From contig JADGDY010000007.1 of the NCBI GenBank assembly GCA_016744655.1, positions 1 to 64,000 on the forward strand: DNA of 64,000 nucleotides, written 5' to 3'. Numbering within the stretch: the stretch's first letter is position 1; each line of letters opens with the position of its first letter. Source of the DNA: Bacteroidales bacterium. GTDB taxonomy: Bacteria > Bacteroidota > Bacteroidia > Bacteroidales > UBA12170. The notes under the pieces are model-generated. The model saw nothing but the letters and a program-made list of their open reading frames with translations, ran no database searches and was not told the DNA's origin. This document shows positions 1-64,000 of the stretch, in pieces. Made by a program: the position numbers and the translations under genes.

Positions 1-29
1 ACAATATGGTGGAGGTAGAAAAGATATGA
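1..29 (+). CDS. 3' end of a molybdopterin oxidoreductase catalytic subunit (partial, DmsA-like)
   Basis: Only the last eight codons are in the window. The frame starting at base 3 reads NMVEVEKI and stops at TGA 27-29, which resembles the hydrophobic-acidic tail (such as VQIEKV) that closes DmsA-type catalytic subunits. The stop overlaps the next start codon as ATGA, the usual translational coupling of a catalytic subunit to its iron-sulfur partner. The assignment rests mostly on that context, because eight residues alone prove nothing. Confidence 0.45.
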
Positions 30-1288
30 GCGCCAACTATTTCATATTCGATAAAAACAAATGTGTAGCTTGCCATGCCTGTGTTTTAGGCTGCATGAAT
101 GAAAATGGATTTCAAAGCAATCAGCAATGGCGAAACATCATTACAGAAAATAAAGCTAAACTTCCAGGAATTCCATTATTCCATATTTCTTTAGCTTGTA
201 ATCATTGTGAAGATGCTCCTTGCATGAAAAATTGCCCTGCTCTAGCTTACAACAAAAGTTTATTAAGCGGAGCTATTCTCCATGAGTCTGAAAACTGCAT
301 TGGTTGTCAATATTGTATTTGGCAATGTCCTTATGATGCACCTAAGTTTAATACTCAAAGTGGAGTTATTGAAAAATGTCACTTTTGCGAGAGCAGGATA
401 TTAGAAAATCAAAGTCCAGCATGTGCTGAGGCTTGCCCTACTGATGCTTTAGGATTTTCCTTTGATGATATAGATAAGAATAAAATCACCCCAAGCATTT
501 CAGTGGCACAAAACCCTCATCCTTCTATACAAATAAAAGAATTAGAAAATGAGGAGGGCCCAGAAATAGATATGAGCCTTTTTGAAGAGGAAGATTTAGT
601 AATTGAGGAAGAAGGAGTAAAACGAGTTCGTATTATTGAAGAATGGCCTCTTTTGGTTTTTACTTTTATTGTAGCTGTTTTGGTAGCATTTTCTGCTTCT
701 GGTATTGGAAATCAATCTCCAGATTGGATAAAATGGTCTATAACAGCAGCCGGAGGTATTGGAGCAGCTTTGAGTAGTTTGCATCTTGGCAAAAAACTAA
801 GAATGTGGAGGGCTGTTTTAAATATTAAGCATTCATGGCTCAGCAGAGAAATCTTTTTCTTCGGATTATACTTTTTAGCCATGGTTACCGATTTCTTCCT
901 TTTTAATCTAAATTATTATGTCGTACTCATACCTGGAGCATTAACTCTTCTTTCCATTGATATGCTTTATCAACCGGTTCAGCAGAAGTGGAGAATGCCA
1001 TTTCATTCAGGGCAAAGCATTTTTATTTCAACCTCCTTATTCCTTTTACTATTCCACTTTTATTGGCTTCTTTTAGTGTTTATTTTGATTAGACTCGGTA
1101 TTCAACTTTACTCCATGTTAGTTGATAATCCTCCTCAAAAAATGAACGCTCTGATATTAATTCGTTGGGGGATGATTGATTTAGCCATCATCTTCTTATT
1201 CTTTGACTTGCCATATATTTTTATCTTTTTAGTGTTTTTATTAGGTGAACTATTTGATAGAATTCTTTTCTATAAGGAATTAGACTAG
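26..1288 (+). CDS. Fused 4Fe-4S electron-transfer and membrane-anchor subunit of a DMSO-reductase-type complex (DmsB-DmsC fusion)
   Basis: The first 150 residues carry four ferredoxin-type cysteine clusters: CVACHACVLGC near residue 14, CNHCEDAPCMKNCP near 57, CIGCQYCIWQCP near 90, and CHFCES...CAEACP near 117-136. This is the DmsB/PsrB pattern that binds four [4Fe-4S] clusters. An acidic linker (about 165-200) is followed by seven or eight hydrophobic segments to the C terminus, as in the DmsC/NrfD-like quinol-oxidising anchor. In E. coli these are two proteins; here one 420-residue chain carries both. It probably passes electrons from the quinol pool to the molybdopterin subunit encoded just upstream (ATGA overlap, GGAGG at 11-15 as ribosome site). 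The substrate cannot be told from this subunit. Confidence 0.82.
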   Translation: MSANYFIFDKNKCVACHACVLGCMNENGFQSNQQWRNIITENKAKLPGIPLFHISLACNHCEDAPCMKNCPALAYNKSLLSGAILHESENCIGCQYCIWQCPYDAPKFNTQSGVIEKCHFCESRILENQSPACAEACPTDALGFSFDDIDKNKITPSISVAQNPHPSIQIKELENEEGPEIDMSLFEEEDLVIEEEGVKRVRIIEEWPLLVFTFIVAVLVAFSASGIGNQSPDWIKWSITAAGGIGAALSSLHLGKKLRMWRAVLNIKHSWLSREIFFFGLYFLAMVTDFFLFNLNYYVVLIPGALTLLSIDMLYQPVQQKWRMPFHSGQSIFISTSLFLLLFHFYWLLLVFILIRLGIQLYSMLVDNPPQKMNALILIRWGMIDLAIIFLFFDLPYIFIFLVFLLGELFDRILFYKELD

Positions 1289-1320
1289 GTTTATCACTTC
1301 AATCTACTTTATAATATTTG

Positions 1321-1328
1321 TAAATTTG
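1321..1328 (+). promoter_or_regulatory. Bacteroidota -7 box (TAAATTTG)
   Basis: TAAATTTG matches the TAnnTTTG -7 consensus of the Bacteroidota housekeeping sigma factor. It lies about 40 bases before the start of the dual-HExxH gene and separates that transcription unit from the reductase operon. No clear -33 TTTG was found at ideal spacing. Confidence 0.4.
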
Positions 1329-1369
1329 AATACAGATTGAATTTTAAAACCACAAAAATAACTCGGTAA

Positions 1370-2998
1370 ATGTTTAAGATTTCAAATAGCATTTTTTATC
1401 TAATCACATTTTATTTTCTGTATTTATCATCGGGGCTTTGTCAAGAAAACAGGTCGGAAAATCTAACAGATTTTGTTTTGATTGTTCAGCCAATAATTCT
1501 TCAAAGTGATAATGGGCTCAATCCCGCTTCCTTTTCAATTCCTGAAAATCTCGTAGATAAAGCTTATGAAAAAGCCAACCTAGATTTTTATTTTCTCGAG
1601 CCATTATATTATAATAATACAGCAGCACGTGATGGGAAAATTAATCTTGATGTGATTTGCAACCAGGCTTCAGAAGATGGATTTATGAGAGGGCAAAACG
1701 ATATTGTAAATATGTTTTTTGTTAACTCTGTAGATGGATTAAAAGGTCCATTGGGAAGAGGCATGATGGGAGGAAACATTACTTTTATTGCTTTAGGCGA
1801 TAAAGATAGTTCTGCTGAAAACGCTAATATGGAGGCCTTTGTGATAGCTCATGAAGTAGGTCATAACCTTTCCTTGCAGCATGCAGTTGATGACCCCAAT
1901 GTTCCAGATAGCATCCCCAATATTCAAGGCGATGGTGATTTTGCTGACCGAATCAACCCCGAATACAGCTTGAATGAATATCAAATAAAACTGATTATGA
2001 AAAGCCCACTAGTACATCCTAGGATAGAATTATTATCTGAGGATAAAGCTAGAAAGGCCATTCTTGACGAAAGCTTTGAGCCCTATTTTTCAAAGCTTCA
2101 AACTAGAGAAATAGAGACCTTTATTGGTGAGAAAGTTGAAACAAAAGATATAATTGAAACCAGAGATTACGCCAAAGAAAAATTCTCAAGTGCTGTTCTT
2201 CCATTTACAAAACAAGAAGAAGAATGTGTGAAGTTTACAGTTGGAAAGATAAATAGTTTACTGATAGAAAACGAGCTGAATTCAATGGCTAATCACCCTT
2301 GGAAATTTATTAAAATTGATGATTGGTTATGCGGAGGTTTCGCTCATACAAGAGGAAATTATATTATTTTGAGTCAAAGACACCTTGATTTTATGACAAA
2401 ATACTGGTCTTCAAGTATGACAAATGAAGACCTTGAGAAAATAATGGGAGGAATTGGAGCCTTAATCGTTCACGAACAGATGCATTGTTTGCAAAGAAGT
2501 TTTCCGGATAAATTCACTCGATTAAATACAGAATATTGGAATTTTATCAAAGCAAATATCGAGGATGTTCCAAGTATTACTCTTAATCAAGTATCAAATC
2601 CAGATGCGCCTATTGCGGAATGGTTAATTCCAAATCCGAAGAATAAATGTGAATATTACTGGATAAGAACCCTTTTAAAAGAGGGAGTTGAATTGCCCCA
2701 AATGGGTAAAGATTTCCATGACTTGGTATTTAAGGTTGACAAAGAAAATGAGGAATATAAAGTGAGAACAAATGAGGATGGAATTCCAGAGTCTTTGTCT
2801 ATTTCAGAAATTCCATTTTATACGCAATCTTTTCCGGTTACAAGAGGTATAGACCACCCAAATGAAATTGCGGCCTATATGTTTGCTGACTATTACAAAG
2901 CTTTATTTTCAAATAAAAAGCCATTTAAGGATATTTCAAAATCTGAAAAAAAGAACAATAAAGCATTTGTGAAGTGGATGAAACAAGAAATGAAATGA
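1370..2998 (+). CDS. Secreted protein with a metzincin-like zinc site and a second HExxH motif
   Basis: The 542-residue product starts with a signal peptide (hydrophobic to about residue 24, then CQENRS). The N-terminal half contains HEVGHNLSLQH at residues 161-171. This fits the metzincin zinc site HExxHxxGxxH except that serine (168) replaces the usual glycine. The stretch around IMKSPL (about 205-210) could supply the Met-turn. The C-terminal half has a second, separate HExxH: HEQMH at 368-372 inside a hydrophobic helix. No known full-length family was recognised. The simplest reading is two fused peptidase-like domains, or one peptidase plus a domain that has kept an HExxH helix. It overlaps the downstream GH3 start as ATGA, so it is probably co-translated with that glycosidase. 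Confidence 0.6.
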   Translation: MFKISNSIFYLITFYFLYLSSGLCQENRSENLTDFVLIVQPIILQSDNGLNPASFSIPENLVDKAYEKANLDFYFLEPLYYNNTAARDGKINLDVICNQASEDGFMRGQNDIVNMFFVNSVDGLKGPLGRGMMGGNITFIALGDKDSSAENANMEAFVIAHEVGHNLSLQHAVDDPNVPDSIPNIQGDGDFADRINPEYSLNEYQIKLIMKSPLVHPRIELLSEDKARKAILDESFEPYFSKLQTREIETFIGEKVETKDIIETRDYAKEKFSSAVLPFTKQEEECVKFTVGKINSLLIENELNSMANHPWKFIKIDDWLCGGFAHTRGNYIILSQRHLDFMTKYWSSSMTNEDLEKIMGGIGALIVHEQMHCLQRSFPDKFTRLNTEYWNFIKANIEDVPSITLNQVSNPDAPIAEWLIPNPKNKCEYYWIRTLLKEGVELPQMGKDFHDLVFKVDKENEEYKVRTNEDGIPESLSISEIPFYTQSFPVTRGIDHPNEIAAYMFADYYKALFSNKKPFKDISKSEKKNNKAFVKWMKQEMK

Positions 2999-5124
2999 TG
3001 ATGAATTGGCGGAAAAGTATATTGATAATATTATTGGTTTGGGGTGTTTTGAACCTTTCATTTTCTCAAAAGAAGAGTGAGAGTTTTAATAGTGATTCTC
3101 TAATTAGTTTAATGTCTCAATCTGAGAAAATTGATTTTATATCAGGATATCAGAATTTCAATATTAAGGGGAATGAAAGATTGGGGATTCCACAAATAAA
3201 AATGGCGGATGGTCCAATGGGAGTAAAAGGGCATGGAAAAGCTACAGCCTATCCCGCTAGTATCTGTATGGCTGCCACATGGAACTCAGGCCTTATAGTT
3301 GAACTTGGTGAAGCTATAGCAAAAGAAGCCAAATCAAAAGGAATTGGTATACTCTTGGCACCAGGAGTTAATAATTATAGAATCCCCCAATGCGGAAGAA
3401 ACTTTGAATACTATGGAGAAGATCCTTTTCTGAGCTCGCAGATGACTGTTTCTTTTATTAACGGGGTTCAAAGCCAAAAAGTAATGGCTACTGCGAAGCA
3501 TTTTGTTGCTAATAACCATGATTACGATCGCCATAGAGTGAGCTCCAATATAGATGAGAGAAGTTTACATGAAATCTATTTTCCTCCTTTTAAAGCTGCA
3601 ATTGAACAAACTAAAGTTGGAGCTATCATGACTTCCTACAATCTATTAAATGGTGTTCATACCTCAGAGTCAAAATATTTAATGGAGGAGATCTTAAGGG
3701 ATACCTGGGGCTTCAAGGGAATCATCATGTCCGATTGGATTTCGGTCTATAGTTTGAATGCATTTGACGCAGGATTAGATTTGGAAATGCCTCGGTCACA
3801 ATTTATGAATCATCACAATGTAGATTCTTTAATAAAAAGACACCCTGAATATATCTCGCTATTAGACAGGAAGGTAAGCCACATTATTTCCACCTGCCAA
3901 CGAATTGGTTTATACGATTCTTTATGGGGGGAAATAGATAGTATAGATTGGGATAAACACCAACTCATATCTAGGCAAGTGGCTAGAGAAGGAATAGTAT
4001 TACTAAAGAATGAGAATCAGATTTTACCACTACTGGATAATGACGAATCTAAAGTTTTAGTTTTAGGTCCAAATGCAAAATATACACCATACAGTGGAGG
4101 AGGTGCCGCGCAAATAAATGCAGAAAGAAATGTTTCCTTTTGGCAGGGTATTAAAGAAATGGCGCCAGATAATTTCCATTTTGATTATTTGGATACAGAG
4201 GCTTTATATCACTTACATTCAGAAATTAATAGAGTTCAATTTGTTGAAGACTTGCAGCAGGCCAAAGCTTATGATAAAGTTATACTTTGTTTAGGATTTA
4301 ATTCAAAAACAGAAGGTGAAGCTTTCGACCGTCCTTTTTCTCTACCAAGAGAGCAAGAATTTCTAATGGAAAAATTATCGGAAATAAATGAAAATATAAT
4401 TGTATTAGTAAATGCTGGAGGAGGGATATCAATGCCATGGCTTCCAAAAGCAAAAGCCTTACTCTACGCTTGGTATGCTGGGGAAGATGGTGGAAATGCC
4501 ATAGGTGAGATTATTTTTGGAAAAGTAAATCCTTCAGGGAAACTTCCTATTAGTATTGAGAGAAGATGGAAAGATAATGCTGCATATTCCAGTTATGATA
4601 GTTCTCATGCTGTAGTTGGAGCAAAGCCTTTTTATACTTTGTACGGAAAAGCACATGATGCAATACCAATGGAGTATTCAGAAGGGATTTTTACAGGATA
4701 TCGCCATTTTGATAGAATGGAAAACAAACCATTGTTTGCCTTCGGTTTTGGCTTATCGTTTACAAGCTTCGAATACTCTAATTTTGAATGTGCAAACATT
4801 GATTTCAAAAGGAATGATTGCATTCAGATACAACTTGAAGTTACGAATACTGGTGGGTTTGATGGTAGCGAAACCATTCAACTTTATATAAGGGATTTAG
4901 AGAGTTCATTACCAAGGCCTGAGAAAGAACTAAAAGCTTTTCAGAAACTCTATTTGGAAAAAGAAGAATCAAAAATAGTAGAATTTAGAATCAGCAAAGA
5001 AGATCTGATGTTTTATCATCCTCAATTTCACGATTGGATAGTTGAAGAAGGTGAATTTGAAATCAAAATAGGCTCAGCTTCTGACCATATAATTTTTAGT
5101 AAAAAAATACAATATCATAAATAG
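2995..5124 (+). CDS. Glycoside hydrolase family 3 (beta-glucosidase-like), exported
   Basis: Three consecutive ATGs occur at 2995, 2998 and 3001. The first overlaps the upstream stop as ATGA and is chosen here; an in-frame ATG at 2974 lies deeper in the previous gene and would spoil the signal peptide. The protein has an N-terminal signal sequence ending near SFSQ. It shows the GH3 barrel signatures GRNFEYYGEDP, KHFVANNHDYDR and IIMSDW; Asp247 in SDW is the expected nucleophile. The second alpha/beta sandwich domain follows (LGPNA, GGGAAQI, GLNxKTEGE-like), and a fibronectin-III-like C-terminal domain closes the chain. Length (709 residues) is normal for this multidomain type. Substrate is not predictable; the GH29 fucosidase nearby suggests plant, algal or host glycans. 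Confidence 0.92.
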   Translation: MMMNWRKSILIILLVWGVLNLSFSQKKSESFNSDSLISLMSQSEKIDFISGYQNFNIKGNERLGIPQIKMADGPMGVKGHGKATAYPASICMAATWNSGLIVELGEAIAKEAKSKGIGILLAPGVNNYRIPQCGRNFEYYGEDPFLSSQMTVSFINGVQSQKVMATAKHFVANNHDYDRHRVSSNIDERSLHEIYFPPFKAAIEQTKVGAIMTSYNLLNGVHTSESKYLMEEILRDTWGFKGIIMSDWISVYSLNAFDAGLDLEMPRSQFMNHHNVDSLIKRHPEYISLLDRKVSHIISTCQRIGLYDSLWGEIDSIDWDKHQLISRQVAREGIVLLKNENQILPLLDNDESKVLVLGPNAKYTPYSGGGAAQINAERNVSFWQGIKEMAPDNFHFDYLDTEALYHLHSEINRVQFVEDLQQAKAYDKVILCLGFNSKTEGEAFDRPFSLPREQEFLMEKLSEINENIIVLVNAGGGISMPWLPKAKALLYAWYAGEDGGNAIGEIIFGKVNPSGKLPISIERRWKDNAAYSSYDSSHAVVGAKPFYTLYGKAHDAIPMEYSEGIFTGYRHFDRMENKPLFAFGFGLSFTSFEYSNFECANIDFKRNDCIQIQLEVTNTGGFDGSETIQLYIRDLESSLPRPEKELKAFQKLYLEKEESKIVEFRISKEDLMFYHPQFHDWIVEEGEFEIKIGSASDHIIFSKKIQYHK

Positions 5125-5247
5125 TCTCTACAAGAAAACTCCGATAACTGCGTTATGCTTTTTATGAAAACAGTCATTGACATATGTCAACTCCTTGATT
5201 TTCATAAAAACCAAGCCTTGTTCTCAAAGTATTCTTGCGAGAGACTA
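5122..5247. repeat. 126-bp imperfect palindrome (MITE-like or large hairpin element)
   Basis: The ends are exact inverted repeats: TAGTCTCT at 5122-5129 and AGAGACTA at 5240-5247. Further in, TTTTTATGAAAA (5159-5170) and TTTTCATAAAAA (5199-5210) are exact complements. The centre is the 14-bp perfect palindrome TTGACATATGTCAA (5177-5190). The arms between also align imperfectly (ACAAGAA against TTCTTGC, GATAAC against GTTCTC). The stop codon of the GH3 gene is the first three bases of the left end. This could be a miniature transposable element or a strong mRNA hairpin between the two glycosidase genes. Confidence 0.6.
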
Positions 5248-5294
5248 AAGGAAAATGTATAGTTTTCTTGCAAGCACTAAATAAGAAAATAGAT

Positions 5295-6737
5295 ATGAAA
5301 AATTACATTATCATCATATTGTTTTGCCTCATCTTGAGCTCAACTTACTCGCAAAGCTATGAACCTACCTGGGAATCTTTAGACAAAAGGCCTATGCCAG
5401 AGTGGTTTTCTCAAGCCAAATTTGGAATCTTCATACATTGGGGAGTGTATTCTGTTCCAGCATGGCGTAAATTAGAGGAGGGTAGATATGCAAGCTACGC
5501 CGAATGGTATTATGCTAGAGTCATGGATAATAAAGCTAATGGTGGCTATGAGTTTCATCGAGAGAATTACGGTGAGGATTTTGAGTATCGAGATTTTGCA
5601 CCTATGTTTAGAGCTGAGCTTTTTAATCCAGATCAATGGGCACAATTATTTAAAAAATCTGGTGCTAAATATGTGGTTTTAACATCTAAACATCATGATG
5701 GATATTGCTTGTGGCCAACTGAAAATAAACATAAAGCAAACTGGAATAGTGGAGATATTGGTCCTAAAAGGGATTTAGTTGGTGAATTGACCAAGTCGAT
5801 TCGAGAGCAAGGAATGAAAATGGGCCTTTATTATTCTATTCCCGATTGGGAAAGTGTTCCTAGAAAAATTGATGGCTCAGAATATTATATCAGAAAAGAA
5901 TTTGTAGACAAATATGGTATTGGTGCAGAAAGATACAAGGAAGAAATCGCTTTGCCTCAGCTCTATGAATTGGTGAATAAATACCAACCAAGTCTTATAT
6001 TTAGCGATGCTGGAGAATGGATTTATGATGATGAATTTTGGGAAACAAAGGAATTCTTAAGTTGGTTATATAATGAATCCCCGAGTAAAGCTGATGTGGT
6101 GGTGAATGATAGGTTTTGTAAAGGAATGCCAGCAAATCATGGAGATTATTTCTCATCAGAATATAAAGATGCCGACGAAAGTAAACTTAATAAATATTGG
6201 GAAGAGAGTCGTGGAATTGGTGGAAGTTATGGTTTTAATAGAGCAGAAAACCTAGAAGATTACAGTAGCTCTAAAGATCTTATTTTAGAACTTGTGGATA
6301 TTGTAAGTAGAGGAGGAAATCTATTACTTAATGTTGGGCCAACAGCAGATGGTAGAATCCCTGTCATTATGCAAGAACGATTACTAGAAATCGGTGACTG
6401 GCTAAACGTTAATGGGGAGGCTATTTATGGAACCATGCCCTATGATTTTAAGAAAATGAAGTCAAATGGAAATATGGTCTATTTTACCAGTAAAAAGAAA
6501 CAGGTTTTTGCATTTTTTAGTAGCTGGGGCAACGAATTGGTATTAGAACTCTTAGAAGATGATGTCGTTAAAAATGTTAGTCTTTTAGGTTATGATGAAA
6601 AAATAAAATGGGAAATATCAAAGGAAAATCAACTCATTATAACTGTTCCTCAACTCACCATTGAAAAAATTCCCTGTCAGCATGTTTGGGTATTCAAAAT
6701 AGACAAGAACAAATATTACGCCGAAGGTCATCTATAA
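5295..6737 (+). CDS. Alpha-L-fucosidase, GH29, exported
   Basis: The open frame extends upstream to 5235, but ATG 5295 is preferred because it puts the signal peptide (to about TYSQ) at the N terminus and leaves the palindromic element outside the gene. The mature N terminus has the GH29 hallmarks WFSQAKFGIFIHWGVYSVPAW and LTSKHHDGYCLW. LIFSDAGEW places Asp238 as the likely nucleophile (WFDG-type position in the family), and LLLNVGPTADGRIP closes the barrel. Length of 480 residues is typical of a GH29 enzyme with a C-terminal beta domain. It would remove alpha-linked fucose in the periplasm, and together with the GH3 enzyme suggests breakdown of fucosylated glycans. No SusC/SusD pair is present in the window. 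Confidence 0.93.
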   Translation: MKNYIIIILFCLILSSTYSQSYEPTWESLDKRPMPEWFSQAKFGIFIHWGVYSVPAWRKLEEGRYASYAEWYYARVMDNKANGGYEFHRENYGEDFEYRDFAPMFRAELFNPDQWAQLFKKSGAKYVVLTSKHHDGYCLWPTENKHKANWNSGDIGPKRDLVGELTKSIREQGMKMGLYYSIPDWESVPRKIDGSEYYIRKEFVDKYGIGAERYKEEIALPQLYELVNKYQPSLIFSDAGEWIYDDEFWETKEFLSWLYNESPSKADVVVNDRFCKGMPANHGDYFSSEYKDADESKLNKYWEESRGIGGSYGFNRAENLEDYSSSKDLILELVDIVSRGGNLLLNVGPTADGRIPVIMQERLLEIGDWLNVNGEAIYGTMPYDFKKMKSNGNMVYFTSKKKQVFAFFSSWGNELVLELLEDDVVKNVSLLGYDEKIKWEISKENQLIITVPQLTIEKIPCQHVWVFKIDKNKYYAEGHL

Positions 6738-6805
6738 AACCATCCACTAATTCCATTTCTAAAAACCTCAAGAACTAATAAAACCAGACACCCCTAGTTG
6801 AAATA

Positions 6806-7300
6806 TTATTTCTTGATGTTATAATTCTCCTTTAGCCCTTCGAAAACATGGGAAACAGCAGGACAGATGGTTGTATTTTTAACACTCAAATTGAGTAATT
6901 GATAAAACTTTTGTCTGTCAGTATGCGGATATTCGGCACAAGCTTTGGGCCTAACACTATAAATACTACAATAATTATCGGAACCTAAAAAAGGGCAAGG
7001 CTGTGATTTAAAAACATAATCACCTTCATTATCTAGATACAAATACTCTTCTACCAAATCACTTGGTTTTTTTCGTAGATGTTTGGCAATTCTCTGAATA
7101 TCTTTATCGGTAACTATTGGACTAATGGATTTACAACAATTGGCACAATCCAAGCAATCTATTTCATCAAAAGCATCTACATGAAGATCAGCTGTAATTC
7201 TATCTAAATCTTTAGGCTTACGTTTTATTAAAGTTTGGGCTAATTTCTTATTCGATTTTAAATGCTCTAAAGCAAATTGCTTATGCTTATTCAAATCCAT
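6806..7300 (-). CDS. YkgJ-type cysteine cluster protein
   Basis: The 164-residue protein contains CLDCANCC near residue 51, then CPFLGSDNYCSIYSVRPKAC, the spacing that defines the YkgJ/UPF0153 family of putative zinc or iron-sulfur binding proteins. No enzyme activity is established for the family. Its ATG overlaps the stop of the DjlA-like gene by one base (TAATG), so both are read from one mRNA. No signal peptide or membrane segment is visible. Confidence 0.85.
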   Translation of the reverse strand: MDLNKHKQFALEHLKSNKKLAQTLIKRKPKDLDRITADLHVDAFDEIDCLDCANCCKSISPIVTDKDIQRIAKHLRKKPSDLVEEYLYLDNEGDYVFKSQPCPFLGSDNYCSIYSVRPKACAEYPHTDRQKFYQLLNLSVKNTTICPAVSHVFEGLKENYNIKK

Positions 7301-8172
7301 TAATTCATTCCTCTCTCTTTCTTAATTTCGGAATATGCAGCATTCAACATCTGAAATTTATCCTCAGCTGCCTTTTGCACATCACTTCCCAAATGGCTTA
7401 CCTTATCTGGATGGTACTTTACAGCCATTTTTTTATAAGCCTTTTTTACCTCATCGTCAGTTGCTGTTGATTCAACTTCTAATACTTTATAAGCACTTCC
7501 ATTATCTTTTACGAACATTGCATTCACCGACTCGTAATCGGCCTTAGAAATACGCATAAAATCAGCAATAGTAGAAATCGTTTCGACTTCAGTTTTATCC
7601 ACATGCCCATCTGCCAAAGCAATTCCAAATAAATAGTGTAGTAGTTGTAATCGGCTAGAATAATCCATAAAACTCCCAATCTGAACACTCACCTCTTGAA
7701 GATTGATATCTTTCTTTAGAAGTTCTCTAAGAACCAGCATTTGTTGATTGGCTTGTTCAGCTCCAAAGTTGGTATTAAAGAATCTTCTTACATAATCTAA
7801 CTCAGATTTCTTAACGGTACCATCTGCTTTCATAACTGCTGCAGATAATACCAAAAGACTCATGCTAAAGTCACCAGTTCTAGTTGGACTACCTTTTTGA
7901 TAAGGATGATTTTGGCCACTCGAGCCACTAGCCCCATCAAACATATTTCCAAACATAAAACCAATAAGTCCACCTATAGGTCCACCGAATGCCCAACCAA
8001 GACCTCCTCCTACCCATTTACCATATGAAGAATTACTACCTCCTGTTTGCTTTGGTGGATTGTTTTTTTTGTTATCAAAAGAATCTTGAGTACTTTTTGA
8101 TTTGTTATTGAAGCTTCCAGAGAAATAGAAAAAAGCGATTGCAATTATAATAAGGATAAATACGATTGACAT
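7300..8172 (-). CDS. djlA: DjlA-like membrane-anchored J-domain co-chaperone
   Basis: The order of parts matches DjlA. There is an N-terminal transmembrane helix (residues 2-18), a low-complexity polar stretch, and a Gly-rich segment (about 52-80, GGGLGWAFGGPIGGLIG). A TerB-like helical domain follows (about 100-220, FSMSLLVLSAAVMKADG...LADGHVD). A C-terminal J domain (about 225-290) carries the HPD motif in KYHPDK. The J domain would stimulate a DnaK ATPase at the membrane. In E. coli DjlA the glycine-rich part lies in the membrane helix, whereas here it is a separate segment. It is translationally coupled to the YkgJ-type gene. Confidence 0.82.
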   Translation of the reverse strand: MSIVFILIIIAIAFFYFSGSFNNKSKSTQDSFDNKKNNPPKQTGGSNSSYGKWVGGGLGWAFGGPIGGLIGFMFGNMFDGASGSSGQNHPYQKGSPTRTGDFSMSLLVLSAAVMKADGTVKKSELDYVRRFFNTNFGAEQANQQMLVLRELLKKDINLQEVSVQIGSFMDYSSRLQLLHYLFGIALADGHVDKTEVETISTIADFMRISKADYESVNAMFVKDNGSAYKVLEVESTATDDEVKKAYKKMAVKYHPDKVSHLGSDVQKAAEDKFQMLNAAYSEIKKERGMN

Positions 8173-8189
8173 AATTAAAATATTTTCTA

Positions 8190-8197
8190 CAAAATTA
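8190..8197 (-). promoter_or_regulatory. -7 box for the djlA-like operon (minus strand TAATTTTG)
   Basis: On the minus strand this reads TAATTTTG, a full match to TAnnTTTG, 17 bases before the djlA-like ATG. It lies just past the terminator of the giant gene, so the two-gene operon has its own promoter. Confidence 0.4.
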
Positions 8198-8243
8198 ACA
8201 TAAAGATAGAATCTAAAATTTAAAAATCATTAAAATAAAGCAC

Positions 8244-8277
8244 AAAAAAAAGGCTTGCCAAATGGCAAGCCTTTTTT
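8244..8277 (-). terminator. Rho-independent terminator of the giant T9SS gene
   Basis: A perfect 8-bp stem GGCTTGCC/GGCAAGCC (8252-8259 with 8264-8271) has a four-base loop. It is flanked by eight A on the left and six T on the right, so it could work in both directions. It stands 20 bases past the stop of the minus-strand giant gene and ahead of the djlA promoter. Confidence 0.9.
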
Positions 8278-8296
8278 AGTAATATATCAATTCAGA

Positions 8297-11200
8297 TTAC
8301 TCTGAAATAACGATTCTTACTTTTTCAACACCGTTAGCTGTTTCTACTTCTACGAAGTAAACACCAGAACTATAAGTGCTAGTAGCTATAGTATGACTAG
8401 TTACTTCTACGTCTTGAACGTAGCTAATAACTTGACCCATATAGTTAGTAACCTTAATAGTAAGGATATCACTAGAAGCTTCAACAGTTACATAATCCTT
8501 AGCAGGGTTAGGATAAACAGAGATAACATTCTCTAAGTTCTCAAAACCAACACCAGGAGTAACACATTCAGTGCTTGTTGCAGCAGATTCACCACAGTAT
8601 TCATACTGAGCAGTTACATAGTAACAAACCTCGTAAGAAGATCCTATATCATCAAGATAAGTAGTACTACCATATCCTTCTTCAATAAGAACGTCATCAC
8701 GATAGATATTGAAACCTAAGAAAGCACGAGAATCAGTAGTTGACTTAGTCCATTCTGGGCTTCCAACAGAAACAGCAGTTTCTAAAGAAGTAGCTTCAAA
8801 GTCCATTGAAGTATTACCAGGAGTAGACTGAACAGCATAACTAGCAACAGAACCAGGAGCTCCAATTGCACGAATCATAGCGTTCACACTGAAATCATAA
8901 GTTTCCCATGTTTCCCATCCACCTGCAGTATAATCACCTACAAAGTAATGAGTATTTAATTCGAATGGATAGTCACCAGTACCATCATCTGTACCAACAC
9001 CAACAAAACCGTCACCAGCAACTCCTAAGAAGAAACCACCAGTAGCATCAATTGCAGTTGGGAATGTATGAGTATTCCAAACCTCGTCTGTATTAGAAAC
9101 AAGAGCAGAATATAATACATTAGTACCATCAGGAAGACCTGCAGCATCAAGACCCATTACATAAACAGTAATATTAGTATGTGGACCACCTTCAGCAGTT
9201 AAATACCAGCTCATTTCTGATAATTCAGAATCTACTCTGTGTACATTACCAAGTACAGTGTTCATAGTACCAGTACCAGAACCTAATTGTCCAGTAGATA
9301 CACCATCATCATAACGATATTCAACAGCCTCAGCACCAAAGCTCCAATTTAATGTAGCAGTGTAACCATCACCTGTTAAATCTTCAGCTGTTAAGTTATA
9401 AGGAGCAACACATTCTTCAGAAACAGTTACATCAAAACAATTAGCACCTGCACAAGATTCCCAAGTATGAGCACCAGCATCCATTGTATAAACAGTAGCT
9501 ACACAGTATTCGTAAATACCTGGTTCTAATTCCATATCTAAATAGAATGTATCAGCAGCAGGAACGAAAACTAGGAATTCAGCATCTCTGTAAATGTTTG
9601 TACCGAATACATCAGCATCAGACTTAGCGCTCTTAATTAAACTAGAAACTCTAGCATCCATTTGAGCTTGAGATAAAGGAGCAAGTTCTAAAGAAGAACC
9701 ATTAGCTACGCCTTTAGAAGCAATACCAGAAGCTTGAGCACTTGAATAATTAGTAGCAATCTCATTAGCTCTCATGCTTGTAGCAGGACCTACATAGAAA
9801 TCATCTACACATAAGAAGAATTGATCATAAGAAGTACAATGTAAACCTACATATACATCTTCGCCAGCATAATCTGAAAGATCATAAGAATACTGGATCC
9901 ACTCTACAGAACTTGCAGGAGTAGTTACAACTTCAGAAACGGCAACCATATCAGCAGCTACAGCTTCACCTGTTGAAACAAATATTTGGAATTTCTCAGC
10001 AGAATAAAGTGCATTTCCACCAGTTGCGTAGAAAGAAACAACATAATCGTCACCTAATGTTAATTGAGGAGTAATATTCCAATCGTCAGCATCAATAACA
10101 GGAGTCATTGGGTTAAATATAGCAAGGTATTTATCACCAGAAACAGCTAGAGGGCCTTCTAAAGCAGGCTCAGTGTTTAAAGGATTAAAAATAATACCCG
10201 CTCTAGGAACATCAGAATTAGGGAAAGTAATACCGCCAAAACCATAAGGCACAGCACCATCAACATCTATTGTTGTCCAAGGACTATAAACAATATCAAA
10301 ATCTTCATAAGATTCGAAATCTTCAGTGAAAGTATCACCTCCACCAGATCCGCCGCCATTACCTAGCATAGACCAGTTTACAAGAACGTCGTTAGTTCCT
10401 TCTACGTTTTCTGCATCAGCATAAACGTAAGCTGGGAAACTATCACAAGGTAAATAAGTCCAAGAATAAGAAGCTTTAGGAGAAGTTCCTGTTGTATAAA
10501 CAGAAGCAACTTCAGCTAAATAAGTTTCACCAATTACTAAAACAACATCATCACCTTCACCATACTGGTGCATTGGCTCTTCAGTTGAAGCAACGAAATC
10601 AGTTTCATGATATACTAAGAAGTCTTCTAAAGATTTAACAGACTTAGCTGATTCTTCTAAAGAATTAACAACTTGTACATTATCAACAGCCCAATGCCAA
10701 TCCCAACCTGGAGCAACATAATGGAAACGTACTCTAAACTCAGCGTTAGCATGCTCAGTAACATCAATAGTTACATGATTAGCATCACTCCATTCACCAG
10801 CAGTTTCAGCTTGGTGTAAAACAGTAACCCACTCAGAACCATTAAATACCTCAACATCAGCTTGTTCAGCAGCATTAAGATTACGATAAAACTGATCGAA
10901 AGTAACATATAATTCAGTAACACCAGCAGTAGGAATCACAGGAGAAATTAATAATTCATCCATTGTAGAACCTGAACCTTGATCATCAGAATCAACGAAA
11001 GCATAAGGAGTTCCGTCTAATGTTTCTTCATACTGTCCGTTAGTACCATTATTCCAGTACCAAGTACCTTCATTAGAACCACCAACAACAACTTCCCAAG
11101 CAGAAAATGCATCTTCAGCGTCAAATGTTTCCATATATGGTGTAAATTCTGGAGCAGTAGTTCCAGTCCATGTAGCTAAACCTGTAGGTGTAACATATAG

Positions 11201-14200
11201 ATCAGAAGGAGCACCTAATTTTTCAATAAGTTCCCACTCGAAAGTAGTAGCTTCATGAATAACAACACTCTCAACAGTAATAGTTTCGTATCCTGCTTTA
11301 GCAACTTCAATACTATAAGTTCCTCTACGGAAATCATCAACAGTTGTTAAACCACTACCTGGAATACCTACAGTTCTTGCTTCAAATTCAGTTTCAATTA
11401 AATTAGTAAAAGTTGCAGAAGCACCAGCTGGAGAACCTCCATCACTTGTAGTAACGATAAGATCAACAACAGTAATCATATCTTTGTCAATAGCATTAGA
11501 ATAAACTAAAACAGAAGCATTTTCAGTATAAACAGCTTCAACAGCCCATACATAAATTCCCCATTCAGCAGCTCCCCATGTATTGTCATTGAATGACTCA
11601 TCATAAGTAGTACCTAATAATTCTAAATCTGTTGCAGCATCACCGTCTTTAATTCCACGGTAGATATTGTAACCAACTAATTCTTTAGAACTTGCATTAG
11701 CATATACAGCTTCTTCTCTATAAGTAGGAGCAGCAGCAGTAATAACTTCTAAACTATTAGATGAAACAGTTTTATATTCAGTATTATCAGAACCTGAAGC
11801 AAGAGCAACAGTTTCACCAAATTGGTTAGTTACATAACCGCTTAAGTTAAACACGATATCGCCAGCACCTAAAGTATTAGCATGCGTCCAACCTGCACCT
11901 GAATTAAATAAATCACCATTAGCATTATACTCAGCAGTATTACTTAAACCAGCAGGATGAGAAGGAGCATCAGATTCACCATAGAAACCAATCCATAATT
12001 CGTCAGCGTTATCAAATTCTACAGGAGTAGTTAAAGTAAATGTATTATACTCATCCCAAACAACTTGAGAAGTTACATCTTCTTCATATAATAATGTAGC
12101 AGCATCTGCACCAGCCCAAACTCTTACGAAAATAGAAGCTTCAGCATCATCTCCAAGACCTAAATAACCTTCAATCTTAGTTACAGCGCAGTCATTAAAT
12201 GCTACTAATTGTGCAGCGTCAAATTTAGAAGCCCAAGACATAGTTAATGCTGTATTGTTTCCAAGAGCATTCCAGTTTGCACCATCGTCATAAGTTAACC
12301 ATTCACCAATTTCTGGAATAGCTTGCTCACCCCAAGTAACTTTAACAGTTTCTTCACTTAATTCTTCAGCAACAACTTCACCAACTGCAAATGGGAATTC
12401 TTTTAAGTAGAAATCCTTAACAACAGTTTCACCAAAGTCGATAATTACATCTTCTACAACAACAGATTCGTAATCTGGAAGCATAGATGCTGTATATGTA
12501 ACAGTATCATTAACAACTTCGCCAGAATAGAAACCTAAATCATCTGTAGTAAATACGTAAGACTCAGTATTACCTACGATAGCAACAGAAGCTCCAACGA
12601 TAGGAGTAGTTGTACCATACATATAAACATAACCTTCAACGAAACCACCAGCTGTCATAGTAACAGAAGCACAAGTTTCACAAGATTCAGCTTCAGAATC
12701 ATAAACTTGAGTTAAACAGTAGTTGTATGTTCCTGAAGCTAAATCACCGTCAGTATATGTTACAACACCAGCTTCAACAAAAGCAACGAATAAACCATCT
12801 CTATAGATGTTAGTTCCTGTGAACTCATCATCACCAACAAATGCATTATCGTTAGCCCAAGCTAAGTTAACGTCCATAGTTCCAAGAACTCTAGTAGCAG
12901 TTAAATCTTCAACAAGGTTGAAAGAATCACATGGTAGATATACGAAGTCATATGTCATTTCTTCAGAAATACCAGAAGTATAATTAACAGTAACGCTAGC
13001 AGTATATTCCTGACCAGGAACTAAAGTAGTATTTACTTCATAATCATATTCTCTTTCAATAACGTCAGCCATGAAAGTGTCATCTAAAGCAACTTTAAAA
13101 TGTTCGAAAGACTTAGAAGAGTTTGCTGTAGAATGATTAAAATTAACTAACCATTTAGTACTTACATTAAATTCTTCCATAGACCAACTACCTTTTTCAG
13201 TTGGTTGATAACCAACAGTAGCAGCAACTAAAGAACCTTTTTCTGCCTCTTCTTCAGCAGGACCAACATATATATTATCTAACCATATAGTCGAACCATA
13301 GCTATCAACACTATGGAATCTTACTAGAACAATACCACCAGTAACACCAAGATCACTTAATACAATTGTTTCTTGTAACCAATCATATTGATAGATACCA
13401 GCATCATGCATAGACCAAACTGAAGCCCATGTTAATCCATTATTTGTAGAAATCTCTACATCAAACTCATTGTCAGCGAAGTATGTAAGATAATTCATAG
13501 CCCATGCAAATTCAATAACATAAGTATCATCTTCAACTTCGATAATAGGAAGAGTTAATTGAGAGTCATGACCAGTCCACTCATCTGGAGCATACATATA
13601 TCCAGTTGTATCATTTTGCTGGTAATGGTTCCATCCATCCCCATAAGCGGTTTCCACAGTAACATCAGCAGGAATACCGTCATTAAAATCACCAACAAAC
13701 TCAGGAACACCACCTGGCTCAACAACACCCCATGTAGCAAAACCATTAGGAGTTACATATAGGTTATTAACAGGATTTAATTGTTCAATTAATTCATAAG
13801 CAAATGCAGTATCAGATTTAACCTCTACTATAGTATAAATAGTTTCATAACCAAACAATTTAACTTTAACATCATACTCACCTTTATATATAGGATTAAA
13901 TGTATATACACCTGTAGCATCTAATTCAGCCATATAAGTAGTATCCATAAATCCATTTAAATACTTCAACTCTACTTCAGTACCTTCTGCACTTTCAAGT
14001 GTATTTAAAGTAACAGTGATTTCAGCAGAAGCCATCATATCTTTCAATAGAACATTAGAATAAGAAGTAGATGTACCATCATCAAAAATTGCTTGAACAG
14101 CCCATTTATAAGCACCATAATCTACAGTACCCCAAGAGTCGTCAATGAAAATTTGACCATTACTAAGACCTAAATATTCCCAAGTAGCAACTTCTTCAGT

Positions 14201-17119
14201 CCATAAAGAGCGATAAATCTTATATTCTAAAATTTCTTTAGAAACGTTATCAAAACTCCATGTCACTTGTACATTATCAGCATCAAGTTCTACAGCAGTA
14301 ACTGTCATTGAAGGATACATGATATAATTATGAGTACCAACAGTATTATATGTTACTGCATAAGCATCTTCGATTAATGTATAGTTTTCTTTAGTAACTT
14401 CTACATCATAAACACCAGCAAGAACACCGTCGTTGATTAAACCAGCAGAAGCATACTCACCATCTTCGTCAGTTACGAAAGAATATTGTATAGCAACACC
14501 ATACTCATCAAAACCATCTAATCTAATAGTTACATCTTTTAAGTCGCTATCATCCATACCGTCCATTACATAACCTGCAACAGCACCTTCTCCAGTTACT
14601 TTTACTTCAACAACATTTGAATATTCATCAGATTCAAATCCGTCATAAACAGCTTTAACAGCATATGAATGTCCTGTAGGGAATGCATAAGCAGGAGCAT
14701 TATCAGTATAAGTAAGTTCTGATTGTGGGTTTTCAAATAAAGCAACACCATTCTTATATACGATATAACCTTGGAATTGGCTACTAGCACTAGCTTCCCA
14801 TGTTAAAACAACATCGTCACCTAAGTATAAAGAATCATTATCAGCTACTAAATTTTGTGCTGGAGGAGTTCCACCAGGAAGTTCAACATCAAGAGTATTA
14901 TGACCCCAGATATCCATAGTTCCAGTTACATCATCGTAACCAACTAATTCAACTGTATACTCATAAGTACCTTTACGGAAGTTTTCGAAAGTATGTAAAC
15001 CAGTAGCATCAAGAGTAGTAGTATACTCTAATTCTAATGCAAGCTCAGAAACATTCTCGAAAGTTACAGTAGCAACAGGCTCGTCACCGAACTCAGTAGT
15101 TACAATAACATCTACTTCAGTTTCCATTGTTTTATCTACAGTAGCAGAATAAACAACATCTGAAGCATTAGCATCGTAGTTTGCAACAACACCCCAAGCA
15201 TAAACACCTGAAAGAGTATCTGCAATCCAAGCTTCGTCTAAAATAATGTTACCAGTTGTTGTACCTATATCAGTAGTACCAGGAGCAGCTAAAGCAGGAT
15301 TACCAAGAACTTGTTCACGAGTAATATCGAAATTAACTAATTCTTTAGAATCCATTGTCCAAGTTACTTCAATATCATTAGCAACAGCAACAGCATAAAC
15401 TGTATCAACTGCAAATGGTACTTCATTCAACATGAAATCAACATCAGTAGAAGGACATACAACACCAGTTGCAGTACCATCAATATAATTTGCATAAGTA
15501 ACAACGAAATCATATGTACCCATTTCTAGGTCTTCGATTAAATAGTCACCTTCATCATCAGTAACAACTGAACTAGATACAGCATTACCAAATTCATCAA
15601 GACCATCATAAGCAACGGTTGCATTTTCTAAAGCAACAACACCTACAACAGCAGAAACATTACCACTAATGTCACCATATCCACTTACCAAAACAGTAAC
15701 AGGTGCAGATGGATCAGATTCACCTTCGTCAAATACAGCAGTTACTGTATAAGAATAACCAGGATCAACCATATTATAAGCAAGAGGACCATCTTCGAAA
15801 GTAGTTCCAGTAATAGTAGTAGCATTTAACATAACGCCATCTCTATATACATTATAACCAACTAAAGCTTTAGCATCTCCGAAAGGACTTGTCCAAGAAA
15901 GCTCAATCATGTCATCTGTAAAAGCTTCGTCAAGATCTAAAACTAAATCAAGAGGAACATTTAACTCTGTAGTGAATCCCCAAGAATTAGGATCTACTGT
16001 TTCACCAGAACCATTCATAAGGTCAACACGCCAGAAATAAATTTGGTTATTATCTAAACCAGTTAATTCAGCAATATCACCACCTTCACTAGCATCAGTC
16101 CAATCAACGAATAAATCGTCAGCAGGATCCAAAGGGATTTCAGTACTTAATAAAACTCTATACTTTTGAGTTTGATCATCAGCATATTCCCAAGATAACT
16201 CATCACCATTAACAACTTCAGTATCTTCATCAACAGGTGCTAATTTAAGAACTGCAGCAGGTACAGTCATAGCAGTAGCCTCATAAGAGGCCCAGTTAGA
16301 AGGCATATTAGGCACTTCAGCATTGTCATAAGTAACCACTACATAATAGTCACCAGCAAACAATGGAATTGCTTCAATAAAATCATCTGCAGCGATAGTA
16401 TTATCAACCATAGGTCCAGCTTCACCATCAAAATCACTATTATAAACAGCGAAATGAAAAGGTGCTTCTACATCTACAGGTGTTTCACCACAAGTAAAAT
16501 AAGCATCTGCTTCAAGAGTGAATTTATAAACAGCATCTTTATTACCATCAGCAAAGCCAACTTCATAATTTTTCTTGATAGCTCCGCCAGCAGCAGCTTG
16601 GTCAAATGGTAAAACACCACCACCGATATTAGCTGTTGTAGGGATAGCAATTTCCCATACATCACCTTGACGTGGAGTATAAACTTCACCAGAAACTTCA
16701 CAAGAAGCTAAGCCCTTAGCTCCACCAAAAGAAGCGATAAGGCTAGTAGCGTAAGTACCATTATCTGTTCCACTAGGAAACAAAGCACTCACAAAAACTT
16801 CAAGAGTTTCATCTACTCCTAAATCAAACGGAAGTACATTCTCGCCTAAATCAAAAGTAAAAAACTCATTACTTGCCTCAAATTCAATTGAGGTAACAGT
16901 AGCAATTTCATCGCTATTGTTAGTTAATAGGACAGCCTGACCAGGAGTCCATACATCACCCTTAGCTACGTCACCGATGCTAAATTCCACTGGGAATTCA
17001 ACATCACCCGGAACTGGAGGATCAACAATGTTACCAATAGCAAAAGCAGAAGGCGCTGTGACCATAAGTCCAAACACCAATAGCATCAGCCATGATTTCA
17101 TTTTTGTAAAATTTTTCAT
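8297..17119 (-). CDS. Giant modular secreted protein (2940 residues) with T9SS type A sorting domain
   Basis: The signal peptide (cleavage after SAFA, residue 27) leads into a beta-rich domain (about 45-130). Then come many fibronectin-III-like units, recognisable by SKELVxYxIYR and WxDNxxVGxDEFxGTNIYRDG phrases. Carboxypeptidase-regulatory-like folds lie near residues 480-560, 843-930 and 1494-1575. A repeated GTYxxxVxxxGYE module lies near 670-760, 1030-1110 and 1880-1975. Jelly-roll 'cleaved adhesin / choice-of-anchor' domains lie near 1141-1288, 1996-2150 and 2260-2443, and two further DDG...-type jelly rolls near 1604-1763 and 2600-2753. The end (about 2860-2940; VYPNPAKDYVTVEA...SSGVYFVEV) is the type A C-terminal domain that T9SS cleaves, linking cargo to the surface. 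No catalytic domain was recognised, so an adhesive or matrix role is inferred. Confidence 0.9.
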   Translation of the reverse strand: MKNFTKMKSWLMLLVFGLMVTAPSAFAIGNIVDPPVPGDVEFPVEFSIGDVAKGDVWTPGQAVLLTNNSDEIATVTSIEFEASNEFFTFDLGENVLPFDLGVDETLEVFVSALFPSGTDNGTYATSLIASFGGAKGLASCEVSGEVYTPRQGDVWEIAIPTTANIGGGVLPFDQAAAGGAIKKNYEVGFADGNKDAVYKFTLEADAYFTCGETPVDVEAPFHFAVYNSDFDGEAGPMVDNTIAADDFIEAIPLFAGDYYVVVTYDNAEVPNMPSNWASYEATAMTVPAAVLKLAPVDEDTEVVNGDELSWEYADDQTQKYRVLLSTEIPLDPADDLFVDWTDASEGGDIAELTGLDNNQIYFWRVDLMNGSGETVDPNSWGFTTELNVPLDLVLDLDEAFTDDMIELSWTSPFGDAKALVGYNVYRDGVMLNATTITGTTFEDGPLAYNMVDPGYSYTVTAVFDEGESDPSAPVTVLVSGYGDISGNVSAVVGVVALENATVAYDGLDEFGNAVSSSVVTDDEGDYLIEDLEMGTYDFVVTYANYIDGTATGVVCPSTDVDFMLNEVPFAVDTVYAVAVANDIEVTWTMDSKELVNFDITREQVLGNPALAAPGTTDIGTTTGNIILDEAWIADTLSGVYAWGVVANYDANASDVVYSATVDKTMETEVDVIVTTEFGDEPVATVTFENVSELALELEYTTTLDATGLHTFENFRKGTYEYTVELVGYDDVTGTMDIWGHNTLDVELPGGTPPAQNLVADNDSLYLGDDVVLTWEASASSQFQGYIVYKNGVALFENPQSELTYTDNAPAYAFPTGHSYAVKAVYDGFESDEYSNVVEVKVTGEGAVAGYVMDGMDDSDLKDVTIRLDGFDEYGVAIQYSFVTDEDGEYASAGLINDGVLAGVYDVEVTKENYTLIEDAYAVTYNTVGTHNYIMYPSMTVTAVELDADNVQVTWSFDNVSKEILEYKIYRSLWTEEVATWEYLGLSNGQIFIDDSWGTVDYGAYKWAVQAIFDDGTSTSYSNVLLKDMMASAEITVTLNTLESAEGTEVELKYLNGFMDTTYMAELDATGVYTFNPIYKGEYDVKVKLFGYETIYTIVEVKSDTAFAYELIEQLNPVNNLYVTPNGFATWGVVEPGGVPEFVGDFNDGIPADVTVETAYGDGWNHYQQNDTTGYMYAPDEWTGHDSQLTLPIIEVEDDTYVIEFAWAMNYLTYFADNEFDVEISTNNGLTWASVWSMHDAGIYQYDWLQETIVLSDLGVTGGIVLVRFHSVDSYGSTIWLDNIYVGPAEEEAEKGSLVAATVGYQPTEKGSWSMEEFNVSTKWLVNFNHSTANSSKSFEHFKVALDDTFMADVIEREYDYEVNTTLVPGQEYTASVTVNYTSGISEEMTYDFVYLPCDSFNLVEDLTATRVLGTMDVNLAWANDNAFVGDDEFTGTNIYRDGLFVAFVEAGVVTYTDGDLASGTYNYCLTQVYDSEAESCETCASVTMTAGGFVEGYVYMYGTTTPIVGASVAIVGNTESYVFTTDDLGFYSGEVVNDTVTYTASMLPDYESVVVEDVIIDFGETVVKDFYLKEFPFAVGEVVAEELSEETVKVTWGEQAIPEIGEWLTYDDGANWNALGNNTALTMSWASKFDAAQLVAFNDCAVTKIEGYLGLGDDAEASIFVRVWAGADAATLLYEEDVTSQVVWDEYNTFTLTTPVEFDNADELWIGFYGESDAPSHPAGLSNTAEYNANGDLFNSGAGWTHANTLGAGDIVFNLSGYVTNQFGETVALASGSDNTEYKTVSSNSLEVITAAAPTYREEAVYANASSKELVGYNIYRGIKDGDAATDLELLGTTYDESFNDNTWGAAEWGIYVWAVEAVYTENASVLVYSNAIDKDMITVVDLIVTTSDGGSPAGASATFTNLIETEFEARTVGIPGSGLTTVDDFRRGTYSIEVAKAGYETITVESVVIHEATTFEWELIEKLGAPSDLYVTPTGLATWTGTTAPEFTPYMETFDAEDAFSAWEVVVGGSNEGTWYWNNGTNGQYEETLDGTPYAFVDSDDQGSGSTMDELLISPVIPTAGVTELYVTFDQFYRNLNAAEQADVEVFNGSEWVTVLHQAETAGEWSDANHVTIDVTEHANAEFRVRFHYVAPGWDWHWAVDNVQVVNSLEESAKSVKSLEDFLVYHETDFVASTEEPMHQYGEGDDVVLVIGETYLAEVASVYTTGTSPKASYSWTYLPCDSFPAYVYADAENVEGTNDVLVNWSMLGNGGGSGGGDTFTEDFESYEDFDIVYSPWTTIDVDGAVPYGFGGITFPNSDVPRAGIIFNPLNTEPALEGPLAVSGDKYLAIFNPMTPVIDADDWNITPQLTLGDDYVVSFYATGGNALYSAEKFQIFVSTGEAVAADMVAVSEVVTTPASSVEWIQYSYDLSDYAGEDVYVGLHCTSYDQFFLCVDDFYVGPATSMRANEIATNYSSAQASGIASKGVANGSSLELAPLSQAQMDARVSSLIKSAKSDADVFGTNIYRDAEFLVFVPAADTFYLDMELEPGIYEYCVATVYTMDAGAHTWESCAGANCFDVTVSEECVAPYNLTAEDLTGDGYTATLNWSFGAEAVEYRYDDGVSTGQLGSGTGTMNTVLGNVHRVDSELSEMSWYLTAEGGPHTNITVYVMGLDAAGLPDGTNVLYSALVSNTDEVWNTHTFPTAIDATGGFFLGVAGDGFVGVGTDDGTGDYPFELNTHYFVGDYTAGGWETWETYDFSVNAMIRAIGAPGSVASYAVQSTPGNTSMDFEATSLETAVSVGSPEWTKSTTDSRAFLGFNIYRDDVLIEEGYGSTTYLDDIGSSYEVCYYVTAQYEYCGESAATSTECVTPGVGFENLENVISVYPNPAKDYVTVEASSDILTIKVTNYMGQVISYVQDVEVTSHTIATSTYSSGVYFVEVETANGVEKVRIVISE

Positions 17120-17523
17120 AAGTTAAAAAAATTTAGTTAGTAAAAATATTAATTATTAAGTAATTTCAAATTTAATTTATTGAGTTTCATATACATAAAT
17201 ACAAAACCCATCATCATAATTGTTTTATTTCATTGGCAATTTAGTTAATACTAATTTATACTCAGGTGTTACAATACTAAAACCACCTCGTTTTAAAGGC
17301 GCTAAAGTAAATAAAATACTCCTAAATACTAGCTTATAGTACATTTTTTTAAGACAAAGGATTATTAATAATGGTTGCGTCAATATTTAATAATTTTTTA
17401 TTTTTTTTTGCTCTAGGAAATATCTTGTGAACACAAAAGCATCAACAACCTAAATACCAGCGCTTTAAATATAATGCAAAGATCTACTTTTTTTTCTAAT
17501 TTAGCAAACATATTTAATATTTT
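17120..17523. other. 404-bp divergent intergenic region
   Basis: This AT-rich gap lies between the start of the giant gene (minus) and the DMT transporter (plus), so it must hold promoters for both. It contains poly-T and poly-A runs (17397-17410, 17488-17495) and the minus-strand -7-like TATGTTTG at 17505-17512. That box is almost 390 bases from the giant gene and would imply a long leader. No convincing plus-strand -7 box, small ORF or stable hairpin was found. Confidence 0.4.
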
Positions 17524-18432
17524 ATGAAAACTTCTTTAAGCTATCTGGCAATACTGATTTTCCTAGCATTAACAATTATCTGGGGCACCTCTTTTATACT
17601 TATAAAAAAGGGCCTTTTAGTTTTTGATCCTTACCAATTGGGTAGTCTTAGAATTATTATAACTTTTTTAGCTCTTTTGCCAATTTCCATCCCGTATTTA
17701 CGTATGGTAAAACTGAAAGATTGGTTAATTTTATTGATCTCCGGTAGCTTAGGCAGCTTCTTTCCTGCCTATCTATTTGCATTAGCCCAACAAGGCCTAA
17801 ACAGCTCCACTGCTGGCATTTTGAACTCCTTGACCCCCTTATTTACTCTACTCATAGGCGTAGTCTTTTTTACCTTTAAAGCAAAATGGTGGAATTATAT
17901 AGGAATTATCATAACGTTTATAGGGACTTACGGATTACTATCTATTTCTGGAGGACAAGGTATTAGCTTTAATTTTAAATATGGTAGTCTTATCATTTTA
18001 GCCTCTTTGTTTTATGGGATCCAGGTAAATATCGTAAAATACCTCTTGAGCCATATACCATCGATTAATCTGGTTGCAATTCAATTTTTTATTATAGGGT
18101 TTCCGGCGCTAATTGTATTATTCTTCTTCACTGATTTTACCCAAATAGTATCTTTTGAACCAGAATTTCTGGAAGGATTAATGTATGTTGGAATACTTTC
18201 ATTGGTTGCTACAGCCCTTGCTTTAATTCTATTTTACAGGCTTGTAAAACTAGTGGACCCAGTATTTTCATCAAGTGTAACCTATTTTATTCCAGCAGTG
18301 GCAACACTTTGGGGAATTATTGATGGTGAAAAGATAGGAGGAAGCTATTTCTTATTTGTAACTATAATACTTGCTGGTGTATTTTTAATAAATAGAAAGA
18401 ACATAAAATTCTCAAAAAGAAACAATAGGTAA
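17524..18432 (+). CDS. DMT-superfamily (EamA) transporter
   Basis: The 302-residue protein is almost wholly hydrophobic with about ten membrane helices in two EamA halves. The first half opens with LTIIWGTSFILIKKGL and contains GILNSLTPLFTLLIG. The second contains SLFYGIQVNIVKYLL and VTYFIPAVATLWGIIDGE, the usual conserved end of each repeat. Members export or import amino acids and other small metabolites; the substrate here is unknown. It converges with the M23 peptidase gene, only six bases apart and without a recognisable terminator. Confidence 0.88.
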   Translation: MKTSLSYLAILIFLALTIIWGTSFILIKKGLLVFDPYQLGSLRIIITFLALLPISIPYLRMVKLKDWLILLISGSLGSFFPAYLFALAQQGLNSSTAGILNSLTPLFTLLIGVVFFTFKAKWWNYIGIIITFIGTYGLLSISGGQGISFNFKYGSLIILASLFYGIQVNIVKYLLSHIPSINLVAIQFFIIGFPALIVLFFFTDFTQIVSFEPEFLEGLMYVGILSLVATALALILFYRLVKLVDPVFSSSVTYFIPAVATLWGIIDGEKIGGSYFLFVTIILAGVFLINRKNIKFSKRNNR

Positions 18433-18438
18433 TACTAG

Positions 18439-19689
18439 TTACTGAATGGAATCAACTACAGAATTATCTTGATCCACATACATTTCTAAAGAATCTACTA
18501 ATTCCTTATACTCATGCCAATGTGCAGAATCAACAGGTTTTGCAGGAGTAGATTTCATTTTTAGGGGATTAATGGCTACTCCATTTCTATACACTCTAAA
18601 ATCGAGATGTGGGCCTGTAGCTAAACCAGTGGCTCCAACATAACCTAACAAGTCACCTTGTTTTACTCGTTTCCCAACTCGCATACCTTTTGCAAAGCCT
18701 TTCAAATGCATATATACAGTAGTGTAATTAGCATTATGCTTTACTTTAATATAATTCCCTCCTCCGTTTTTTTGGTATCCTTTTTTAATTACAGTACCAT
18801 CACCAATAGTATAAACGGGAGTTCCTGTAGGTGCAGCATAATCTATTCCATGATGCGGACGATATCTTTTTAAAACTGGATGAAATCTATTATTACTAAA
18901 ACCAGAACTAATTCGGCTGTATCTTAGAGGTGCTTTCAAAAAAGTCTTTCTCAAACTATTTCCTTGCTCATCAAAAAATTCTCCTATAGAATCTTGCACA
19001 AAATAATAAGCTTGATAATCGGTAGAATAATGATTGAAGTTTGCGGCATAAATATTTCCAATACCAATGGTATCTTCATCAACAATTAAATGTTCGAATA
19101 ACACATTAAAATGATCGCCTTTTTTTATTCCGAAGAAATCAACAGTCCAACTATAAATATCGGAAAGCTCCATAGCTAATTGTGGGTTTGCATTTTTTTT
19201 CTTCAAAGCCACCCAAAGTGAAGATTCAACTACTCCTGAAACAGTATCTAAAACTCGTTGAACTTCTTTAGCTCCCTCCCATGCCGATACAGAATCTCCA
19301 AATTGAAAAACCACATAATCAACACGGTTTTTCTCATAAATCATGTACTCGCATTTGGAAACAGTATCATTAGATTTTAGGATGTGATAATTATTACCCC
19401 TTCTAACTTTTTTTACATTGAAAATATCCTTGGAGTTTTTTACCAACTCCAATATAGAAGAGTATGCAATACCATGGTCACTTAATATATCAGAAATATT
19501 TTCATTTTTCTTTACTCGATAGGTTTCGATATCTAAAGTATCCACGTTTATATTAAAAAATAAATTCTCTTCAATTGCAATTTCTTCTTCAACTTGTTCA
19601 ATTACTTTATCTTTTTCTTCATTCTCACAAGAAAAGAAAACCAATCCTAAAAAAAGAACAATAATTAATCTATAATTCATTAATAACAT
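18439..19689 (-). CDS. M23 (LytM) peptidoglycan endopeptidase, lipoprotein
   Basis: A lipobox-like LVFFSC near residue 20 follows a hydrophobic N terminus, so the protein is probably a lipoprotein. ATG 19680 is an equally possible start three codons in. A LysM/OapA-like region (about 50-110, KKNENISDILSDHGI) precedes the C-terminal LytM domain. The zinc site shows HHGID (His279, Asp283). The usual final HxH reads HLD (His361, Asp363), so Asp replaces the second histidine. YMHLKGF and GDLLGYVGATGLATGPH are conserved family phrases. It would cut cross-links in the cell wall during growth or division. Confidence 0.88.
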   Translation of the reverse strand: MLLMNYRLIIVLFLGLVFFSCENEEKDKVIEQVEEEIAIEENLFFNINVDTLDIETYRVKKNENISDILSDHGIAYSSILELVKNSKDIFNVKKVRRGNNYHILKSNDTVSKCEYMIYEKNRVDYVVFQFGDSVSAWEGAKEVQRVLDTVSGVVESSLWVALKKKNANPQLAMELSDIYSWTVDFFGIKKGDHFNVLFEHLIVDEDTIGIGNIYAANFNHYSTDYQAYYFVQDSIGEFFDEQGNSLRKTFLKAPLRYSRISSGFSNNRFHPVLKRYRPHHGIDYAAPTGTPVYTIGDGTVIKKGYQKNGGGNYIKVKHNANYTTVYMHLKGFAKGMRVGKRVKQGDLLGYVGATGLATGPHLDFRVYRNGVAINPLKMKSTPAKPVDSAHWHEYKELVDSLEMYVDQDNSVVDSIQ

Positions 19690-19758
19690 TTTGAAATTGG
19701 AACTATAACGCTTGGGATCTGAAATTATTTCTAAAAATAAAAAAACTCAACAGCGTAA

Positions 19759-19772
19759 CACTAAATTTAGTG
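19759..19772. promoter_or_regulatory. 14-bp perfect palindrome upstream of the M23 gene
   Basis: CACTAAATTTAGTG is a perfect dyad located about 70-80 bases upstream of the M23 peptidase start, between it and the DUF4136 gene. Its size and place suit a dimeric repressor or activator site, but no regulator is known for it and chance occurrence in AT-rich DNA is possible. Confidence 0.3.
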
Positions 19773-19802
19773 AATTATACAATTAGTAAAAGGAAGTCTA
19801 AT

Positions 19803-20387
19803 CTATTTTTTAATGGGTTCAATAGGATATTGTGCCATAATTTGTTTCACAGCTTTTGGAATACTTGTATCACGAGATGCAGAATTATCATCTACTGTTC
19901 CCGAACCAACACTTTGCCATATTAACCTCTTCTCTGTTGCAGAAAAAACATCACATACTAAAGTTCCTTTGGTATAATCATATTGATGATAAGTTGTAGA
20001 TGCATAACCTACTCCCCATCCGCCATAACCTCCGTAGCCAAAACCACCATAGCCATATGCTCCACCATAACGACTACCATAATAATCAGTATATGCAGTT
20101 GTTGCTGTTTTTTGTTGTGTAACTAAAAATAGAGAAACTTCAACATCTCCTCCACTAGCCACATATTTCATTCCACGAAATTCGAACTCGTGTGCAAAAG
20201 CTGCTTCGATTCTTCTTTTGTCAAAATCATTAATCAGTTCATCACTATTTTTACTCCATCCTAAATAAGAATAGGTTTTAAATTCTTCAAATTTCACACT
20301 CCCGTCGTATTCTGCAGTTACTTTAATACTACTACAAGAACTCATGACAAAAACTAAAGCGATTAAACTGAGTAAATAATTTTTCAT
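19803..20387 (-). CDS. DUF4136-family lipoprotein
   Basis: The start is set at 20387 rather than the longer frame from 20420, because that position has a signal peptide with lipobox (LVFVMSSC) and a -7 box lies at 20418-20425, inside the longer version. The body has FKTYSYLGW and RRIEAAFAHEFEFRGM, typical of the DUF4136 family, split by a Gly/Tyr-rich insert (YGGAYGYGGFGYGGYGGWG, about residues 111-129), and ends with IWQSVGSGTVDD...PKAVKQIMAQYP. It is anchored in a membrane; the molecular function of the family is unknown. Confidence 0.82.
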   Translation of the reverse strand: MKNYLLSLIALVFVMSSCSSIKVTAEYDGSVKFEEFKTYSYLGWSKNSDELINDFDKRRIEAAFAHEFEFRGMKYVASGGDVEVSLFLVTQQKTATTAYTDYYGSRYGGAYGYGGFGYGGYGGWGVGYASTTYHQYDYTKGTLVCDVFSATEKRLIWQSVGSGTVDDNSASRDTSIPKAVKQIMAQYPIEPIKK

Positions 20388-20417
20388 GGGTTGAGGTTTT
20401 AATTCTTTAATGAACAG

Positions 20418-20425
20418 CAAATGTA
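20418..20425 (-). promoter_or_regulatory. -7 box for the DUF4136 lipoprotein gene (minus strand TACATTTG)
   Basis: The minus strand reads TACATTTG, an exact TAnnTTTG match, about 30 bases before ATG 20387. Transcription would start near 20413, which rules out the longer upstream start codon. Confidence 0.55.
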
Positions 20426-20561
20426 CAATAATATCTTATTTGCAAAAAAATGAAAGCTTCTCAAAATAAAAAGCTTTGTTAATTTTCTTTAAAAGCTATA
20501 CTCTATACAAAATTAATTCGGTTGAATGGAGAAAACCTTAAGCCTTATGTTTATAATCTTA

Positions 20562-20569
20562 TATTTTTG
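20562..20569 (+). promoter_or_regulatory. -7 box for the SWIM/SNF2 gene (TATTTTTG)
   Basis: TATTTTTG fits TAnnTTTG and ends 20 bases before the ATG at 20590. No good -33 element is visible. Confidence 0.45.
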
Positions 20570-20589
20570 TAGTCGATAAAAGAAATACT

Positions 20590-23061
20590 ATGAATAAGGA
20601 ACATCATCAAGAATTATTGGCCAACTTTATTGAGCATTTAGAATTTACAGCTCTACAAAATAAGCTATCCTATAGAAAAGGGATACAAATTTACGAAATG
20701 GGCCAATGTAGATTGATGACCTCTAGTACAAATACCTATACCTTTTCGGTAGAAGATGATTATGAAGATTTCAAAGTTGACATTACTTTTCGTGATAAAG
20801 ATGTAGATACACAGTGTTCTTGTCATTCCCTAAAAAGATGTTCTCATGTTTATGCTGCATCCTTTCAAACTCAACAAGAAATGAGCAGAACATTATTCAT
20901 TTCCAATGATGATGCAATTCAATACTCCAGAGATGGTATGATTAAAAGAGTAATGAAAGAAAGAGAAGAAAGAGCGTTAAAAGAAAAATACGAAATTGAA
21001 TTCGGTGACAATATCTTTGGTGAACACATACTTAGAACAAAACAAGATAAATCCTACCATTTAAGTTTCTACGATTTTGATAAAAAGTTAGGCTATTGCT
21101 CCTGCCCCGATTATCAAACCAATAAACTAGAAACTTGTAAACACCTTATATATGCTTTCAAAGAATTTTCAGAACATCATGACATTGGCCAGCTCCCTCA
21201 ACAAACATATCCATTCCTCGAAATCTTTAGACATCCCTTAAAAGATTATCAAGTTGCATGGTTCTATCCACATCAACCAGAACAAAAGACACAACAAATA
21301 CTGGAAAAATATTTTGATGATAAACAAGTTTTCAAAAAAGAGAAACTACATTTGCTTCATCAATTTTTAGAAGATATTCAAGAATTTAAGTCAGTAAACA
21401 TTCGTCCAGAAGTTAAAAGCTATATTTCCAATTACTTTGAGTCTAAATCGCTAATCGAATTATATAATCACAAAGAAATCCCTGATGGTTTATTAAAGGA
21501 ATCGGTTTTTGATTACCAAAAAAAGGGAATGCTTTTTATAGCTTCAAGAAAGGGAAGTATTCTTGCTGATGAAATTGGATTAGGGAAAACTGCACAAGCA
21601 TTAGGTGCTGCTCTTTTGAAGATAAAGTATTCTGGATTATTGGATGTTACCATACTAGCTCCAAAGCACCTTCACTCCCATTGGAAAGAAGAAATGAGAA
21701 AGTGGATTCCGGAAGATAAAATTATTTATTTTACACTGGTTTGTTTAGATACAATTTCGGAGCAGAACAATTGCGACTTTCTCATTATTGATGAAGCCCA
21801 AAAAATAGATGATTATGAATCTAGAATTCTCTCTCAAATATACAAAATAGAATACAAACACATCTTACTTATAACAGACAGTAAATTTGAAATCAGTCTG
21901 ATGAAGTATTATGCCATGTCTGCATTTATTGACCAACATTTACTCACTCCACTTTGGGAATTATCCTATAAACACTGTTTATTTGATAGCAATGACAATA
22001 GTAAAATAATTGCCTATCACAACCTCGATTTAATAGCCAAAAAACTAGAGGATGTTTACCTAAGAAGAGAAAAATCTGAAATTATTGATCAGTTCCCAAA
22101 AGCAGATTTGGTAAGGATACCAGTAGATTTAGATAAAGAGTTAAAACTAGAACAAAGCAAACTGAGCAAAAGGCTTTTAAAATGGGCGAAGCAAGATAGA
22201 ATTAATCATTATGATTTGTTGCAGTTTAAAAACAGTTTTAAGCAACTTTTAAACTTAAGTCAGACTACTCGAAACACTGAAACTTCTAATATTGACTATC
22301 CTAAACCCAATGAATTTAGACATTTTATTTCTCATAAACTGAATTTAAATCCAGAGGAAAAAGTAATTGTATTTGCCTCCTCAAAAACCATACAACATCA
22401 GATTCAAAGAATTCTACTTGAAGAAAGAAAAAAAGCCATTGTACTAGAAGAAACCTCTAACATAAACCCTGATGAATTTCAATTTTTAATCTGTTCTGAC
22501 CAAACAGAAATGATACTTCCTGATGCTCATCATTTCATTTACTATAATCTCCCGATTCAAAATGGCTTTCTATTGGAAAGAATAAACCTTCATACAGAAA
22601 ATCAAGTTGGAATTAGTAATAATAGATTTTATTTTTTAGAAACAGTTTCGAGTTTAGAATCCATCATTTTTCAATGGGAAGTTAGTAAACCATTATTTCT
22701 AAAACAGCTTTTAAGTTTCATTACAGAAAAAGATAATCATCACGAACTCAGCTTACGATTAAAGGAAGAGCTTTCACATGAATTAAAGAATCTGATTATT
22801 ATAAAGCCCAATGTAGAAGGGGGAGAAAATTCAGTCCAGACTATTCTTTTTGGCGACAAACTCAATAATAAAAAGTCAAACAAATCAAAAGTAGCAGAAA
22901 TTGAAAACAATTCAAATCTATCAGATTTCTTGGAGCAACTAAGAAACTTATTTCCTCTTCTGGAAACATTAAATGAAGAAGAAAAAGGCATCCTTTTTAA
23001 TGGGGATATGAGTATAAAATCCGATAAAAATGAAATCACCATCCATATTAAAAAGGCTTAA
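20590..23061 (+). CDS. SNF2-like ATPase with two SWIM zinc fingers and a degenerate second lobe
   Basis: Two SWIM motifs (CxC...CxH) come first: Cys76/Cys78/Cys84/His86 and Cys170/Cys172/Cys183/His185. The SNF2 N-lobe begins near 300 with DYQKKGMLFIASR. Walker A is DEIGLGKT with Lys333 and Walker B is LIIDEAQ with Asp401-Glu402. Motif III, usually LTGTP, is replaced by LLITDSKFE. The C-lobe keeps KVIVFASS but the usual Q...R..R.GQ box (motif VI) reads only LLERINLHTENQVG. The protein can probably bind ATP; whether it translocates on DNA is doubtful. SWIM-SNF2 proteins are widespread in bacteria without a settled role. Length 823 residues. Confidence 0.78.
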   Translation: MNKEHHQELLANFIEHLEFTALQNKLSYRKGIQIYEMGQCRLMTSSTNTYTFSVEDDYEDFKVDITFRDKDVDTQCSCHSLKRCSHVYAASFQTQQEMSRTLFISNDDAIQYSRDGMIKRVMKEREERALKEKYEIEFGDNIFGEHILRTKQDKSYHLSFYDFDKKLGYCSCPDYQTNKLETCKHLIYAFKEFSEHHDIGQLPQQTYPFLEIFRHPLKDYQVAWFYPHQPEQKTQQILEKYFDDKQVFKKEKLHLLHQFLEDIQEFKSVNIRPEVKSYISNYFESKSLIELYNHKEIPDGLLKESVFDYQKKGMLFIASRKGSILADEIGLGKTAQALGAALLKIKYSGLLDVTILAPKHLHSHWKEEMRKWIPEDKIIYFTLVCLDTISEQNNCDFLIIDEAQKIDDYESRILSQIYKIEYKHILLITDSKFEISLMKYYAMSAFIDQHLLTPLWELSYKHCLFDSNDNSKIIAYHNLDLIAKKLEDVYLRREKSEIIDQFPKADLVRIPVDLDKELKLEQSKLSKRLLKWAKQDRINHYDLLQFKNSFKQLLNLSQTTRNTETSNIDYPKPNEFRHFISHKLNLNPEEKVIVFASSKTIQHQIQRILLEERKKAIVLEETSNINPDEFQFLICSDQTEMILPDAHHFIYYNLPIQNGFLLERINLHTENQVGISNNRFYFLETVSSLESIIFQWEVSKPLFLKQLLSFITEKDNHHELSLRLKEELSHELKNLIIIKPNVEGGENSVQTILFGDKLNNKKSNKSKVAEIENNSNLSDFLEQLRNLFPLLETLNEEEKGILFNGDMSIKSDKNEITIHIKKA

Positions 23062-23105
23062 TCAGAAAATCCTAAAAAAGCATTCTTCTCAACTATGAAA
23101 AAAGC

Positions 23106-23113
23106 TATATTTG
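23106..23113 (+). promoter_or_regulatory. -7 box for tyrS (TATATTTG)
   Basis: TATATTTG is an exact TAnnTTTG match ending 29 bases before the tyrS ATG, in the 81-bp gap after the SNF2-like gene. Confidence 0.55.
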
Positions 23114-23142
23114 CATCTTGTTTTTTCAATAAATAATATCAG

Positions 23143-24432
23143 ATGAATTTTGTAGAAGAGTTGACTTGGAGAGGGATGATTCACGACATCATGCCCGGAA
23201 CGGATGAACAAATGGAAAAAGAAATGATTTCTGCTTATGTTGGCATTGACCCAACAGCAGATTCATTACACATTGGCCATTTAGTGGGAGTTATGATGTT
23301 AAAACACTTACAAATTGCTGGCCATAAGCCATTAGCTTTGGTAGGTGGAGCAACAGGAATGATCGGTGACCCAAGTGGAAAATCTGAAGAAAGAAACCTA
23401 TTAAACGAGGAAGAATTGCGTCATAATGAAGAATGCATTAAGCAGCAATTAAGCAAATTCTTAGATTTCAATAGTGATATCGCCAATAAAGCCGAAATGG
23501 TGAATAATTACGATTGGATGAAAGATTTCAGTTTTTTAGATTTCATTCGCGATATTGGGAAACACATCACAGTAAACTATATGATGGCCAAAGATTCTGT
23601 TAAGAAAAGAATTGGCGCTGATAGTAAAACAGGAATGTCTTTTACAGAATTTACTTACCAATTGGTTCAAGGCTACGATTTTTTACATCTCTACCAAGAT
23701 AAAAACTGCAAATTACAAATGGGTGGAGCCGATCAGTGGGGAAACATCACTACTGGAACGGAAATGATACGTCGTAAAGCATCCGGAAAAGCATTTGCTC
23801 TTACTTGTCCTTTAATTACTAAGGCTGATGGCGGGAAATTTGGTAAGACAGAAAGCGGAAACATCTGGCTAGACCCAGAAAGAACTACTCCTTATGCTTT
23901 CTACCAATTTTGGCTAAATACCTCTGATACTGATGCTGAAAAATACATTAAGATATTCACTCTTTTTGGAAAAGATGAAATAGATGCATTAGTTGCTCGT
24001 CATACTCAAGAACCACATTTACGCGAATTACAAAAAACTTTAGCTGAAGACATTACTGTTAGGGTTCATGGACAATCGGAATATGAAGCTGCTGTAGAAG
24101 CCTCTAAAATCTTATTTGGAAAAGCAACAACTGATGCTTTAAAAAAATTAGACGAGCGTACTTTTTTAGCAGTATTTGAAGGTGTTCCTATGTTTGAAGT
24201 TGAACAAGCTAAAATTACTGATGGTATTGGTATTCTTGACTTTCTTGCTGAAGAAACTTCGGTTTTCAAATCAAAAGGAGAAGCTAGAAGAATGCTAAAA
24301 GACAATGGTGTGGCCATTAATAAAGAGAAAGTAAAAGACACTTACGAAATCTCTGCTTCCGATCTATTAAATGACAAATATATCTTAGTTCAAAAAGGAA
24401 AGAAAAATTATTTCCTAATAAAAATGGCCTAA
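23143..24432 (+). CDS. tyrS: Tyrosine-tRNA ligase
   Basis: This cytoplasmic enzyme charges tRNA-Tyr. HIGH is at residues 43-46 in [18 protein letters not shown]. The KMSKS loop is KFGKT at 232-236, the usual form in bacterial TyrRS type 1. GGADQWGN and the tyrosine-binding YMMAKDSV region are conserved. The C-terminal S4 RNA-binding domain (about 360-429; [17 protein letters not shown]) is intact. Length 429 is normal. It has its own promoter and terminator. Confidence 0.97.
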
Positions 24433-24469
24433 GTAAAAATATTATATTTTTCTTTCGAAAAATGAATAA

Positions 24470-24508
24470 ATGATAGAATAAGGTCAATCTTTATTCTATC
24501 ATTTTTTT
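24470..24508 (+). terminator. Rho-independent terminator of tyrS
   Basis: A 12-bp perfect stem ATGATAGAATAA (24470-24481) with TTATTCTATCAT (24491-24502) closes a nine-base loop and is followed by seven T. The stem is AU-rich but long. Confidence 0.82.
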
Positions 24509-24527
24509 ATCACACAATACAATTCAT

Positions 24528-25025
24528 ATGAAAGTACTATATGTTCACGGACTCCACAGCAATCCAAATCCTGAAAAAGTTAAGATTTTAGAGGATGCCA
24601 AGCTGGAAGTTATCGCTCCATTTATTGATTACGACAAAGAAAAAGGAGCGGTCTATAATAGAGTGAAGGCTATCGCCATAGAAGAACAAGTGGATTTGGT
24701 AATTGGTAGTAGCATGGGTGGGTTTATAGCTTATTGGTTAGCGAAAGATTTAAATTTGCCAGCCTTGCTTTATAACCCAGCTTTATATTTCGAATCAGTG
24801 CAACAATTCATTCCAAAGATCAACAATAACAATGCACCTCCATTATATTTTTGCTTAGGAGAAAAAGATGAAACTGTAAATCCAACGGAGGTTAAAGCCT
24901 ATTTAGATTTACAATATCCAAGTTCTGAAAATTTTAAAATCATTAATGCATCTTGGTTATCACATGGTATCGATTTAAAGACTTTTGCTAGTATGACCAA
25001 TTGGTTTTTAGCTGAAACAAAATAG
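24528..25025 (+). CDS. YqiA-type small alpha/beta hydrolase
   Basis: The 165-residue protein has YVHGLHSNP at the N terminus (oxyanion region), the nucleophile elbow GSSMGG with Ser62, GEKDETV as the likely acid loop and WLSHGID as the catalytic histidine. This is the compact YqiA/YcfP esterase fold, shorter than typical alpha/beta hydrolases because it lacks a lid. No signal peptide, so cytoplasmic. The natural ester is unknown. The gene lies between the tyrS terminator and a convergent gene. Confidence 0.8.
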   Translation: MKVLYVHGLHSNPNPEKVKILEDAKLEVIAPFIDYDKEKGAVYNRVKAIAIEEQVDLVIGSSMGGFIAYWLAKDLNLPALLYNPALYFESVQQFIPKINNNNAPPLYFCLGEKDETVNPTEVKAYLDLQYPSSENFKIINASWLSHGIDLKTFASMTNWFLAETK

Positions 25026-25092
25026 AGGAAAACACTACATTACTAGCACCCTCCCCTATTAAACGCGATTTCTATTAAAATGCTTTTAAGCC

Positions 25093-25554
25093 CTAAATCC
25101 AACGTAGGTTTAGAATCTTCTCTAAATATTCCGCATCTATTTCATCAAAAGAATTCTTATCTGCACTATCTACATCTAGAACTCCGTATATTTCACCATC
25201 TTTAGTTCTTAATGGAACCACCACTTCGCTATTGGATCGAGAATCACAAGCAATATGATCTGGAAAATCATGAACATCCTGCACCACCAAGGTTTTCTCT
25301 TGATTAATGGCTGCCCAACAAACACCCTTGTCTTTTACCAATCGCATGCAAGCCACTGGCCCTTGATAATGATCAACTAGTAATTCACCATCTTTCAATA
25401 GATAATAACCAGTCCAAAAAAAGTAATCCATTTTAGCATGCAGTAATGCAATAATAGTAGCTCGTCTTGAGGGCTCATGCTCACATGTAGCCATCAACTT
25501 TTCTATTTGTGAAAAAAGCCGCTGATAGCGGCCTTCTTTTTTCTTTTTATCCAT
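25093..25554 (-). CDS. msrC: Free methionine-(R)-sulfoxide reductase (GAF-domain, MsrC type)
   Basis: A single GAF domain fills the 153 residues. The three cysteines of fRMsr enzymes are present: Cys69 in QGPVAC, Cys79 in GVCW, and Cys103 in FPDHIACDSRSNSE. The last is the expected catalytic one. GVLDVDS is the conserved closing strand. It reduces free oxidised methionine with thioredoxin as electron donor. The -7 box at 25559-25566 ends four bases before the ATG, so the mRNA is probably leaderless. Confidence 0.92.
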   Translation of the reverse strand: MDKKKKEGRYQRLFSQIEKLMATCEHEPSRRATIIALLHAKMDYFFWTGYYLLKDGELLVDHYQGPVACMRLVKDKGVCWAAINQEKTLVVQDVHDFPDHIACDSRSNSEVVVPLRTKDGEIYGVLDVDSADKNSFDEIDAEYLEKILNLRWI

Positions 25555-25558
25555 GGGA

Positions 25559-25566
25559 CAAATATA
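25559..25566 (-). promoter_or_regulatory. -7 box of a probably leaderless msrC transcript (minus strand TATATTTG)
   Basis: The minus strand reads TATATTTG, then four bases (TCCC), then ATG. Because transcription in Bacteroidota begins about four to six bases after this box, the mRNA should start at or within a base or two of the start codon. Confidence 0.6.
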
Positions 25567-25600
25567 TTATTTTTCAATTTTCAAATCAGAAAATATTCTG

Positions 25601-26329
25601 TTAAAAATGGAAACTGAAAGTAAGTTGACCAGCTGGACCAAATTTTGATTCGAAACCTGTTATCTTGCTTTCTGTTTCTGAATCATTAGAACCGTCTTTA
25701 TATTTGTTTTTACTTACAAAACCTTCAAGAAGCACATGGTATTCTGAAGAAACTGAAAATTTAGGACTGATAAAATATTTGAAACCCAAAAATGGTTTTA
25801 CACCATAAGAAAATGTACCTTGTGTATTTTCAATTGTATAACCCGATTTAACATAGTAATATTCATTTCTATAGGTTTCAGTTCCAACGGCCTCAAGAGT
25901 AATAACAGCATCTAGACCAAAAAACACCTGTGTTCTTTTAAAGTTACTATGAAACTCATATCCGGCTGAAAAACGCTCTCTATGTGAAAAATATTTTATA
26001 TCATCTTGATACTCATCATAAGCATCCTTGGACATAAGTTTTTGCATATTTGTTCCTACATTAACTTTGAGTCGAACTGCTCCTTTAGAAAAATGATGTT
26101 TATAACCAACACCAATAGTAGGACCATAGTTCAACATTGGCATTAGATACATGTATTCATAGTCATAATCATACATATAGAAACTGGTGAGTAGCTCTCT
26201 CTTTGCGAAAACATCATCAACTTGAACATTGATTTCATTTTTCTTTTCTAAATAATTAACTTCTTGCCCTGATACATTAAAATTCAACAACATTGTTGCT
26301 ATTAAGGATAGTAAGATTGTTTTTTTCAT
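25601..26329 (-). CDS. Predicted outer-membrane beta-barrel protein, function unknown
   Basis: A signal peptide (MKKTILLSLIATMLLNFNVSGQ) is followed by alternating amphipathic strands rich in Tyr, Phe and Gly (YGPTIGVGYKHHF, VRLKVNVGTNM, FSYGVKPFLGFKYF, FSVSSEYHVL), ending in LTFSFHF with a C-terminal Phe. This is the pattern of small outer-membrane barrels. No specific family was recognised. It has its own -7 box at 26364-26371. Confidence 0.65.
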   Translation of the reverse strand: MKKTILLSLIATMLLNFNVSGQEVNYLEKKNEINVQVDDVFAKRELLTSFYMYDYDYEYMYLMPMLNYGPTIGVGYKHHFSKGAVRLKVNVGTNMQKLMSKDAYDEYQDDIKYFSHRERFSAGYEFHSNFKRTQVFFGLDAVITLEAVGTETYRNEYYYVKSGYTIENTQGTFSYGVKPFLGFKYFISPKFSVSSEYHVLLEGFVSKNKYKDGSNDSETESKITGFESKFGPAGQLTFSFHF

Positions 26330-26363
26330 GTGTTTGATTTTAAATATTTATTGATAATTTATA

Positions 26364-26371
26364 CAAATATA
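26364..26371 (-). promoter_or_regulatory. -7 box for the beta-barrel gene (minus strand TATATTTG)
   Basis: Exact TAnnTTTG match on the minus strand, 34 bases before the ATG at 26329 and just past the terminator of the ALDH gene. Confidence 0.5.
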
Positions 26372-26393
26372 TCAAAATATGAACATAAAAAGA

Positions 26394-26425
26394 AAAGCGC
26401 CCAAAGTCTTAACTTTGGACGCTTT
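26394..26425 (-). terminator. Terminator of the ALDH7 gene
   Basis: AAAGCGCCCAAAG (26394-26406) pairs with CTTTGGACGCTTT (26413-26425) with one mismatch and a six-base loop. Reading the minus strand, the hairpin is followed by TTCTTTTTATG, a U-rich tail, 18 bases after the stop. Confidence 0.75.
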
Positions 26426-26443
26426 CAAATATCATAGTAAAAC

Positions 26444-27997
26444 TTATATGTCAAATTTAATACCTTGAGCTAAAGGTAATTTAGAGCCATAGTTTACACT
26501 ATTGGTTTGGCGTCGCATATATACTTTCCAAGCATCAGAACCCGATTCACGACCTCCACCTGTATCTTTTTCGCCACCAAAAGCACCACCTATTTCAGCA
26601 CCCGAGGTTCCAAGATTCACATTTGCAATCCCACAATCAGATCCAACTACAGATAAGAATGTTTCGGCCTCACGCATATCTAAAGTAAAACATGCAGAAG
26701 ATAAACCTTGTGGCACATCATTTTGAATAGCAATAGCATCATGAATATCGCCAGAATACTTAATGAAGTACACAATTGGTGCAAAGGTCTCATCCTGAAC
26801 AATTTCATAATGATTCTCTGCCTCAGCAATACAAGGCATCACATAGTTTCCACTTTCGAAACCTGGTCCTTCCAGTACTTCACCTCCAAACAATACTTTT
26901 CCACCTTCTTTCTCTACTTGTTCCACTGCGTTTCTAAACAAATCAACAGAACCATTATCAATTAATGGACCAATCATTTTGCTTTCATCTAGAGGATCTC
27001 CAATCTTAGGCTTTAGACCTTCATATGCACGAACAAATTTCTCTTTAACCTCCTCATAAATATCTTCGTGAATAATAACTCTACGAGTTGACGTACAACG
27101 TTGTCCAGCTGTACCAACTGTTCCAAAAACAGTCGACATAATTGCCATTTGCAAATCAGCTTTTGGAGTAATAATAACAGCATTATTCCCTCCTAACTCA
27201 AGAATCGTTTTCCCTAATCTTTTACCAACAATTCCGCCTACTCGTTTACCAACAGCTGTAGAACCAGTAATTGACATCAAGGTTACTCTCTTATCAGCGA
27301 TGAAATTATCACCCATAACAGATGATTTAGCAACGATTAAATTAAATACGCCTTCTGGAACATTATTATCAATTAATACTTGCTTAATGATATGCTGAGT
27401 GGCGAGAGCCGTAATAGGAGTTTTAGAACTTGGCTTCCAAATAACCACATCACCGGCAATAGCTGCCAAAGCAGAATTCCAAGCCCAAACAGCAACAGGG
27501 AAATTATAAGAAGTTACAATACCTACAATCCCCAAAGGATGATACTGCTCCGATAAACGGTGCATAGGTCTTTCCGACTGCAAATTAATACCATTGATTA
27601 ATCTAGCTTGACCAACTGCGAAATCACAGATATCTATCATTTCTTGAACTTCTCCTAGTCCTTCTTGATAGGTTTTCCCCATCTCTAAAGTCACCAACGC
27701 ACCAAGTTCTTCTTTATGCTCTCTTAAAGCGATTCCTATTTTTCTAACAATCTCTCCTCTTTCTGGGGCCGGAACTGTACGCCACACTTTAAATGCAGAT
27801 TGTGCTTTTTTAATCACCATTTCATAATCTTCAATGGTGCCGTTTTGAACTTGAGCTATTTCTTTTCCATCAATTGGAGAAACAGAATTAGTAATATTAC
27901 CTTGAGTCTCGTACCATTCTGCACCAGTAGACACTCCCTTATTTATTTTTTTGATACCCAGACTTTTGAGAATGTCTGGAATGCTTACTTTTCTCAT
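26444..27997 (-). CDS. Aldehyde dehydrogenase, ALDH7 (alpha-aminoadipic semialdehyde / piperideine-6-carboxylate dehydrogenase) type
   Basis: The 517-residue NAD-dependent enzyme has the ALDH fold with VTSYNFPVAVWAWN (Asn of the oxyanion hole), WKPSSKTP (cofactor Lys), ITGSTAVGKRVG, LELGGNNA (general-base Glu) and GTAGQRCTSTRR (nucleophile Cys). The NCGNF-like phrase SYNFPVAVW and the GGxEKDTGGGRESGSDAWKVYMRRQT ending are characteristic of ALDH7/antiquitin, which oxidises alpha-aminoadipic semialdehyde in lysine degradation. No other lysine catabolic gene is nearby, so the substrate is inferred from family only. Confidence 0.88.
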   Translation of the reverse strand: MRKVSIPDILKSLGIKKINKGVSTGAEWYETQGNITNSVSPIDGKEIAQVQNGTIEDYEMVIKKAQSAFKVWRTVPAPERGEIVRKIGIALREHKEELGALVTLEMGKTYQEGLGEVQEMIDICDFAVGQARLINGINLQSERPMHRLSEQYHPLGIVGIVTSYNFPVAVWAWNSALAAIAGDVVIWKPSSKTPITALATQHIIKQVLIDNNVPEGVFNLIVAKSSVMGDNFIADKRVTLMSITGSTAVGKRVGGIVGKRLGKTILELGGNNAVIITPKADLQMAIMSTVFGTVGTAGQRCTSTRRVIIHEDIYEEVKEKFVRAYEGLKPKIGDPLDESKMIGPLIDNGSVDLFRNAVEQVEKEGGKVLFGGEVLEGPGFESGNYVMPCIAEAENHYEIVQDETFAPIVYFIKYSGDIHDAIAIQNDVPQGLSSACFTLDMREAETFLSVVGSDCGIANVNLGTSGAEIGGAFGGEKDTGGGRESGSDAWKVYMRRQTNSVNYGSKLPLAQGIKFDI

Positions 27998-28024
27998 TTA
28001 TATATAATTTATTTTTTCGAACGG

Positions 28025-28032
28025 CAAATGTA
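28025..28032 (-). promoter_or_regulatory. -7 box for the ALDH7 gene (minus strand TACATTTG)
   Basis: Exact TAnnTTTG match on the minus strand, 27 bases upstream of the ATG at 27997. Confidence 0.5.
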
Positions 28033-28152
28033 TATTGAATAGAAAAAATAGTTGTTGATTAAATTCCTAAGAGAATGTGAAATAATCGATAGTTCAAGCA
28101 TTCAAACTGAACGATATCGAACAGCTTATGTTAGACCCTGAACATAAAATAT

Positions 28153-28168
28153 GTTAAAGAGATTTAAC
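28153..28168. promoter_or_regulatory. Dyad GTTAAA-N4-TTTAAC upstream of the exporter operon
   Basis: In the 250-bp divergent region before the ABC exporter genes, GTTAAA (28153-28158) and TTTAAC (28163-28168) form a perfect inverted repeat with a four-base spacer. A second loose dyad, GTTCA...TGAAC, lies near 28093-28113. No TAnnTTTG box precedes the operon, so expression may depend on an activator or alternative sigma factor using this region. This is inference from position only. Confidence 0.3.
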
Positions 28169-28247
28169 GCTATCGCGTAAAATACTGAATGCCTACACAT
28201 TAGATATCATGGTATGGTTATAGATAAAAGAAGAAAAACGAATTTTT

Positions 28248-28997
28248 ATGATTTCGCTAAAAAACATCAATAAATCTTATTCCATAGGTTCCAATAAGCT
28301 ACATGTTCTTAAAGGCATCAATTTAGGGATTGAAAAAGGAGAATTGGTCTCAATTATGGGTTCTTCTGGATCTGGCAAGTCAACCATGCTTAACATTCTT
28401 GGTATGCTGGACAATTACGATATGGGAGAGTATTATTTGGATGGTAAGCTAATTCAGAATTTAAGCGAGAAAAAAGCAGCGCTTTATAGAAATGAAATGC
28501 TAGGATTCGTTTTTCAATCATTCAACCTTATCTCTTTTAAAAACGCTATGGAAAATGTGGCTCTTCCATTATACTACCAGAAAGTAAGCCGTAAAAAAAG
28601 GAATATTCTAGCCATGGAATACCTAGATAAGATGGGACTTAAAGAATGGGCTATGCATATGCCTAATGAATTATCAGGTGGTCAAAAACAAAGACTGGCT
28701 ATAGCTAGAGCCTTAATTGCTCAGCCCAAAGTAATTCTTGCCGATGAACCTACAGGAGCTCTAGATACAGCAACGTCTTATGAAGTAATGAAAATTCTAA
28801 AAGAAATAAATGATGATGGAATTACTATAATTCTTGTTACTCATGAAAGTGATATTGCAGCTATGACAAACCGTATTATAAGGTTGAAAGACGGAGTAAT
28901 TGAGAAGAATATATACAATGGAGATTTACAAGAATTTCGAAGTCAAAACTTATTAAATGAAAATGAGATAAAGAAAATTCATGAAACATTAGTATAG
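28248..28997 (+). CDS. ABC transporter ATP-binding protein, MacB/LolD type
   Basis: Walker A is GSSGSGKS at 38-45, the signature is LSGGQKQRLAIARAL, Walker B is VILADEPTGALD and the H-loop is LVTHESD. The 249-residue subunit is the typical nucleotide-binding half of MacB-like exporters whose permeases are encoded separately. It opens an operon with a 59-codon ORF, two FtsX/MacB permeases and a periplasmic adaptor. No outer-membrane TolC-like partner is encoded in the window. Confidence 0.93.
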   Translation: MISLKNINKSYSIGSNKLHVLKGINLGIEKGELVSIMGSSGSGKSTMLNILGMLDNYDMGEYYLDGKLIQNLSEKKAALYRNEMLGFVFQSFNLISFKNAMENVALPLYYQKVSRKKRNILAMEYLDKMGLKEWAMHMPNELSGGQKQRLAIARALIAQPKVILADEPTGALDTATSYEVMKILKEINDDGITIILVTHESDIAAMTNRIIRLKDGVIEKNIYNGDLQEFRSQNLLNENEIKKIHETLV

Positions 28998-29014
28998 CAT
29001 CAAAAAAGCATCCC

Positions 29015-29194
29015 ATGAAAACAAAAATACCTTTAAACACAAAAGCAGCAGATAAAGCTCCCGATACACTGAGTGTATTGAGGGAGCATTATCTACATAT
29101 CGCCCAAGTAAGAGCTAAGGTGATTAACAGTTCCGAAATAAAAAATTGGCTACAATACCGCAGAAGTGTTGATCAGATTTTATTCCCTAATTAA
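29015..29194 (+). CDS. Small ORF (59 codons) inside the exporter operon
   Basis: ATG 29015 opens a frame of 59 codons (begins MKTKIPLNTKAADKAP, ends SVDQILFPN, TAA at 29192-29194). It fills the gap between the ATPase gene (17 bases upstream) and the first permease (11 bases downstream), as a real operon member would. The product is soluble, basic and probably helical in the middle (LSVLREHYLHIAQVRAKV). No family was recognised and no strong ribosome-binding site is visible. Confidence 0.5.
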   Translation: MKTKIPLNTKAADKAPDTLSVLREHYLHIAQVRAKVINSSEIKNWLQYRRSVDQILFPN

Positions 29195-29205
29195 ATTCTA
29201 TACTT

Positions 29206-30438
29206 ATGTTTGATCTGGATAAATGGCAAGAAATATTTGAGACCATAAAGAAAAACAAGTTAAGGACCATCTTAACTGGTTTTAGTGTGGCTTGGGGTAT
29301 TTTTATGCTCATCATCCTATTAGGCTCTGGCTATGGATTAGAAAATGGGGTGAGAAAAGAATTTGAAGGTGATGCTGTTAATTACCTCTCCATTAACGGA
29401 GGCGTAACTAGCAAAGCTTATAAAGGAATGAAGCCTGGACGGTATATCCAATTTAAAAATGAAGATCATAATATCCTTGCAGGTCTGAATAATGTAGATA
29501 AATCATCTAGCAGAACCCGCCTTTGGAGAATCAGCACCATCAATTATAAAAATCAATATGGAACATTTGATGTATTCGCCATTTCGCCTGATTATAAATA
29601 TGTAGAAGATTTAGATATGATTCATGGTCGTTTCTTAAATGAAAACGATCAAGAGGAGACTCGAAAAGTAGCAGCTCTAGGCAGATTAGTTTATGAAGAG
29701 CTTTTCAAGGATGACGAAAATGCCATTGATAAATATATAAATATTGGAGGAGTCCCTTTTAAAGTCATTGGAGTATTCAACGATCCTGGATCCGATCGTG
29801 ACTTGCAGAGAATTTATATCCCCACTAGTACGGGTCAACGAGTATTTGGTATGGGGGAACGAGTGAACTCAGTGCAGTTAATGTTGGGGGATGCTACAGT
29901 GGAACAAAGCTATCAAACTTCAGAAGAAATAAGATCAGCCATGTCTGACAAGTTTAAATTCGACCCCACCGATCAACGAGCCATATACATATACAATAGC
30001 ATAGAAGACTATCAACGATTTATGGATCTTTTTGCCAGCATCAGAATCTTCATTTGGTTTATAGGTATAGGCACCATTATAGCTGGAATTGTCGGTGTGA
30101 GTAATATTATGATGATTGTGGTAAAAGAAAGAACCAAGGAGATTGGAGTCAGGAAAGCCCTGGGAGCCACACCATGGTCTATTGTGAGTCTTATTCTTCA
30201 AGAATCAATAATGATTACTGCTTTTGCAGGCTATGTTGGACTTGTTTTAGGTGTTGGATTATTAGAGCTTATTTCTGGAAGTTTTCAGGGAGATAGTTAT
30301 TTCGCCAATCCTGAAATCAACATAAATGTAGCTTTAGGGGCTACACTAATTCTAGTGATTGCTGGCGCTTTAGCAGGATTTGTTCCCGCTCAAAAAGCAG
30401 CTTCGGTTAAACCTGTAGTAGCATTAAGAGACGAATAG
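29206..30438 (+). CDS. MacB-type ABC transporter permease (first of two)
   Basis: The N terminus has an amphipathic start and one membrane helix (LTGFSVAWGIFMLIILLGSGYGL), then a large periplasmic MacB_PCD domain (about 45-270), and three C-terminal FtsX helices with the conserved turn GVSNIMMIVVKERTKEIGVRKALGATPWSI. This is the MacB/LolC-type mechanotransmission permease fold. It would pair with the second permease (13 bases downstream) as a heterodimer driven by the upstream ATPase. Confidence 0.92.
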   Translation: MFDLDKWQEIFETIKKNKLRTILTGFSVAWGIFMLIILLGSGYGLENGVRKEFEGDAVNYLSINGGVTSKAYKGMKPGRYIQFKNEDHNILAGLNNVDKSSSRTRLWRISTINYKNQYGTFDVFAISPDYKYVEDLDMIHGRFLNENDQEETRKVAALGRLVYEELFKDDENAIDKYINIGGVPFKVIGVFNDPGSDRDLQRIYIPTSTGQRVFGMGERVNSVQLMLGDATVEQSYQTSEEIRSAMSDKFKFDPTDQRAIYIYNSIEDYQRFMDLFASIRIFIWFIGIGTIIAGIVGVSNIMMIVVKERTKEIGVRKALGATPWSIVSLILQESIMITAFAGYVGLVLGVGLLELISGSFQGDSYFANPEININVALGATLILVIAGALAGFVPAQKAASVKPVVALRDE

Positions 30439-30451
30439 AGGAGGACTAAAT

Positions 30452-31720
30452 ATGAATTTCATCAATACAGATAAATTACAAGAGATTTGGTTCACTATCA
30501 AACAAAACAAGCTGCGTACATTTTTCACCGCATTTGGAGTCTCATGGGGAATCTTTATGCTGGTGGTCATGCTTGGCGCTGGAAAAGGACTTCATAATGG
30601 CGTGAGTACTGGAATGGGTGATATGGCAACCAACAGCATGTTTATGTGGGGCAATAGAACAACTGTACCTTTTAAAGGATTCCCAAGGGGTAGATGGGTA
30701 AGATTTGAAAATGAAGACACTAAAGCTCTGAAAGATCAATTACCAGAAATAGAATATATAGCGCCACGTCTTCAGGTTTTTGCAGCACAAGGACAAAACA
30801 ATGTGGTTAGAAAAGAAAGAACAGCTGCTTATTCCATTCAAGGTGATTATCCCGCTTATAATAAAATAGACCCTTCTAATATCCTTCAAGGGAGATTTAT
30901 AAATGACAACGACATTAAAGACAAACGTAAAGTGGTAGTTATTGGTGTTCGTGTTCTTGAAGAAATGTTTGACAAAGACGAAGATCCTATCGGTGAACAT
31001 ATTAAGATTAGAGGAGTTTATTTTAGGGTTGTTGGTGTTTGTAGTTCAAAGAAAAATGATCAACAAGCTGAGCAAGAGAATCAACAAATATTTATGCCTT
31101 TCTCCACCATGCAATCCACCTATAATATGGGCAACAGAGTTGGGTGGTATTCCATTACGGCAAAAGAAGGTTTTTCCGCTTCAGTATTACTGGAGAAAGC
31201 AAAGGCAGTAATGAAAAATCGACATTCCATTGCTCCAGAAGATGGTCGTGCCATTGGCTCTTTTAATGTAGAAGAAGAATATTTAAAAATGGCCAGATTA
31301 TTTACAGGAATCAATGGTCTCATTTGGATTGTGGGTATTGGAACTCTATTTGCTGGAGTAATTGGAGTTAGTAATATCATGCTCATTATCGTTAAAGAAA
31401 GAACTAAAGAAATAGGAGTTCAACGAGCGCTTGGCGCAACTCCCTGGCAAATTAGAAAACAAATCATTATAGAATCTGTTTTACTAACATCAGTTTCGGG
31501 ATATATTGGGCTTGTTGGTGGGGTTGGATTATTAGAATTAATCAATTACGCACTTACTACTTTTGGAGCTAATTCCGATATGTTTGCACATCCAGAAGTT
31601 GATTTTGAAAAAGCAGTTACTGCATTAATTATTTTGGTGATTTCTGGAGCTGTAGCAGGATTAATACCTGCAAATAGAGCGGTGAGTATAAAACCAATTG
31701 ATGCCTTGAGAGATGAATAA
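30452..31720 (+). CDS. MacB-type ABC transporter permease (second of two)
   Basis: Same architecture as its upstream neighbour: helix near 20-42 (FFTAFGVSWGIFMLVVMLGAGKG), periplasmic domain, and FtsX helices with GVSNIMLIIVKERTKEIGVQRALGATPWQI. The two permeases are clear paralogues, consistent with duplication and heterodimer formation. GGAGGACTAA at 30439-30448 provides an unusually good ribosome-binding site for this phylum. The substrate is unknown. Confidence 0.92.
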   Translation: MNFINTDKLQEIWFTIKQNKLRTFFTAFGVSWGIFMLVVMLGAGKGLHNGVSTGMGDMATNSMFMWGNRTTVPFKGFPRGRWVRFENEDTKALKDQLPEIEYIAPRLQVFAAQGQNNVVRKERTAAYSIQGDYPAYNKIDPSNILQGRFINDNDIKDKRKVVVIGVRVLEEMFDKDEDPIGEHIKIRGVYFRVVGVCSSKKNDQQAEQENQQIFMPFSTMQSTYNMGNRVGWYSITAKEGFSASVLLEKAKAVMKNRHSIAPEDGRAIGSFNVEEEYLKMARLFTGINGLIWIVGIGTLFAGVIGVSNIMLIIVKERTKEIGVQRALGATPWQIRKQIIIESVLLTSVSGYIGLVGGVGLLELINYALTTFGANSDMFAHPEVDFEKAVTALIILVISGAVAGLIPANRAVSIKPIDALRDE

Positions 31721-31917
31721 TAAACATAATCACAAGTTTGAGTTTTAATTATAAATGTAACAGATTTTATAAGAGAGAATAATTTTAGTAAAACTAATAA
31801 ATGGCATCTGAATTGACAATCCTTATTGCTTCAATTCTAAAAACAGCCAAACAAAATATTAAACGTTAATTTCAGTATCGATGATATTAGAATTAACCAT
31901 TAATAAATAACAATTAA

Positions 31918-31925
31918 TAATTTTG
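31918..31925 (+). promoter_or_regulatory. Possible -7 box just before the adaptor gene (TAATTTTG)
   Basis: TAATTTTG fits TAnnTTTG but ends only two bases before the adaptor ATG, too close for a normal start. It may be chance in AT-rich DNA or may mark a second, leaderless promoter. The preceding 207-bp gap holds no gene. Confidence 0.25.
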
Positions 31926-31927
31926 AA

Positions 31928-33007
31928 ATGAGAGCATTCTTAAAAGTATTTTTAGTTTTAGTAGTCCTTGGGATTTTTGGATATACCTTATATTTCCTTT
32001 GGGAGAAGTCGCAAGAAAAGCCAGTGGTTTACGAAACTGCACAAGCCAGCGAATTAGATATTATTAAAAAGACCACTGCTACAGGTTCTGTGAAACCTAG
32101 AAAAGAAATTGAAATAAAACCTAAAGTATCTGGGATTATAGAAGAAATATATGTGGAGGAGGGCCAGATATTAAAAAAAGGTGATTTAATTGCAAGAGTA
32201 AAGATCATCCCAAACATGGTGAATTTGAACAATGCAGAATCACGAGTTGACAGGTCTAAAATTCAACTTACTTTTGATAGAACAGTCTATGAAAGACAAA
32301 AGGAGTTGTACAAGAAAGGTGTAATTGCTCTTTCTGAGTTTGAACAGGCAGAAACTACCTATCAGAATTCTCAAGAAGAGGTAGAAGCAGCCATTGACAA
32401 CCTAGAACTCATTCGAGATGGACAAACCAGCAATTCCACAAGTAATACCAACACCCTCATCAGATCTACTATTGAAGGAATGCTGCTTGAGATTCCTGTG
32501 GAAGAAGGCAATAGTGTAATCGAAAGCAATACCTTTAACGATGGGACTACAATTGCCACCGTTGCCGATATGGGAGAAATGATTTTCGAAGGAAAAATCG
32601 ATGAGTCAGAAGTTGGTAAAATCAAAGAAGGAATGCCGTTGATTTTAACCATTGGAGCCATTGAGGATGTGGAATTCGAAGCCGTTTTAGAACACATATC
32701 TCCTAAAGGAGTTGAAGAAAATGGAGCTGTGCAGTTTGAAATAAGAGCACAAGTAACTTTGAGAGATGACTATTTTATTAGAGCAGGATATAGCGCTAAT
32801 GCTGCTATTGTGCTCGACCGACGAGATCAGGTTTTAGCTATCAGTGAAAGTCTACTCAGCTTTGAAAATGATACTGTATTTGTTGAAGTAGAAACCTCCC
32901 CTCAAGTTTTTGAAAAACGGATTATCAAAACTGGATTAAGCGATGGCATCAATATTGAAATACTCAATGGCCTTAGTAAAGAAGAAAATATTAAAAAACT
33001 AAACTAA
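31928..33007 (+). CDS. Periplasmic adaptor (membrane fusion) subunit of the MacAB-like exporter
   Basis: An N-terminal membrane helix (5-26) anchors the protein. The split lipoyl domain (KPKVSGIIEEIYVEEGQILKKGDLIARV), the coiled-coil hairpin (about 100-150), the beta-barrel (GKIDESEVGKIKEGMPL) and a membrane-proximal domain follow in HlyD/MacA order. Length 359 is close to MacA. It would link the two-permease ABC pump to an outer-membrane channel encoded elsewhere. Confidence 0.9.
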   Translation: MRAFLKVFLVLVVLGIFGYTLYFLWEKSQEKPVVYETAQASELDIIKKTTATGSVKPRKEIEIKPKVSGIIEEIYVEEGQILKKGDLIARVKIIPNMVNLNNAESRVDRSKIQLTFDRTVYERQKELYKKGVIALSEFEQAETTYQNSQEEVEAAIDNLELIRDGQTSNSTSNTNTLIRSTIEGMLLEIPVEEGNSVIESNTFNDGTTIATVADMGEMIFEGKIDESEVGKIKEGMPLILTIGAIEDVEFEAVLEHISPKGVEENGAVQFEIRAQVTLRDDYFIRAGYSANAAIVLDRRDQVLAISESLLSFENDTVFVEVETSPQVFEKRIIKTGLSDGINIEILNGLSKEENIKKLN

Positions 33008-33061
33008 TATTATGTGTACATCATAGGATTCCTTATCCAAAATTATTTCTAGAATAATTTG

Positions 33062-33097
33062 AAATCAGAGAGTTGCTCAGCGGCTCTCTGATTTTAT
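33062..33097 (+). terminator. Terminator between the exporter operon and the anti-sigma gene
   Basis: AAATCAGAGAG (33062-33072) and CTCTCTGATTT (33084-33094) make an 11-bp perfect stem with an 11-base loop, followed by T-rich TTATTATT. It lies 55 bases past the adaptor stop and could also stop the convergent sigma/anti-sigma mRNA. Confidence 0.8.
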
Positions 33098-33113
33098 TAT
33101 TATCAGAAGTTTT

Positions 33114-34112
33114 CTATTCTACTTCTTTACTTGGTCGTTTTACTCGAAGTCTTCCTCCAGTAATATCTCCAATATTATTAGAACTAAGTAACTTCATTTC
33201 ATCACCGATGAGCTCATCACTGAAGCTTTTTACGCTTGCTTTAGTGGTTTTCCAAAGCATTGAAGATATTAGCTTAACAGGCCCGCTTCTATTTATGGCA
33301 GGAAAATCAGCTAAGTCAACCAGTGTGGTTAATTGGTTTTTATGAAAAGCATAAGCTTTTAATAAAACCATCTCGTTTTTCCAAGATTGATCTTCTATAC
33401 TGATTTCTCTTTCCAAGCTCGTTAAACTCGCCAAACGCTCTATCTCTGGTCTCGAAACAATTTGTTCATCTATTTCTATTGGCAAAGATGAAACGATAGA
33501 CTCCTCATTTTTTTCTTGTAATTGATTGGTTCTTGCATTCACATGAACACTTGCTGTTTCAATACCCTGTAATGGTTCAAAGTTTGGAAGACGGCCATCA
33601 GAGGAGGGTAAATTAGAAAGCCAGAACGAAAGGAGAAACACTGCGGCTACCGATGAAGCAATAGTCCACAAGGCTATAACAGGTCTATCCTTTTTTTTGA
33701 GGCTCGACTTCTTATCAAATACGACTTCTTTATCAGCTATTACCTTAAGGCTTAGAACCAAGGCCTGCTCTATCTTTATTTCAGGATTTTGCAGAATAAA
33801 CTTCTCTAAGTCATGCTTTTCTTTCGCATTTAAATCCTGCTCCAACTCAGCAATTAAAACCTCTTCATAGTTATCTTCACTAATGGAAGCTACTGTTTTT
33901 ATCTCCGTTTTTTTTAATTGATTAGTGAAATTTTTCTCTAACAAACTTTGACTTTCAGCTTCCAATACAACCTCATCCAATTCTTCTAAATCTTCGGCAA
34001 TATGTGGGTGCATCAAAAGAAAAGCTTTCATTTCTTCTGTTTGTTGTTCGCTCAGATTTCCTTCTAGAAAATCGAGAACAAATTCCTCGTAATTATGAAT
34101 ATCAATCCTCAT
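33114..34112 (-). CDS. Membrane anti-sigma-factor-like protein with a duplicated N-terminal motif
   Basis: The 332-residue product overlaps the ECF sigma gene by four bases (ATGA), the usual arrangement for a cognate regulator. It has one membrane helix (about 145-168). The cytoplasmic N terminus holds two related units: YEEFVLDFLEGNLSEQQTEE (8-27, continuing to 38) and YEEVLIAELEQDLNAKEKHD (82-101, continuing to 112), each followed by a helix ending HPHI or NPEI. No HxxxCxxC zinc site is seen, so it is not a classical ZAS domain. The periplasmic region is low in recognisable motifs. Role as anti-sigma is inferred from position. Confidence 0.65.
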   Translation of the reverse strand: MRIDIHNYEEFVLDFLEGNLSEQQTEEMKAFLLMHPHIAEDLEELDEVVLEAESQSLLEKNFTNQLKKTEIKTVASISEDNYEEVLIAELEQDLNAKEKHDLEKFILQNPEIKIEQALVLSLKVIADKEVVFDKKSSLKKKDRPVIALWTIASSVAAVFLLSFWLSNLPSSDGRLPNFEPLQGIETASVHVNARTNQLQEKNEESIVSSLPIEIDEQIVSRPEIERLASLTSLEREISIEDQSWKNEMVLLKAYAFHKNQLTTLVDLADFPAINRSGPVKLISSMLWKTTKASVKSFSDELIGDEMKLLSSNNIGDITGGRLRVKRPSKEVE

Positions 34113-34594
34113 ATCACCACCTCCGGTCTGCCAATAAATTTTTTCATCGTAAGTCGAGCTCTATAAATATAGACTTTCACTTGCGATGCACTCAGTTTAC
34201 ATATCTCTCCAATTTCCTCATAGTTATAGCCTTCGTAATCTCGAAGCAAAACCACCGTTTTCTGAATTTCTGGTAAACGATCTAATGCCAAATTCAATAA
34301 TTTTTGAACATCTGGCGACTGAATACCATCAGAAATGGCATGATGGGAAATTTCATCATGATATTGAACTTTCTTCTCTCTCCTAATCACATCGATCATA
34401 CAATGGTAAGCAGTAGTAAACAAATAGGACTTGGCCTTTTCAGCATTTATATCGCTCTTCTTTTCCCACATCTTCAGGAAAGCATCCTGCACCACATCGC
34501 GGGCACGATCCTCTACTTTCATATGCTTGACAATGAAGCGAAATACCGCATCTGCATACTGATCTACACACTTATTATAATCTTTGATTTTCAC
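34109..34594 (-). CDS. ECF-type RNA polymerase sigma factor
   Basis: Region 2 is DRARDVVQDAFLKMWEKKSD with the following promoter-melting segment AKSYLFTTAYHCMIDVIRR. Region 4 is LPEIQKTVVLLRDYEGYNYEEIG with the recognition helix SASQVKVYIYRAR. At 161 residues it lacks region 3, as ECF factors do. It is coupled by ATGA overlap to the membrane protein downstream. Its targets are unknown; the exporter operon facing it is a candidate only by proximity. Confidence 0.93.
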   Translation of the reverse strand: MKIKDYNKCVDQYADAVFRFIVKHMKVEDRARDVVQDAFLKMWEKKSDINAEKAKSYLFTTAYHCMIDVIRREKKVQYHDEISHHAISDGIQSPDVQKLLNLALDRLPEIQKTVVLLRDYEGYNYEEIGEICKLSASQVKVYIYRARLTMKKFIGRPEVVI

Positions 34595-34736
34595 CTTTTG
34601 ATTTCCGGATTTGATAGTATGACGGAAAGGTAAATAAAATAGTTACAGGTTTTTTTAATTTAATGAATGAATGAGAGAATGATGTAATAATACAATGATT
34701 TAATAATTCAAGGAAAGAATGATTTGATTCTGTCAA

Positions 34737-34856
34737 TTTACAATCCTTTACTATCCATTACCATTTCTTACTATCCTCTATTATTCCTTACCATCCCATA
34801 CAACCATTTACTAGCCTTTACCACTATTTACTATCTCTTACCATCCTTTACTATCT
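34737..34856 (+). repeat. Tandem array of twelve degenerate 10-bp units, consensus TTTACTATCC
   Basis: Cutting the sequence every ten bases from 34737 gives TTTACAATCC, TTTACTATCC, ATTACCATTT, CTTACTATCC, TCTATTATTC, CTTACCATCC, CATACAACCA, TTTACTAGCC, TTTACCACTA, TTTACTATCT, CTTACCATCC, TTTACTATCT. The phase never slips. The period equals one helical turn. A leader AAAGAATGATTTGATTC at 34714-34730 precedes it. A second copy of leader plus decamers, inverted, is at 58165-58229. Confidence 0.85.
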
Positions 34857-34883
34857 TTATTGAATTCTTCGAATGGAAAAACC

Positions 34884-34917
34884 TTTGTTTAATATGTCCC
34901 TTATTCTTGTATTTTTG
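34884..34917 (+). promoter_or_regulatory. gltX promoter (TTTG ... TATTTTTG)
   Basis: A -33 type TTTG (34884-34887) and a -7 box TATTTTTG (34910-34917) are 22 bases apart, slightly wider than the usual spacing. The -7 box ends 25 bases before the gltX ATG. Confidence 0.5.
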
Positions 34918-34942
34918 CAAATCAATTTTAAAAAGCTAAAAA

Positions 34943-36460
34943 ATGTCAGCAGTTAGAGTAAGATTTGCGCCAAGTCCAACAGGACCACTACATATTGGAG
35001 GAGTTAGAACCGCATTATATAATTATTTATTCGCCAGAAAAAATGGTGGGAAAATGATTTTAAGAATTGAAGATACCGACCAAACTCGTTTTGTGGAGGG
35101 TGCTGAAGATTACATCAAAGAATCTTTGAAATGGTGTGGTATTAATTTTGACGAAGGTGTTGATGGCAAAGGAGAATTTGGGCCATACAAGCAATCTGAG
35201 CGAAAAGAATTGTATGTGAAATATGCTCAAGAATTAATTGATAGTGGATGGGCTTATTATGCTTTTGATACTGCTGACGAATTAAACACTTTAAGAGAAG
35301 CTGCTGAAGCTGAGAAAAGTATTTTTACTTATAATGCCGTAACTCGTAAGGCTCTTAAAAACTCTTTAAACTTATCTGCTGAAGAAACTAAATCTCTATT
35401 AGAATCCTCAGAATACGTGATTCGTTTTAAAATGCCAGAAAACGATGAAGTTACATTCAACGATGCCATTAGAGGCGAAGTTACAGTAAATACTTCTCGT
35501 TTAGATGATAAAATTCTTTTCAAATCTGATGGAATGCCAACCTATCACTTAGCCAATATTGTGGATGACCATTTAATGGAAATTTCCCACGTGATTAGAG
35601 GAGAAGAATGGTTGCCTTCTGCGCCACTTCATGTGATGCTCTATAGAGCTTACAAATGGGAGGAGCCTATTTTTGCACATCTCCCTATTATCCTAAAACC
35701 AGTTGGAAAAGGTAAATTGAGTAAACGAGATGGTGATAAGATGGGATTCCCAGTATTCCCAATGAGCTGGAAAGATCCAAAAACAGACGAGGTTTTTGCA
35801 GGATATAAAGAAAATGGTTTCTTCCCTGATTCTTTCATCAACATGCTTGCCTTATTGGGTTGGAATCCTGGAACTGAGCAGGAAATCTTCTCAATGCATG
35901 AATTAATTGCTGCTTTTAGCTTAGAAAGAGTTGGGAAATCTGGAGCTAAATTCGACCCAGACAAAACCAATTGGTTTAATCAGCAATACATGAAAAACCA
36001 AGAGGATGTTCAATTACTAGAAGCATTTAGACCTATCTTAACAGAAAATGGAGTTGACAAGTATAGCGATGCCATGGCCATTGAAATTATTGGATTGGTA
36101 AAAGAACGTTGTGTATTTGTAAAAGACATTTGGGACCAAGCCTCTTATTTCTTCCAAACACCAACGGAGTACAATCCTAAGGTGGTAAAAAAACGTTGGA
36201 AAGAGAATACACCAAATATCATCACTGATATTAAAGGAATTCTAGAAAACACCAGTACTTGGGAAGCAGTTCCTATGCACGACTTGGTAGCAAAATATAT
36301 TGAGGAAAAAGAAATTGGATTTGGTGCTGTTATGAATGCCCTTCGTTTGGCCATTGTTGGGGATGGCAAAGGACCAGATTTATTTAAAATTATAGAACTA
36401 ATTGGAAAAGAAGAAGCCATTAAAAGGCTAACATTAGCTGTAGAAAATATCAAACGCTAA
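34943..36460 (+). CDS. gltX: Glutamate-tRNA ligase
   Basis: The HIGH motif appears as HIGG in APSPTGPLHIGGVRTALYN (residues 18-21), normal for GluRS. The KMSKS loop is KLSKR at 258-262. LRIEDTD, FKSDGMPTYHLANIVDDH and IRGEEWLPSAPLH are standard active-site phrases. The C-terminal anticodon-binding region is complete. Length 505 is typical of the class I bacterial enzyme. It supplies Glu-tRNA(Glu) and possibly, where GatCAB is used, Glu-tRNA(Gln). Confidence 0.97.
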   Translation: MSAVRVRFAPSPTGPLHIGGVRTALYNYLFARKNGGKMILRIEDTDQTRFVEGAEDYIKESLKWCGINFDEGVDGKGEFGPYKQSERKELYVKYAQELIDSGWAYYAFDTADELNTLREAAEAEKSIFTYNAVTRKALKNSLNLSAEETKSLLESSEYVIRFKMPENDEVTFNDAIRGEVTVNTSRLDDKILFKSDGMPTYHLANIVDDHLMEISHVIRGEEWLPSAPLHVMLYRAYKWEEPIFAHLPIILKPVGKGKLSKRDGDKMGFPVFPMSWKDPKTDEVFAGYKENGFFPDSFINMLALLGWNPGTEQEIFSMHELIAAFSLERVGKSGAKFDPDKTNWFNQQYMKNQEDVQLLEAFRPILTENGVDKYSDAMAIEIIGLVKERCVFVKDIWDQASYFFQTPTEYNPKVVKKRWKENTPNIITDIKGILENTSTWEAVPMHDLVAKYIEEKEIGFGAVMNALRLAIVGDGKGPDLFKIIELIGKEEAIKRLTLAVENIKR

Positions 36461-36488
36461 GAGCTTTCTTTTTCCATTAAAAATATTG

Positions 36489-36522
36489 AACAGGCTTTGA
36501 TTTAATCTTAGCCTGTTTTTTT
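36489..36522 (+). terminator. Rho-independent terminator of gltX
   Basis: AACAGGCT (36489-36496) pairs with AGCCTGTT (36510-36517), followed by a seven-T run from the end of the stem. It is 28 bases past the stop codon. Confidence 0.85.
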
Positions 36523-36556
36523 ATGCTGATTTTCTAGCGAGAATTTTAAATACAAT

Positions 36557-36721
36557 TCACACTTTTACCAAGATGATTTAGATGTAATATCACACTTTTT
36601 ACAACGTAAACAGGACCAAATATCACACTTTTACTAAGGTGTTTTACATGAAATATTACACTTTTAACAAGGTAAATCAAGCCAATTTTAACACTTTTGT
36701 CAAAAATCCAAAGTCAAAAAC
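36557..36721 (+). repeat. Five degenerate units at exact 33-bp spacing, core (T)CACACTTTTA
   Basis: The core begins at 36557, 36590, 36623, 36656 and 36689: TCACACTTTTACCAAG, TCACACTTTTTACAAC, TCACACTTTTACTAAG, TTACACTTTTAACAAG, TAACACTTTTGTCAAA. Units end in AAATA or similar and the middle varies. The spacing is invariant. The first two units read as open codons in one frame (SHFYQDDLDVI, SHFLQRKQDQI) but the third and later units have stops. It could be a remnant of a mobile-element end carrying multiple repeats, a decayed coding repeat, or a set of regulatory sites. Confidence 0.8.
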
Positions 36722-36814
36722 ACTTCATTCTGCAAATAAATACCAGAGAAACTATGTTTTAAGGCTCCCACTTTCTATCAAATTAAAGCATTAGCAAAAT
36801 TCACTCACAATAAA

Positions 36815-36822
36815 TACCTTTG
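36815..36822 (+). promoter_or_regulatory. -7 box for metG (TACCTTTG)
   Basis: Exact TAnnTTTG match ending 15 bases before ATG 36838. The predicted transcript start (about 36827) lies after the TTG at 36820, which excludes that TTG as the start codon. Confidence 0.6.
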
Positions 36823-36837
36823 CAAAAAATTACGATA

Positions 36838-38901
36838 ATGACACAAGTGCAGAATAAAGATTTTAAAAGATATACCATTACATCGGCATTACCTTATGCC
36901 AATGGCCCAATACATATAGGACACTTGGCAGGAGTTTATATTCCTTCCGATATTTATGCTCGTTATTTAAGAAGCACTGGCAATGATGTTTTATTCATTG
37001 GTGGCTCTGATGAACATGGCGTACCTATTACTATTAAAGCGAAAAAAGAAGGCATTACTCCACAAGATGTAGTGGACAAATACCACGGAATTATAAAACA
37101 AAGCTTTGAAGATTTAGGTGTTTCATTTGATGTTTATTCTCGTACTTCTGCACCCATTCATCATGAAACTGCTGCTGATTTCTTCAAGAAATTATATGAT
37201 AATGGAAAGTTTATTGAACAGACTTCTGAGCAATATTACGACCCTGAAGCCAATCAGTTTTTAGCCGATAGATATATTACAGGAACTTGTCCACACTGTA
37301 GCTACGAGAAAGCTTATGGTGACCAGTGTGAAAGCTGTGGAACTAGCTTAAGCGCTACCGACTTAATTAACCCAAAATCTGCCTTAACAGGAAATGTTCC
37401 TGAGCTAAAAGAAACCAAACATTGGTACCTTCCTCTAAACGAATATGAAGAATGGCTCAGCGAGTGGATTTTGAAAGGCCACAAAAAAGACTGGAGACCA
37501 ACAGTTTACGGTCAGGTAAAGAGTTGGATTGATCAAGGATTACAGCCAAGAGCCGTAACTAGAGATTTAGACTGGGGTGTAAAAGTTCCGGTGGAGGGTG
37601 CTGATGGAAAAGTACTCTATGTTTGGTTTGATGCGCCTATCGGATATATTTCGGCCAGTAGAGAGTGGGCTGAGAAAACGGGTAAAGATTGGAAGCCATA
37701 TTGGAAAGAAGACGATAGCAAATTGGTACACTTTATTGGAAAAGATAATATCGTATTCCACTGTATCATCTTCCCATCTATGCTAAAAGCAGAAGGTTCC
37801 TATATTGTACCTGAAAATGTTCCTGCCAACGAATTCTTAAATCTTGAAAACGACAAAATTTCCACCAGCAGAAACTGGGCAGTTTGGTTACACGAATATT
37901 TAGAAGATTTCCCTGGCAAACAAGATGTATTGCGTTATGTATTAACGGCCAATGCTCCTGAAACTAAAGATAATGATTTCACATGGAAAGATTTCCAAAC
38001 CAAGAATAACAGTGAGCTGGTAGCCATTTTCGGAAACTTTGTAAATCGTACTTTGGTACTCACTCAAAAGTATTTCAATGGTATAGTTCCTAGTCAACAT
38101 GAGCTTACAGAATTGGATGAAGCTACATTAACTGAAATGACTTCTTTTGCTGATAAAATTGGCGATAAGATTAAGGTTTACAAATTCCGTGAGGCCATTC
38201 AGGAACTAATGAACTTGGCTCGTTTAGGAAATAAATACCTTACAGAAACTGAGCCTTGGAAAGTATTCAAAACAGATCCTGTAAGAGTTGAAACTATATT
38301 GAACATTTCACTGCAAATTAGTGCTGCACTTGCCATTTTGAGTGAGCCTTTCCTTCCATTCACCTCTGTTAAATTGAGTGATTTATTATTACTTACTGAG
38401 AAAGAATGGGAAACAGCGAAAAACAAGAATTTAGTAGCTGCAGGACAAGAACTTCCAAAGCCAGAATTACTATTTGATAAAATAGAGAATGTCGATGTAG
38501 AAGCTCAAGTACAAAAACTATTAGATACTAAGAAGGCTAACGAAGCTGCTGAGAAAAAAGCCAATCCTGCAAAAGAAAACATTCAATTTGAAGATTTTGC
38601 TAAGATGGACATCAGAGTAGGGACTATTCTAGAAGCAGAGAAAGTTGCTAAAACTAAAAAGCTCCTCAAAATACTTGTAGATACTGGTATTGATAAAAGA
38701 ACAGTGGTAAGTGGTATTGCTGAATATCACAAACCAGAGGACATTATAGGAAAGCAAGTGAGTATATTGGTAAATTTAGCACCGAAGAAACTACGAGGCA
38801 TAGAATCACAAGGAATGATCCTTATGGCTGAAGATGCTGATGGAAGTTTGCAGTTTGTTGCTCCATCGAAGGAAATAAAACCCGGCAGCGAGATTAAATA
38901 A
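36838..38901 (+). CDS. metG: Methionine-tRNA ligase with C-terminal tRNA-binding domain
   Basis: HIGH is at residues 26-29 ([12 protein letters not shown]). The zinc-binding insert has [18 protein letters not shown]. The KMSKS loop is KISTS at 340-344, common in this group of MetRS. The last ~110 residues (from [16 protein letters not shown]) are an EMAP/Trbp111-like OB-fold that improves tRNA binding and dimerises. Length 687 is normal for this long form. Start chosen at ATG 36838 because of the promoter position. Confidence 0.97.
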
Positions 38902-38921
38902 ACCTTTGTTTAAAAAACTTT

Positions 38922-38956
38922 GAAAGGCTGAAATACATATTGTATTTTGGCCTTTC
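38922..38956 (+). terminator. Probable terminator of metG
   Basis: GAAAGGC-TG-AAATACA (38922-38937) pairs with TGTATTT-TG-GCCTTTC (38941-38956) around a three-base loop, with one two-base mismatch. The following sequence (TGCCATTTT) is only moderately T-rich. Confidence 0.5.
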
Positions 38957-39142
38957 TGCCATTTTACACTTTCGAATTTCTACATCAATTTCCCTACACA
39001 CATTCCAACAACAGAGGCAATCAACACACAATCCTATCGGTCAATCCCTTACAAAACAATGCCTCTTCACTTTTCGACTCAAAGGTTTCCTTTTTCCAAA
39101 AAATATGTATCTTGCGGTCAAATTCAAACAAAATCAAAACTA

Positions 39143-40825
39143 ATGATGAAGAAAAAATTACTCGTTTTTGTGGGCATTTTAATGTTCGCACAAATAGGTT
39201 TTTCAGGTGGTTTGGTACATAATACCAACCAAAGTACAGCTTGGACAAGAATGATGATGCGAAATGCCTCAACTGATTTAGACGCTGTATTCTATAACCC
39301 TGCTGGATTAATGAAAATTGGAGATGGTTTCCATTTCTCTATCAACAACCAATCTATTTGGCAAAATCAAACCATTGAGAACTCTTTCCAATATTTAAAC
39401 AACAACTCTTACGAAGGAACTATTACAGCTCCTGTTTTCCCTGGTATTTATGCTGCATGGAAAAAAGGGAAAATTGCTGTTTCTGTAGGATTTAATCCTG
39501 TAGGTGGTGGTGGTGGAGCTACTTTTGACAAAGGTGTTCCATTAATGGAAGTTCCTTTTTCTAGTTTAGTACCTGCTCTGTCTCCTCTTGGTGTGGATGG
39601 TTACAATATGGACATGTCATTCAAAGGAAGCTCAGTATACTATGGTATTCAAGCCGGTATTTCTTATGAAATCAATGAAAACGTTTCTGTTTTTGCAGGC
39701 GTACGTTATGTGATGGCAAAAAACACTTACGAAGGATATATAAAAGATGTTACTGTTGCAACTCCTACTGGAAATATTGCTCCTGATACATATGTACAGG
39801 GTGTTTCAGATCAAGCTGCAGGTGGGGCTGTTATGGCTAATGGTGCTGCTGAAGGTATGAAACCAATTATAGATGGTGGCGGCGGTGCATTTACACTTGC
39901 AGAATTAGAAGGTGCTGGTATGATTACTGCTGAACAAAGAGCTCAACTCGAAGGTGGCTTAACAGCTGCTGGAGTCCCACAAGATCAAGTTGATGCCATG
40001 AATGCTGAACAAATACAAGGCGCTTATTACCAAGCTGGAGCTGAACTAACAACTACTTCTCAAATACTAGCTGGACAAGCTGCTTACTTAGGCATTATAA
40101 CTGCTGACCAAGATGCAGATGTGGTTCAAAAAGGAAATGGAATCACACCAATTATTGGTGCTAATATTTCTTTAATGGAAGATAAGTTAAACTTCGGTTT
40201 AAAATATGAGTTCCAAACCAATATGGAATTAACCAATGAAGTTAAAGATAATAAAGGCTTTGTAATGGGATTTGAAGATGGTGAAAAAGTATATATGTTT
40301 AAAGATGGTGATAAAGTAAATGCTGATATTCCAGCTATGCTATCATTTGGTGCAGGTTATGAAATCATTGACCCATTAAGAGTTCAATTAGGTTTAATCT
40401 ATTATTTTGACAAAAATGCTGGTTGGGCTAAAGAAACTGTAATGAGTACAGATGCTAACGGAAATAGTATTTCAACAGAAATTGAATTAATCGACAAAAA
40501 CTTTGTTGAATATGGTTTAGGTATTGAATATGACATCACTGAGAAGTTCTTAGTGTCTGCAGGTGTATTATTAGCAAGAACTGGTGTTAAAGAAGAATAC
40601 CAAAGCAATTTAAGCTTTAGCCTTTCTACCAATACTATTGGCGGTGGAGTTGCTTATAAAATCAATGATAAATTTACTGCTCAGCTAGGTGGTTATTATG
40701 TAACTTATTTAGAGCAAACTTATGATAAAACATATGCTTTGGATGCTGAAAACACTGTAAATTATACAGAAATGTATGATAAGGAAACTTTCGGTGTGAG
40801 TATTGGTATCGATATTAGCCTATGA
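39143..40825 (+). CDS. OmpP1/FadL/TodX-family outer-membrane transporter
   Basis: The frame is open from 39059, but ATG 39143 gives a clean signal peptide (KKKLLVFVGILMFAQIGFSGG) and the mature N terminus GLVHNTNQSTAWTRMMMRNAS...DAVFYNPAGL, the conserved plug/hatch start of the family. C-terminal strands end in FGVSIGIDISL. FadL-like channels admit hydrophobic compounds. An unusual Ala/Gln/Gly-rich, probably helical segment (about residues 220-330, with ITAEQRAQLEGG and QVDAMNAEQIQG) interrupts the barrel. It ends at a strong terminator. No clear -7 box was found. Confidence 0.88.
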   Translation: MMKKKLLVFVGILMFAQIGFSGGLVHNTNQSTAWTRMMMRNASTDLDAVFYNPAGLMKIGDGFHFSINNQSIWQNQTIENSFQYLNNNSYEGTITAPVFPGIYAAWKKGKIAVSVGFNPVGGGGGATFDKGVPLMEVPFSSLVPALSPLGVDGYNMDMSFKGSSVYYGIQAGISYEINENVSVFAGVRYVMAKNTYEGYIKDVTVATPTGNIAPDTYVQGVSDQAAGGAVMANGAAEGMKPIIDGGGGAFTLAELEGAGMITAEQRAQLEGGLTAAGVPQDQVDAMNAEQIQGAYYQAGAELTTTSQILAGQAAYLGIITADQDADVVQKGNGITPIIGANISLMEDKLNFGLKYEFQTNMELTNEVKDNKGFVMGFEDGEKVYMFKDGDKVNADIPAMLSFGAGYEIIDPLRVQLGLIYYFDKNAGWAKETVMSTDANGNSISTEIELIDKNFVEYGLGIEYDITEKFLVSAGVLLARTGVKEEYQSNLSFSLSTNTIGGGVAYKINDKFTAQLGGYYVTYLEQTYDKTYALDAENTVNYTEMYDKETFGVSIGIDISL

Positions 40826-40929
40826 ACTAAAAGTGAGGAAGACAGACGCGGACCCAAATTAGGCGAAGACGCTTATAGATACCGCTAAAATCTTCAATAA
40901 AGTAAGGTTTACAAATTTCAATTATAGAA

Positions 40930-40963
40930 ACAAGCTAGTAATTATTTACTGGCTTGTTTTTTT
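40930..40963 (+). terminator. Rho-independent terminator of the OmpP1/FadL gene
   Basis: ACAAGCTAGTAA (40930-40941) pairs with TTACTGGCTTGT (40946-40957), one T-G wobble, four-base loop, followed by seven T. It lies about 105 bases past the stop codon, so the mRNA has a long 3' tail. Confidence 0.88.
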
Positions 40964-40974
40964 ATGAATATATC

Positions 40975-40982
40975 TATCTTTG
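40975..40982 (+). promoter_or_regulatory. -7 box for the TRIC-channel gene (TATCTTTG)
   Basis: Exact TAnnTTTG match directly after the preceding terminator and 62 bases before the ATG at 41045. Confidence 0.5.
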
Positions 40983-41044
40983 CCGCAAATGATAGTCATT
41001 ATGAAACAAATACATTGGAATTAAGTGTGTACTAAGATATTGAT

Positions 41045-41668
41045 ATGATTTGGGATTTTATACAAATATTAGATCTATTAGGAACCTTTGCTTTTGCAGT
41101 TTCTGGAGCCTTGTCAGCAGCAGAAAAGCGTTATGACTTTTTCGGAGTATCCTTTGTAGCATTTATTACTGCTCTCGGAGGAGGAACTGTTAGAGATTTG
41201 CTTTTGGGTATAGAGCCTGTTGGATGGATGCTTAACTATAGCTATTTAATTACTATTTTCTTGGCTGTGGTAATGACTTTCTTGCTCTACAAACATGTTC
41301 TTAAATGGCGTAAAGCCTTATTCCTATTCGATTCCATTGGCTTAGGTGTTTTTACAATAATCGGTATGGAGAAAGCTTTAATGATGGATGTTTCTTGGGT
41401 ATTCGCTATCATTATGGGAGTTATCTCTGCTGTTCTTGGTGGTGTAATTCGTGATACTTTTAATAATGATGTGCCGCTAATTCTAAGAAAAGAGATATAC
41501 GCTACAGCTTGCATGATAGGTGCTCTAGCTTTAGTGGGCCTTAATGCAATAGGAATGCCACAAGAAATAAGCCTTCCAATTACTATCAGCATGATTATCT
41601 TAATTCGAATAATTTCGGTAAAATATAAACTATCTTTGCCTTCAATAAATATCAATCCTACAAAATAG
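41045..41668 (+). CDS. Trimeric intracellular cation (TRIC) channel, YadS family
   Basis: Seven hydrophobic segments in two repeats fill 207 residues. Each half carries the conserved glycine-rich turn: ALGGGTVRDLLLG near 45-57 and VLGGVIRDTFNNDVP near 130-145. FAVSGALSAAEKRYDFFG is the typical start. Structurally characterised prokaryotic relatives are potassium-permeable trimeric channels. It is a single gene; a promoter for the next gene is inside its last codons. Confidence 0.9.
   Translation: MIWDFIQILDLLGTFAFAVSGALSAAEKRYDFFGVSFVAFITALGGGTVRDLLLGIEPVGWMLNYSYLITIFLAVVMTFLLYKHVLKWRKALFLFDSIGLGVFTIIGMEKALMMDVSWVFAIIMGVISAVLGGVIRDTFNNDVPLILRKEIYATACMIGALALVGLNAIGMPQEISLPITISMIILIRIISVKYKLSLPSININPTK
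41631..41638 (+). promoter_or_regulatory. -7 box for the phosphatase lipoprotein gene, inside the TRIC coding sequence (TATCTTTG)
   Basis: TATCTTTG is an exact match lying within the last 38 bases of the TRIC gene. It would start transcription near 41643, about 33 bases before ATG 41676. Because codons constrain this position, its presence may be accidental, though the spacing is good. Confidence 0.4.
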
Positions 41669-41675
41669 AAATCAA

Positions 41676-42476
41676 ATGAAAAAATTATTCCTAGTATTAT
41701 TAGTTCCTGTGATGGGAATGATGATGTTTTCTTGTAAATGTGAAACAAAAACAGAGGAGGTCAAAGATAATGATGCAATGCTCTATTCTACATTATACGT
41801 GCAAAGAGCAGCCGAATACAAAGCACTTTGTTACCAGGCTTATAATACAGCCCATTTGAGTTTAAATGAGAAAATTGAGAACTACGAGGGAGACAAGAAA
41901 TTAGCTGTTGTTGTAGATATTGACGAAACGGTATTAGACAATTCTCCGCATGCAGCTAGAAGTATTTTAGAAAACACATCTTACCCTAAGTATTGGGATG
42001 AATGGTGTAATCTGGCAGAAGCGAAAGCCGTTCCTGGCTCATTAGAGTTTTTAAAATATGCCGAAAGCAAAGGTGTGGAAACCTTCTATATCAGTAATAG
42101 AAAAGCTCACCTAACCGCTGTTACTTTAAAGAATTTACAATTAAGAGGATTTCCATTTGCAAATGAAGATCATATTCTATTACGTACATCTACAAGCGAT
42201 AAAGAAGAGAGAAGAAATAAAGTTAAAGAAACACATGATATCCTAATCTTTTGTGGCGACAACCTTGGCGATTTCAGCTCAACTTACGATGGACAATCAA
42301 CTAAGAAAAGAAACCTATTAGCATTTGAGCAAATGAACGAATTTGGCTCAACGTATATCGCTTTACCAAACCCAACCTATGGTGCTTGGTTAAGTGCAAT
42401 GACTAAAGAAGCTCCCAAGGGAGTCGATATGGATTCTCTTTATAAAGCCAAGCTGATTAACTTCGAATTAAAATAA
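41676..42476 (+). CDS. e(P4)-type 5'-nucleotidase / acid phosphatase, lipoprotein
   Basis: A lipobox-like MMMFSC follows a hydrophobic signal. The HAD-superfamily class C phosphatase motifs are VVVDIDETVLDNS (nucleophile and acid Asp near 86 and 88), FYISNRKA (motif II), and FCGDNLGDFSS (motif IV). The e(P4) family dephosphorylates NAD/nicotinamide mononucleotide and nucleoside monophosphates at the outer surface for uptake. At 266 residues it is normal length. Confidence 0.92.
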   Translation: MKKLFLVLLVPVMGMMMFSCKCETKTEEVKDNDAMLYSTLYVQRAAEYKALCYQAYNTAHLSLNEKIENYEGDKKLAVVVDIDETVLDNSPHAARSILENTSYPKYWDEWCNLAEAKAVPGSLEFLKYAESKGVETFYISNRKAHLTAVTLKNLQLRGFPFANEDHILLRTSTSDKEERRNKVKETHDILIFCGDNLGDFSSTYDGQSTKKRNLLAFEQMNEFGSTYIALPNPTYGAWLSAMTKEAPKGVDMDSLYKAKLINFELK

Positions 42477-42600
42477 TTCTTCTAAGAAACAACAATATTG
42501 AAAGCCTCTTCTCGTTTATAGATCAGTGGATTTGTAAATGACCGGCCGATTTTTTACATAATTTTCTTATCAAACAGAGCAACTAAAAAAACACCTTATT

Positions 42601-43434
42601 ATGAAAATGAAAATTATTTTAATGATCACTTTGATGATCTCAATTGTTACGTTCTATTCTTGCGAAAAGCAAGAGGATGTTACAGAAGATAACAAAGTGG
42701 TTTTAGAATCTGGTGAGAGTGATATTGTTGAAGATATTATTTGGAATGCCATTGATACAGACATAGAATATGCTGGAAATATTTTAGAATCGAATGGTTT
42801 TAAATCGGTTACCGATACTTGTCCAATGATCATTGTAGAATATCCAGATAGTGTATTTTACCCAAGAACCATTACAATAGATTATGGTGATAATTATTGT
42901 GAAACCTATTTTGGAATAATGAAAAAGGGTAAGTTAGTGATTGAAGTAAATGCACCTATTCATTATCCTGGCTCAATACGCAGAATTAGCTTTGAAGATT
43001 TCCATATCAATGAACATAAAATTGAAGGAGTAAAAACATTAACCAATATGGGTTTTAACGATGCTGGAAACCTAAATTTTGATGCAATCCTAACAGGAGG
43101 GAAAATAGTTTTCCCAGATGGAAGAGAAGCTACAAGAGAGAGCAATCACAACCGAGAATGGACTAAAGGAATAGAGAACCCAACTTATTGGTGGGACAAT
43201 GAATGGTTACTAACAGGAGGTTCTACAGGTAGTCATAGAGATGGAAAAACCTATGTGAACACCATAACAGAACCTATTTTGGTAAAAGCGATGTGTCATT
43301 TTGCAGTATCTGGAACTATGGAGCTGCTTATCCAAAATCAGTTCTTATTGGTATTAGATTTTGGCGATGGAGAATGCGACCGAATTGCAACCCTTACTTT
43401 TGGAGATATGATTTGGGAAATAGAATTGGATTAG
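42601..43434 (+). CDS. Hypothetical lipoprotein
   Basis: A signal peptide with lipobox (VTFYSC, Cys near 21) is followed by an acidic linker and a beta-rich body. Pairs of strands include FYPRTITIDYGDNYCE and GKLVIEVNAPIHYPGSIRRI, with a closing FGDGECDRIATLTFGDMIWEIEL. Two cysteines recur in similar contexts (DNYCE and DGECD). No family was recognised. It has its own strong terminator. Confidence 0.65.
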   Translation: MKMKIILMITLMISIVTFYSCEKQEDVTEDNKVVLESGESDIVEDIIWNAIDTDIEYAGNILESNGFKSVTDTCPMIIVEYPDSVFYPRTITIDYGDNYCETYFGIMKKGKLVIEVNAPIHYPGSIRRISFEDFHINEHKIEGVKTLTNMGFNDAGNLNFDAILTGGKIVFPDGREATRESNHNREWTKGIENPTYWWDNEWLLTGGSTGSHRDGKTYVNTITEPILVKAMCHFAVSGTMELLIQNQFLLVLDFGDGECDRIATLTFGDMIWEIELD

Positions 43435-43456
43435 CCCAATTAGAAAATATATTTAC

Positions 43457-43490
43457 AAGCTTCAGAAAGATTTTTCTGAAGCTTTTTTTT
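43457..43490 (+). terminator. Rho-independent terminator of the lipoprotein gene
   Basis: AAGCTTCAGAAA (43457-43468) pairs perfectly with TTTCTGAAGCTT (43473-43484) around a four-base loop, then T8. It also separates the convergent 5-formyl-THF cyclo-ligase gene. Confidence 0.92.
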
Positions 43491-43501
43491 GTGAAAATAT
43501 T

Positions 43502-44041
43502 TCACGCAATTACTGTGTCCATTTGCACATCAAGCTCGTCAAATGGAACCTCCTCAAATACTTGAAATGAAAAGCAGATTCCCATTTTAAAAGCTTTGCT
43601 GGTTCGTAGAAGCTTATCATAATAAGCCTTTCCTCTTCCCATTCTATTGTTGTTCTTATCGAAGGCAACTCCTGGAACCAAGATCATATCTAGTTGCTCT
43701 GGATTCTCAAAGGTTGGTCCATTTGGTTCTGGAATACCAAAATTCTCTCCAGCCACTAACTCGTCAACTCCTTTAAACTCTTTCAACTCTAAAGAATCAC
43801 CATTTACAACCGGTAGTATGAACCGCTTTTTCTCAGCCCACTTGATCACAAAATCATGGGTGAATACCTCATCCTCCATCGACCAGTAAGCCATGATAAT
43901 AGAAGAGGATTGAAATTCAACAGACTCCTCTATTTTTTTAAGGATAAGCAAACTCATTTCTTTCTTTTGCTCGAGTGAATATTGGCTTTTCAGCTCTTTT
44001 ACATTCCTTCTTAAAGCTTTCTTTTGTTGAAAAACATCCAT
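43502..44041 (-). CDS. 5-formyltetrahydrofolate cyclo-ligase
   Basis: The start at ATG 44041 is preferred over 44116, because the extra 25 codons fall in an intergenic stretch of short repeats. The 179-residue enzyme starts MDVFQQKKALRRNVKELK, carries YWSMEDEV, LILVPGVAFD-like MILVPGVAFDKNNNRMGRGKAYYDKLL (ATP-binding), and FQVFEEVPFDELD...DTVIA at the end. It converts 5-formyl-THF to 5,10-methenyl-THF with ATP. It follows sppA on the same strand but probably has a terminator between. Confidence 0.9.
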   Translation of the reverse strand: MDVFQQKKALRRNVKELKSQYSLEQKKEMSLLILKKIEESVEFQSSSIIMAYWSMEDEVFTHDFVIKWAEKKRFILPVVNGDSLELKEFKGVDELVAGENFGIPEPNGPTFENPEQLDMILVPGVAFDKNNNRMGRGKAYYDKLLRTSKAFKMGICFSFQVFEEVPFDELDVQMDTVIA

Positions 44042-44100
44042 GGGTAAAAGTTTGATTGTTTGAAGTTCAAAGCACGAAGCTTGAAGTTCGAGCTTGAAGT

Positions 44101-44136
44101 AAAAAAGCTCTCCCAAAGTGAATCAGGAAAGCTTTT
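44101..44136 (-). terminator. Probable terminator of sppA
   Basis: Read on the minus strand, AAAAGCTTTCC pairs with GGAGAGCTTTT (one wobble) with a 12-base loop and ends in a U-rich run (complement of A6 at 44101-44106). It is 23 bases past the sppA stop. Confidence 0.6.
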
Positions 44137-44158
44137 ATATATTGTTATAGAAAAGTAT

Positions 44159-45925
44159 CTATTTGATAGTAGACATTCCGAAAGGCAAGCGAGCTTGAAT
44201 AACAGCACGGTCTTCCATGTTTTCCATCATTTCAACATATTTATAGTTTTCACCTAAATAATGTTTCATCATTACTGAAGAAGATTGTCCAGTAAGGTCT
44301 TCTATAATTTGCTGGAACGGATCTTTCTGTACAGGTAATTCTTTTAGTTTGTAAGTTTCCAATTCGGCTAACTCAGCAGCTTTAACAATAGCTTCGTTCA
44401 TTCCACCTAACTCATCAACTAAACCAATTTCTAGAGCTTGACTGCCGCTCCATACTCTACCTTGACCAACTCTATCCACATCTTCTTTCGTCATGTTTCT
44501 TCCTTTGGCCACTTTGGTGATAAAGCTATCATAAACACGCTCAACACTACTTTGAATCACTTCACGCTGGTAAGGTGTTAAGGCTTTATTTATGGTCATA
44601 TAATTTCCATTTTCGTTAGTTGCTACTTCATCAAAAGTAATTCCTAATTTATTAGTCATGAAACCATTTACATTAGGTATCATACCAAACACTCCAATAG
44701 AACCAGTAATGGTATTTGGATCAGCATAAATATAATCGGCGGCACAACTGATATAATATCCACCAGAAGCAGCTACATATCCCATAGAAACTACGATAGG
44801 TTTCACTGGAGTAGTTAGTGTAACTTCTCTCCAAATTAAATCAGAAACCAAAGCAGATCCACCAGGAGAATTAACTCTCATTACAATGGCTTTTACTCTA
44901 TCGTCTTCACGAGCTTTAATAATTGCTTTGCGGATATTTTCTTCTCCAATATAAGTGTCATTACCTTTACCAGCTTTAATTTCGCCAGCAGCATAAATCA
45001 CAGCAATTTTATCTTTAGCAACTGCTTTTTCTTTGAAGAATGCAGAGTTTTTATATTTACTGATGCTTAACATTTCTAAATCGTCATCTTCAGCTTTCTC
45101 TGTTTTTTCTTTCAATAATGCTTTAATTTCATCTGGATATTTAATTCCATCAACAAATTTTAATGCTAAAGCTTTCTTTGGGTCATCTAAACTTAACAGG
45201 TCAGCTGCTTCGTTAAGCTTTTCGATACTTATATTTCTAGAAGCAGAAATTTCATTTAGAATATTTGACCAAATAGAAGTCAATAAAGCAGTGTTTTGCT
45301 CACGATTCGATTCACTCATTTTGTCAAGCATAAATGGCTCAACAGCAGCTTTGAATTTACCATGACGTATAATTTGCATTTCTACATCAAGTTTTTCGAA
45401 CAAGCCTTTATAGAACATCATCTCAGAAGCGAATCCTTTAAATAAAATCATTCCTTCAGGGTGAATATAAACTTCGTCGGCAACAGAAGCTAGGTAATAA
45501 GCAGATTGTCCATAACCAGTAGCATAAGCCACTATGAATTTCCCAGATTCTTTAAATTTTAATAATGCTTTTCTAATTTCTTCCAATTGTGCAGGTCCGC
45601 CACTTACATCAGGAGTATTTAAATAAATCCCTTTGATATTTGGATCTTCAGCACCTTTTTCGATACTTTTAATTATAGAATTCAAACCAGGACTGTCTTT
45701 TCCAAATTCTGCAAAGTTTAATAAAGCAGAAGGATCATTTACAGAACGATCATTAAGAGGATAATCTAATTTTATCCTTAAAATACTATTCTCTTCAACC
45801 ACGGTTTCTTCTTCACCAGCAGAGATAGCGGCAGTCATAATTCCTATCAATATTAAAATAGAAAGGAAAAATGCTAAAATTACTCCCAATACGGAAGCCA
45901 ATGTAAATTTGAAAAACTGTCCCAT
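44159..45925 (-). CDS. sppA: Signal peptide peptidase SppA, 67K type
   Basis: An N-terminal membrane helix (about 8-36) anchors a 588-residue protein with two tandem S49 domains, as in E. coli SppA. RHGKFKAAVEP supplies the general-base lysine in the first domain. SMGYVAASGGYYISCAAD supplies the nucleophile serine in the second, with ADPNTITGSIGVFG after it. MRVNSPGGSALVSDLIWREV is the conserved strand. It degrades leftover signal peptides in the membrane. Confidence 0.95.
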   Translation of the reverse strand: MGQFFKFTLASVLGVILAFFLSILILIGIMTAAISAGEEETVVEENSILRIKLDYPLNDRSVNDPSALLNFAEFGKDSPGLNSIIKSIEKGAEDPNIKGIYLNTPDVSGGPAQLEEIRKALLKFKESGKFIVAYATGYGQSAYYLASVADEVYIHPEGMILFKGFASEMMFYKGLFEKLDVEMQIIRHGKFKAAVEPFMLDKMSESNREQNTALLTSIWSNILNEISASRNISIEKLNEAADLLSLDDPKKALALKFVDGIKYPDEIKALLKEKTEKAEDDDLEMLSISKYKNSAFFKEKAVAKDKIAVIYAAGEIKAGKGNDTYIGEENIRKAIIKAREDDRVKAIVMRVNSPGGSALVSDLIWREVTLTTPVKPIVVSMGYVAASGGYYISCAADYIYADPNTITGSIGVFGMIPNVNGFMTNKLGITFDEVATNENGNYMTINKALTPYQREVIQSSVERVYDSFITKVAKGRNMTKEDVDRVGQGRVWSGSQALEIGLVDELGGMNEAIVKAAELAELETYKLKELPVQKDPFQQIIEDLTGQSSSVMMKHYLGENYKYVEMMENMEDRAVIQARLPFGMSTIK

Positions 45926-46072
45926 TTTTTAATTTTTTTATTTATGCGAATATACAGGTTTTTTAGGCTCATCATGCGATCTGCTTTTAACAATTCGATG
46001 TGAATATAATGTTCTAATACCTTCTGTATATTCTATTCGTTTATTTGATATTTGTAAGACGACAAAACCCAA

Positions 46073-46708
46073 ATGAAGTTACAAAAATTCATATTCATAA
46101 CCATAGGCATGGCATTCATGATGATAGCTATTGCAAATCCGCCATTCAGGCCGGGTGGAATGAGTTTTACTTCCAATAATTATTACTCCGTTTTTATTAT
46201 GGATCAAGGTAAAAGTGAAGTTAATCATTTAGCTTCAATGTTGCAGTTTTATAACCCCCAAATTGGTTACAATAAAGCTCATGAAATGGCAAAGATGTAT
46301 GTGGAGGAGTCTAATCACGAAGGTGTAAACCATGATATTGCATTTTGTCAGATGATACTAGAAACTGGTTTCTTAAAATATGGAGGCGATGTGCAGCGCC
46401 ATCAAAATAATTTTTGTGGATTGGGAGCAACAGGTAATCGAGAACCTGGAGAGTATTTTCCTGATGTTAGAACAGGAATCAGAGCCCATATTCAGCATTT
46501 AAAAGCCTATGCCAGCACTGAAGACATCACTAAACAAAGTGTTGATAGAAGATTCAGGTTTGTAAAAAGAGGTTCCGCCACTACCATTTATGCCCTTCCA
46601 GGGAAATGGGCTTCAGATCCGCTATATGATCAAAAGCTAGAAAGCCTTTTGGAGAGACTGTTTCAGTTTCGCCATTTTTATGCCAGCCGAGAATTAGCTT
46701 CAGAATAA
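46073..46708 (+). CDS. GH73 N-acetylglucosaminidase domain protein, exported
   Basis: The signal peptide ends near IAIANPP. The 211-residue protein has AFCQMILETGFLKYGG with the probable catalytic Glu, then NNFCGLGATGNREPGEYFPDVRTGIRAHIQHLKAYAS, a typical FlgJ-C/GH73 layout. It should cut the glycan chains of peptidoglycan. No LysM or SH3 domain is present. A near-miss -7 box (GATATTTG, 46049 region) precedes it. Confidence 0.88.
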   Translation: MKLQKFIFITIGMAFMMIAIANPPFRPGGMSFTSNNYYSVFIMDQGKSEVNHLASMLQFYNPQIGYNKAHEMAKMYVEESNHEGVNHDIAFCQMILETGFLKYGGDVQRHQNNFCGLGATGNREPGEYFPDVRTGIRAHIQHLKAYASTEDITKQSVDRRFRFVKRGSATTIYALPGKWASDPLYDQKLESLLERLFQFRHFYASRELASE

Positions 46709-46783
46709 ATTCCTAAAAATATCCCTTCCAAAACTCGTTAATAAATAATTATAAATCCTAGTAAAAAGCTAAGCTCGAATTTC

Positions 46784-46791
46784 TAAATTTG
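46784..46791 (+). promoter_or_regulatory. -7 box for folK-dNK (TAAATTTG)
   Basis: Exact TAnnTTTG match ending ten bases before ATG 46802. The 5' leader would be about five bases, nearly leaderless; the GTG at 46799 is then too close to the transcript end to be preferred. Confidence 0.55.
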
Positions 46792-46801
46792 CTTTCGAGT
46801 G

Positions 46802-47302
46802 ATGAAAAATAAGCTGACTTTATTAATAGGTGGAAATGTGGGAGATAAGCTTTTTTATCTTCAAAAAACCGTCGATTTACTATCAGAAAAATTAGGAGAT
46901 GTCATTAAAACATCATCAATTTACGAAACTGCTGCTTGGGGTTTTGAATCAGATGACTTTTATAATATGGCTGTGGTTGTTGAGACTAATCATACTCCAA
47001 CTGACTGCTTATGCATCACTCAAAGTATTGAATTTGAAATAGGAAGAAAAGAAAAAAGTATAGATGGGAACTATAGTGCCCGTTGCATGGATATTGATTT
47101 GATGTTTTATAACGACATCACTTTTCATGATGATAGACTTAGTATTCCACATCTTAAAATTCAAGAAAGGAAATTTGTGTTGATTCCATTAAATGAAATA
47201 ATGAATCAATATATTCATCCAAAAGAAGAGAAAACAATTAGTGAGTTATTGAGTGAGTGTAGTGACCAATCAGAGGTAAAAAAGATAAATGAACACATAT
47301 AA
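46802..47302 (+). CDS. folK: 2-amino-4-hydroxy-6-hydroxymethyldihydropteridine diphosphokinase
   Basis: The 166-residue HPPK has LLIGGNVGDKLFYLQKTVDLL, SSIYETAAWGFESDDFYNMAVVVET, EIGRKEK, ARCMDIDLMFYND (the two Asp that bind magnesium) and PHLKIQERKFVLIPLNEI. It transfers pyrophosphate from ATP to the pterin in folate biosynthesis. ATG 46802 is chosen over GTG 46799. It overlaps the following kinase by 14 bases. Confidence 0.95.
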   Translation: MKNKLTLLIGGNVGDKLFYLQKTVDLLSEKLGDVIKTSSIYETAAWGFESDDFYNMAVVVETNHTPTDCLCITQSIEFEIGRKEKSIDGNYSARCMDIDLMFYNDITFHDDRLSIPHLKIQERKFVLIPLNEIMNQYIHPKEEKTISELLSECSDQSEVKKINEHI

Positions 47303-47924
47303 TTACATAGCCATTGAAGGTACTATAGGGGCAGGAAAAACTTCGTTGGCTACTATGATTTCCGAAGATTATAATGCCAAGCTCATCCTAGAGGGATTTG
47401 CCGACAATCCATTTCTACCCAAATTCTATAAAGAAGCTGACAAATATGCTTTTCCTTTGGAATTGTCTTTTTTAGCAGAACGATATCAACAACTTACCGA
47501 CCAACTTTCAAAACAAGATTTATTTAAAGCATTTACTGTTTCAGATTACTTTATCAATAAATCGCTCATTTTTGCTCAAAAAACTTTACAGGACGATGTT
47601 TTTGGCTTGTATTCACGATTGTTCCATATCATTAACTCCTCTATTCCGAAGCCTGACTTATTGGTGTACCTCTATGTTTCAGTAGACAGATTACAGGCTA
47701 ATATTAAAGAAAGAGGGCGTGATTATGAGCAGGATATTGAAAATGAATATCTTGAGAAAATCCAGTCTGGATATTTTGAATTTATTCGTCAACAACAAAA
47801 TCAGAGGATTCTCATATTAGATACCAACAATGTGGATTTTGTTAAGAATAAAGATGACTATAATCACATTATTGAATTAATAGACCAACCTTATGAAATA
47901 GGAATACATAGAGTAGTGGTTTAA
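47289..47924 (+). CDS. Deoxynucleoside kinase (dAK/dGK type)
   Basis: Walker A is GTIGAGKT at residues 11-18. FLPKFYKEADKYAFPLELSFLAERYQQL, SDYFINKSLIFAQKTL and LDVSVD-like VYLYVSVDRLQANIKERGRDYEQDI are the dNK substrate and lid phrases. It phosphorylates deoxyadenosine or deoxyguanosine for salvage. The 14-base overlap with folK shows translational coupling. Pairing folK with a dNK gene is a recurrent arrangement in Bacteroidota, though I cannot verify that here. Confidence 0.9.
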   Translation: MNTYNYIAIEGTIGAGKTSLATMISEDYNAKLILEGFADNPFLPKFYKEADKYAFPLELSFLAERYQQLTDQLSKQDLFKAFTVSDYFINKSLIFAQKTLQDDVFGLYSRLFHIINSSIPKPDLLVYLYVSVDRLQANIKERGRDYEQDIENEYLEKIQSGYFEFIRQQQNQRILILDTNNVDFVKNKDDYNHIIELIDQPYEIGIHRVVV

Positions 47925-49063
47925 TTGTTAATGATGCAATGATTATTGATTCAACGGATAAATGATTGAATAGTTTGATTTGTTTAACATTATAGCACTT
48001 TTCTAAATCTACTGATTAATGGTTTTCAAATTACTTTTTTAATCTGTGGAAATCCAAATTACCTGTGTCACTCGTGTTCATCTTTTGCGCTCTTAGCGTA
48101 TTTTTCCTTTGCTGGCCTATGCATGGAATATAAAAATGCATTATAAAAAAATCAGAGAATAATGGTCTTAGATTTGAGTTGCTAATATTATAAGATACTG
48201 AGTCAATGACTGAATGGATAAATGATTGAATAGTTTGATTTGTCTAACATTATAGTACTTTTCTACCCTACTCAAAATCCCACAATTAAACTACTTTATC
48301 AATCTGTGAAAATCCAAACAACCTGTGTCATTCGTGTTCATATTTTGCGCTCTTAGCGGGTTTTTCCTTTGCTGGTCTTTGCGTGGAATCTAAAAATGCA
48401 TCATGAAAAAATCAGAGAATAATGGTCTTAGATTTGAGTTACTAATATTATAAGGTACTGAGTCAATAGTTGAATGGTTAATGACTTAATGGATAAATGA
48501 TTGAATAGTTTGACTTGTCTAACATTATAGTACTTTTCTACCCTACTCAAAATCCCACAATTAAACTACTTTATCAATCTGTGAAAATCCAAACAAACTG
48601 TGTCATTCGTGTTCATTTTTTGCGCTCTTAGCGGGTTTTTCCTTTGCTGGTCTTTGCGTGGAATCTAAAAATACATTATAAAAAAATCAGAGAATAATGG
48701 TCTTAAATTTGAGTTACTAATATTATAAGGTACTGAGTCAATAGTCGAATGGTTAATGACCTGATGTACAAATGATTGAATAGTTTCATTTATCTAACAT
48801 TATAGCACTTTCCTACCCTACTCAAAACCCCACAATTAAACTACTCTATCAATCTGTGAAAATCTGTACAACCCGTGTCATTCGTGTTCCTTATTGTGCT
48901 CTTTTCGAGTTCTCTCTTTACCGGCATTTGCGGAGAATTAAAGTCCTTGTGCGGACAAACAATAGAAGAATAGGATTTATTGGACTTAAAAGTGGAAATT
49001 AATGGGACGATTTTAGAATGATTGAATAACTTAATTAAGTTAAAAACACAACATTTACTATAC
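47925..49063. other. 1139-bp gene-free region filled by a tandem repeat
   Basis: No ORF with coding character is present on either strand. Nearly all of it is the 260-275 bp array listed separately, with a short AATGATT-type entry (47930-47955) and a diverged exit (48960-49040). Confidence 0.8.
47956..48960 (+). repeat. Non-coding tandem array, about four units of 260-275 bp
   Basis: Units start at 47956, 48216, 48491 and 48766 (spacing 260, 275, 275). Each begins AATGATTGAATAGTTTGATT, then TAACATTATAG, then AATCTGTG(A/G)AAATCC, CTGTGTCATTCGTGTTCA, TGCGCTCTTAGCG, CTTTGCTGG, GAGAATAATGGTCTTA and ends TACTGAGTCAATA. Units 2 and 3 are almost identical; units 1 and 4 are more diverged, as expected if copies arise in the middle. 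The CTGTG/CATTCGTG and CTTTGC words recur in many Bacteroidota intergenic repeats as far as I recall. Confidence 0.9.
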
Positions 49064-49735
49064 TTACTTTTTTCCTAAAACCAACCGCTTTTCAGAACCC
49101 GGAAACTTCCCAAACCTTTGCAAAAGATAAATTGTGATAAAAGGAAGTCCAAAACCAATTGCGGCTCCAACCCAAATATCAACAAAGAAATGCTGAAGAA
49201 TATATACCCTTGAAAGCCCAGTTAAAACAGCAATACTAAGAATAAGAAAATTGATCACTGGTCCTTTCTTTAAGGCCCAAACCAAGAAAAACGCTACTAA
49301 AAAAACACTTTGGGTATGCCCTGAAGGAAAAGTATGCAAACCATGTAAATGAACACCTTCAACCTGATGGAGCAAATCGAAATCTTGGATATATGACATA
49401 GGACGATCTATATATGCGAAGATTCCTTTTTTCAATACCAACTGAACAATGATGGCTTCAATAATAACGAAGAAAGCAAAAAATCCAGCCATCACATAGC
49501 TGCGAAACAAGAGAAATATAACAACCGGAATAAATACTAATCCATCTCCAAGGTGAGTGATATATTTAAAAAACAGATCAAAAAAAGGATTATTCCATCC
49601 ATTTATCCAGAAAGTCGCTTGTTCTTTTGGGAGGAATAAAATTGGTGATGAAAGCAATAATATTGCAATCACTATAAATAAAAAACCTCTAGTTGAGGAG
49701 TCTGTTAAAAGATTATTAGGAGCAGATTTTACCAT
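49064..49735 (-). CDS. PAP2-family membrane phosphatase
   Basis: Six hydrophobic helices span 223 residues. The three phosphatase blocks are seen: KKGIFAYIDRP (K-x6-RP), FPSGHTQ (PSGH, catalytic histidine), and SRVYILQHFFVD (SR-x5-H-x3-D). Members dephosphorylate lipid phosphates such as undecaprenyl pyrophosphate or phosphatidylglycerophosphate. The -7 box at 49740-49747 ends four bases before the ATG, so the transcript is probably leaderless. Confidence 0.9.
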   Translation of the reverse strand: MVKSAPNNLLTDSSTRGFLFIVIAILLLSSPILFLPKEQATFWINGWNNPFFDLFFKYITHLGDGLVFIPVVIFLLFRSYVMAGFFAFFVIIEAIIVQLVLKKGIFAYIDRPMSYIQDFDLLHQVEGVHLHGLHTFPSGHTQSVFLVAFFLVWALKKGPVINFLILSIAVLTGLSRVYILQHFFVDIWVGAAIGFGLPFITIYLLQRFGKFPGSEKRLVLGKK

Positions 49736-49739
49736 GCCG

Positions 49740-49747
49740 CAAAAATA
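49740..49747 (-). promoter_or_regulatory. -7 box of a probably leaderless PAP2 transcript (minus strand TATTTTTG)
   Basis: Minus strand reads TATTTTTG, four bases (CGGC), ATG, the same distance as at 25554 and 51808. Confidence 0.6.
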
Positions 49748-49802
49748 AGAGATTTATTGAGAAGTATTAGTTTAACAAGAACTACGAGAGGAATAACTAC
49801 AT

Positions 49803-50447
49803 CTATAAGTCACCTTCCCACTCACTATAAAATTGATCTAGATATCCCTCCATAAATTCATGACGCTGCTGAGCAATTTTTCTAGCCTCCTCAGTATTCA
49901 TCATATCTTTCAGAAGCAATAGTTTCTCGTAAAAATGATTGAGTGTAGGATTAGTGTTTTTCTTATAATCTTCTAAGCTTTCGTATTTAACAGGAGGAAT
50001 TTCAGGGTTATAGATTTCACGTTTCTTGAAACCTCCAAAAGCAAAAGTTCTGGCAATACCAATGGCTCCAATAGCATCTAATCTATCTGCATCTTGTACA
50101 ACTTTTCCTTCTAATGTGCTCGGAATCTTTCCTTTGCTAAAAGAGACTTCTTGCATAATTAAAAGAATGTGTTTTTTTTCTGCCTCCTCCACTTTGTTTT
50201 TATTCAGCCATTCTCCTGCCATTCTAGGACCAATTTCCTCATTACCATCATGCAATTTATGATCAGCAATATCATGAAGCAAAGCTGCCATTTCCACAAT
50301 AAAACCATCCACAGGATAAGCTTTAGCTATATTCATAGCATTATTTCTCACCCTGTGAATATGCCACCAATCATGCCCACTACCTTCTCCTTCTAAAATG
50401 CTTCTGATATAGCTTTCAGTTTCTAAAATGACATTAGATTTCTCCAT
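49803..50447 (-). CDS. HD-domain metal-dependent phosphohydrolase (YedJ-like)
   Basis: The metal ligands appear as HDWWHIHRV (His29/His31 region), ALLHDIADHK (His58-Asp59) and a later Asp in VVQDADRLDAIGAIG. The AFGGFKKREIYNP segment matches the YedJ/YpgQ group of nucleotide or pyrophosphate hydrolases. 214 residues, cytoplasmic. The gene follows the MacB-like permease on the same strand by 15 bases and is probably co-transcribed. Confidence 0.88.
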   Translation of the reverse strand: MEKSNVILETESYIRSILEGEGSGHDWWHIHRVRNNAMNIAKAYPVDGFIVEMAALLHDIADHKLHDGNEEIGPRMAGEWLNKNKVEEAEKKHILLIMQEVSFSKGKIPSTLEGKVVQDADRLDAIGAIGIARTFAFGGFKKREIYNPEIPPVKYESLEDYKKNTNPTLNHFYEKLLLLKDMMNTEEARKIAQQRHEFMEGYLDQFYSEWEGDL

Positions 50448-50462
50448 TAAGAATATTTTAAA

Positions 50463-51701
50463 TTATACACTACGCATAGCCACAACAGGGTCTAGTTTAC
50501 TGGCTTTTAATGCTGGCCACAATCCGCTCACTAACCCAATTAAGGTTGAAACAGTGAGACCCAACAATACATTCCCTTCGTTTAACATCATTTCCCATTC
50601 GAATCCATAAGTAACAACTAAACCAAGAATAAAAACAAAAAACAATCCAAATAGTCCTCCTAGAATACTTAAGAATATGGCTTCAAATAAAAACTGAGTC
50701 AAAATAAAATAACGCTTTGCTCCTAATGACTTTTGAATTCCTATGATGTTGGTTCTTTCCTTCACAGACACAAACATGATATTTGCAATACCAAAACCTC
50801 CCACTAACAATGAAAAGCCACCAATTACCCATCCTAAGCCTGCTAGCATTCCAAAAAACTGATCAAATTGATTAGAAATCACAGAGGTTTCATTGATGGC
50901 AAAATCGTCATCAGCACCTGGTTTTATTCTATGAGCAGCTCGCAGTATTCCTGTTATTTCGCTGCGTAACTCTTCATTGGTTATATTGGGTTTTGCTTTT
51001 ACCATTAATGCATTTCCACTCCAGCGTAGGTCTACAAATGATTTCATATAATTGACGGGAATAAACATTTGTTTGTCGGGAGAATTACCAAAGCTATCCT
51101 CCCCCTTTTTCTCCATAACGCCAATCACGTAGGTTTTCATCCCTCCAATTTTAAAGGTTTTTCCTTCCGCTTCTTGATTTGGAAACAGGTTCTCCGCAAT
51201 TTCAGAGCCAATGAGTGCTACTTGCCTCCCGTTATTTATTTCGGAACGCGTAAAGTATCGCCCCTTTTCTATATCCACAGTCATCACTTGATTATGCTCA
51301 TAGGAGATCCCCTGAACCTGCATATTTTCCATCAAGTTATTACCATTTTTAATGGTTTTTCGCTTGTAAACAGAGAAGGCTACAGCCTCAGTTAAATTAC
51401 TTCTTTTTTGAACAGTTTTCAGATCCTCTAAAGAAGGTTGTGGACGATTCATATATTTCCACCATGGAGCATTTCCATCTGTCATCCAAGGCCACTTTTG
51501 AACGAAAAGCACATTACTACCTAAAGCACTCACGCTATCTCGTAATTGTTTCTCTAATGAATCGAAAATAGTGAACACCGATATAATTGCAAAAATACCG
51601 ATAGTAATTCCCAGCAAGGATAAAAAAGTACGTGTTTTATTGACTACCAGCTCTCTAACAGCAAATAAATAGCTTTCGCGAATCAGCTTCAAATATATCA
51701 T
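50463..51701 (-). CDS. MacB-type ABC transporter permease, stand-alone
   Basis: N-terminal helix (TFLSLLGITIGIFAIISVFTIF), a periplasmic MacB_PCD domain and three C-terminal FtsX helices with FGIANIMFVSVKERTNIIGIQKSLGAKRYFIL. The last stretch is the conserved coupling segment. No ATPase gene is adjacent, so its motor must be encoded elsewhere. It is distinct from the paired permeases at 29-31.7 kb (412 residues, EEM-rich late loop). Confidence 0.9.
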   Translation of the reverse strand: MIYLKLIRESYLFAVRELVVNKTRTFLSLLGITIGIFAIISVFTIFDSLEKQLRDSVSALGSNVLFVQKWPWMTDGNAPWWKYMNRPQPSLEDLKTVQKRSNLTEAVAFSVYKRKTIKNGNNLMENMQVQGISYEHNQVMTVDIEKGRYFTRSEINNGRQVALIGSEIAENLFPNQEAEGKTFKIGGMKTYVIGVMEKKGEDSFGNSPDKQMFIPVNYMKSFVDLRWSGNALMVKAKPNITNEELRSEITGILRAAHRIKPGADDDFAINETSVISNQFDQFFGMLAGLGWVIGGFSLLVGGFGIANIMFVSVKERTNIIGIQKSLGAKRYFILTQFLFEAIFLSILGGLFGLFFVFILGLVVTYGFEWEMMLNEGNVLLGLTVSTLIGLVSGLWPALKASKLDPVVAMRSV

Positions 51702-51795
51702 GAGGTTGTCTTTTCAATTAGGACGTAAAAAGAGGATAAAGGTAACAAAAAGTTAAGCATGTTTTTTTTGAATTATGATGTTTGATAATTGGTAT

Positions 51796-51803
51796 TACAT
51801 TTG
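51796..51803 (+). promoter_or_regulatory. -7 box of a probably leaderless acpH-like transcript (TACATTTG)
   Basis: TACATTTG is followed by four bases (CCCA) and the ATG at 51808. The predicted transcript start coincides with the start codon, and this excludes the longer frame beginning at 51775. Confidence 0.65.
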
Positions 51804-51807
51804 CCCA

Positions 51808-52401
51808 ATGAATTTTTTAGCACATATATACCTTTCTGGAGATAACAAAGAAATTGCTTTGGGTAATCTTATTGGTGATATGGTGAAAGGAAACGCATAT
51901 GAGAAATATCCTAAAGACATTCGAACTGGGCTGATTCTCCATCGGTCTATCGATGAGTTTACCGATGCGCATCTAAGCTTTAAACATAGTTGTGAAATCA
52001 TCAAACCCTATTTCAATAGATATGCCGGAATTGTAGCCGATATTTATTACGACCATTTTTTAGCTAAATACTGGACTGAATTCTCAGATGTTGAACTACA
52101 AAAAGCAGTAAATGATATTTATATTCTGATGATTAAAAAATACAGGATATTACCATCTAGAGCCCAGAGGATCGCTCCGTTTATGATATTAAGAAATTGG
52201 TTGGGAACCTATGGCCATTTTGAACCATTGCACCAAGCTTTCTTAGGTATGCATAGAAGAACAAGTGAACGTGGCCACATGGATATCGCAGTTGAAAAAC
52301 TACAAGTTCATTATGAAGAATTAGAAAAAGATTTCAGGTTATTTATGCCAGATGTGATAGAATTCAGTAAAGAAAAGCTAAGCCTTCTTTCTACTATTTA
52401 A
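51808..52401 (+). CDS. Acyl-carrier-protein phosphodiesterase (AcpH/DUF479) family
   Basis: Starting at ATG 51808 gives MNFLAHIYLSGDNKE...ALGNLIGDMVKG, the family's invariant beginning. The longer frame from 51775 adds eleven residues that would lie upstream of the promoter. The HD-like core has LHRSIDEFTDAHLSFKHS, IVADIYYDHFLAKYW (His and Asp metal ligands). AcpH removes the 4'-phosphopantetheine from ACP. It overlaps the convergent lgt gene by 24 bases. Confidence 0.88.
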   Translation: MNFLAHIYLSGDNKEIALGNLIGDMVKGNAYEKYPKDIRTGLILHRSIDEFTDAHLSFKHSCEIIKPYFNRYAGIVADIYYDHFLAKYWTEFSDVELQKAVNDIYILMIKKYRILPSRAQRIAPFMILRNWLGTYGHFEPLHQAFLGMHRRTSERGHMDIAVEKLQVHYEELEKDFRLFMPDVIEFSKEKLSLLSTI

Positions 52402-53163
52402 AACTAAATAAACTCCTCCAGCCACAAGAGGAATACTTAAAATCTGACCCATATTTAATGTCATGCCCTCCTCAAAAGCTACTTGGTTTACTTTTAAGAA
52501 TTCGATGAAGAATCTCATTCCAAATACCAAAATAAAGAACATCCCCAATAAGAATCCATCGGCAGTTTTACCGTCTTTTCTATAGTAATAATTCATGAGG
52601 TATATAAAAATGGCTAGATAGCTCAATGCTTCATAAATCTGTGTTGGATGACGTGGATCTGCTTGTCCATCTCTTACAAAAATGAAACCCCAAGGTAAAT
52701 CAGTCACATGACCATATATTTCTGAGTTCATTAGGTTTCCGGTTCTTATAGCTACTGCAGCTAAAGCAGTCACAACTACAACTCTATCTAAGGTCCATAA
52801 ATACCCACGCTTCTCTTTTTTTGAGAAAATATAAATAGCAATTAGAATTCCAACAGCTGCACCGTGGCTGGCTAATCCACCTTCCCAAACATATAGAATC
52901 TCGATTAAGTGATTTTTATAATAGGCCCAGTCGTAGAATATCACATGGCCCAACCTTGCGCCAACTACTGTAGCAACTAACATATAAGTGGTAAGAGTAT
53001 CCAATACTTTTTCTTCAACACCTTCTTTCTTGAAAAACTTGAGCATGATAATATATCCGAAGAAAAACCCGGAGGCAAATAATAACCCGTACCAACGAGG
53101 TGCTATAAATCCTAAATCAAAAATTTCTGGGTTGACATTCCAAGTAATAAAGTCAAGTATCAT
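52378..53163 (-). CDS. lgt: Prolipoprotein diacylglyceryl transferase
   Basis: The 261-residue membrane enzyme has about seven helices, a GLASHGAAVGIL segment holding the important histidine, and the Lgt signature region AIRTGNLMNSEIYG with WGFIFVRDGQADPRHPTQIYEAL. It attaches diacylglyceryl to the lipobox cysteine of lipoproteins such as those encoded nearby. Its last 24 bases overlap the 3' end of the acpH-like gene. Confidence 0.95.
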   Translation of the reverse strand: MILDFITWNVNPEIFDLGFIAPRWYGLLFASGFFFGYIIMLKFFKKEGVEEKVLDTLTTYMLVATVVGARLGHVIFYDWAYYKNHLIEILYVWEGGLASHGAAVGILIAIYIFSKKEKRGYLWTLDRVVVVTALAAVAIRTGNLMNSEIYGHVTDLPWGFIFVRDGQADPRHPTQIYEALSYLAIFIYLMNYYYRKDGKTADGFLLGMFFILVFGMRFFIEFLKVNQVAFEEGMTLNMGQILSIPLVAGGVYLVLNSRKKA

Positions 53164-53216
53164 AATCAGGAAAATTTATTTACAAATTTGCATTTTATTA
53201 TTGAGGCTTAAAAACC

Positions 53217-53993
53217 TTATTTGTTAAGCTTCCTTAATTTATCTTTTCTATAAAGCTCTTTTAATTTGGCATATTTTAAATAGGTTCCAAGAGCATTAAT
53301 TCGGCAGATAGTCAGGCCTTCCCAACTATCTAAAAAGCCCATATTCTTTATATAATCTCTACAAAACTTAATATATGGCGAGCAATATAATTTAAGGGAA
53401 TTCACCTTCTTACCCTCCTCAAAAAGGGTCTGTGCTGCAATGGTGGAGAATTTATTAGTCTGAGCCAAATGGTCTTCCAAAGAATAAAAAGAATAATGTA
53501 GCAAATCACCCTTTAAATGCTTCACCTTACTATCAGAAGTTAATATCAATTCATCGTGGGGATTTCTTCCGCCCCATTGCCCTAATTCCTTTTTCCAGAG
53601 TCTGGTTTTTATATCTGGGTACCAACCTGAATGCTTAATCCATCTGCCATTATAATAAGAGAGTCGATTAAATTTATAAGCATCAAACTTTGGGTTTTCT
53701 TTCACTTCCAAAATCGATTTGTTTAATCGCTCATCAACACGTTCATCGGCATCTAAAGATAAAACCCAATCGTATTTAGCTTCTTTCAGTACATTATTTT
53801 TCTGCTCTACATATCCATCAAAAGCATGTTGAACAAAACGCACTTCATGAGCTTTGCAAATAGCTTCAGTTTTATCGGTAGAAAAGCTATCTAATACAAC
53901 AATTTCATCTGCCACTTCTTTAGCCGATTCAATACAAGCACCTATGTTTTGTTCCTCATTATAGGTTATGATAAGGACTGAAAGTTTAATCAT
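53217..53993 (-). CDS. Family 2 glycosyltransferase (WaaE/KdtX-like)
   Basis: The GT-A start is SVLIITYNEEQNIGACIESAKEVADEIVVLDSFSTDKTE, with the DxD-like site LSLDADERVD near 85. HSGWYPDIKTRLWKK and RNPHDELI are typical of the bacterial WaaE/beta-1,4-glucosyltransferase group that adds sugar to lipopolysaccharide core. 258 residues, cytoplasmic face. A -7 box lies at 54008-54015. Confidence 0.9.
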   Translation of the reverse strand: MIKLSVLIITYNEEQNIGACIESAKEVADEIVVLDSFSTDKTEAICKAHEVRFVQHAFDGYVEQKNNVLKEAKYDWVLSLDADERVDERLNKSILEVKENPKFDAYKFNRLSYYNGRWIKHSGWYPDIKTRLWKKELGQWGGRNPHDELILTSDSKVKHLKGDLLHYSFYSLEDHLAQTNKFSTIAAQTLFEEGKKVNSLKLYCSPYIKFCRDYIKNMGFLDSWEGLTICRINALGTYLKYAKLKELYRKDKLRKLNK

Positions 53994-54007
53994 TTAGTGA
54001 TTTTTGG

Positions 54008-54015
54008 CAAAGATA
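54008..54015 (-). promoter_or_regulatory. -7 box for the glycosyltransferase gene (minus strand TATCTTTG)
   Basis: Exact match on the minus strand, 14 bases before the ATG at 53993. Confidence 0.5.
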
Positions 54016-54130
54016 GTAATTTGAAGCTTTATGATATCAACTGAAATAAGGCTTATTTCTACAATATAAAATCTGTGTTAAGTTCAGATTTTTTAAGACT
54101 TTATTCGTTCATGAATTTAAAGGATTAGCC

Positions 54131-54138
54131 TACATTTG
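54131..54138 (+). promoter_or_regulatory. -7 box for the PHP phosphatase gene (TACATTTG)
   Basis: Exact TAnnTTTG match 16 bases before the ATG at 54155. Confidence 0.5.
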
Positions 54139-54154
54139 CAGAAAATATAAGAGC

Positions 54155-55000
54155 ATGATATATTCCAATTTCCATACCCATAGTTTATACTCCGATGGCA
54201 AAGCCGAAATGAAAGAATATTGTAATAAAGCTATTGAATTGGGATTCCATTCATTAGGTTTTTCTGATCATGCTCCTGTAAAATTAGACAATTCATTTTC
54301 TATCCCTTTTGAGAAGCTTACAGAATACTTTCAGGAAGTGAAATTGATGAAGGAAACTTATCAAGGAAAGCTGAATATTTTCACATCATTAGAAGCCGAT
54401 TTTATTCCAGAAGTATCCTACGATTTCGATTTCTTCAGGAATCAAGCTGATATGGATTATATGATAGGAAGTATACATTTGGTTTATAATAAAACCAATG
54501 AGAGAATGTGGTTTATAGATGGTGGCGATCAGCAAGTTTGGGACAAAGGATTAACAGAGATCTTTGATGGGGATATTAAAAAAGGTGTTCAATGTTTCTA
54601 TGAACAAAACATGCAAATGATTGAAGAACAAAATCCTGAAGTTGTAGGTCATTTGGATAAAATTAAAATGCACAATAAAGAGCGTCTGTTTAGCACCAAC
54701 GATAAATGGTATACTGATTTAGTTGAGGCTTGTTTAACGAGTATGAAAAAATATGATGCCATTCTTGAAGTTAATACTAGAGGTTTATACAAAGGTCGTT
54801 GTAAAGAATTGTTTCCTTCACCAGAAATTGCTCTAATGGCGCAAAAAATGGGGATTCCAATACTTTTAAGCTCCGATGCTCATCATCCTGACGAACTCAA
54901 TGGTGCTTATGATTCTGTTATTGATACTTTAAAAGCCACTGGAATTAAAGAATTGGTTGAGTATAGCCATACTGGTTGGAAATCAAATATATTGGTATAG
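54155..55000 (+). CDS. PHP-domain histidinol-phosphatase-like protein
   Basis: The PHP metal motifs are FHTHSLYSDG (His7, His9), LGFSDHAPV, SLEADFI, IGSIH, VGHLDKIKMHN and SSDAHHPDEL. Together they give the nine-ligand trinuclear site of HisK/HisJ-type phosphatases. 281 residues. The family hydrolyses L-histidinol phosphate in histidine synthesis, but no other his gene is in the window and promiscuous members exist. Confidence 0.85.
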   Translation: MIYSNFHTHSLYSDGKAEMKEYCNKAIELGFHSLGFSDHAPVKLDNSFSIPFEKLTEYFQEVKLMKETYQGKLNIFTSLEADFIPEVSYDFDFFRNQADMDYMIGSIHLVYNKTNERMWFIDGGDQQVWDKGLTEIFDGDIKKGVQCFYEQNMQMIEEQNPEVVGHLDKIKMHNKERLFSTNDKWYTDLVEACLTSMKKYDAILEVNTRGLYKGRCKELFPSPEIALMAQKMGIPILLSSDAHHPDELNGAYDSVIDTLKATGIKELVEYSHTGWKSNILV

Positions 55001-55083
55001 TTATTAGACTTCCTATACTCAGTAACAACAATTTCTAATATTCAAAAATAAAAAGGCAATTATAAGCACTGTCTTAATTCTTT

Positions 55084-55091
55084 TATATTTG
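55084..55091 (+). promoter_or_regulatory. -7 box for the M14-Trx-TPR operon (TATATTTG)
   Basis: Exact match 20 bases before ATG 55112, first gene of three closely spaced genes. Confidence 0.55.
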
Positions 55092-55111
55092 CAATAAACA
55101 AAACAATATAC

Positions 55112-56272
55112 ATGTCACTTATAAAAATCAGTTCGGCTTTCGATAGTGGAAGCATCGAAGTTATAGAAGCACAAGACCCTCAAAATATACAGTTAAATTT
55201 AAGAAACGATACCAATGCTGAATTTAAGCAGTGGTTTTATTTTAGAATTCAGGAAGTTCAGGGGATGGATTTAAAAATAGACATCCTCAATGCCTCAGAA
55301 GCTAGTTATCCAGAAGGTTGGGAAGATTATCAGGCAGTGGTTTCATATGATAGAATCACTTGGTTTCGAGTGCCTACTTCTTATGATGGCAAAAAGCTGA
55401 CTATTGAGTTTATGCCTGAGTTTAATAGTATGTTTGTGGCTTATTTTGCACCTTATACTCACGATCAGCATTTAAACCTAATCAGCTCTGTACAGATGAT
55501 GCCTTATGCTTTTGTGGAGCACATTGGCAAAACTGTAGAAGGTAGAGATATCGACATGATTGTGTTAGGAGATGACAATGATGAAACCAAAAAGAAAGTC
55601 TGGATGATTGCTCGTCAGCACCCTGGTGAAAGCATGGCAGAATGGTTTGCTGAAGGATTTTTAGAGCGCATGCTAGATTCTAATGATGCCTTAGTTCGTC
55701 AGTTATTAGACGAAGCCGTATTCTATATTATTCCGAATGTAAACCCTGATGGAAGTATTGCTGGAAATTTGAGAGCCAATGCTGCAGGAGAAAACCTAAA
55801 TCGAGCTTGGGGAAATCCAGATGAAAAAACCATGCCTGAAGTTTATCATATCCTTCAAAACATGGAATGGACAGGAGTTGATTTAATGCTCGATATTCAT
55901 GGTGATGAAGGATTGCCATATAACTTTATTTCTTCCATTGAAGGAATTCCAAGTTTCGATGCTTATTTGAAAGATCAACTAGAGACATTCAAAAATACCT
56001 GGATGGCTGTTAATCCTGATTTTCAAGATGAGCATGCTTATCCTATTAATGAACCTGGAAAAGCTAATCTTAACATTTGCTCCAAAGCTATTGGTGAGAA
56101 GTTCAAATGCCTTTCTTTAACATTAGAAATGCCATTTAAAGATAATGCAGATTTCCCAGATCCAATTTTTGGATGGAGTCCAGAGCGTTCTAAAAACCTT
56201 GGTGCGAGCATTCTTCACCCTATTGCTGCAGTATTACCTAAGATTATAAAAAAAGAAGAACCTAAACAATAG
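55112..56272 (+). CDS. M14-family zinc carboxypeptidase (cytosolic carboxypeptidase-like)
   Basis: An N-terminal beta domain (about 1-115, with FKQWFYFRIQEVQG) precedes the M14 catalytic domain, the arrangement of cytosolic carboxypeptidase (CCP) enzymes. Zinc ligands are His170 and Glu173 (RQHPGES) and His263 (LDIHGDEG). The catalytic Glu339 is in TLEMPF. NVNPDGSIAGNLRANAAGENLNR is conserved. No signal peptide is present, so it is cytoplasmic. Bacterial CCP-like enzymes are often of unknown substrate. It is two bases from the next gene. Confidence 0.92.
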   Translation: MSLIKISSAFDSGSIEVIEAQDPQNIQLNLRNDTNAEFKQWFYFRIQEVQGMDLKIDILNASEASYPEGWEDYQAVVSYDRITWFRVPTSYDGKKLTIEFMPEFNSMFVAYFAPYTHDQHLNLISSVQMMPYAFVEHIGKTVEGRDIDMIVLGDDNDETKKKVWMIARQHPGESMAEWFAEGFLERMLDSNDALVRQLLDEAVFYIIPNVNPDGSIAGNLRANAAGENLNRAWGNPDEKTMPEVYHILQNMEWTGVDLMLDIHGDEGLPYNFISSIEGIPSFDAYLKDQLETFKNTWMAVNPDFQDEHAYPINEPGKANLNICSKAIGEKFKCLSLTLEMPFKDNADFPDPIFGWSPERSKNLGASILHPIAAVLPKIIKKEEPKQ

Positions 56273-56274
56273 CA

Positions 56275-56661
56275 ATGAAGACTTGGATAATTGTTTTCAT
56301 CCTCTTTCTTGGTTTCGGAATAAGTGGATTTTCTCAGGATGTTAATTCTGAGAAACCATCCCAAAACGAGAAAGAGTTGATAGTCTTTTCAAATAATGGA
56401 TGTGGAAAATGTTCGGTGGCTCAGAATTACTTTGAAGAACATGAAATGCCATTTACCAAATATGCAGTCAGGGAAAACAGACCTTTGATGTATCAATACA
56501 TCAACAAAAAACCTAGAGACAAAAGTAAGGGTATCGGATACCCAGTTTTGGTTTATGGGGACAGTGTATATTTTAGTATAAGCAATATCAACTCTACTTT
56601 GAAGGAAATTGAAAAAATGATGAAGGCCGATGGTTTAATGAATAAAAAGAACAAAGAGTAA
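56275..56661 (+). CDS. Exported glutaredoxin/thioredoxin-like protein (CGKC)
   Basis: A signal peptide (to GFSQ) is followed by a thioredoxin fold with the redox pair Cys43-Gly-Lys-Cys46 in IVFSNNGCGKCSVAQNYFEEHE. The cis-Pro position is GIGYPVLVYGD. At 128 residues it is close to glutaredoxin size, but location is periplasmic or membrane. It abuts both neighbours (2 and 0 bases), so it is in a tight operon. The partner is unknown. Confidence 0.8.
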   Translation: MKTWIIVFILFLGFGISGFSQDVNSEKPSQNEKELIVFSNNGCGKCSVAQNYFEEHEMPFTKYAVRENRPLMYQYINKKPRDKSKGIGYPVLVYGDSVYFSISNINSTLKEIEKMMKADGLMNKKNKE

Positions 56662-58173
56662 ATGATAAAGAAACTAACATCGTTTGTTTTCTTTTTATTT
56701 CTGTGGACTTTTTCATATTCACAAGATTATCATTACGATTTTAATCAAAATTGTAAATCTGCTTATCAAAATCTTTTATTTCTAGAACTCGATAGTTCCG
56801 CCTATTATATTGAGAAAGAAAAGCTAGTTCATCCTCATAATTTAATTCCGGTTCTGCTTTCTAATTATCAGGATTTTTTAAAAATAGTTTTAGAGGAGGA
56901 TGAAAAACTATTTGAAGAACTCTCCAATGAAAAAAAGAGAAGATTGAGCCTTTGGAAAAAAGGTCCAAAGGAGAGTGCTTGGCATTTATCGGGGCAAGCA
57001 CAAATTAAATTGCAGTGGGCATTTTCTCGGGTTTTATTCGACGAGTATTTCACAGCTGCCACAGAAATCAACAGTGCTTATCATTTATTAGAGGAAAATA
57101 AAAAACTACATCCCGAGTTTTTAGCCGATAATATGGGGATTGGTATTTTACATGCCATGATTGGTATAGTTCCCGACCAGTATCAATGGGCTATGGAGAT
57201 GCTAGGCTTATATGGAACCATAGACCAAGGCTTAGAGGAGATTAGAAAACAGATGGATAAAAATTCTAATCATGGTTTTAGTCAAGAAGCACTGTTTTAC
57301 TACACTTTTGCTCGTCTCAATCTACAAACCGACCCCGCTCGTATTTCTGAATTACTCAACTACTATTCTACAGAACCTTTTGAAAGCTTTTCTCAATCCA
57401 GTCCCCTCCTCCATTTTTCTAAGGCTGTGGTTCTTTTAAAGAAAGATAATAATAAGGCTATAGTACATTTATTAAAAGGACCAGAAGTTTCTAAAACCAG
57501 ATTCTATTATCCAATGTTTCTTTTAGGACAAGCCTATCTTTATCAACTCAATCCAAAATCCGATTCTGTATTATTAAAATATATCGAAACATATCCTGGG
57601 AAAAATTATAAAAAAACTGCCTATCAACGCTTAGCATGGAGCCATTTTATACAAGGGGATACTGCAACGTATTTTAGCTCTATGAGGAGTCTATTAAACG
57701 AAGGAGCAACCTTGTTGGATTCAGATAAGTCTGCACAAAAAGAAGCTAAAGAAGCACAAGAAAACGAGTTGCCACATTTGCAGCTTTTGCGTTGTCGCCT
57801 CCAATTTGATGGGCATTATTATGAAGGAGCTTTAAATGAACTGGCTGATATCAATTCAAGCCTCTTAAATGAAGAGTTACTCTTGGAATACCACTATCGA
57901 AAGGCCAGAGTTTTTCACGAAATGGGAAACTATATTGAAGCTTTCAAATCATATCAAGAAGCTTTGGAAGAAGGAAAAGAAAGCGAAAGGTATTTTGCTG
58001 CAAATTCAGCATTAAAAATGGGTGAAATGGCAGAATATCAAAGACAATACAAAAAAGCCCAAGTTTATTTTGAGCAATGTTTAGAACTAGATTTCTCTGA
58101 ATATAGAAGAGGAATTAGAGCTAAGGCTAAGGCTGGAATTCAGAGGGTAAAAAAAACTGGTGAAGGAATGTAA
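56662..58173 (+). CDS. Exported TPR-repeat protein, function unknown
   Basis: A signal peptide (to FSYSQ) precedes about 480 residues of helical repeats. The C-terminal part is clearly TPR (LLLEYHYRKARVFHEMGNYIEAFKSYQEALEEG, MGEMAEYQRQYKKAQVYFEQCLELD). The middle is less regular, with long coils. It starts immediately after the glutaredoxin-like gene. Its stop lies in the first unit of a decamer repeat element. No function is assigned. Confidence 0.75.
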   Translation: MIKKLTSFVFFLFLWTFSYSQDYHYDFNQNCKSAYQNLLFLELDSSAYYIEKEKLVHPHNLIPVLLSNYQDFLKIVLEEDEKLFEELSNEKKRRLSLWKKGPKESAWHLSGQAQIKLQWAFSRVLFDEYFTAATEINSAYHLLEENKKLHPEFLADNMGIGILHAMIGIVPDQYQWAMEMLGLYGTIDQGLEEIRKQMDKNSNHGFSQEALFYYTFARLNLQTDPARISELLNYYSTEPFESFSQSSPLLHFSKAVVLLKKDNNKAIVHLLKGPEVSKTRFYYPMFLLGQAYLYQLNPKSDSVLLKYIETYPGKNYKKTAYQRLAWSHFIQGDTATYFSSMRSLLNEGATLLDSDKSAQKEAKEAQENELPHLQLLRCRLQFDGHYYEGALNELADINSSLLNEELLLEYHYRKARVFHEMGNYIEAFKSYQEALEEGKESERYFAANSALKMGEMAEYQRQYKKAQVYFEQCLELDFSEYRRGIRAKAKAGIQRVKKTGEGM

Positions 58174-58229
58174 AGAATGGTAAAATATTGTAAAGTTTGG
58201 TAGAATCAATTCAATCATTATTCTTTTAA
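58165..58229 (-). repeat. Second copy of the leader-plus-decamer element, inverted
   Basis: Read on the minus strand from 58229 the order is AAAGAATAATGATTGAATTGATTC, then TCTACCAAAC, TTTACAATAT, TTTACCATTC, TTTACATTCC (58204 down to 58165). This repeats the leader and decamers found at 34714-34856. The element fills the whole gap between the two convergent genes, and touches the stop codons of both. Confidence 0.75.
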
Positions 58230-58633
58230 GAATAAATGGTAGCTAAAACCCTCCTAGCACCTCCATGGTCACGAAATTCACAAAGATAAATTCCTTGCCA
58301 AATCCCTAAAGCTAGACGATAATCCTGGATTGGAATGTTTAGCGAAACTCCTACCAAAGAACTCTTGATATGGGCAGGCATATCATCAGCTCCCTCAAAA
58401 ACATGAACATAATCAGGATCGTTTTCTATCACCATTTTGTTAAAAACAGTCTCAAAATCGACTCTCACACTAGGATCGGCATTTTCATTTATGGTTAGCC
58501 CTGCGGAAGTATGCTTTATAAACAAACTCAAGATCCCCTTCTCTGGCAGTTTTATTTCTCTTTCTATATCGGTAGTAATAAGATGAAATCCCCTAGCTCT
58601 TGGACGTAATTCTATTTCCGTTTGTTGAATCAT
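58226..58633 (-). CDS. YjbQ-family protein (secondary thiamine-phosphate synthase-like)
   Basis: The 135-residue protein has the family phrases GILSLFIKHTSAGLTINENADPSVR, DMPAHIKSSLVGVSL and LALGIWQGIYLCEFRDHGGARRVLATIY. The E. coli homologue can rescue thiE mutants, suggesting minor thiamine-phosphate synthase activity, but the main role is unclear. No signal peptide. Confidence 0.9.
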   Translation of the reverse strand: MIQQTEIELRPRARGFHLITTDIEREIKLPEKGILSLFIKHTSAGLTINENADPSVRVDFETVFNKMVIENDPDYVHVFEGADDMPAHIKSSLVGVSLNIPIQDYRLALGIWQGIYLCEFRDHGGARRVLATIYS

Positions 58634-58754
58634 TTTTTTCGTTTATGTGATGAATACTTAACATTTCACTTCAAGATGCTAAGGTGCATAAATTTAACTA
58701 ATCCTACCGGGTTCCTTCCTGAATCTTACAATTACCTGCCAGATACAGAAATTA

Positions 58755-59819
58755 TTATTCCCCTTCCTCCTCATCTATTATTTGCTGGGCGTCCTCCTCT
58801 GTACCTAGAACTACAGCCATCCACTTAGTATTTTTATTTTGCTCCATCATTACTTTAATGGTCATGGTTAAAGGAACAGATAAAAACATTCCAACTGTAC
58901 CAAGAATAAATCCCCAAAATAATAAGGATGCAAAAACAACAAAAGTAGATAAGCCCATACCCTTGCCCATCATTTTAGGTTCAACCACATTTCCAACTAA
59001 CATATTGGCTACAACGAAAATAATACTGGTCCATAAACCTCCCATAAAACCAAGCTGAATCAATGAAAACAAAACAGCAGGAACTGCAGCAATTATAGAA
59101 CCAATGTTTGGTATATAATTCAATAGGAAGGCAATTAAAGCCCAAATTATTGCATAATCTAACCCTAAAATAGCTAGAGCTATCCATACAATAGCACCAG
59201 TTAAAAGGCTTGTTATTGTTTTAATAGAAAGATAATTTCTGATACTAACACCTATAGTATTTAAATACGAGGTTGAAATATTAGTATTTATTGAAATGGC
59301 CTTTGCTTTAGCTGAAAAGCTGTCTAATTCCAATAATAAAAACAAAACCAAAAAGAATATGGTGAAGGCATTCCCCATTAAGCCACCTAATTGGCCTAAA
59401 GCACCAGCAGTGAAATTCATCACCTTTGAGGGATCAAAAATATCCGTAAGTTTTCCTAAAGAGATATTAATTCCATAGCCCTTTAAATACTCCATTACTG
59501 TAGTCCCCATATCAGTAAGATTTTGCTCATAAACCGAAGCATTTTCAGAAAATGAAGAAAGTGAATTGCTAATCAATTCTCCAAAACCTACAAAGACAAT
59601 AATGATTAATAGAAATACCATTGTGATGGCTAATCCTTGAGGAACTTTTTTCTTCTGAAGCCACAATATGGGTTGAGCAAAAACTATAGATATAAAAAAT
59701 GCCATCAAAAATTGAGTAATAATGGATTCTGCATAAATCATCCCTCCTATCACTATAACAAATGCTGCCATCATCACCATAGATGATGTTGATTTTACTG
59801 GTGCTTTAAATTGATCCAT
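58755..59819 (-). CDS. AI-2E family transporter
   Basis: A 354-residue protein with about eight helices. The central cytoplasmic coil (about 75-125) is followed by NYIPNIGSIIAAVPAVLFSLIQLG and VGNVVEPKMMGKGMGLSTFVVFASLLFWGFILGTVGMFLSVPLT, the conserved pore block of the PerM/AI-2E exporter family. An acidic tail (DAQQIIDEEEGE) ends the chain. The family includes exporters of diverse small molecules and Na+/H+ antiporters; substrate unknown. Confidence 0.9.
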   Translation of the reverse strand: MDQFKAPVKSTSSMVMMAAFVIVIGGMIYAESIITQFLMAFFISIVFAQPILWLQKKKVPQGLAITMVFLLIIIVFVGFGELISNSLSSFSENASVYEQNLTDMGTTVMEYLKGYGINISLGKLTDIFDPSKVMNFTAGALGQLGGLMGNAFTIFFLVLFLLLELDSFSAKAKAISINTNISTSYLNTIGVSIRNYLSIKTITSLLTGAIVWIALAILGLDYAIIWALIAFLLNYIPNIGSIIAAVPAVLFSLIQLGFMGGLWTSIIFVVANMLVGNVVEPKMMGKGMGLSTFVVFASLLFWGFILGTVGMFLSVPLTMTIKVMMEQNKNTKWMAVVLGTEEDAQQIIDEEEGE

Positions 59820-59873
59820 ACTCGTTTTATTTAATGTAATTCTTAGATTTTATTTATCGCTTTATAGTCATTT

Positions 59874-61145
59874 TTAGAAGTCATAATAGAACAGCACCCA
59901 AAAACGACTTGCATTGCCTGATTCATTATCTTTGTTCCAACGTTTACCATAAGCATACTCGAAACCCACCCTTGCTCCTCTTATGATTTCCCAAAAAGCA
60001 TCAAAAGATAAACTCGCGCTATTTTTGTAAGCATCGTCTGCTTGATAATACCTATTAAAAATATTTGCATAACCTAATGATACACTTGATGTAATTCTAT
60101 CGTTATAATCGAAACCATAGGAAACAAATCCACCAAATGAATAAAGGCTCTCATAAAGCCCTTTATTGGGATTATAAACAGCATCCATTCCTGTTCCTGA
60201 AAATGTGGTGATAAAATGTGAAATCGATTTACCATAAGTGGCTTGATAGGAAACCTTCTGCCCTTCGGGTAATTTAAACTGGCCTGACAATGCTCCTCCG
60301 AAACCTAATAAATTAGTAATACTATGTAATTCATCTTTTAATGAAATGGTATTAAAAATTGCGGACAATTGAATATTGCCAAAGTCACCAGATTTCTTGA
60401 TTCTTGCTGTTAAATCTGGTACCAGTTGAATGGTTTCCAAACCCAGAGTATCATATTCCTGATTCGTTAAATCTGGAATGGAATACTCGAAAGCTGCAGC
60501 AAATTCATAATTGCTATTTATCCTTGTGGAATATCTAATTTGCGGATTTCTCAAAATCACACTACCTGTGGGACCATTACCGTCTACTGTTGCTGGCATG
60601 GAAGAAACATTACTAAATAGAGACCAAGTTTGTCCAAATAAGAAACTCCCAATCTGCCCATAGGCATGTCGGATGCGAAACTGACCATTATTTCCATTAA
60701 AGTCCATTTCTAATCTACCGAAGATAACTCTCTTACCAACTTTTCGCTTCACCTCAAAACCAATTCTCGATTCATTAAGACTATTATAGTAATTAGGTTG
60801 CCTGATATTGTCGTCTCCTGTTGAAATAAAGTAGGTGCTGAAATTTTTCTTATTAGGCATTTCAATCATATCGTAAAAAGCAGAAAGTCTAATAGAACCC
60901 AGTATACGTAGCTGCATATTTCCATCTGGAGCCAGTAAATAAAGACCTCTATCATTAGAAATATCCAAAGGACTTGACTCTTCAATAGCCAAGGTATCAG
61001 CTTTGAACTCTTCACTCACTTGGCTCGATGAAATGATTTTTTTTGTAGTGTCGGAATCTTCTATTAATTGTGCTAGCACCACATTCCCAATAAACATGGC
61101 AATGCAAAGAAGTATTAAATTTATTCTTGGTTTTATTTTAAGCAT
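59874..61145 (-). CDS. DcaP-like trimeric porin
   Basis: A signal peptide (to VVLAQL) is followed by a short coil. The 16-strand-type barrel repeats include [63 protein letters not shown], and a C-terminal FYYDF with final Phe. The DcaP/OprP-like start [11 protein letters not shown] and the GQTW loop suggest a DcaP family channel for small carboxylic or phosphate solutes. A -7 box lies at 61162-61169. Confidence 0.78.
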
Positions 61146-61161
61146 ATAGAAATAGTTAAAG

Positions 61162-61169
61162 CAAAAATA
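61162..61169 (-). promoter_or_regulatory. -7 box for the porin gene (minus strand TATTTTTG)
   Basis: Exact match on the minus strand, 16 bases before the ATG at 61145. Confidence 0.5.
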
Positions 61170-61322
61170 CAGATAATAACACAGATAAAAAACCTCATCA
61201 ACACATCATTACAAATAATAATTTCCAAATTCAACTACCGGTCTCATAGACATGATGATTTGCTATCCAGCATATTTTTTTGTAACTTCACATATCAAAC
61301 CAAGAACAATTATTTGCAATCA

Positions 61323-64000
61323 ATGGCAAAAATCAAACTTTTAGACCTAATTGACTTCAATCAAGTTAGTTTATTATTGGATGGATTTTACAAAACCACT
61401 GGTTTTGTGACAGCCATTCTAGATCTGGATGGGAAAATACTTTCTCAGTCTGGATGGAGAAATATGTGCGTGAACTTTCATAGAGCACACCAAGAAACGG
61501 CAAAGAAATGTACTCTTAGCGATACAATCATTGCTAGCAAATTAGCTAAAGGAGAAAACTATCATAGCTATCAATGTTTAAATGGATTAATGGATGTTGC
61601 TGTCCCTTTAAAGGTTCACGGAATCCATATTGCAAATATATTTTCTGGCCAATTTTTTTATGAGAAGCCTGATAAAGAATTCTATAGTAATCAAGCAAAA
61701 CAATATGGGTTTGATGAAACGGACTACATTAAATCAATGGAACAGGTTCCTGTAGTTAATAAAGAACAGGTAAAGCATACTATGGATTTCCTTTTAAATA
61801 TGACGAAAGTTATATCTGAGATGACCCAACAGAAAATGGAGCAAATTGAACTTACGAAAGAACTTAAAAAAAGTGAAGACAGGTGGCAATTTGCAATTGA
61901 AGGAAATGGAGATGGGCTTTGGGATTGGAATGTAAAGAAAGATAAAATATTCTTTTCAGAGCAATGGAAAAACATGCTTGGTTATGCCAATGATGAAGTG
62001 GAACATAGTTTTAATGGCTGGGATAAACTTGTACATCAAGACGATAAAGAGCAAGCATATAAAGGAATTCAGAGCCACATTGATGGCATCACATCAGTAT
62101 ATTTAAATGAGCATAGACTATTATGCAAAAATGGAAAATATAAATGGATTAGAGCCAGAGGCAAGGTTATTAGTCGCGATAAAGACGGTAAACCAATAAG
62201 GTTTATTGGAACACATGTTGACATTAGCGATTACAAAGAAACTCAATCCAAACTACTCGAACATCAATTTTACTTAACCAAAGCACAAAACATTGGAAAG
62301 ATTGGAACCTGGGAATTAGATCTGAAAAAAAATGTATTAAAGTGGACTGCCCAGAACTATGAAAACTTTGGAATTAAAGCAGGTACACCTTTGACTTATG
62401 AAACCTTTTTAAATTGTGTACACCCTGATGATAGGGAATATGTAAATACAGAATGGACTGCTTCTTTAAAAGGTAAACCATATGACATTGAACACCGAGT
62501 TATAGCTAATGGTGAAACAAAATGGTTGAGAGAAAAATGCGATATAGATTTTGATGAGAAAAATAATGCAATTTATGCAATTGGTTTCAGTCAAGATATT
62601 ACACATAGAAAAACTTCAGAGGAGGCCATAAAAGAAAGTGAGGCCATCTATAAAAACTTAGTTGAAGTAATGCCTGATGGGGTTTATAAAAGCACAGAGG
62701 AAGGTGAGTTTGTTGAAGTCAATCAAGCACTAGTAGATATGCTTGGATACGATAGTAAAGAAGACCTAATGTCTATTGATATTAAAACTCAGCTTTATTT
62801 CAAGGTAGAAGATAGAGAGGCTGTGAAATTAATAGAAAAGCAAGAACAAAGAGGAATCTACCGAATGAAGAAAAAAGATGGTTCCGAAATTTGGGTTGAA
62901 GACCATGGGTGGCTGAATTATGATGAAAAAACAAAACGATTATTTCATGAAGGTATCATGCGAGATATTACCCAAAGGAAATACCAAGAAGAAGAATTAT
63001 TAAAGCTCTCTACCGCAATTGAACAAAGCCCTTCTGTAATAGCCATTACTGATAAAAAAGGCCATCTTGAGTATGTAAACCCTCAATTCACAAAGCTTAC
63101 TGGCTACTCTTTACAACAAGCTAAATCAATTAGCACTTATGTTATTACCTCAGGTCATACAAAGGACCAAGAAAAAGAAATATGGAATACCATTAGCTCA
63201 GGAAATATATGGAGGGGTGATATTTATAATCAAAAGAAGAACGGTGAGCATTATTGGGAATCGGTTACCATTTCTCCCGTTTTTAGTGAAAATGGTAGTA
63301 TAACCAACTTCCTAAAACTATCAAAAGACGTCACAGAGCAAAAGCAACTTGAAAATGCTCATAAAACCATTTTGGAGATCTCACAAATTTCAGATCAATC
63401 AACTACCCTTCATAGTTTCTTATACAATGTTCATCAAAAAGCAAACTCAATCATTCGTGCGGAAAATTTCTATTTCGCATTCTATCATAAGAATAGTAAT
63501 ACCTACACATTCCCCTACTATCATGATGAAATTGACTATTGTGAACCAGACGAACATTTTACATTAAATAATGGATATACCGATTTCGTTAGACAAAAAG
63601 GTAAAACCATTCTAATTACCGAGGATTCTAAAAATGAGTTATGGACTAAACACAAAATAAAAAGCTACGGTGACAACATGGCAATGTGGTTAGGTATACC
63701 AGTAAAATTGAGCAATCAAAACGAGGTAATTGGAGTTATTGTAATTCAAGATTATCACAACTTTAATGCGTATACTGCTTCAGAAATATCCACCTTAGAA
63801 ATCATAGTAAACAATATTGGAAGGTATATTGAACGAGTAAGATACCTTGATGAAATATTAAAAGCAAAAGAGAAAGCAGAAGAAAGCGATCGCCTTAAGT
63901 CAGCATTCTTAGCCAATATGAGCCATGAAATCAGAACGCCGATGAATGGAATTCTAGGCTTTTCAGATCTATTAAAAGAACCTGACCTTAGTGGTGAAGA
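61323..64000 (+). CDS. Truncated cytoplasmic sensor kinase: PocR, four PAS, GAF, HisKA
   Basis: The frame from ATG 61323 runs off the window with 892 residues seen. Residues 1-170 are a PocR-type sensor with Cys in [11 protein letters not shown] and [11 protein letters not shown] domains begin near 184 (DGLWDWNV), 315 (GTWELDL), 438 ([12 protein letters not shown]) and 562 ([21 protein letters not shown]). A GAF follows (about 685-840), and the dimerisation box is [10 protein letters not shown] with phosphoacceptor His868. No membrane helix is seen, so it senses cytoplasmic signals. The catalytic ATPase domain, and any receiver domain, are beyond the window. Confidence 0.9.

Follow-up and report, generated by a model that had tools for sequence, protein, structure and literature searches.

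A four-unit intergenic tandem array in a Bacteroidales genome and its probable origin from a solo border repeat of small genes

What is the 1-kb tandem array that lies between two convergent genes of this genome, and from what could it have grown? In the window (the whole 64,000-nt stretch of DNA analysed), the array at 47956-48903 was by far the strongest detected with TRF (period 275, 3.5 copies, 84% matches, score 1224). It occupies the intergenic gap where a deoxynucleoside kinase gene and a PAP2 phosphatase gene converge (Table 1). A repeat search returned four copies, beginning at the unit starts in Table 1 and spaced 260, 275 and 275 bp apart, with identities of 82, 100, 96 and 61%, respectively. 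Unit alignment agreed with both searches, bearing out the preliminary description of a four-unit, ~1-kb tandem array. Units 2 and 3 matched at 265/275 positions (96%), versus 82% between units 1 and 2 and ~74% between unit 4 and units 2/3, so the near-identity of the inner units and the divergence of the outer ones were likewise as described. The difference between the 260- and 275-bp periods is accounted for by an additional 15-nt word in module A, GTCAATAGTTGAATG. Unit 4 is regarded as truncated because homology stops after module C. The conserved words ascribed to every unit were present, with small variations between units, and T exceeded A in all four units. The constant strand asymmetry therefore stands in direction, although the excess is only modest.

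Table 1 Positions of the array units, their modules and the flanking genes in the window.
Feature	Position	Strand	Remarks
Left flank gene: deoxynucleoside kinase (PF01712)	47289..47924	+	
Unit 1	47942..48201	+	260 bp, diverged; 48003-48030 replaced relative to units 2-4
Unit 2	48202..48476	+	275 bp
Unit 3	48477..48751	+	275 bp; 96% identical to unit 2
Unit 4	48752..48942	+	truncated after module C; no convincing alignment beyond ~48942
Module A, unit 2	48202..48233	+	15-nt GAATGATT-type words; also 47942-47973, 48462-48508, 48737-48783
Module B, unit 2	48301..48339	+	AATCTGTGAAAATC...CTGTGTCATTCGTGTTC; also 48041-48079, 48576-48614, 48851-48889
Module C, unit 2	48343..48389	+	TTTTGCGCTCTTAGCG..CTTTGCTGGTCTTTGCGTGGAAT; also 48083-48129, 48618-48664, 48892-48938
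Module D, unit 2	48411..48461	+	TCAGAGAATAATGGTCTTAGATTTGAG...; local filler repeated with the array
Right flank gene: PAP2 phosphatase (PF01569)	49064..49735	-	convergent with the kinase

The genome is a draft assembly (273 contigs, 87% complete), which makes the copy number of the array uncertain. Together with the 96% identity of units 2 and 3, this could be taken to mean that short reads from a population had been built into a false or inflated array. We consider such an artefact highly improbable, however, as differences between the units are numerous (18-38% for the outer ones), the array lies inside a 79-kb contig and shorter tandem duplications of the same repeat were present in an independent genome.

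Across the 1 kb, each frame contained 23-29 stops and no stop-free stretch exceeded 70 aa. The array is thus non-coding with no ORF inside it, as had been claimed, and a coding frame across units was rejected. The suggestion that it yields a structured RNA did not hold: on neither strand did the unit outperform shuffled sequence in folding (z = +1.37 and +0.49), nothing reached threshold in an Rfam search of the array, and a structured RNA family was rejected accordingly. Several known element classes were also discarded. There is no tRNA in the window, which speaks against a tRNA-associated locus; whole 260-275-bp units repeat, instead of the 21-48-nt repeats and unique spacers of a CRISPR array; and no inverted pair bounds a unit, as a MITE would require. 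A 23S rRNA intervening sequence (IVS) was rejected given the location between the kinase and PAP2 genes and the lack of any rRNA match, and no S23p ORF inside terminal inverted repeats was found at the array, which has no ORF.

A functional role, as binding sites for a DNA-binding protein, a terminator region between the convergent genes or a small-RNA precursor, would suit the convergent gap and the presence of conserved words in every unit. We nevertheless judge this very unlikely: no fold signal or Rfam match was obtained, the outer units have decayed, and in the sister species (G009), whose kinase is 95% identical, the orthologous gap has no array. That gap consists of ~190 nt with short word tracts, and its alignment to the array was marginal (score 17; shuffles, mean 11.7, maximum 18). 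These observations do not favour inheritance of the array from the genus ancestor. The array itself is probably without function.

The units are modular, their separable components being ordered as module A (15-nt words), a middle stretch, module B, module C (TTTTGCGCTCTTAGCGGGTTTTTCCTTTGCTGGTCTTTGCGTGGAAT) and module D. Modules B and C may also be given as AATCTGTG...CTGTGTCATTCGTGTTC and TTTTGCGCTCTTAGCG...CTTTGCGTGGAAT, respectively. The whole unit occurs in this genome only in the array; its modules recur separately. The repeat search reported no palindrome within units. Genome searches and flank comparison found no relatives of module D, merely short chance-like matches, and neither module D nor the middle stretch (48246-48296) was associated with gene flanks. 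Two further word tracts were observed in the window. Upstream of gltX (34664-34859), a GAATGATT-type tract like module A is followed by ~12 copies of the 10-nt word TTTACTATCC, with no small gene, representing another solo word tract; between gltX and metG (36557-36698) there are about four 33-nt repeats (TCACACTTTTACCAAGATGATTTAGATGTAATA).

Modules B and C belong to a dispersed intergenic repeat. Genome searches with R1, a sequence-only model of the C core trained on the array units and some dispersed matches, gave 24 copies (E ≤ 0.1) in this genome (4 of them in the array), 30 in G009, 18 in a further congener (G004) and 0-4 in other congeners, counts that include some of the training sequences. 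Among further C copies in this genome (G000) and G009, 42/43 were intergenic, in keeping with the intergenic repeat family that had been proposed. Module B lay directly upstream of C, in the same order, at five loci (L260, L265, L267, L274, L275). C copies at E ≤ 0.001 occurred in 9/60 same-order genomes. Across 89 sources, R1 matched only the array and six places in loci of GxxExxY genes, these six being weak and 0.7-1.4 kb from the gene; loci of four-helix-bundle and HPPK genes among these sources gave no match. An exact scan of species genomes for a generic C pattern identified 40 loci: a single Pyrinomonadaceae assembly accounted for 16, Bacteroidota for 12 and other taxa for the remaining 12. 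The copies in Bacteroidota and Acidobacteriota were intergenic, often with inverted words; matches in other phyla were mostly inside ORFs and are probably coincidental. The Pyrinomonadaceae draft JACMLC01 (Acidobacteriota; L022-L056) contained at least 16 intergenic TTTGCG-type elements, most of them followed by inverted words and hence hairpin-capable.

Further tandem duplications of the repeat were found at L265, L275, L252 and L005. Unequal recombination, to which the pattern of unit divergence had been attributed, is plausible given the tandem duplications of the same repeat elsewhere in the genus. At L265 (G009), two near-identical B+C copies lie 428 bp apart, a recent tandem duplication.

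Word tracts of this kind were presumed to lie near genes of the four-helix-bundle (TIGR02436/PF05635) and GxxExxY (TIGR04256/PF13366; PD-(D/E)XK-like) families, and this was then tested. The genome has five four-helix-bundle genes (six matches, one gene being interrupted) and three GxxExxY genes, most of which had word tracts on both sides. Comparing the upstream 150 nt with the reverse complement of the downstream 150 nt in same-order genomes (z > 3), we detected inverted borders at 19/32 four-helix-bundle genes (59%) and 13/26 GxxExxY genes (50%) versus 0/30 HPPK controls (Mann-Whitney U test, p = 9e-7 and 6e-5, respectively). Direct border matches were present in 46% of GxxExxY genes. Inverted framing was absent from all 44 ORFs of the window, and among 54 small ORFs in other loci it occurred in only two, both themselves GxxExxY genes. 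GxxExxY borders share CACAGAG/CGCAAAG/CACTGATG-like words across phyla, and each four-helix-bundle gene has its own heptamer-like word. On plasmids, inverted framing was seen in 6/9 four-helix-bundle genes (five of the six in Cyanobacteria) and 2/5 GxxExxY genes, many of these plasmid loci lying between functionally linked genes (cas6|cas4, cas10|cmr3, nrd genes, fabD|fabG).

Small GIY-YIG genes in same-order genomes were also flanked by repeats, in this case often long direct ones (12/18 at z > 3; for example L195, L198, L201, L202, L203, L206, L207); uvrC genes were left out as an internal control, their loci ending inside the gene. Several of these direct repeats resemble the 3' part of a tRNA gene, and the GIY-YIG genes at L205, L191, L189 and L170 adjoin other dispersed-looking words (GTCATTGCGAGGAGGAACGACGAAGCAAT, CCTGAGTTTATCGAAGGC, GACCCCGGC). 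The GIY-YIG-associated words possibly represent a third border vocabulary.

The array modules were matched to such gene borders. The reverse complement of module B aligned ungapped at 34/44 positions with the upstream border of a GxxExxY gene between cysD and cysN of this genome (L066; z = 10.4, composition-matched shuffles), and module B of unit 4 found its best match in a GxxExxY border from another family (L110; z = 7.7). Modules B+C resembled GxxExxY flanks more closely than they did HPPK flanks (p = 1e-4 and 5e-6); four-helix-bundle flanks showed no comparable excess. The best match of module A was to a four-helix-bundle gene border in this genome (L061; z = 5.8), a link that consists of one locus. 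C cores occurred on both sides of GxxExxY genes at two loci of G009 (L279, L281), and G022 and G062 each had a C copy 14-17 bp from a GxxExxY gene. GxxExxY genes were present in 8/9 genomes with C copies versus 21/51 without (p = 0.01). In a noisy 6-mer model scanning the window with GxxExxY-flank words, module B of unit 4 ranked second of all positions. A GxxExxY gene situated between tandem arrays of 88-120-bp B-like units, again in another family (L108), is a gene-bearing parallel to the array.

Could the array have arisen simply through slippage and recombination of a low-complexity spacer, its likeness to borders reflecting shared composition as opposed to descent? Such an origin would fit the shortness and quasi-periodicity of the words, the slippage-like 15-nt change from one unit to the next, and the lack of relatives of both module D and the middle stretch. 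However, composition does not readily account for a 44-nt ungapped match of module B to a GxxExxY border of the same genome at z of 10 against composition-matched shuffles. The C core also recurs in tens of intergenic copies, including both sides of GxxExxY genes, as well as in other Bacteroidota and Acidobacteriota, and the several B+C copies in G009 already suggest that word order and spacing are common by descent. We therefore regard ordinary repeat growth as unlikely.

It is instead likely that a solo border repeat without a gene was amplified in tandem at a single intergenic site to give the array. Small cassettes, in which inverted or direct tracts of 7-15-nt words enclose a single short gene, would enter intergenic and operon-junction sites; the gene would then be lost, leaving its border tract as a solo copy; and unequal recombination of this repetitive tract could duplicate it along with the adjoining sequence (module D and the middle stretch), reaching four copies in this case. 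By its sequence relation and with no gene between borders, the array would be classed as a solo form of the GxxExxY-gene border repeat as defined here. Since neither a GxxExxY nor a four-helix-bundle gene or remnant lies in or near it, we infer descent from a complete cassette from the words alone, some of whose similarity could be convergent as they are short and of low complexity. All three GxxExxY genes of the genome are on contigs other than that of the array. The cassettes presumably move, and the encoded proteins may act on the borders.

Turnover at such borders was apparent among congeners. Following cysD, this genome carries a GxxExxY gene (L066/L169), G009 a GIY-YIG gene (L170) and G004 a four-helix-bundle gene (L173), each with its own word borders. 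At the cysD|cysN junction of G009, whose cysD is 98% identical to that of this genome, the GxxExxY gene is absent and its downstream border persists (46/49 identical). In G004, the cysD 3' end recurs 670 bp further on as a 70-nt near-copy (60/70), behind which an apparent second four-helix-bundle gene was observed. Downstream of the kinase, at the site corresponding to that of the array, a third congener (G001, L161) has a 324-bp gene-less insertion with inverted TCTGCG/CGCTGAT words and a 50-60-bp direct duplication of its flank. These comparisons show gain, loss and solo remnants; the mechanism lies outside what they show.

What is interesting in these findings is less the array itself than the broader connection between word borders and families of small genes. 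This connection appears to be undescribed: searches of open-access papers, including those on dispersed repeats, short tandemly repeated repetitive (STRR) sequences, GIY-YIG and GxxExxY, retrieved no account of it, and none of the literal word strings was found. REP families came up in PMC3733652. The words of the array belong to a type of intergenic DNA that is common in Bacteroidota and Acidobacteriota and for which no name, origin or function is proposed in the literature searched. Their link to small genes offers these repeats, and the GxxExxY and four-helix-bundle proteins annotated by motif or fold only, a testable role as border and mobile cassette. Exchange of small genes at one operon junction among congeners also makes insertion, loss and target duplication directly comparable. 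Tentatively, and with rather more doubt than confidence, we suggest that a single widespread class of word-bordered mobile cassettes could carry the unrelated GxxExxY, four-helix-bundle and GIY-YIG genes as exchangeable cargo. Cassettes of this class would insert at 3' gene ends within operons, with duplication of 50-70 bp of target sequence, and the solo borders left behind would account for much of the dispersed TTTGCG/TCTGTG-type intergenic DNA in Bacteroidota, Acidobacteriota and other groups.

Among known systems, REP/REPIN sequences with their RAYT transposases include numerous intergenic copies that lack a gene but are related to the borders of the minority that carries one, and the present family shows the same arrangement. 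REP/REPIN involve Y1 transposases and 20-40-nt palindromes with a GTAG/CGTC tag, whereas here the genes are of the GxxExxY, four-helix-bundle and GIY-YIG families and the borders are word tracts. Cyanobacterial STRR sequences are heptamer-type tandem words in intergenic DNA, and the four-helix-bundle genes on cyanobacterial plasmids are framed by words of this type. The units of the array, unlike STRR, are 260-275-bp composites, and the literature searched holds no link between STRR and these genes. A Porphyromonas gingivalis MITE with an internal minisatellite (PMC4596501) resembles the array in being a non-autonomous intergenic repeat with a tandem array in Bacteroidota; the units of the array differ in having no bounding terminal inverted repeats. 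The IVS of Coxiella has a 28-bp stem, is excised by RNase III and is regarded as selfish and horizontally moved (PMC4990558). Existing knowledge of IVS elements that carry this four-helix-bundle family (PMC4990558), together with the open-access scope of the literature search, limits the novelty of our observations. Unlike the 23S rRNA IVS, the loci described here lie between protein genes and are bordered by tracts in which 7-15-nt words are repeated, and no gene is present in the array. The bordered four-helix-bundle loci nevertheless share the plan of a 23S rRNA IVS with an S23p/four-helix-bundle ORF (TIGR02436, PF05635), in that terminal inverted repeats enclose a small gene from this family.
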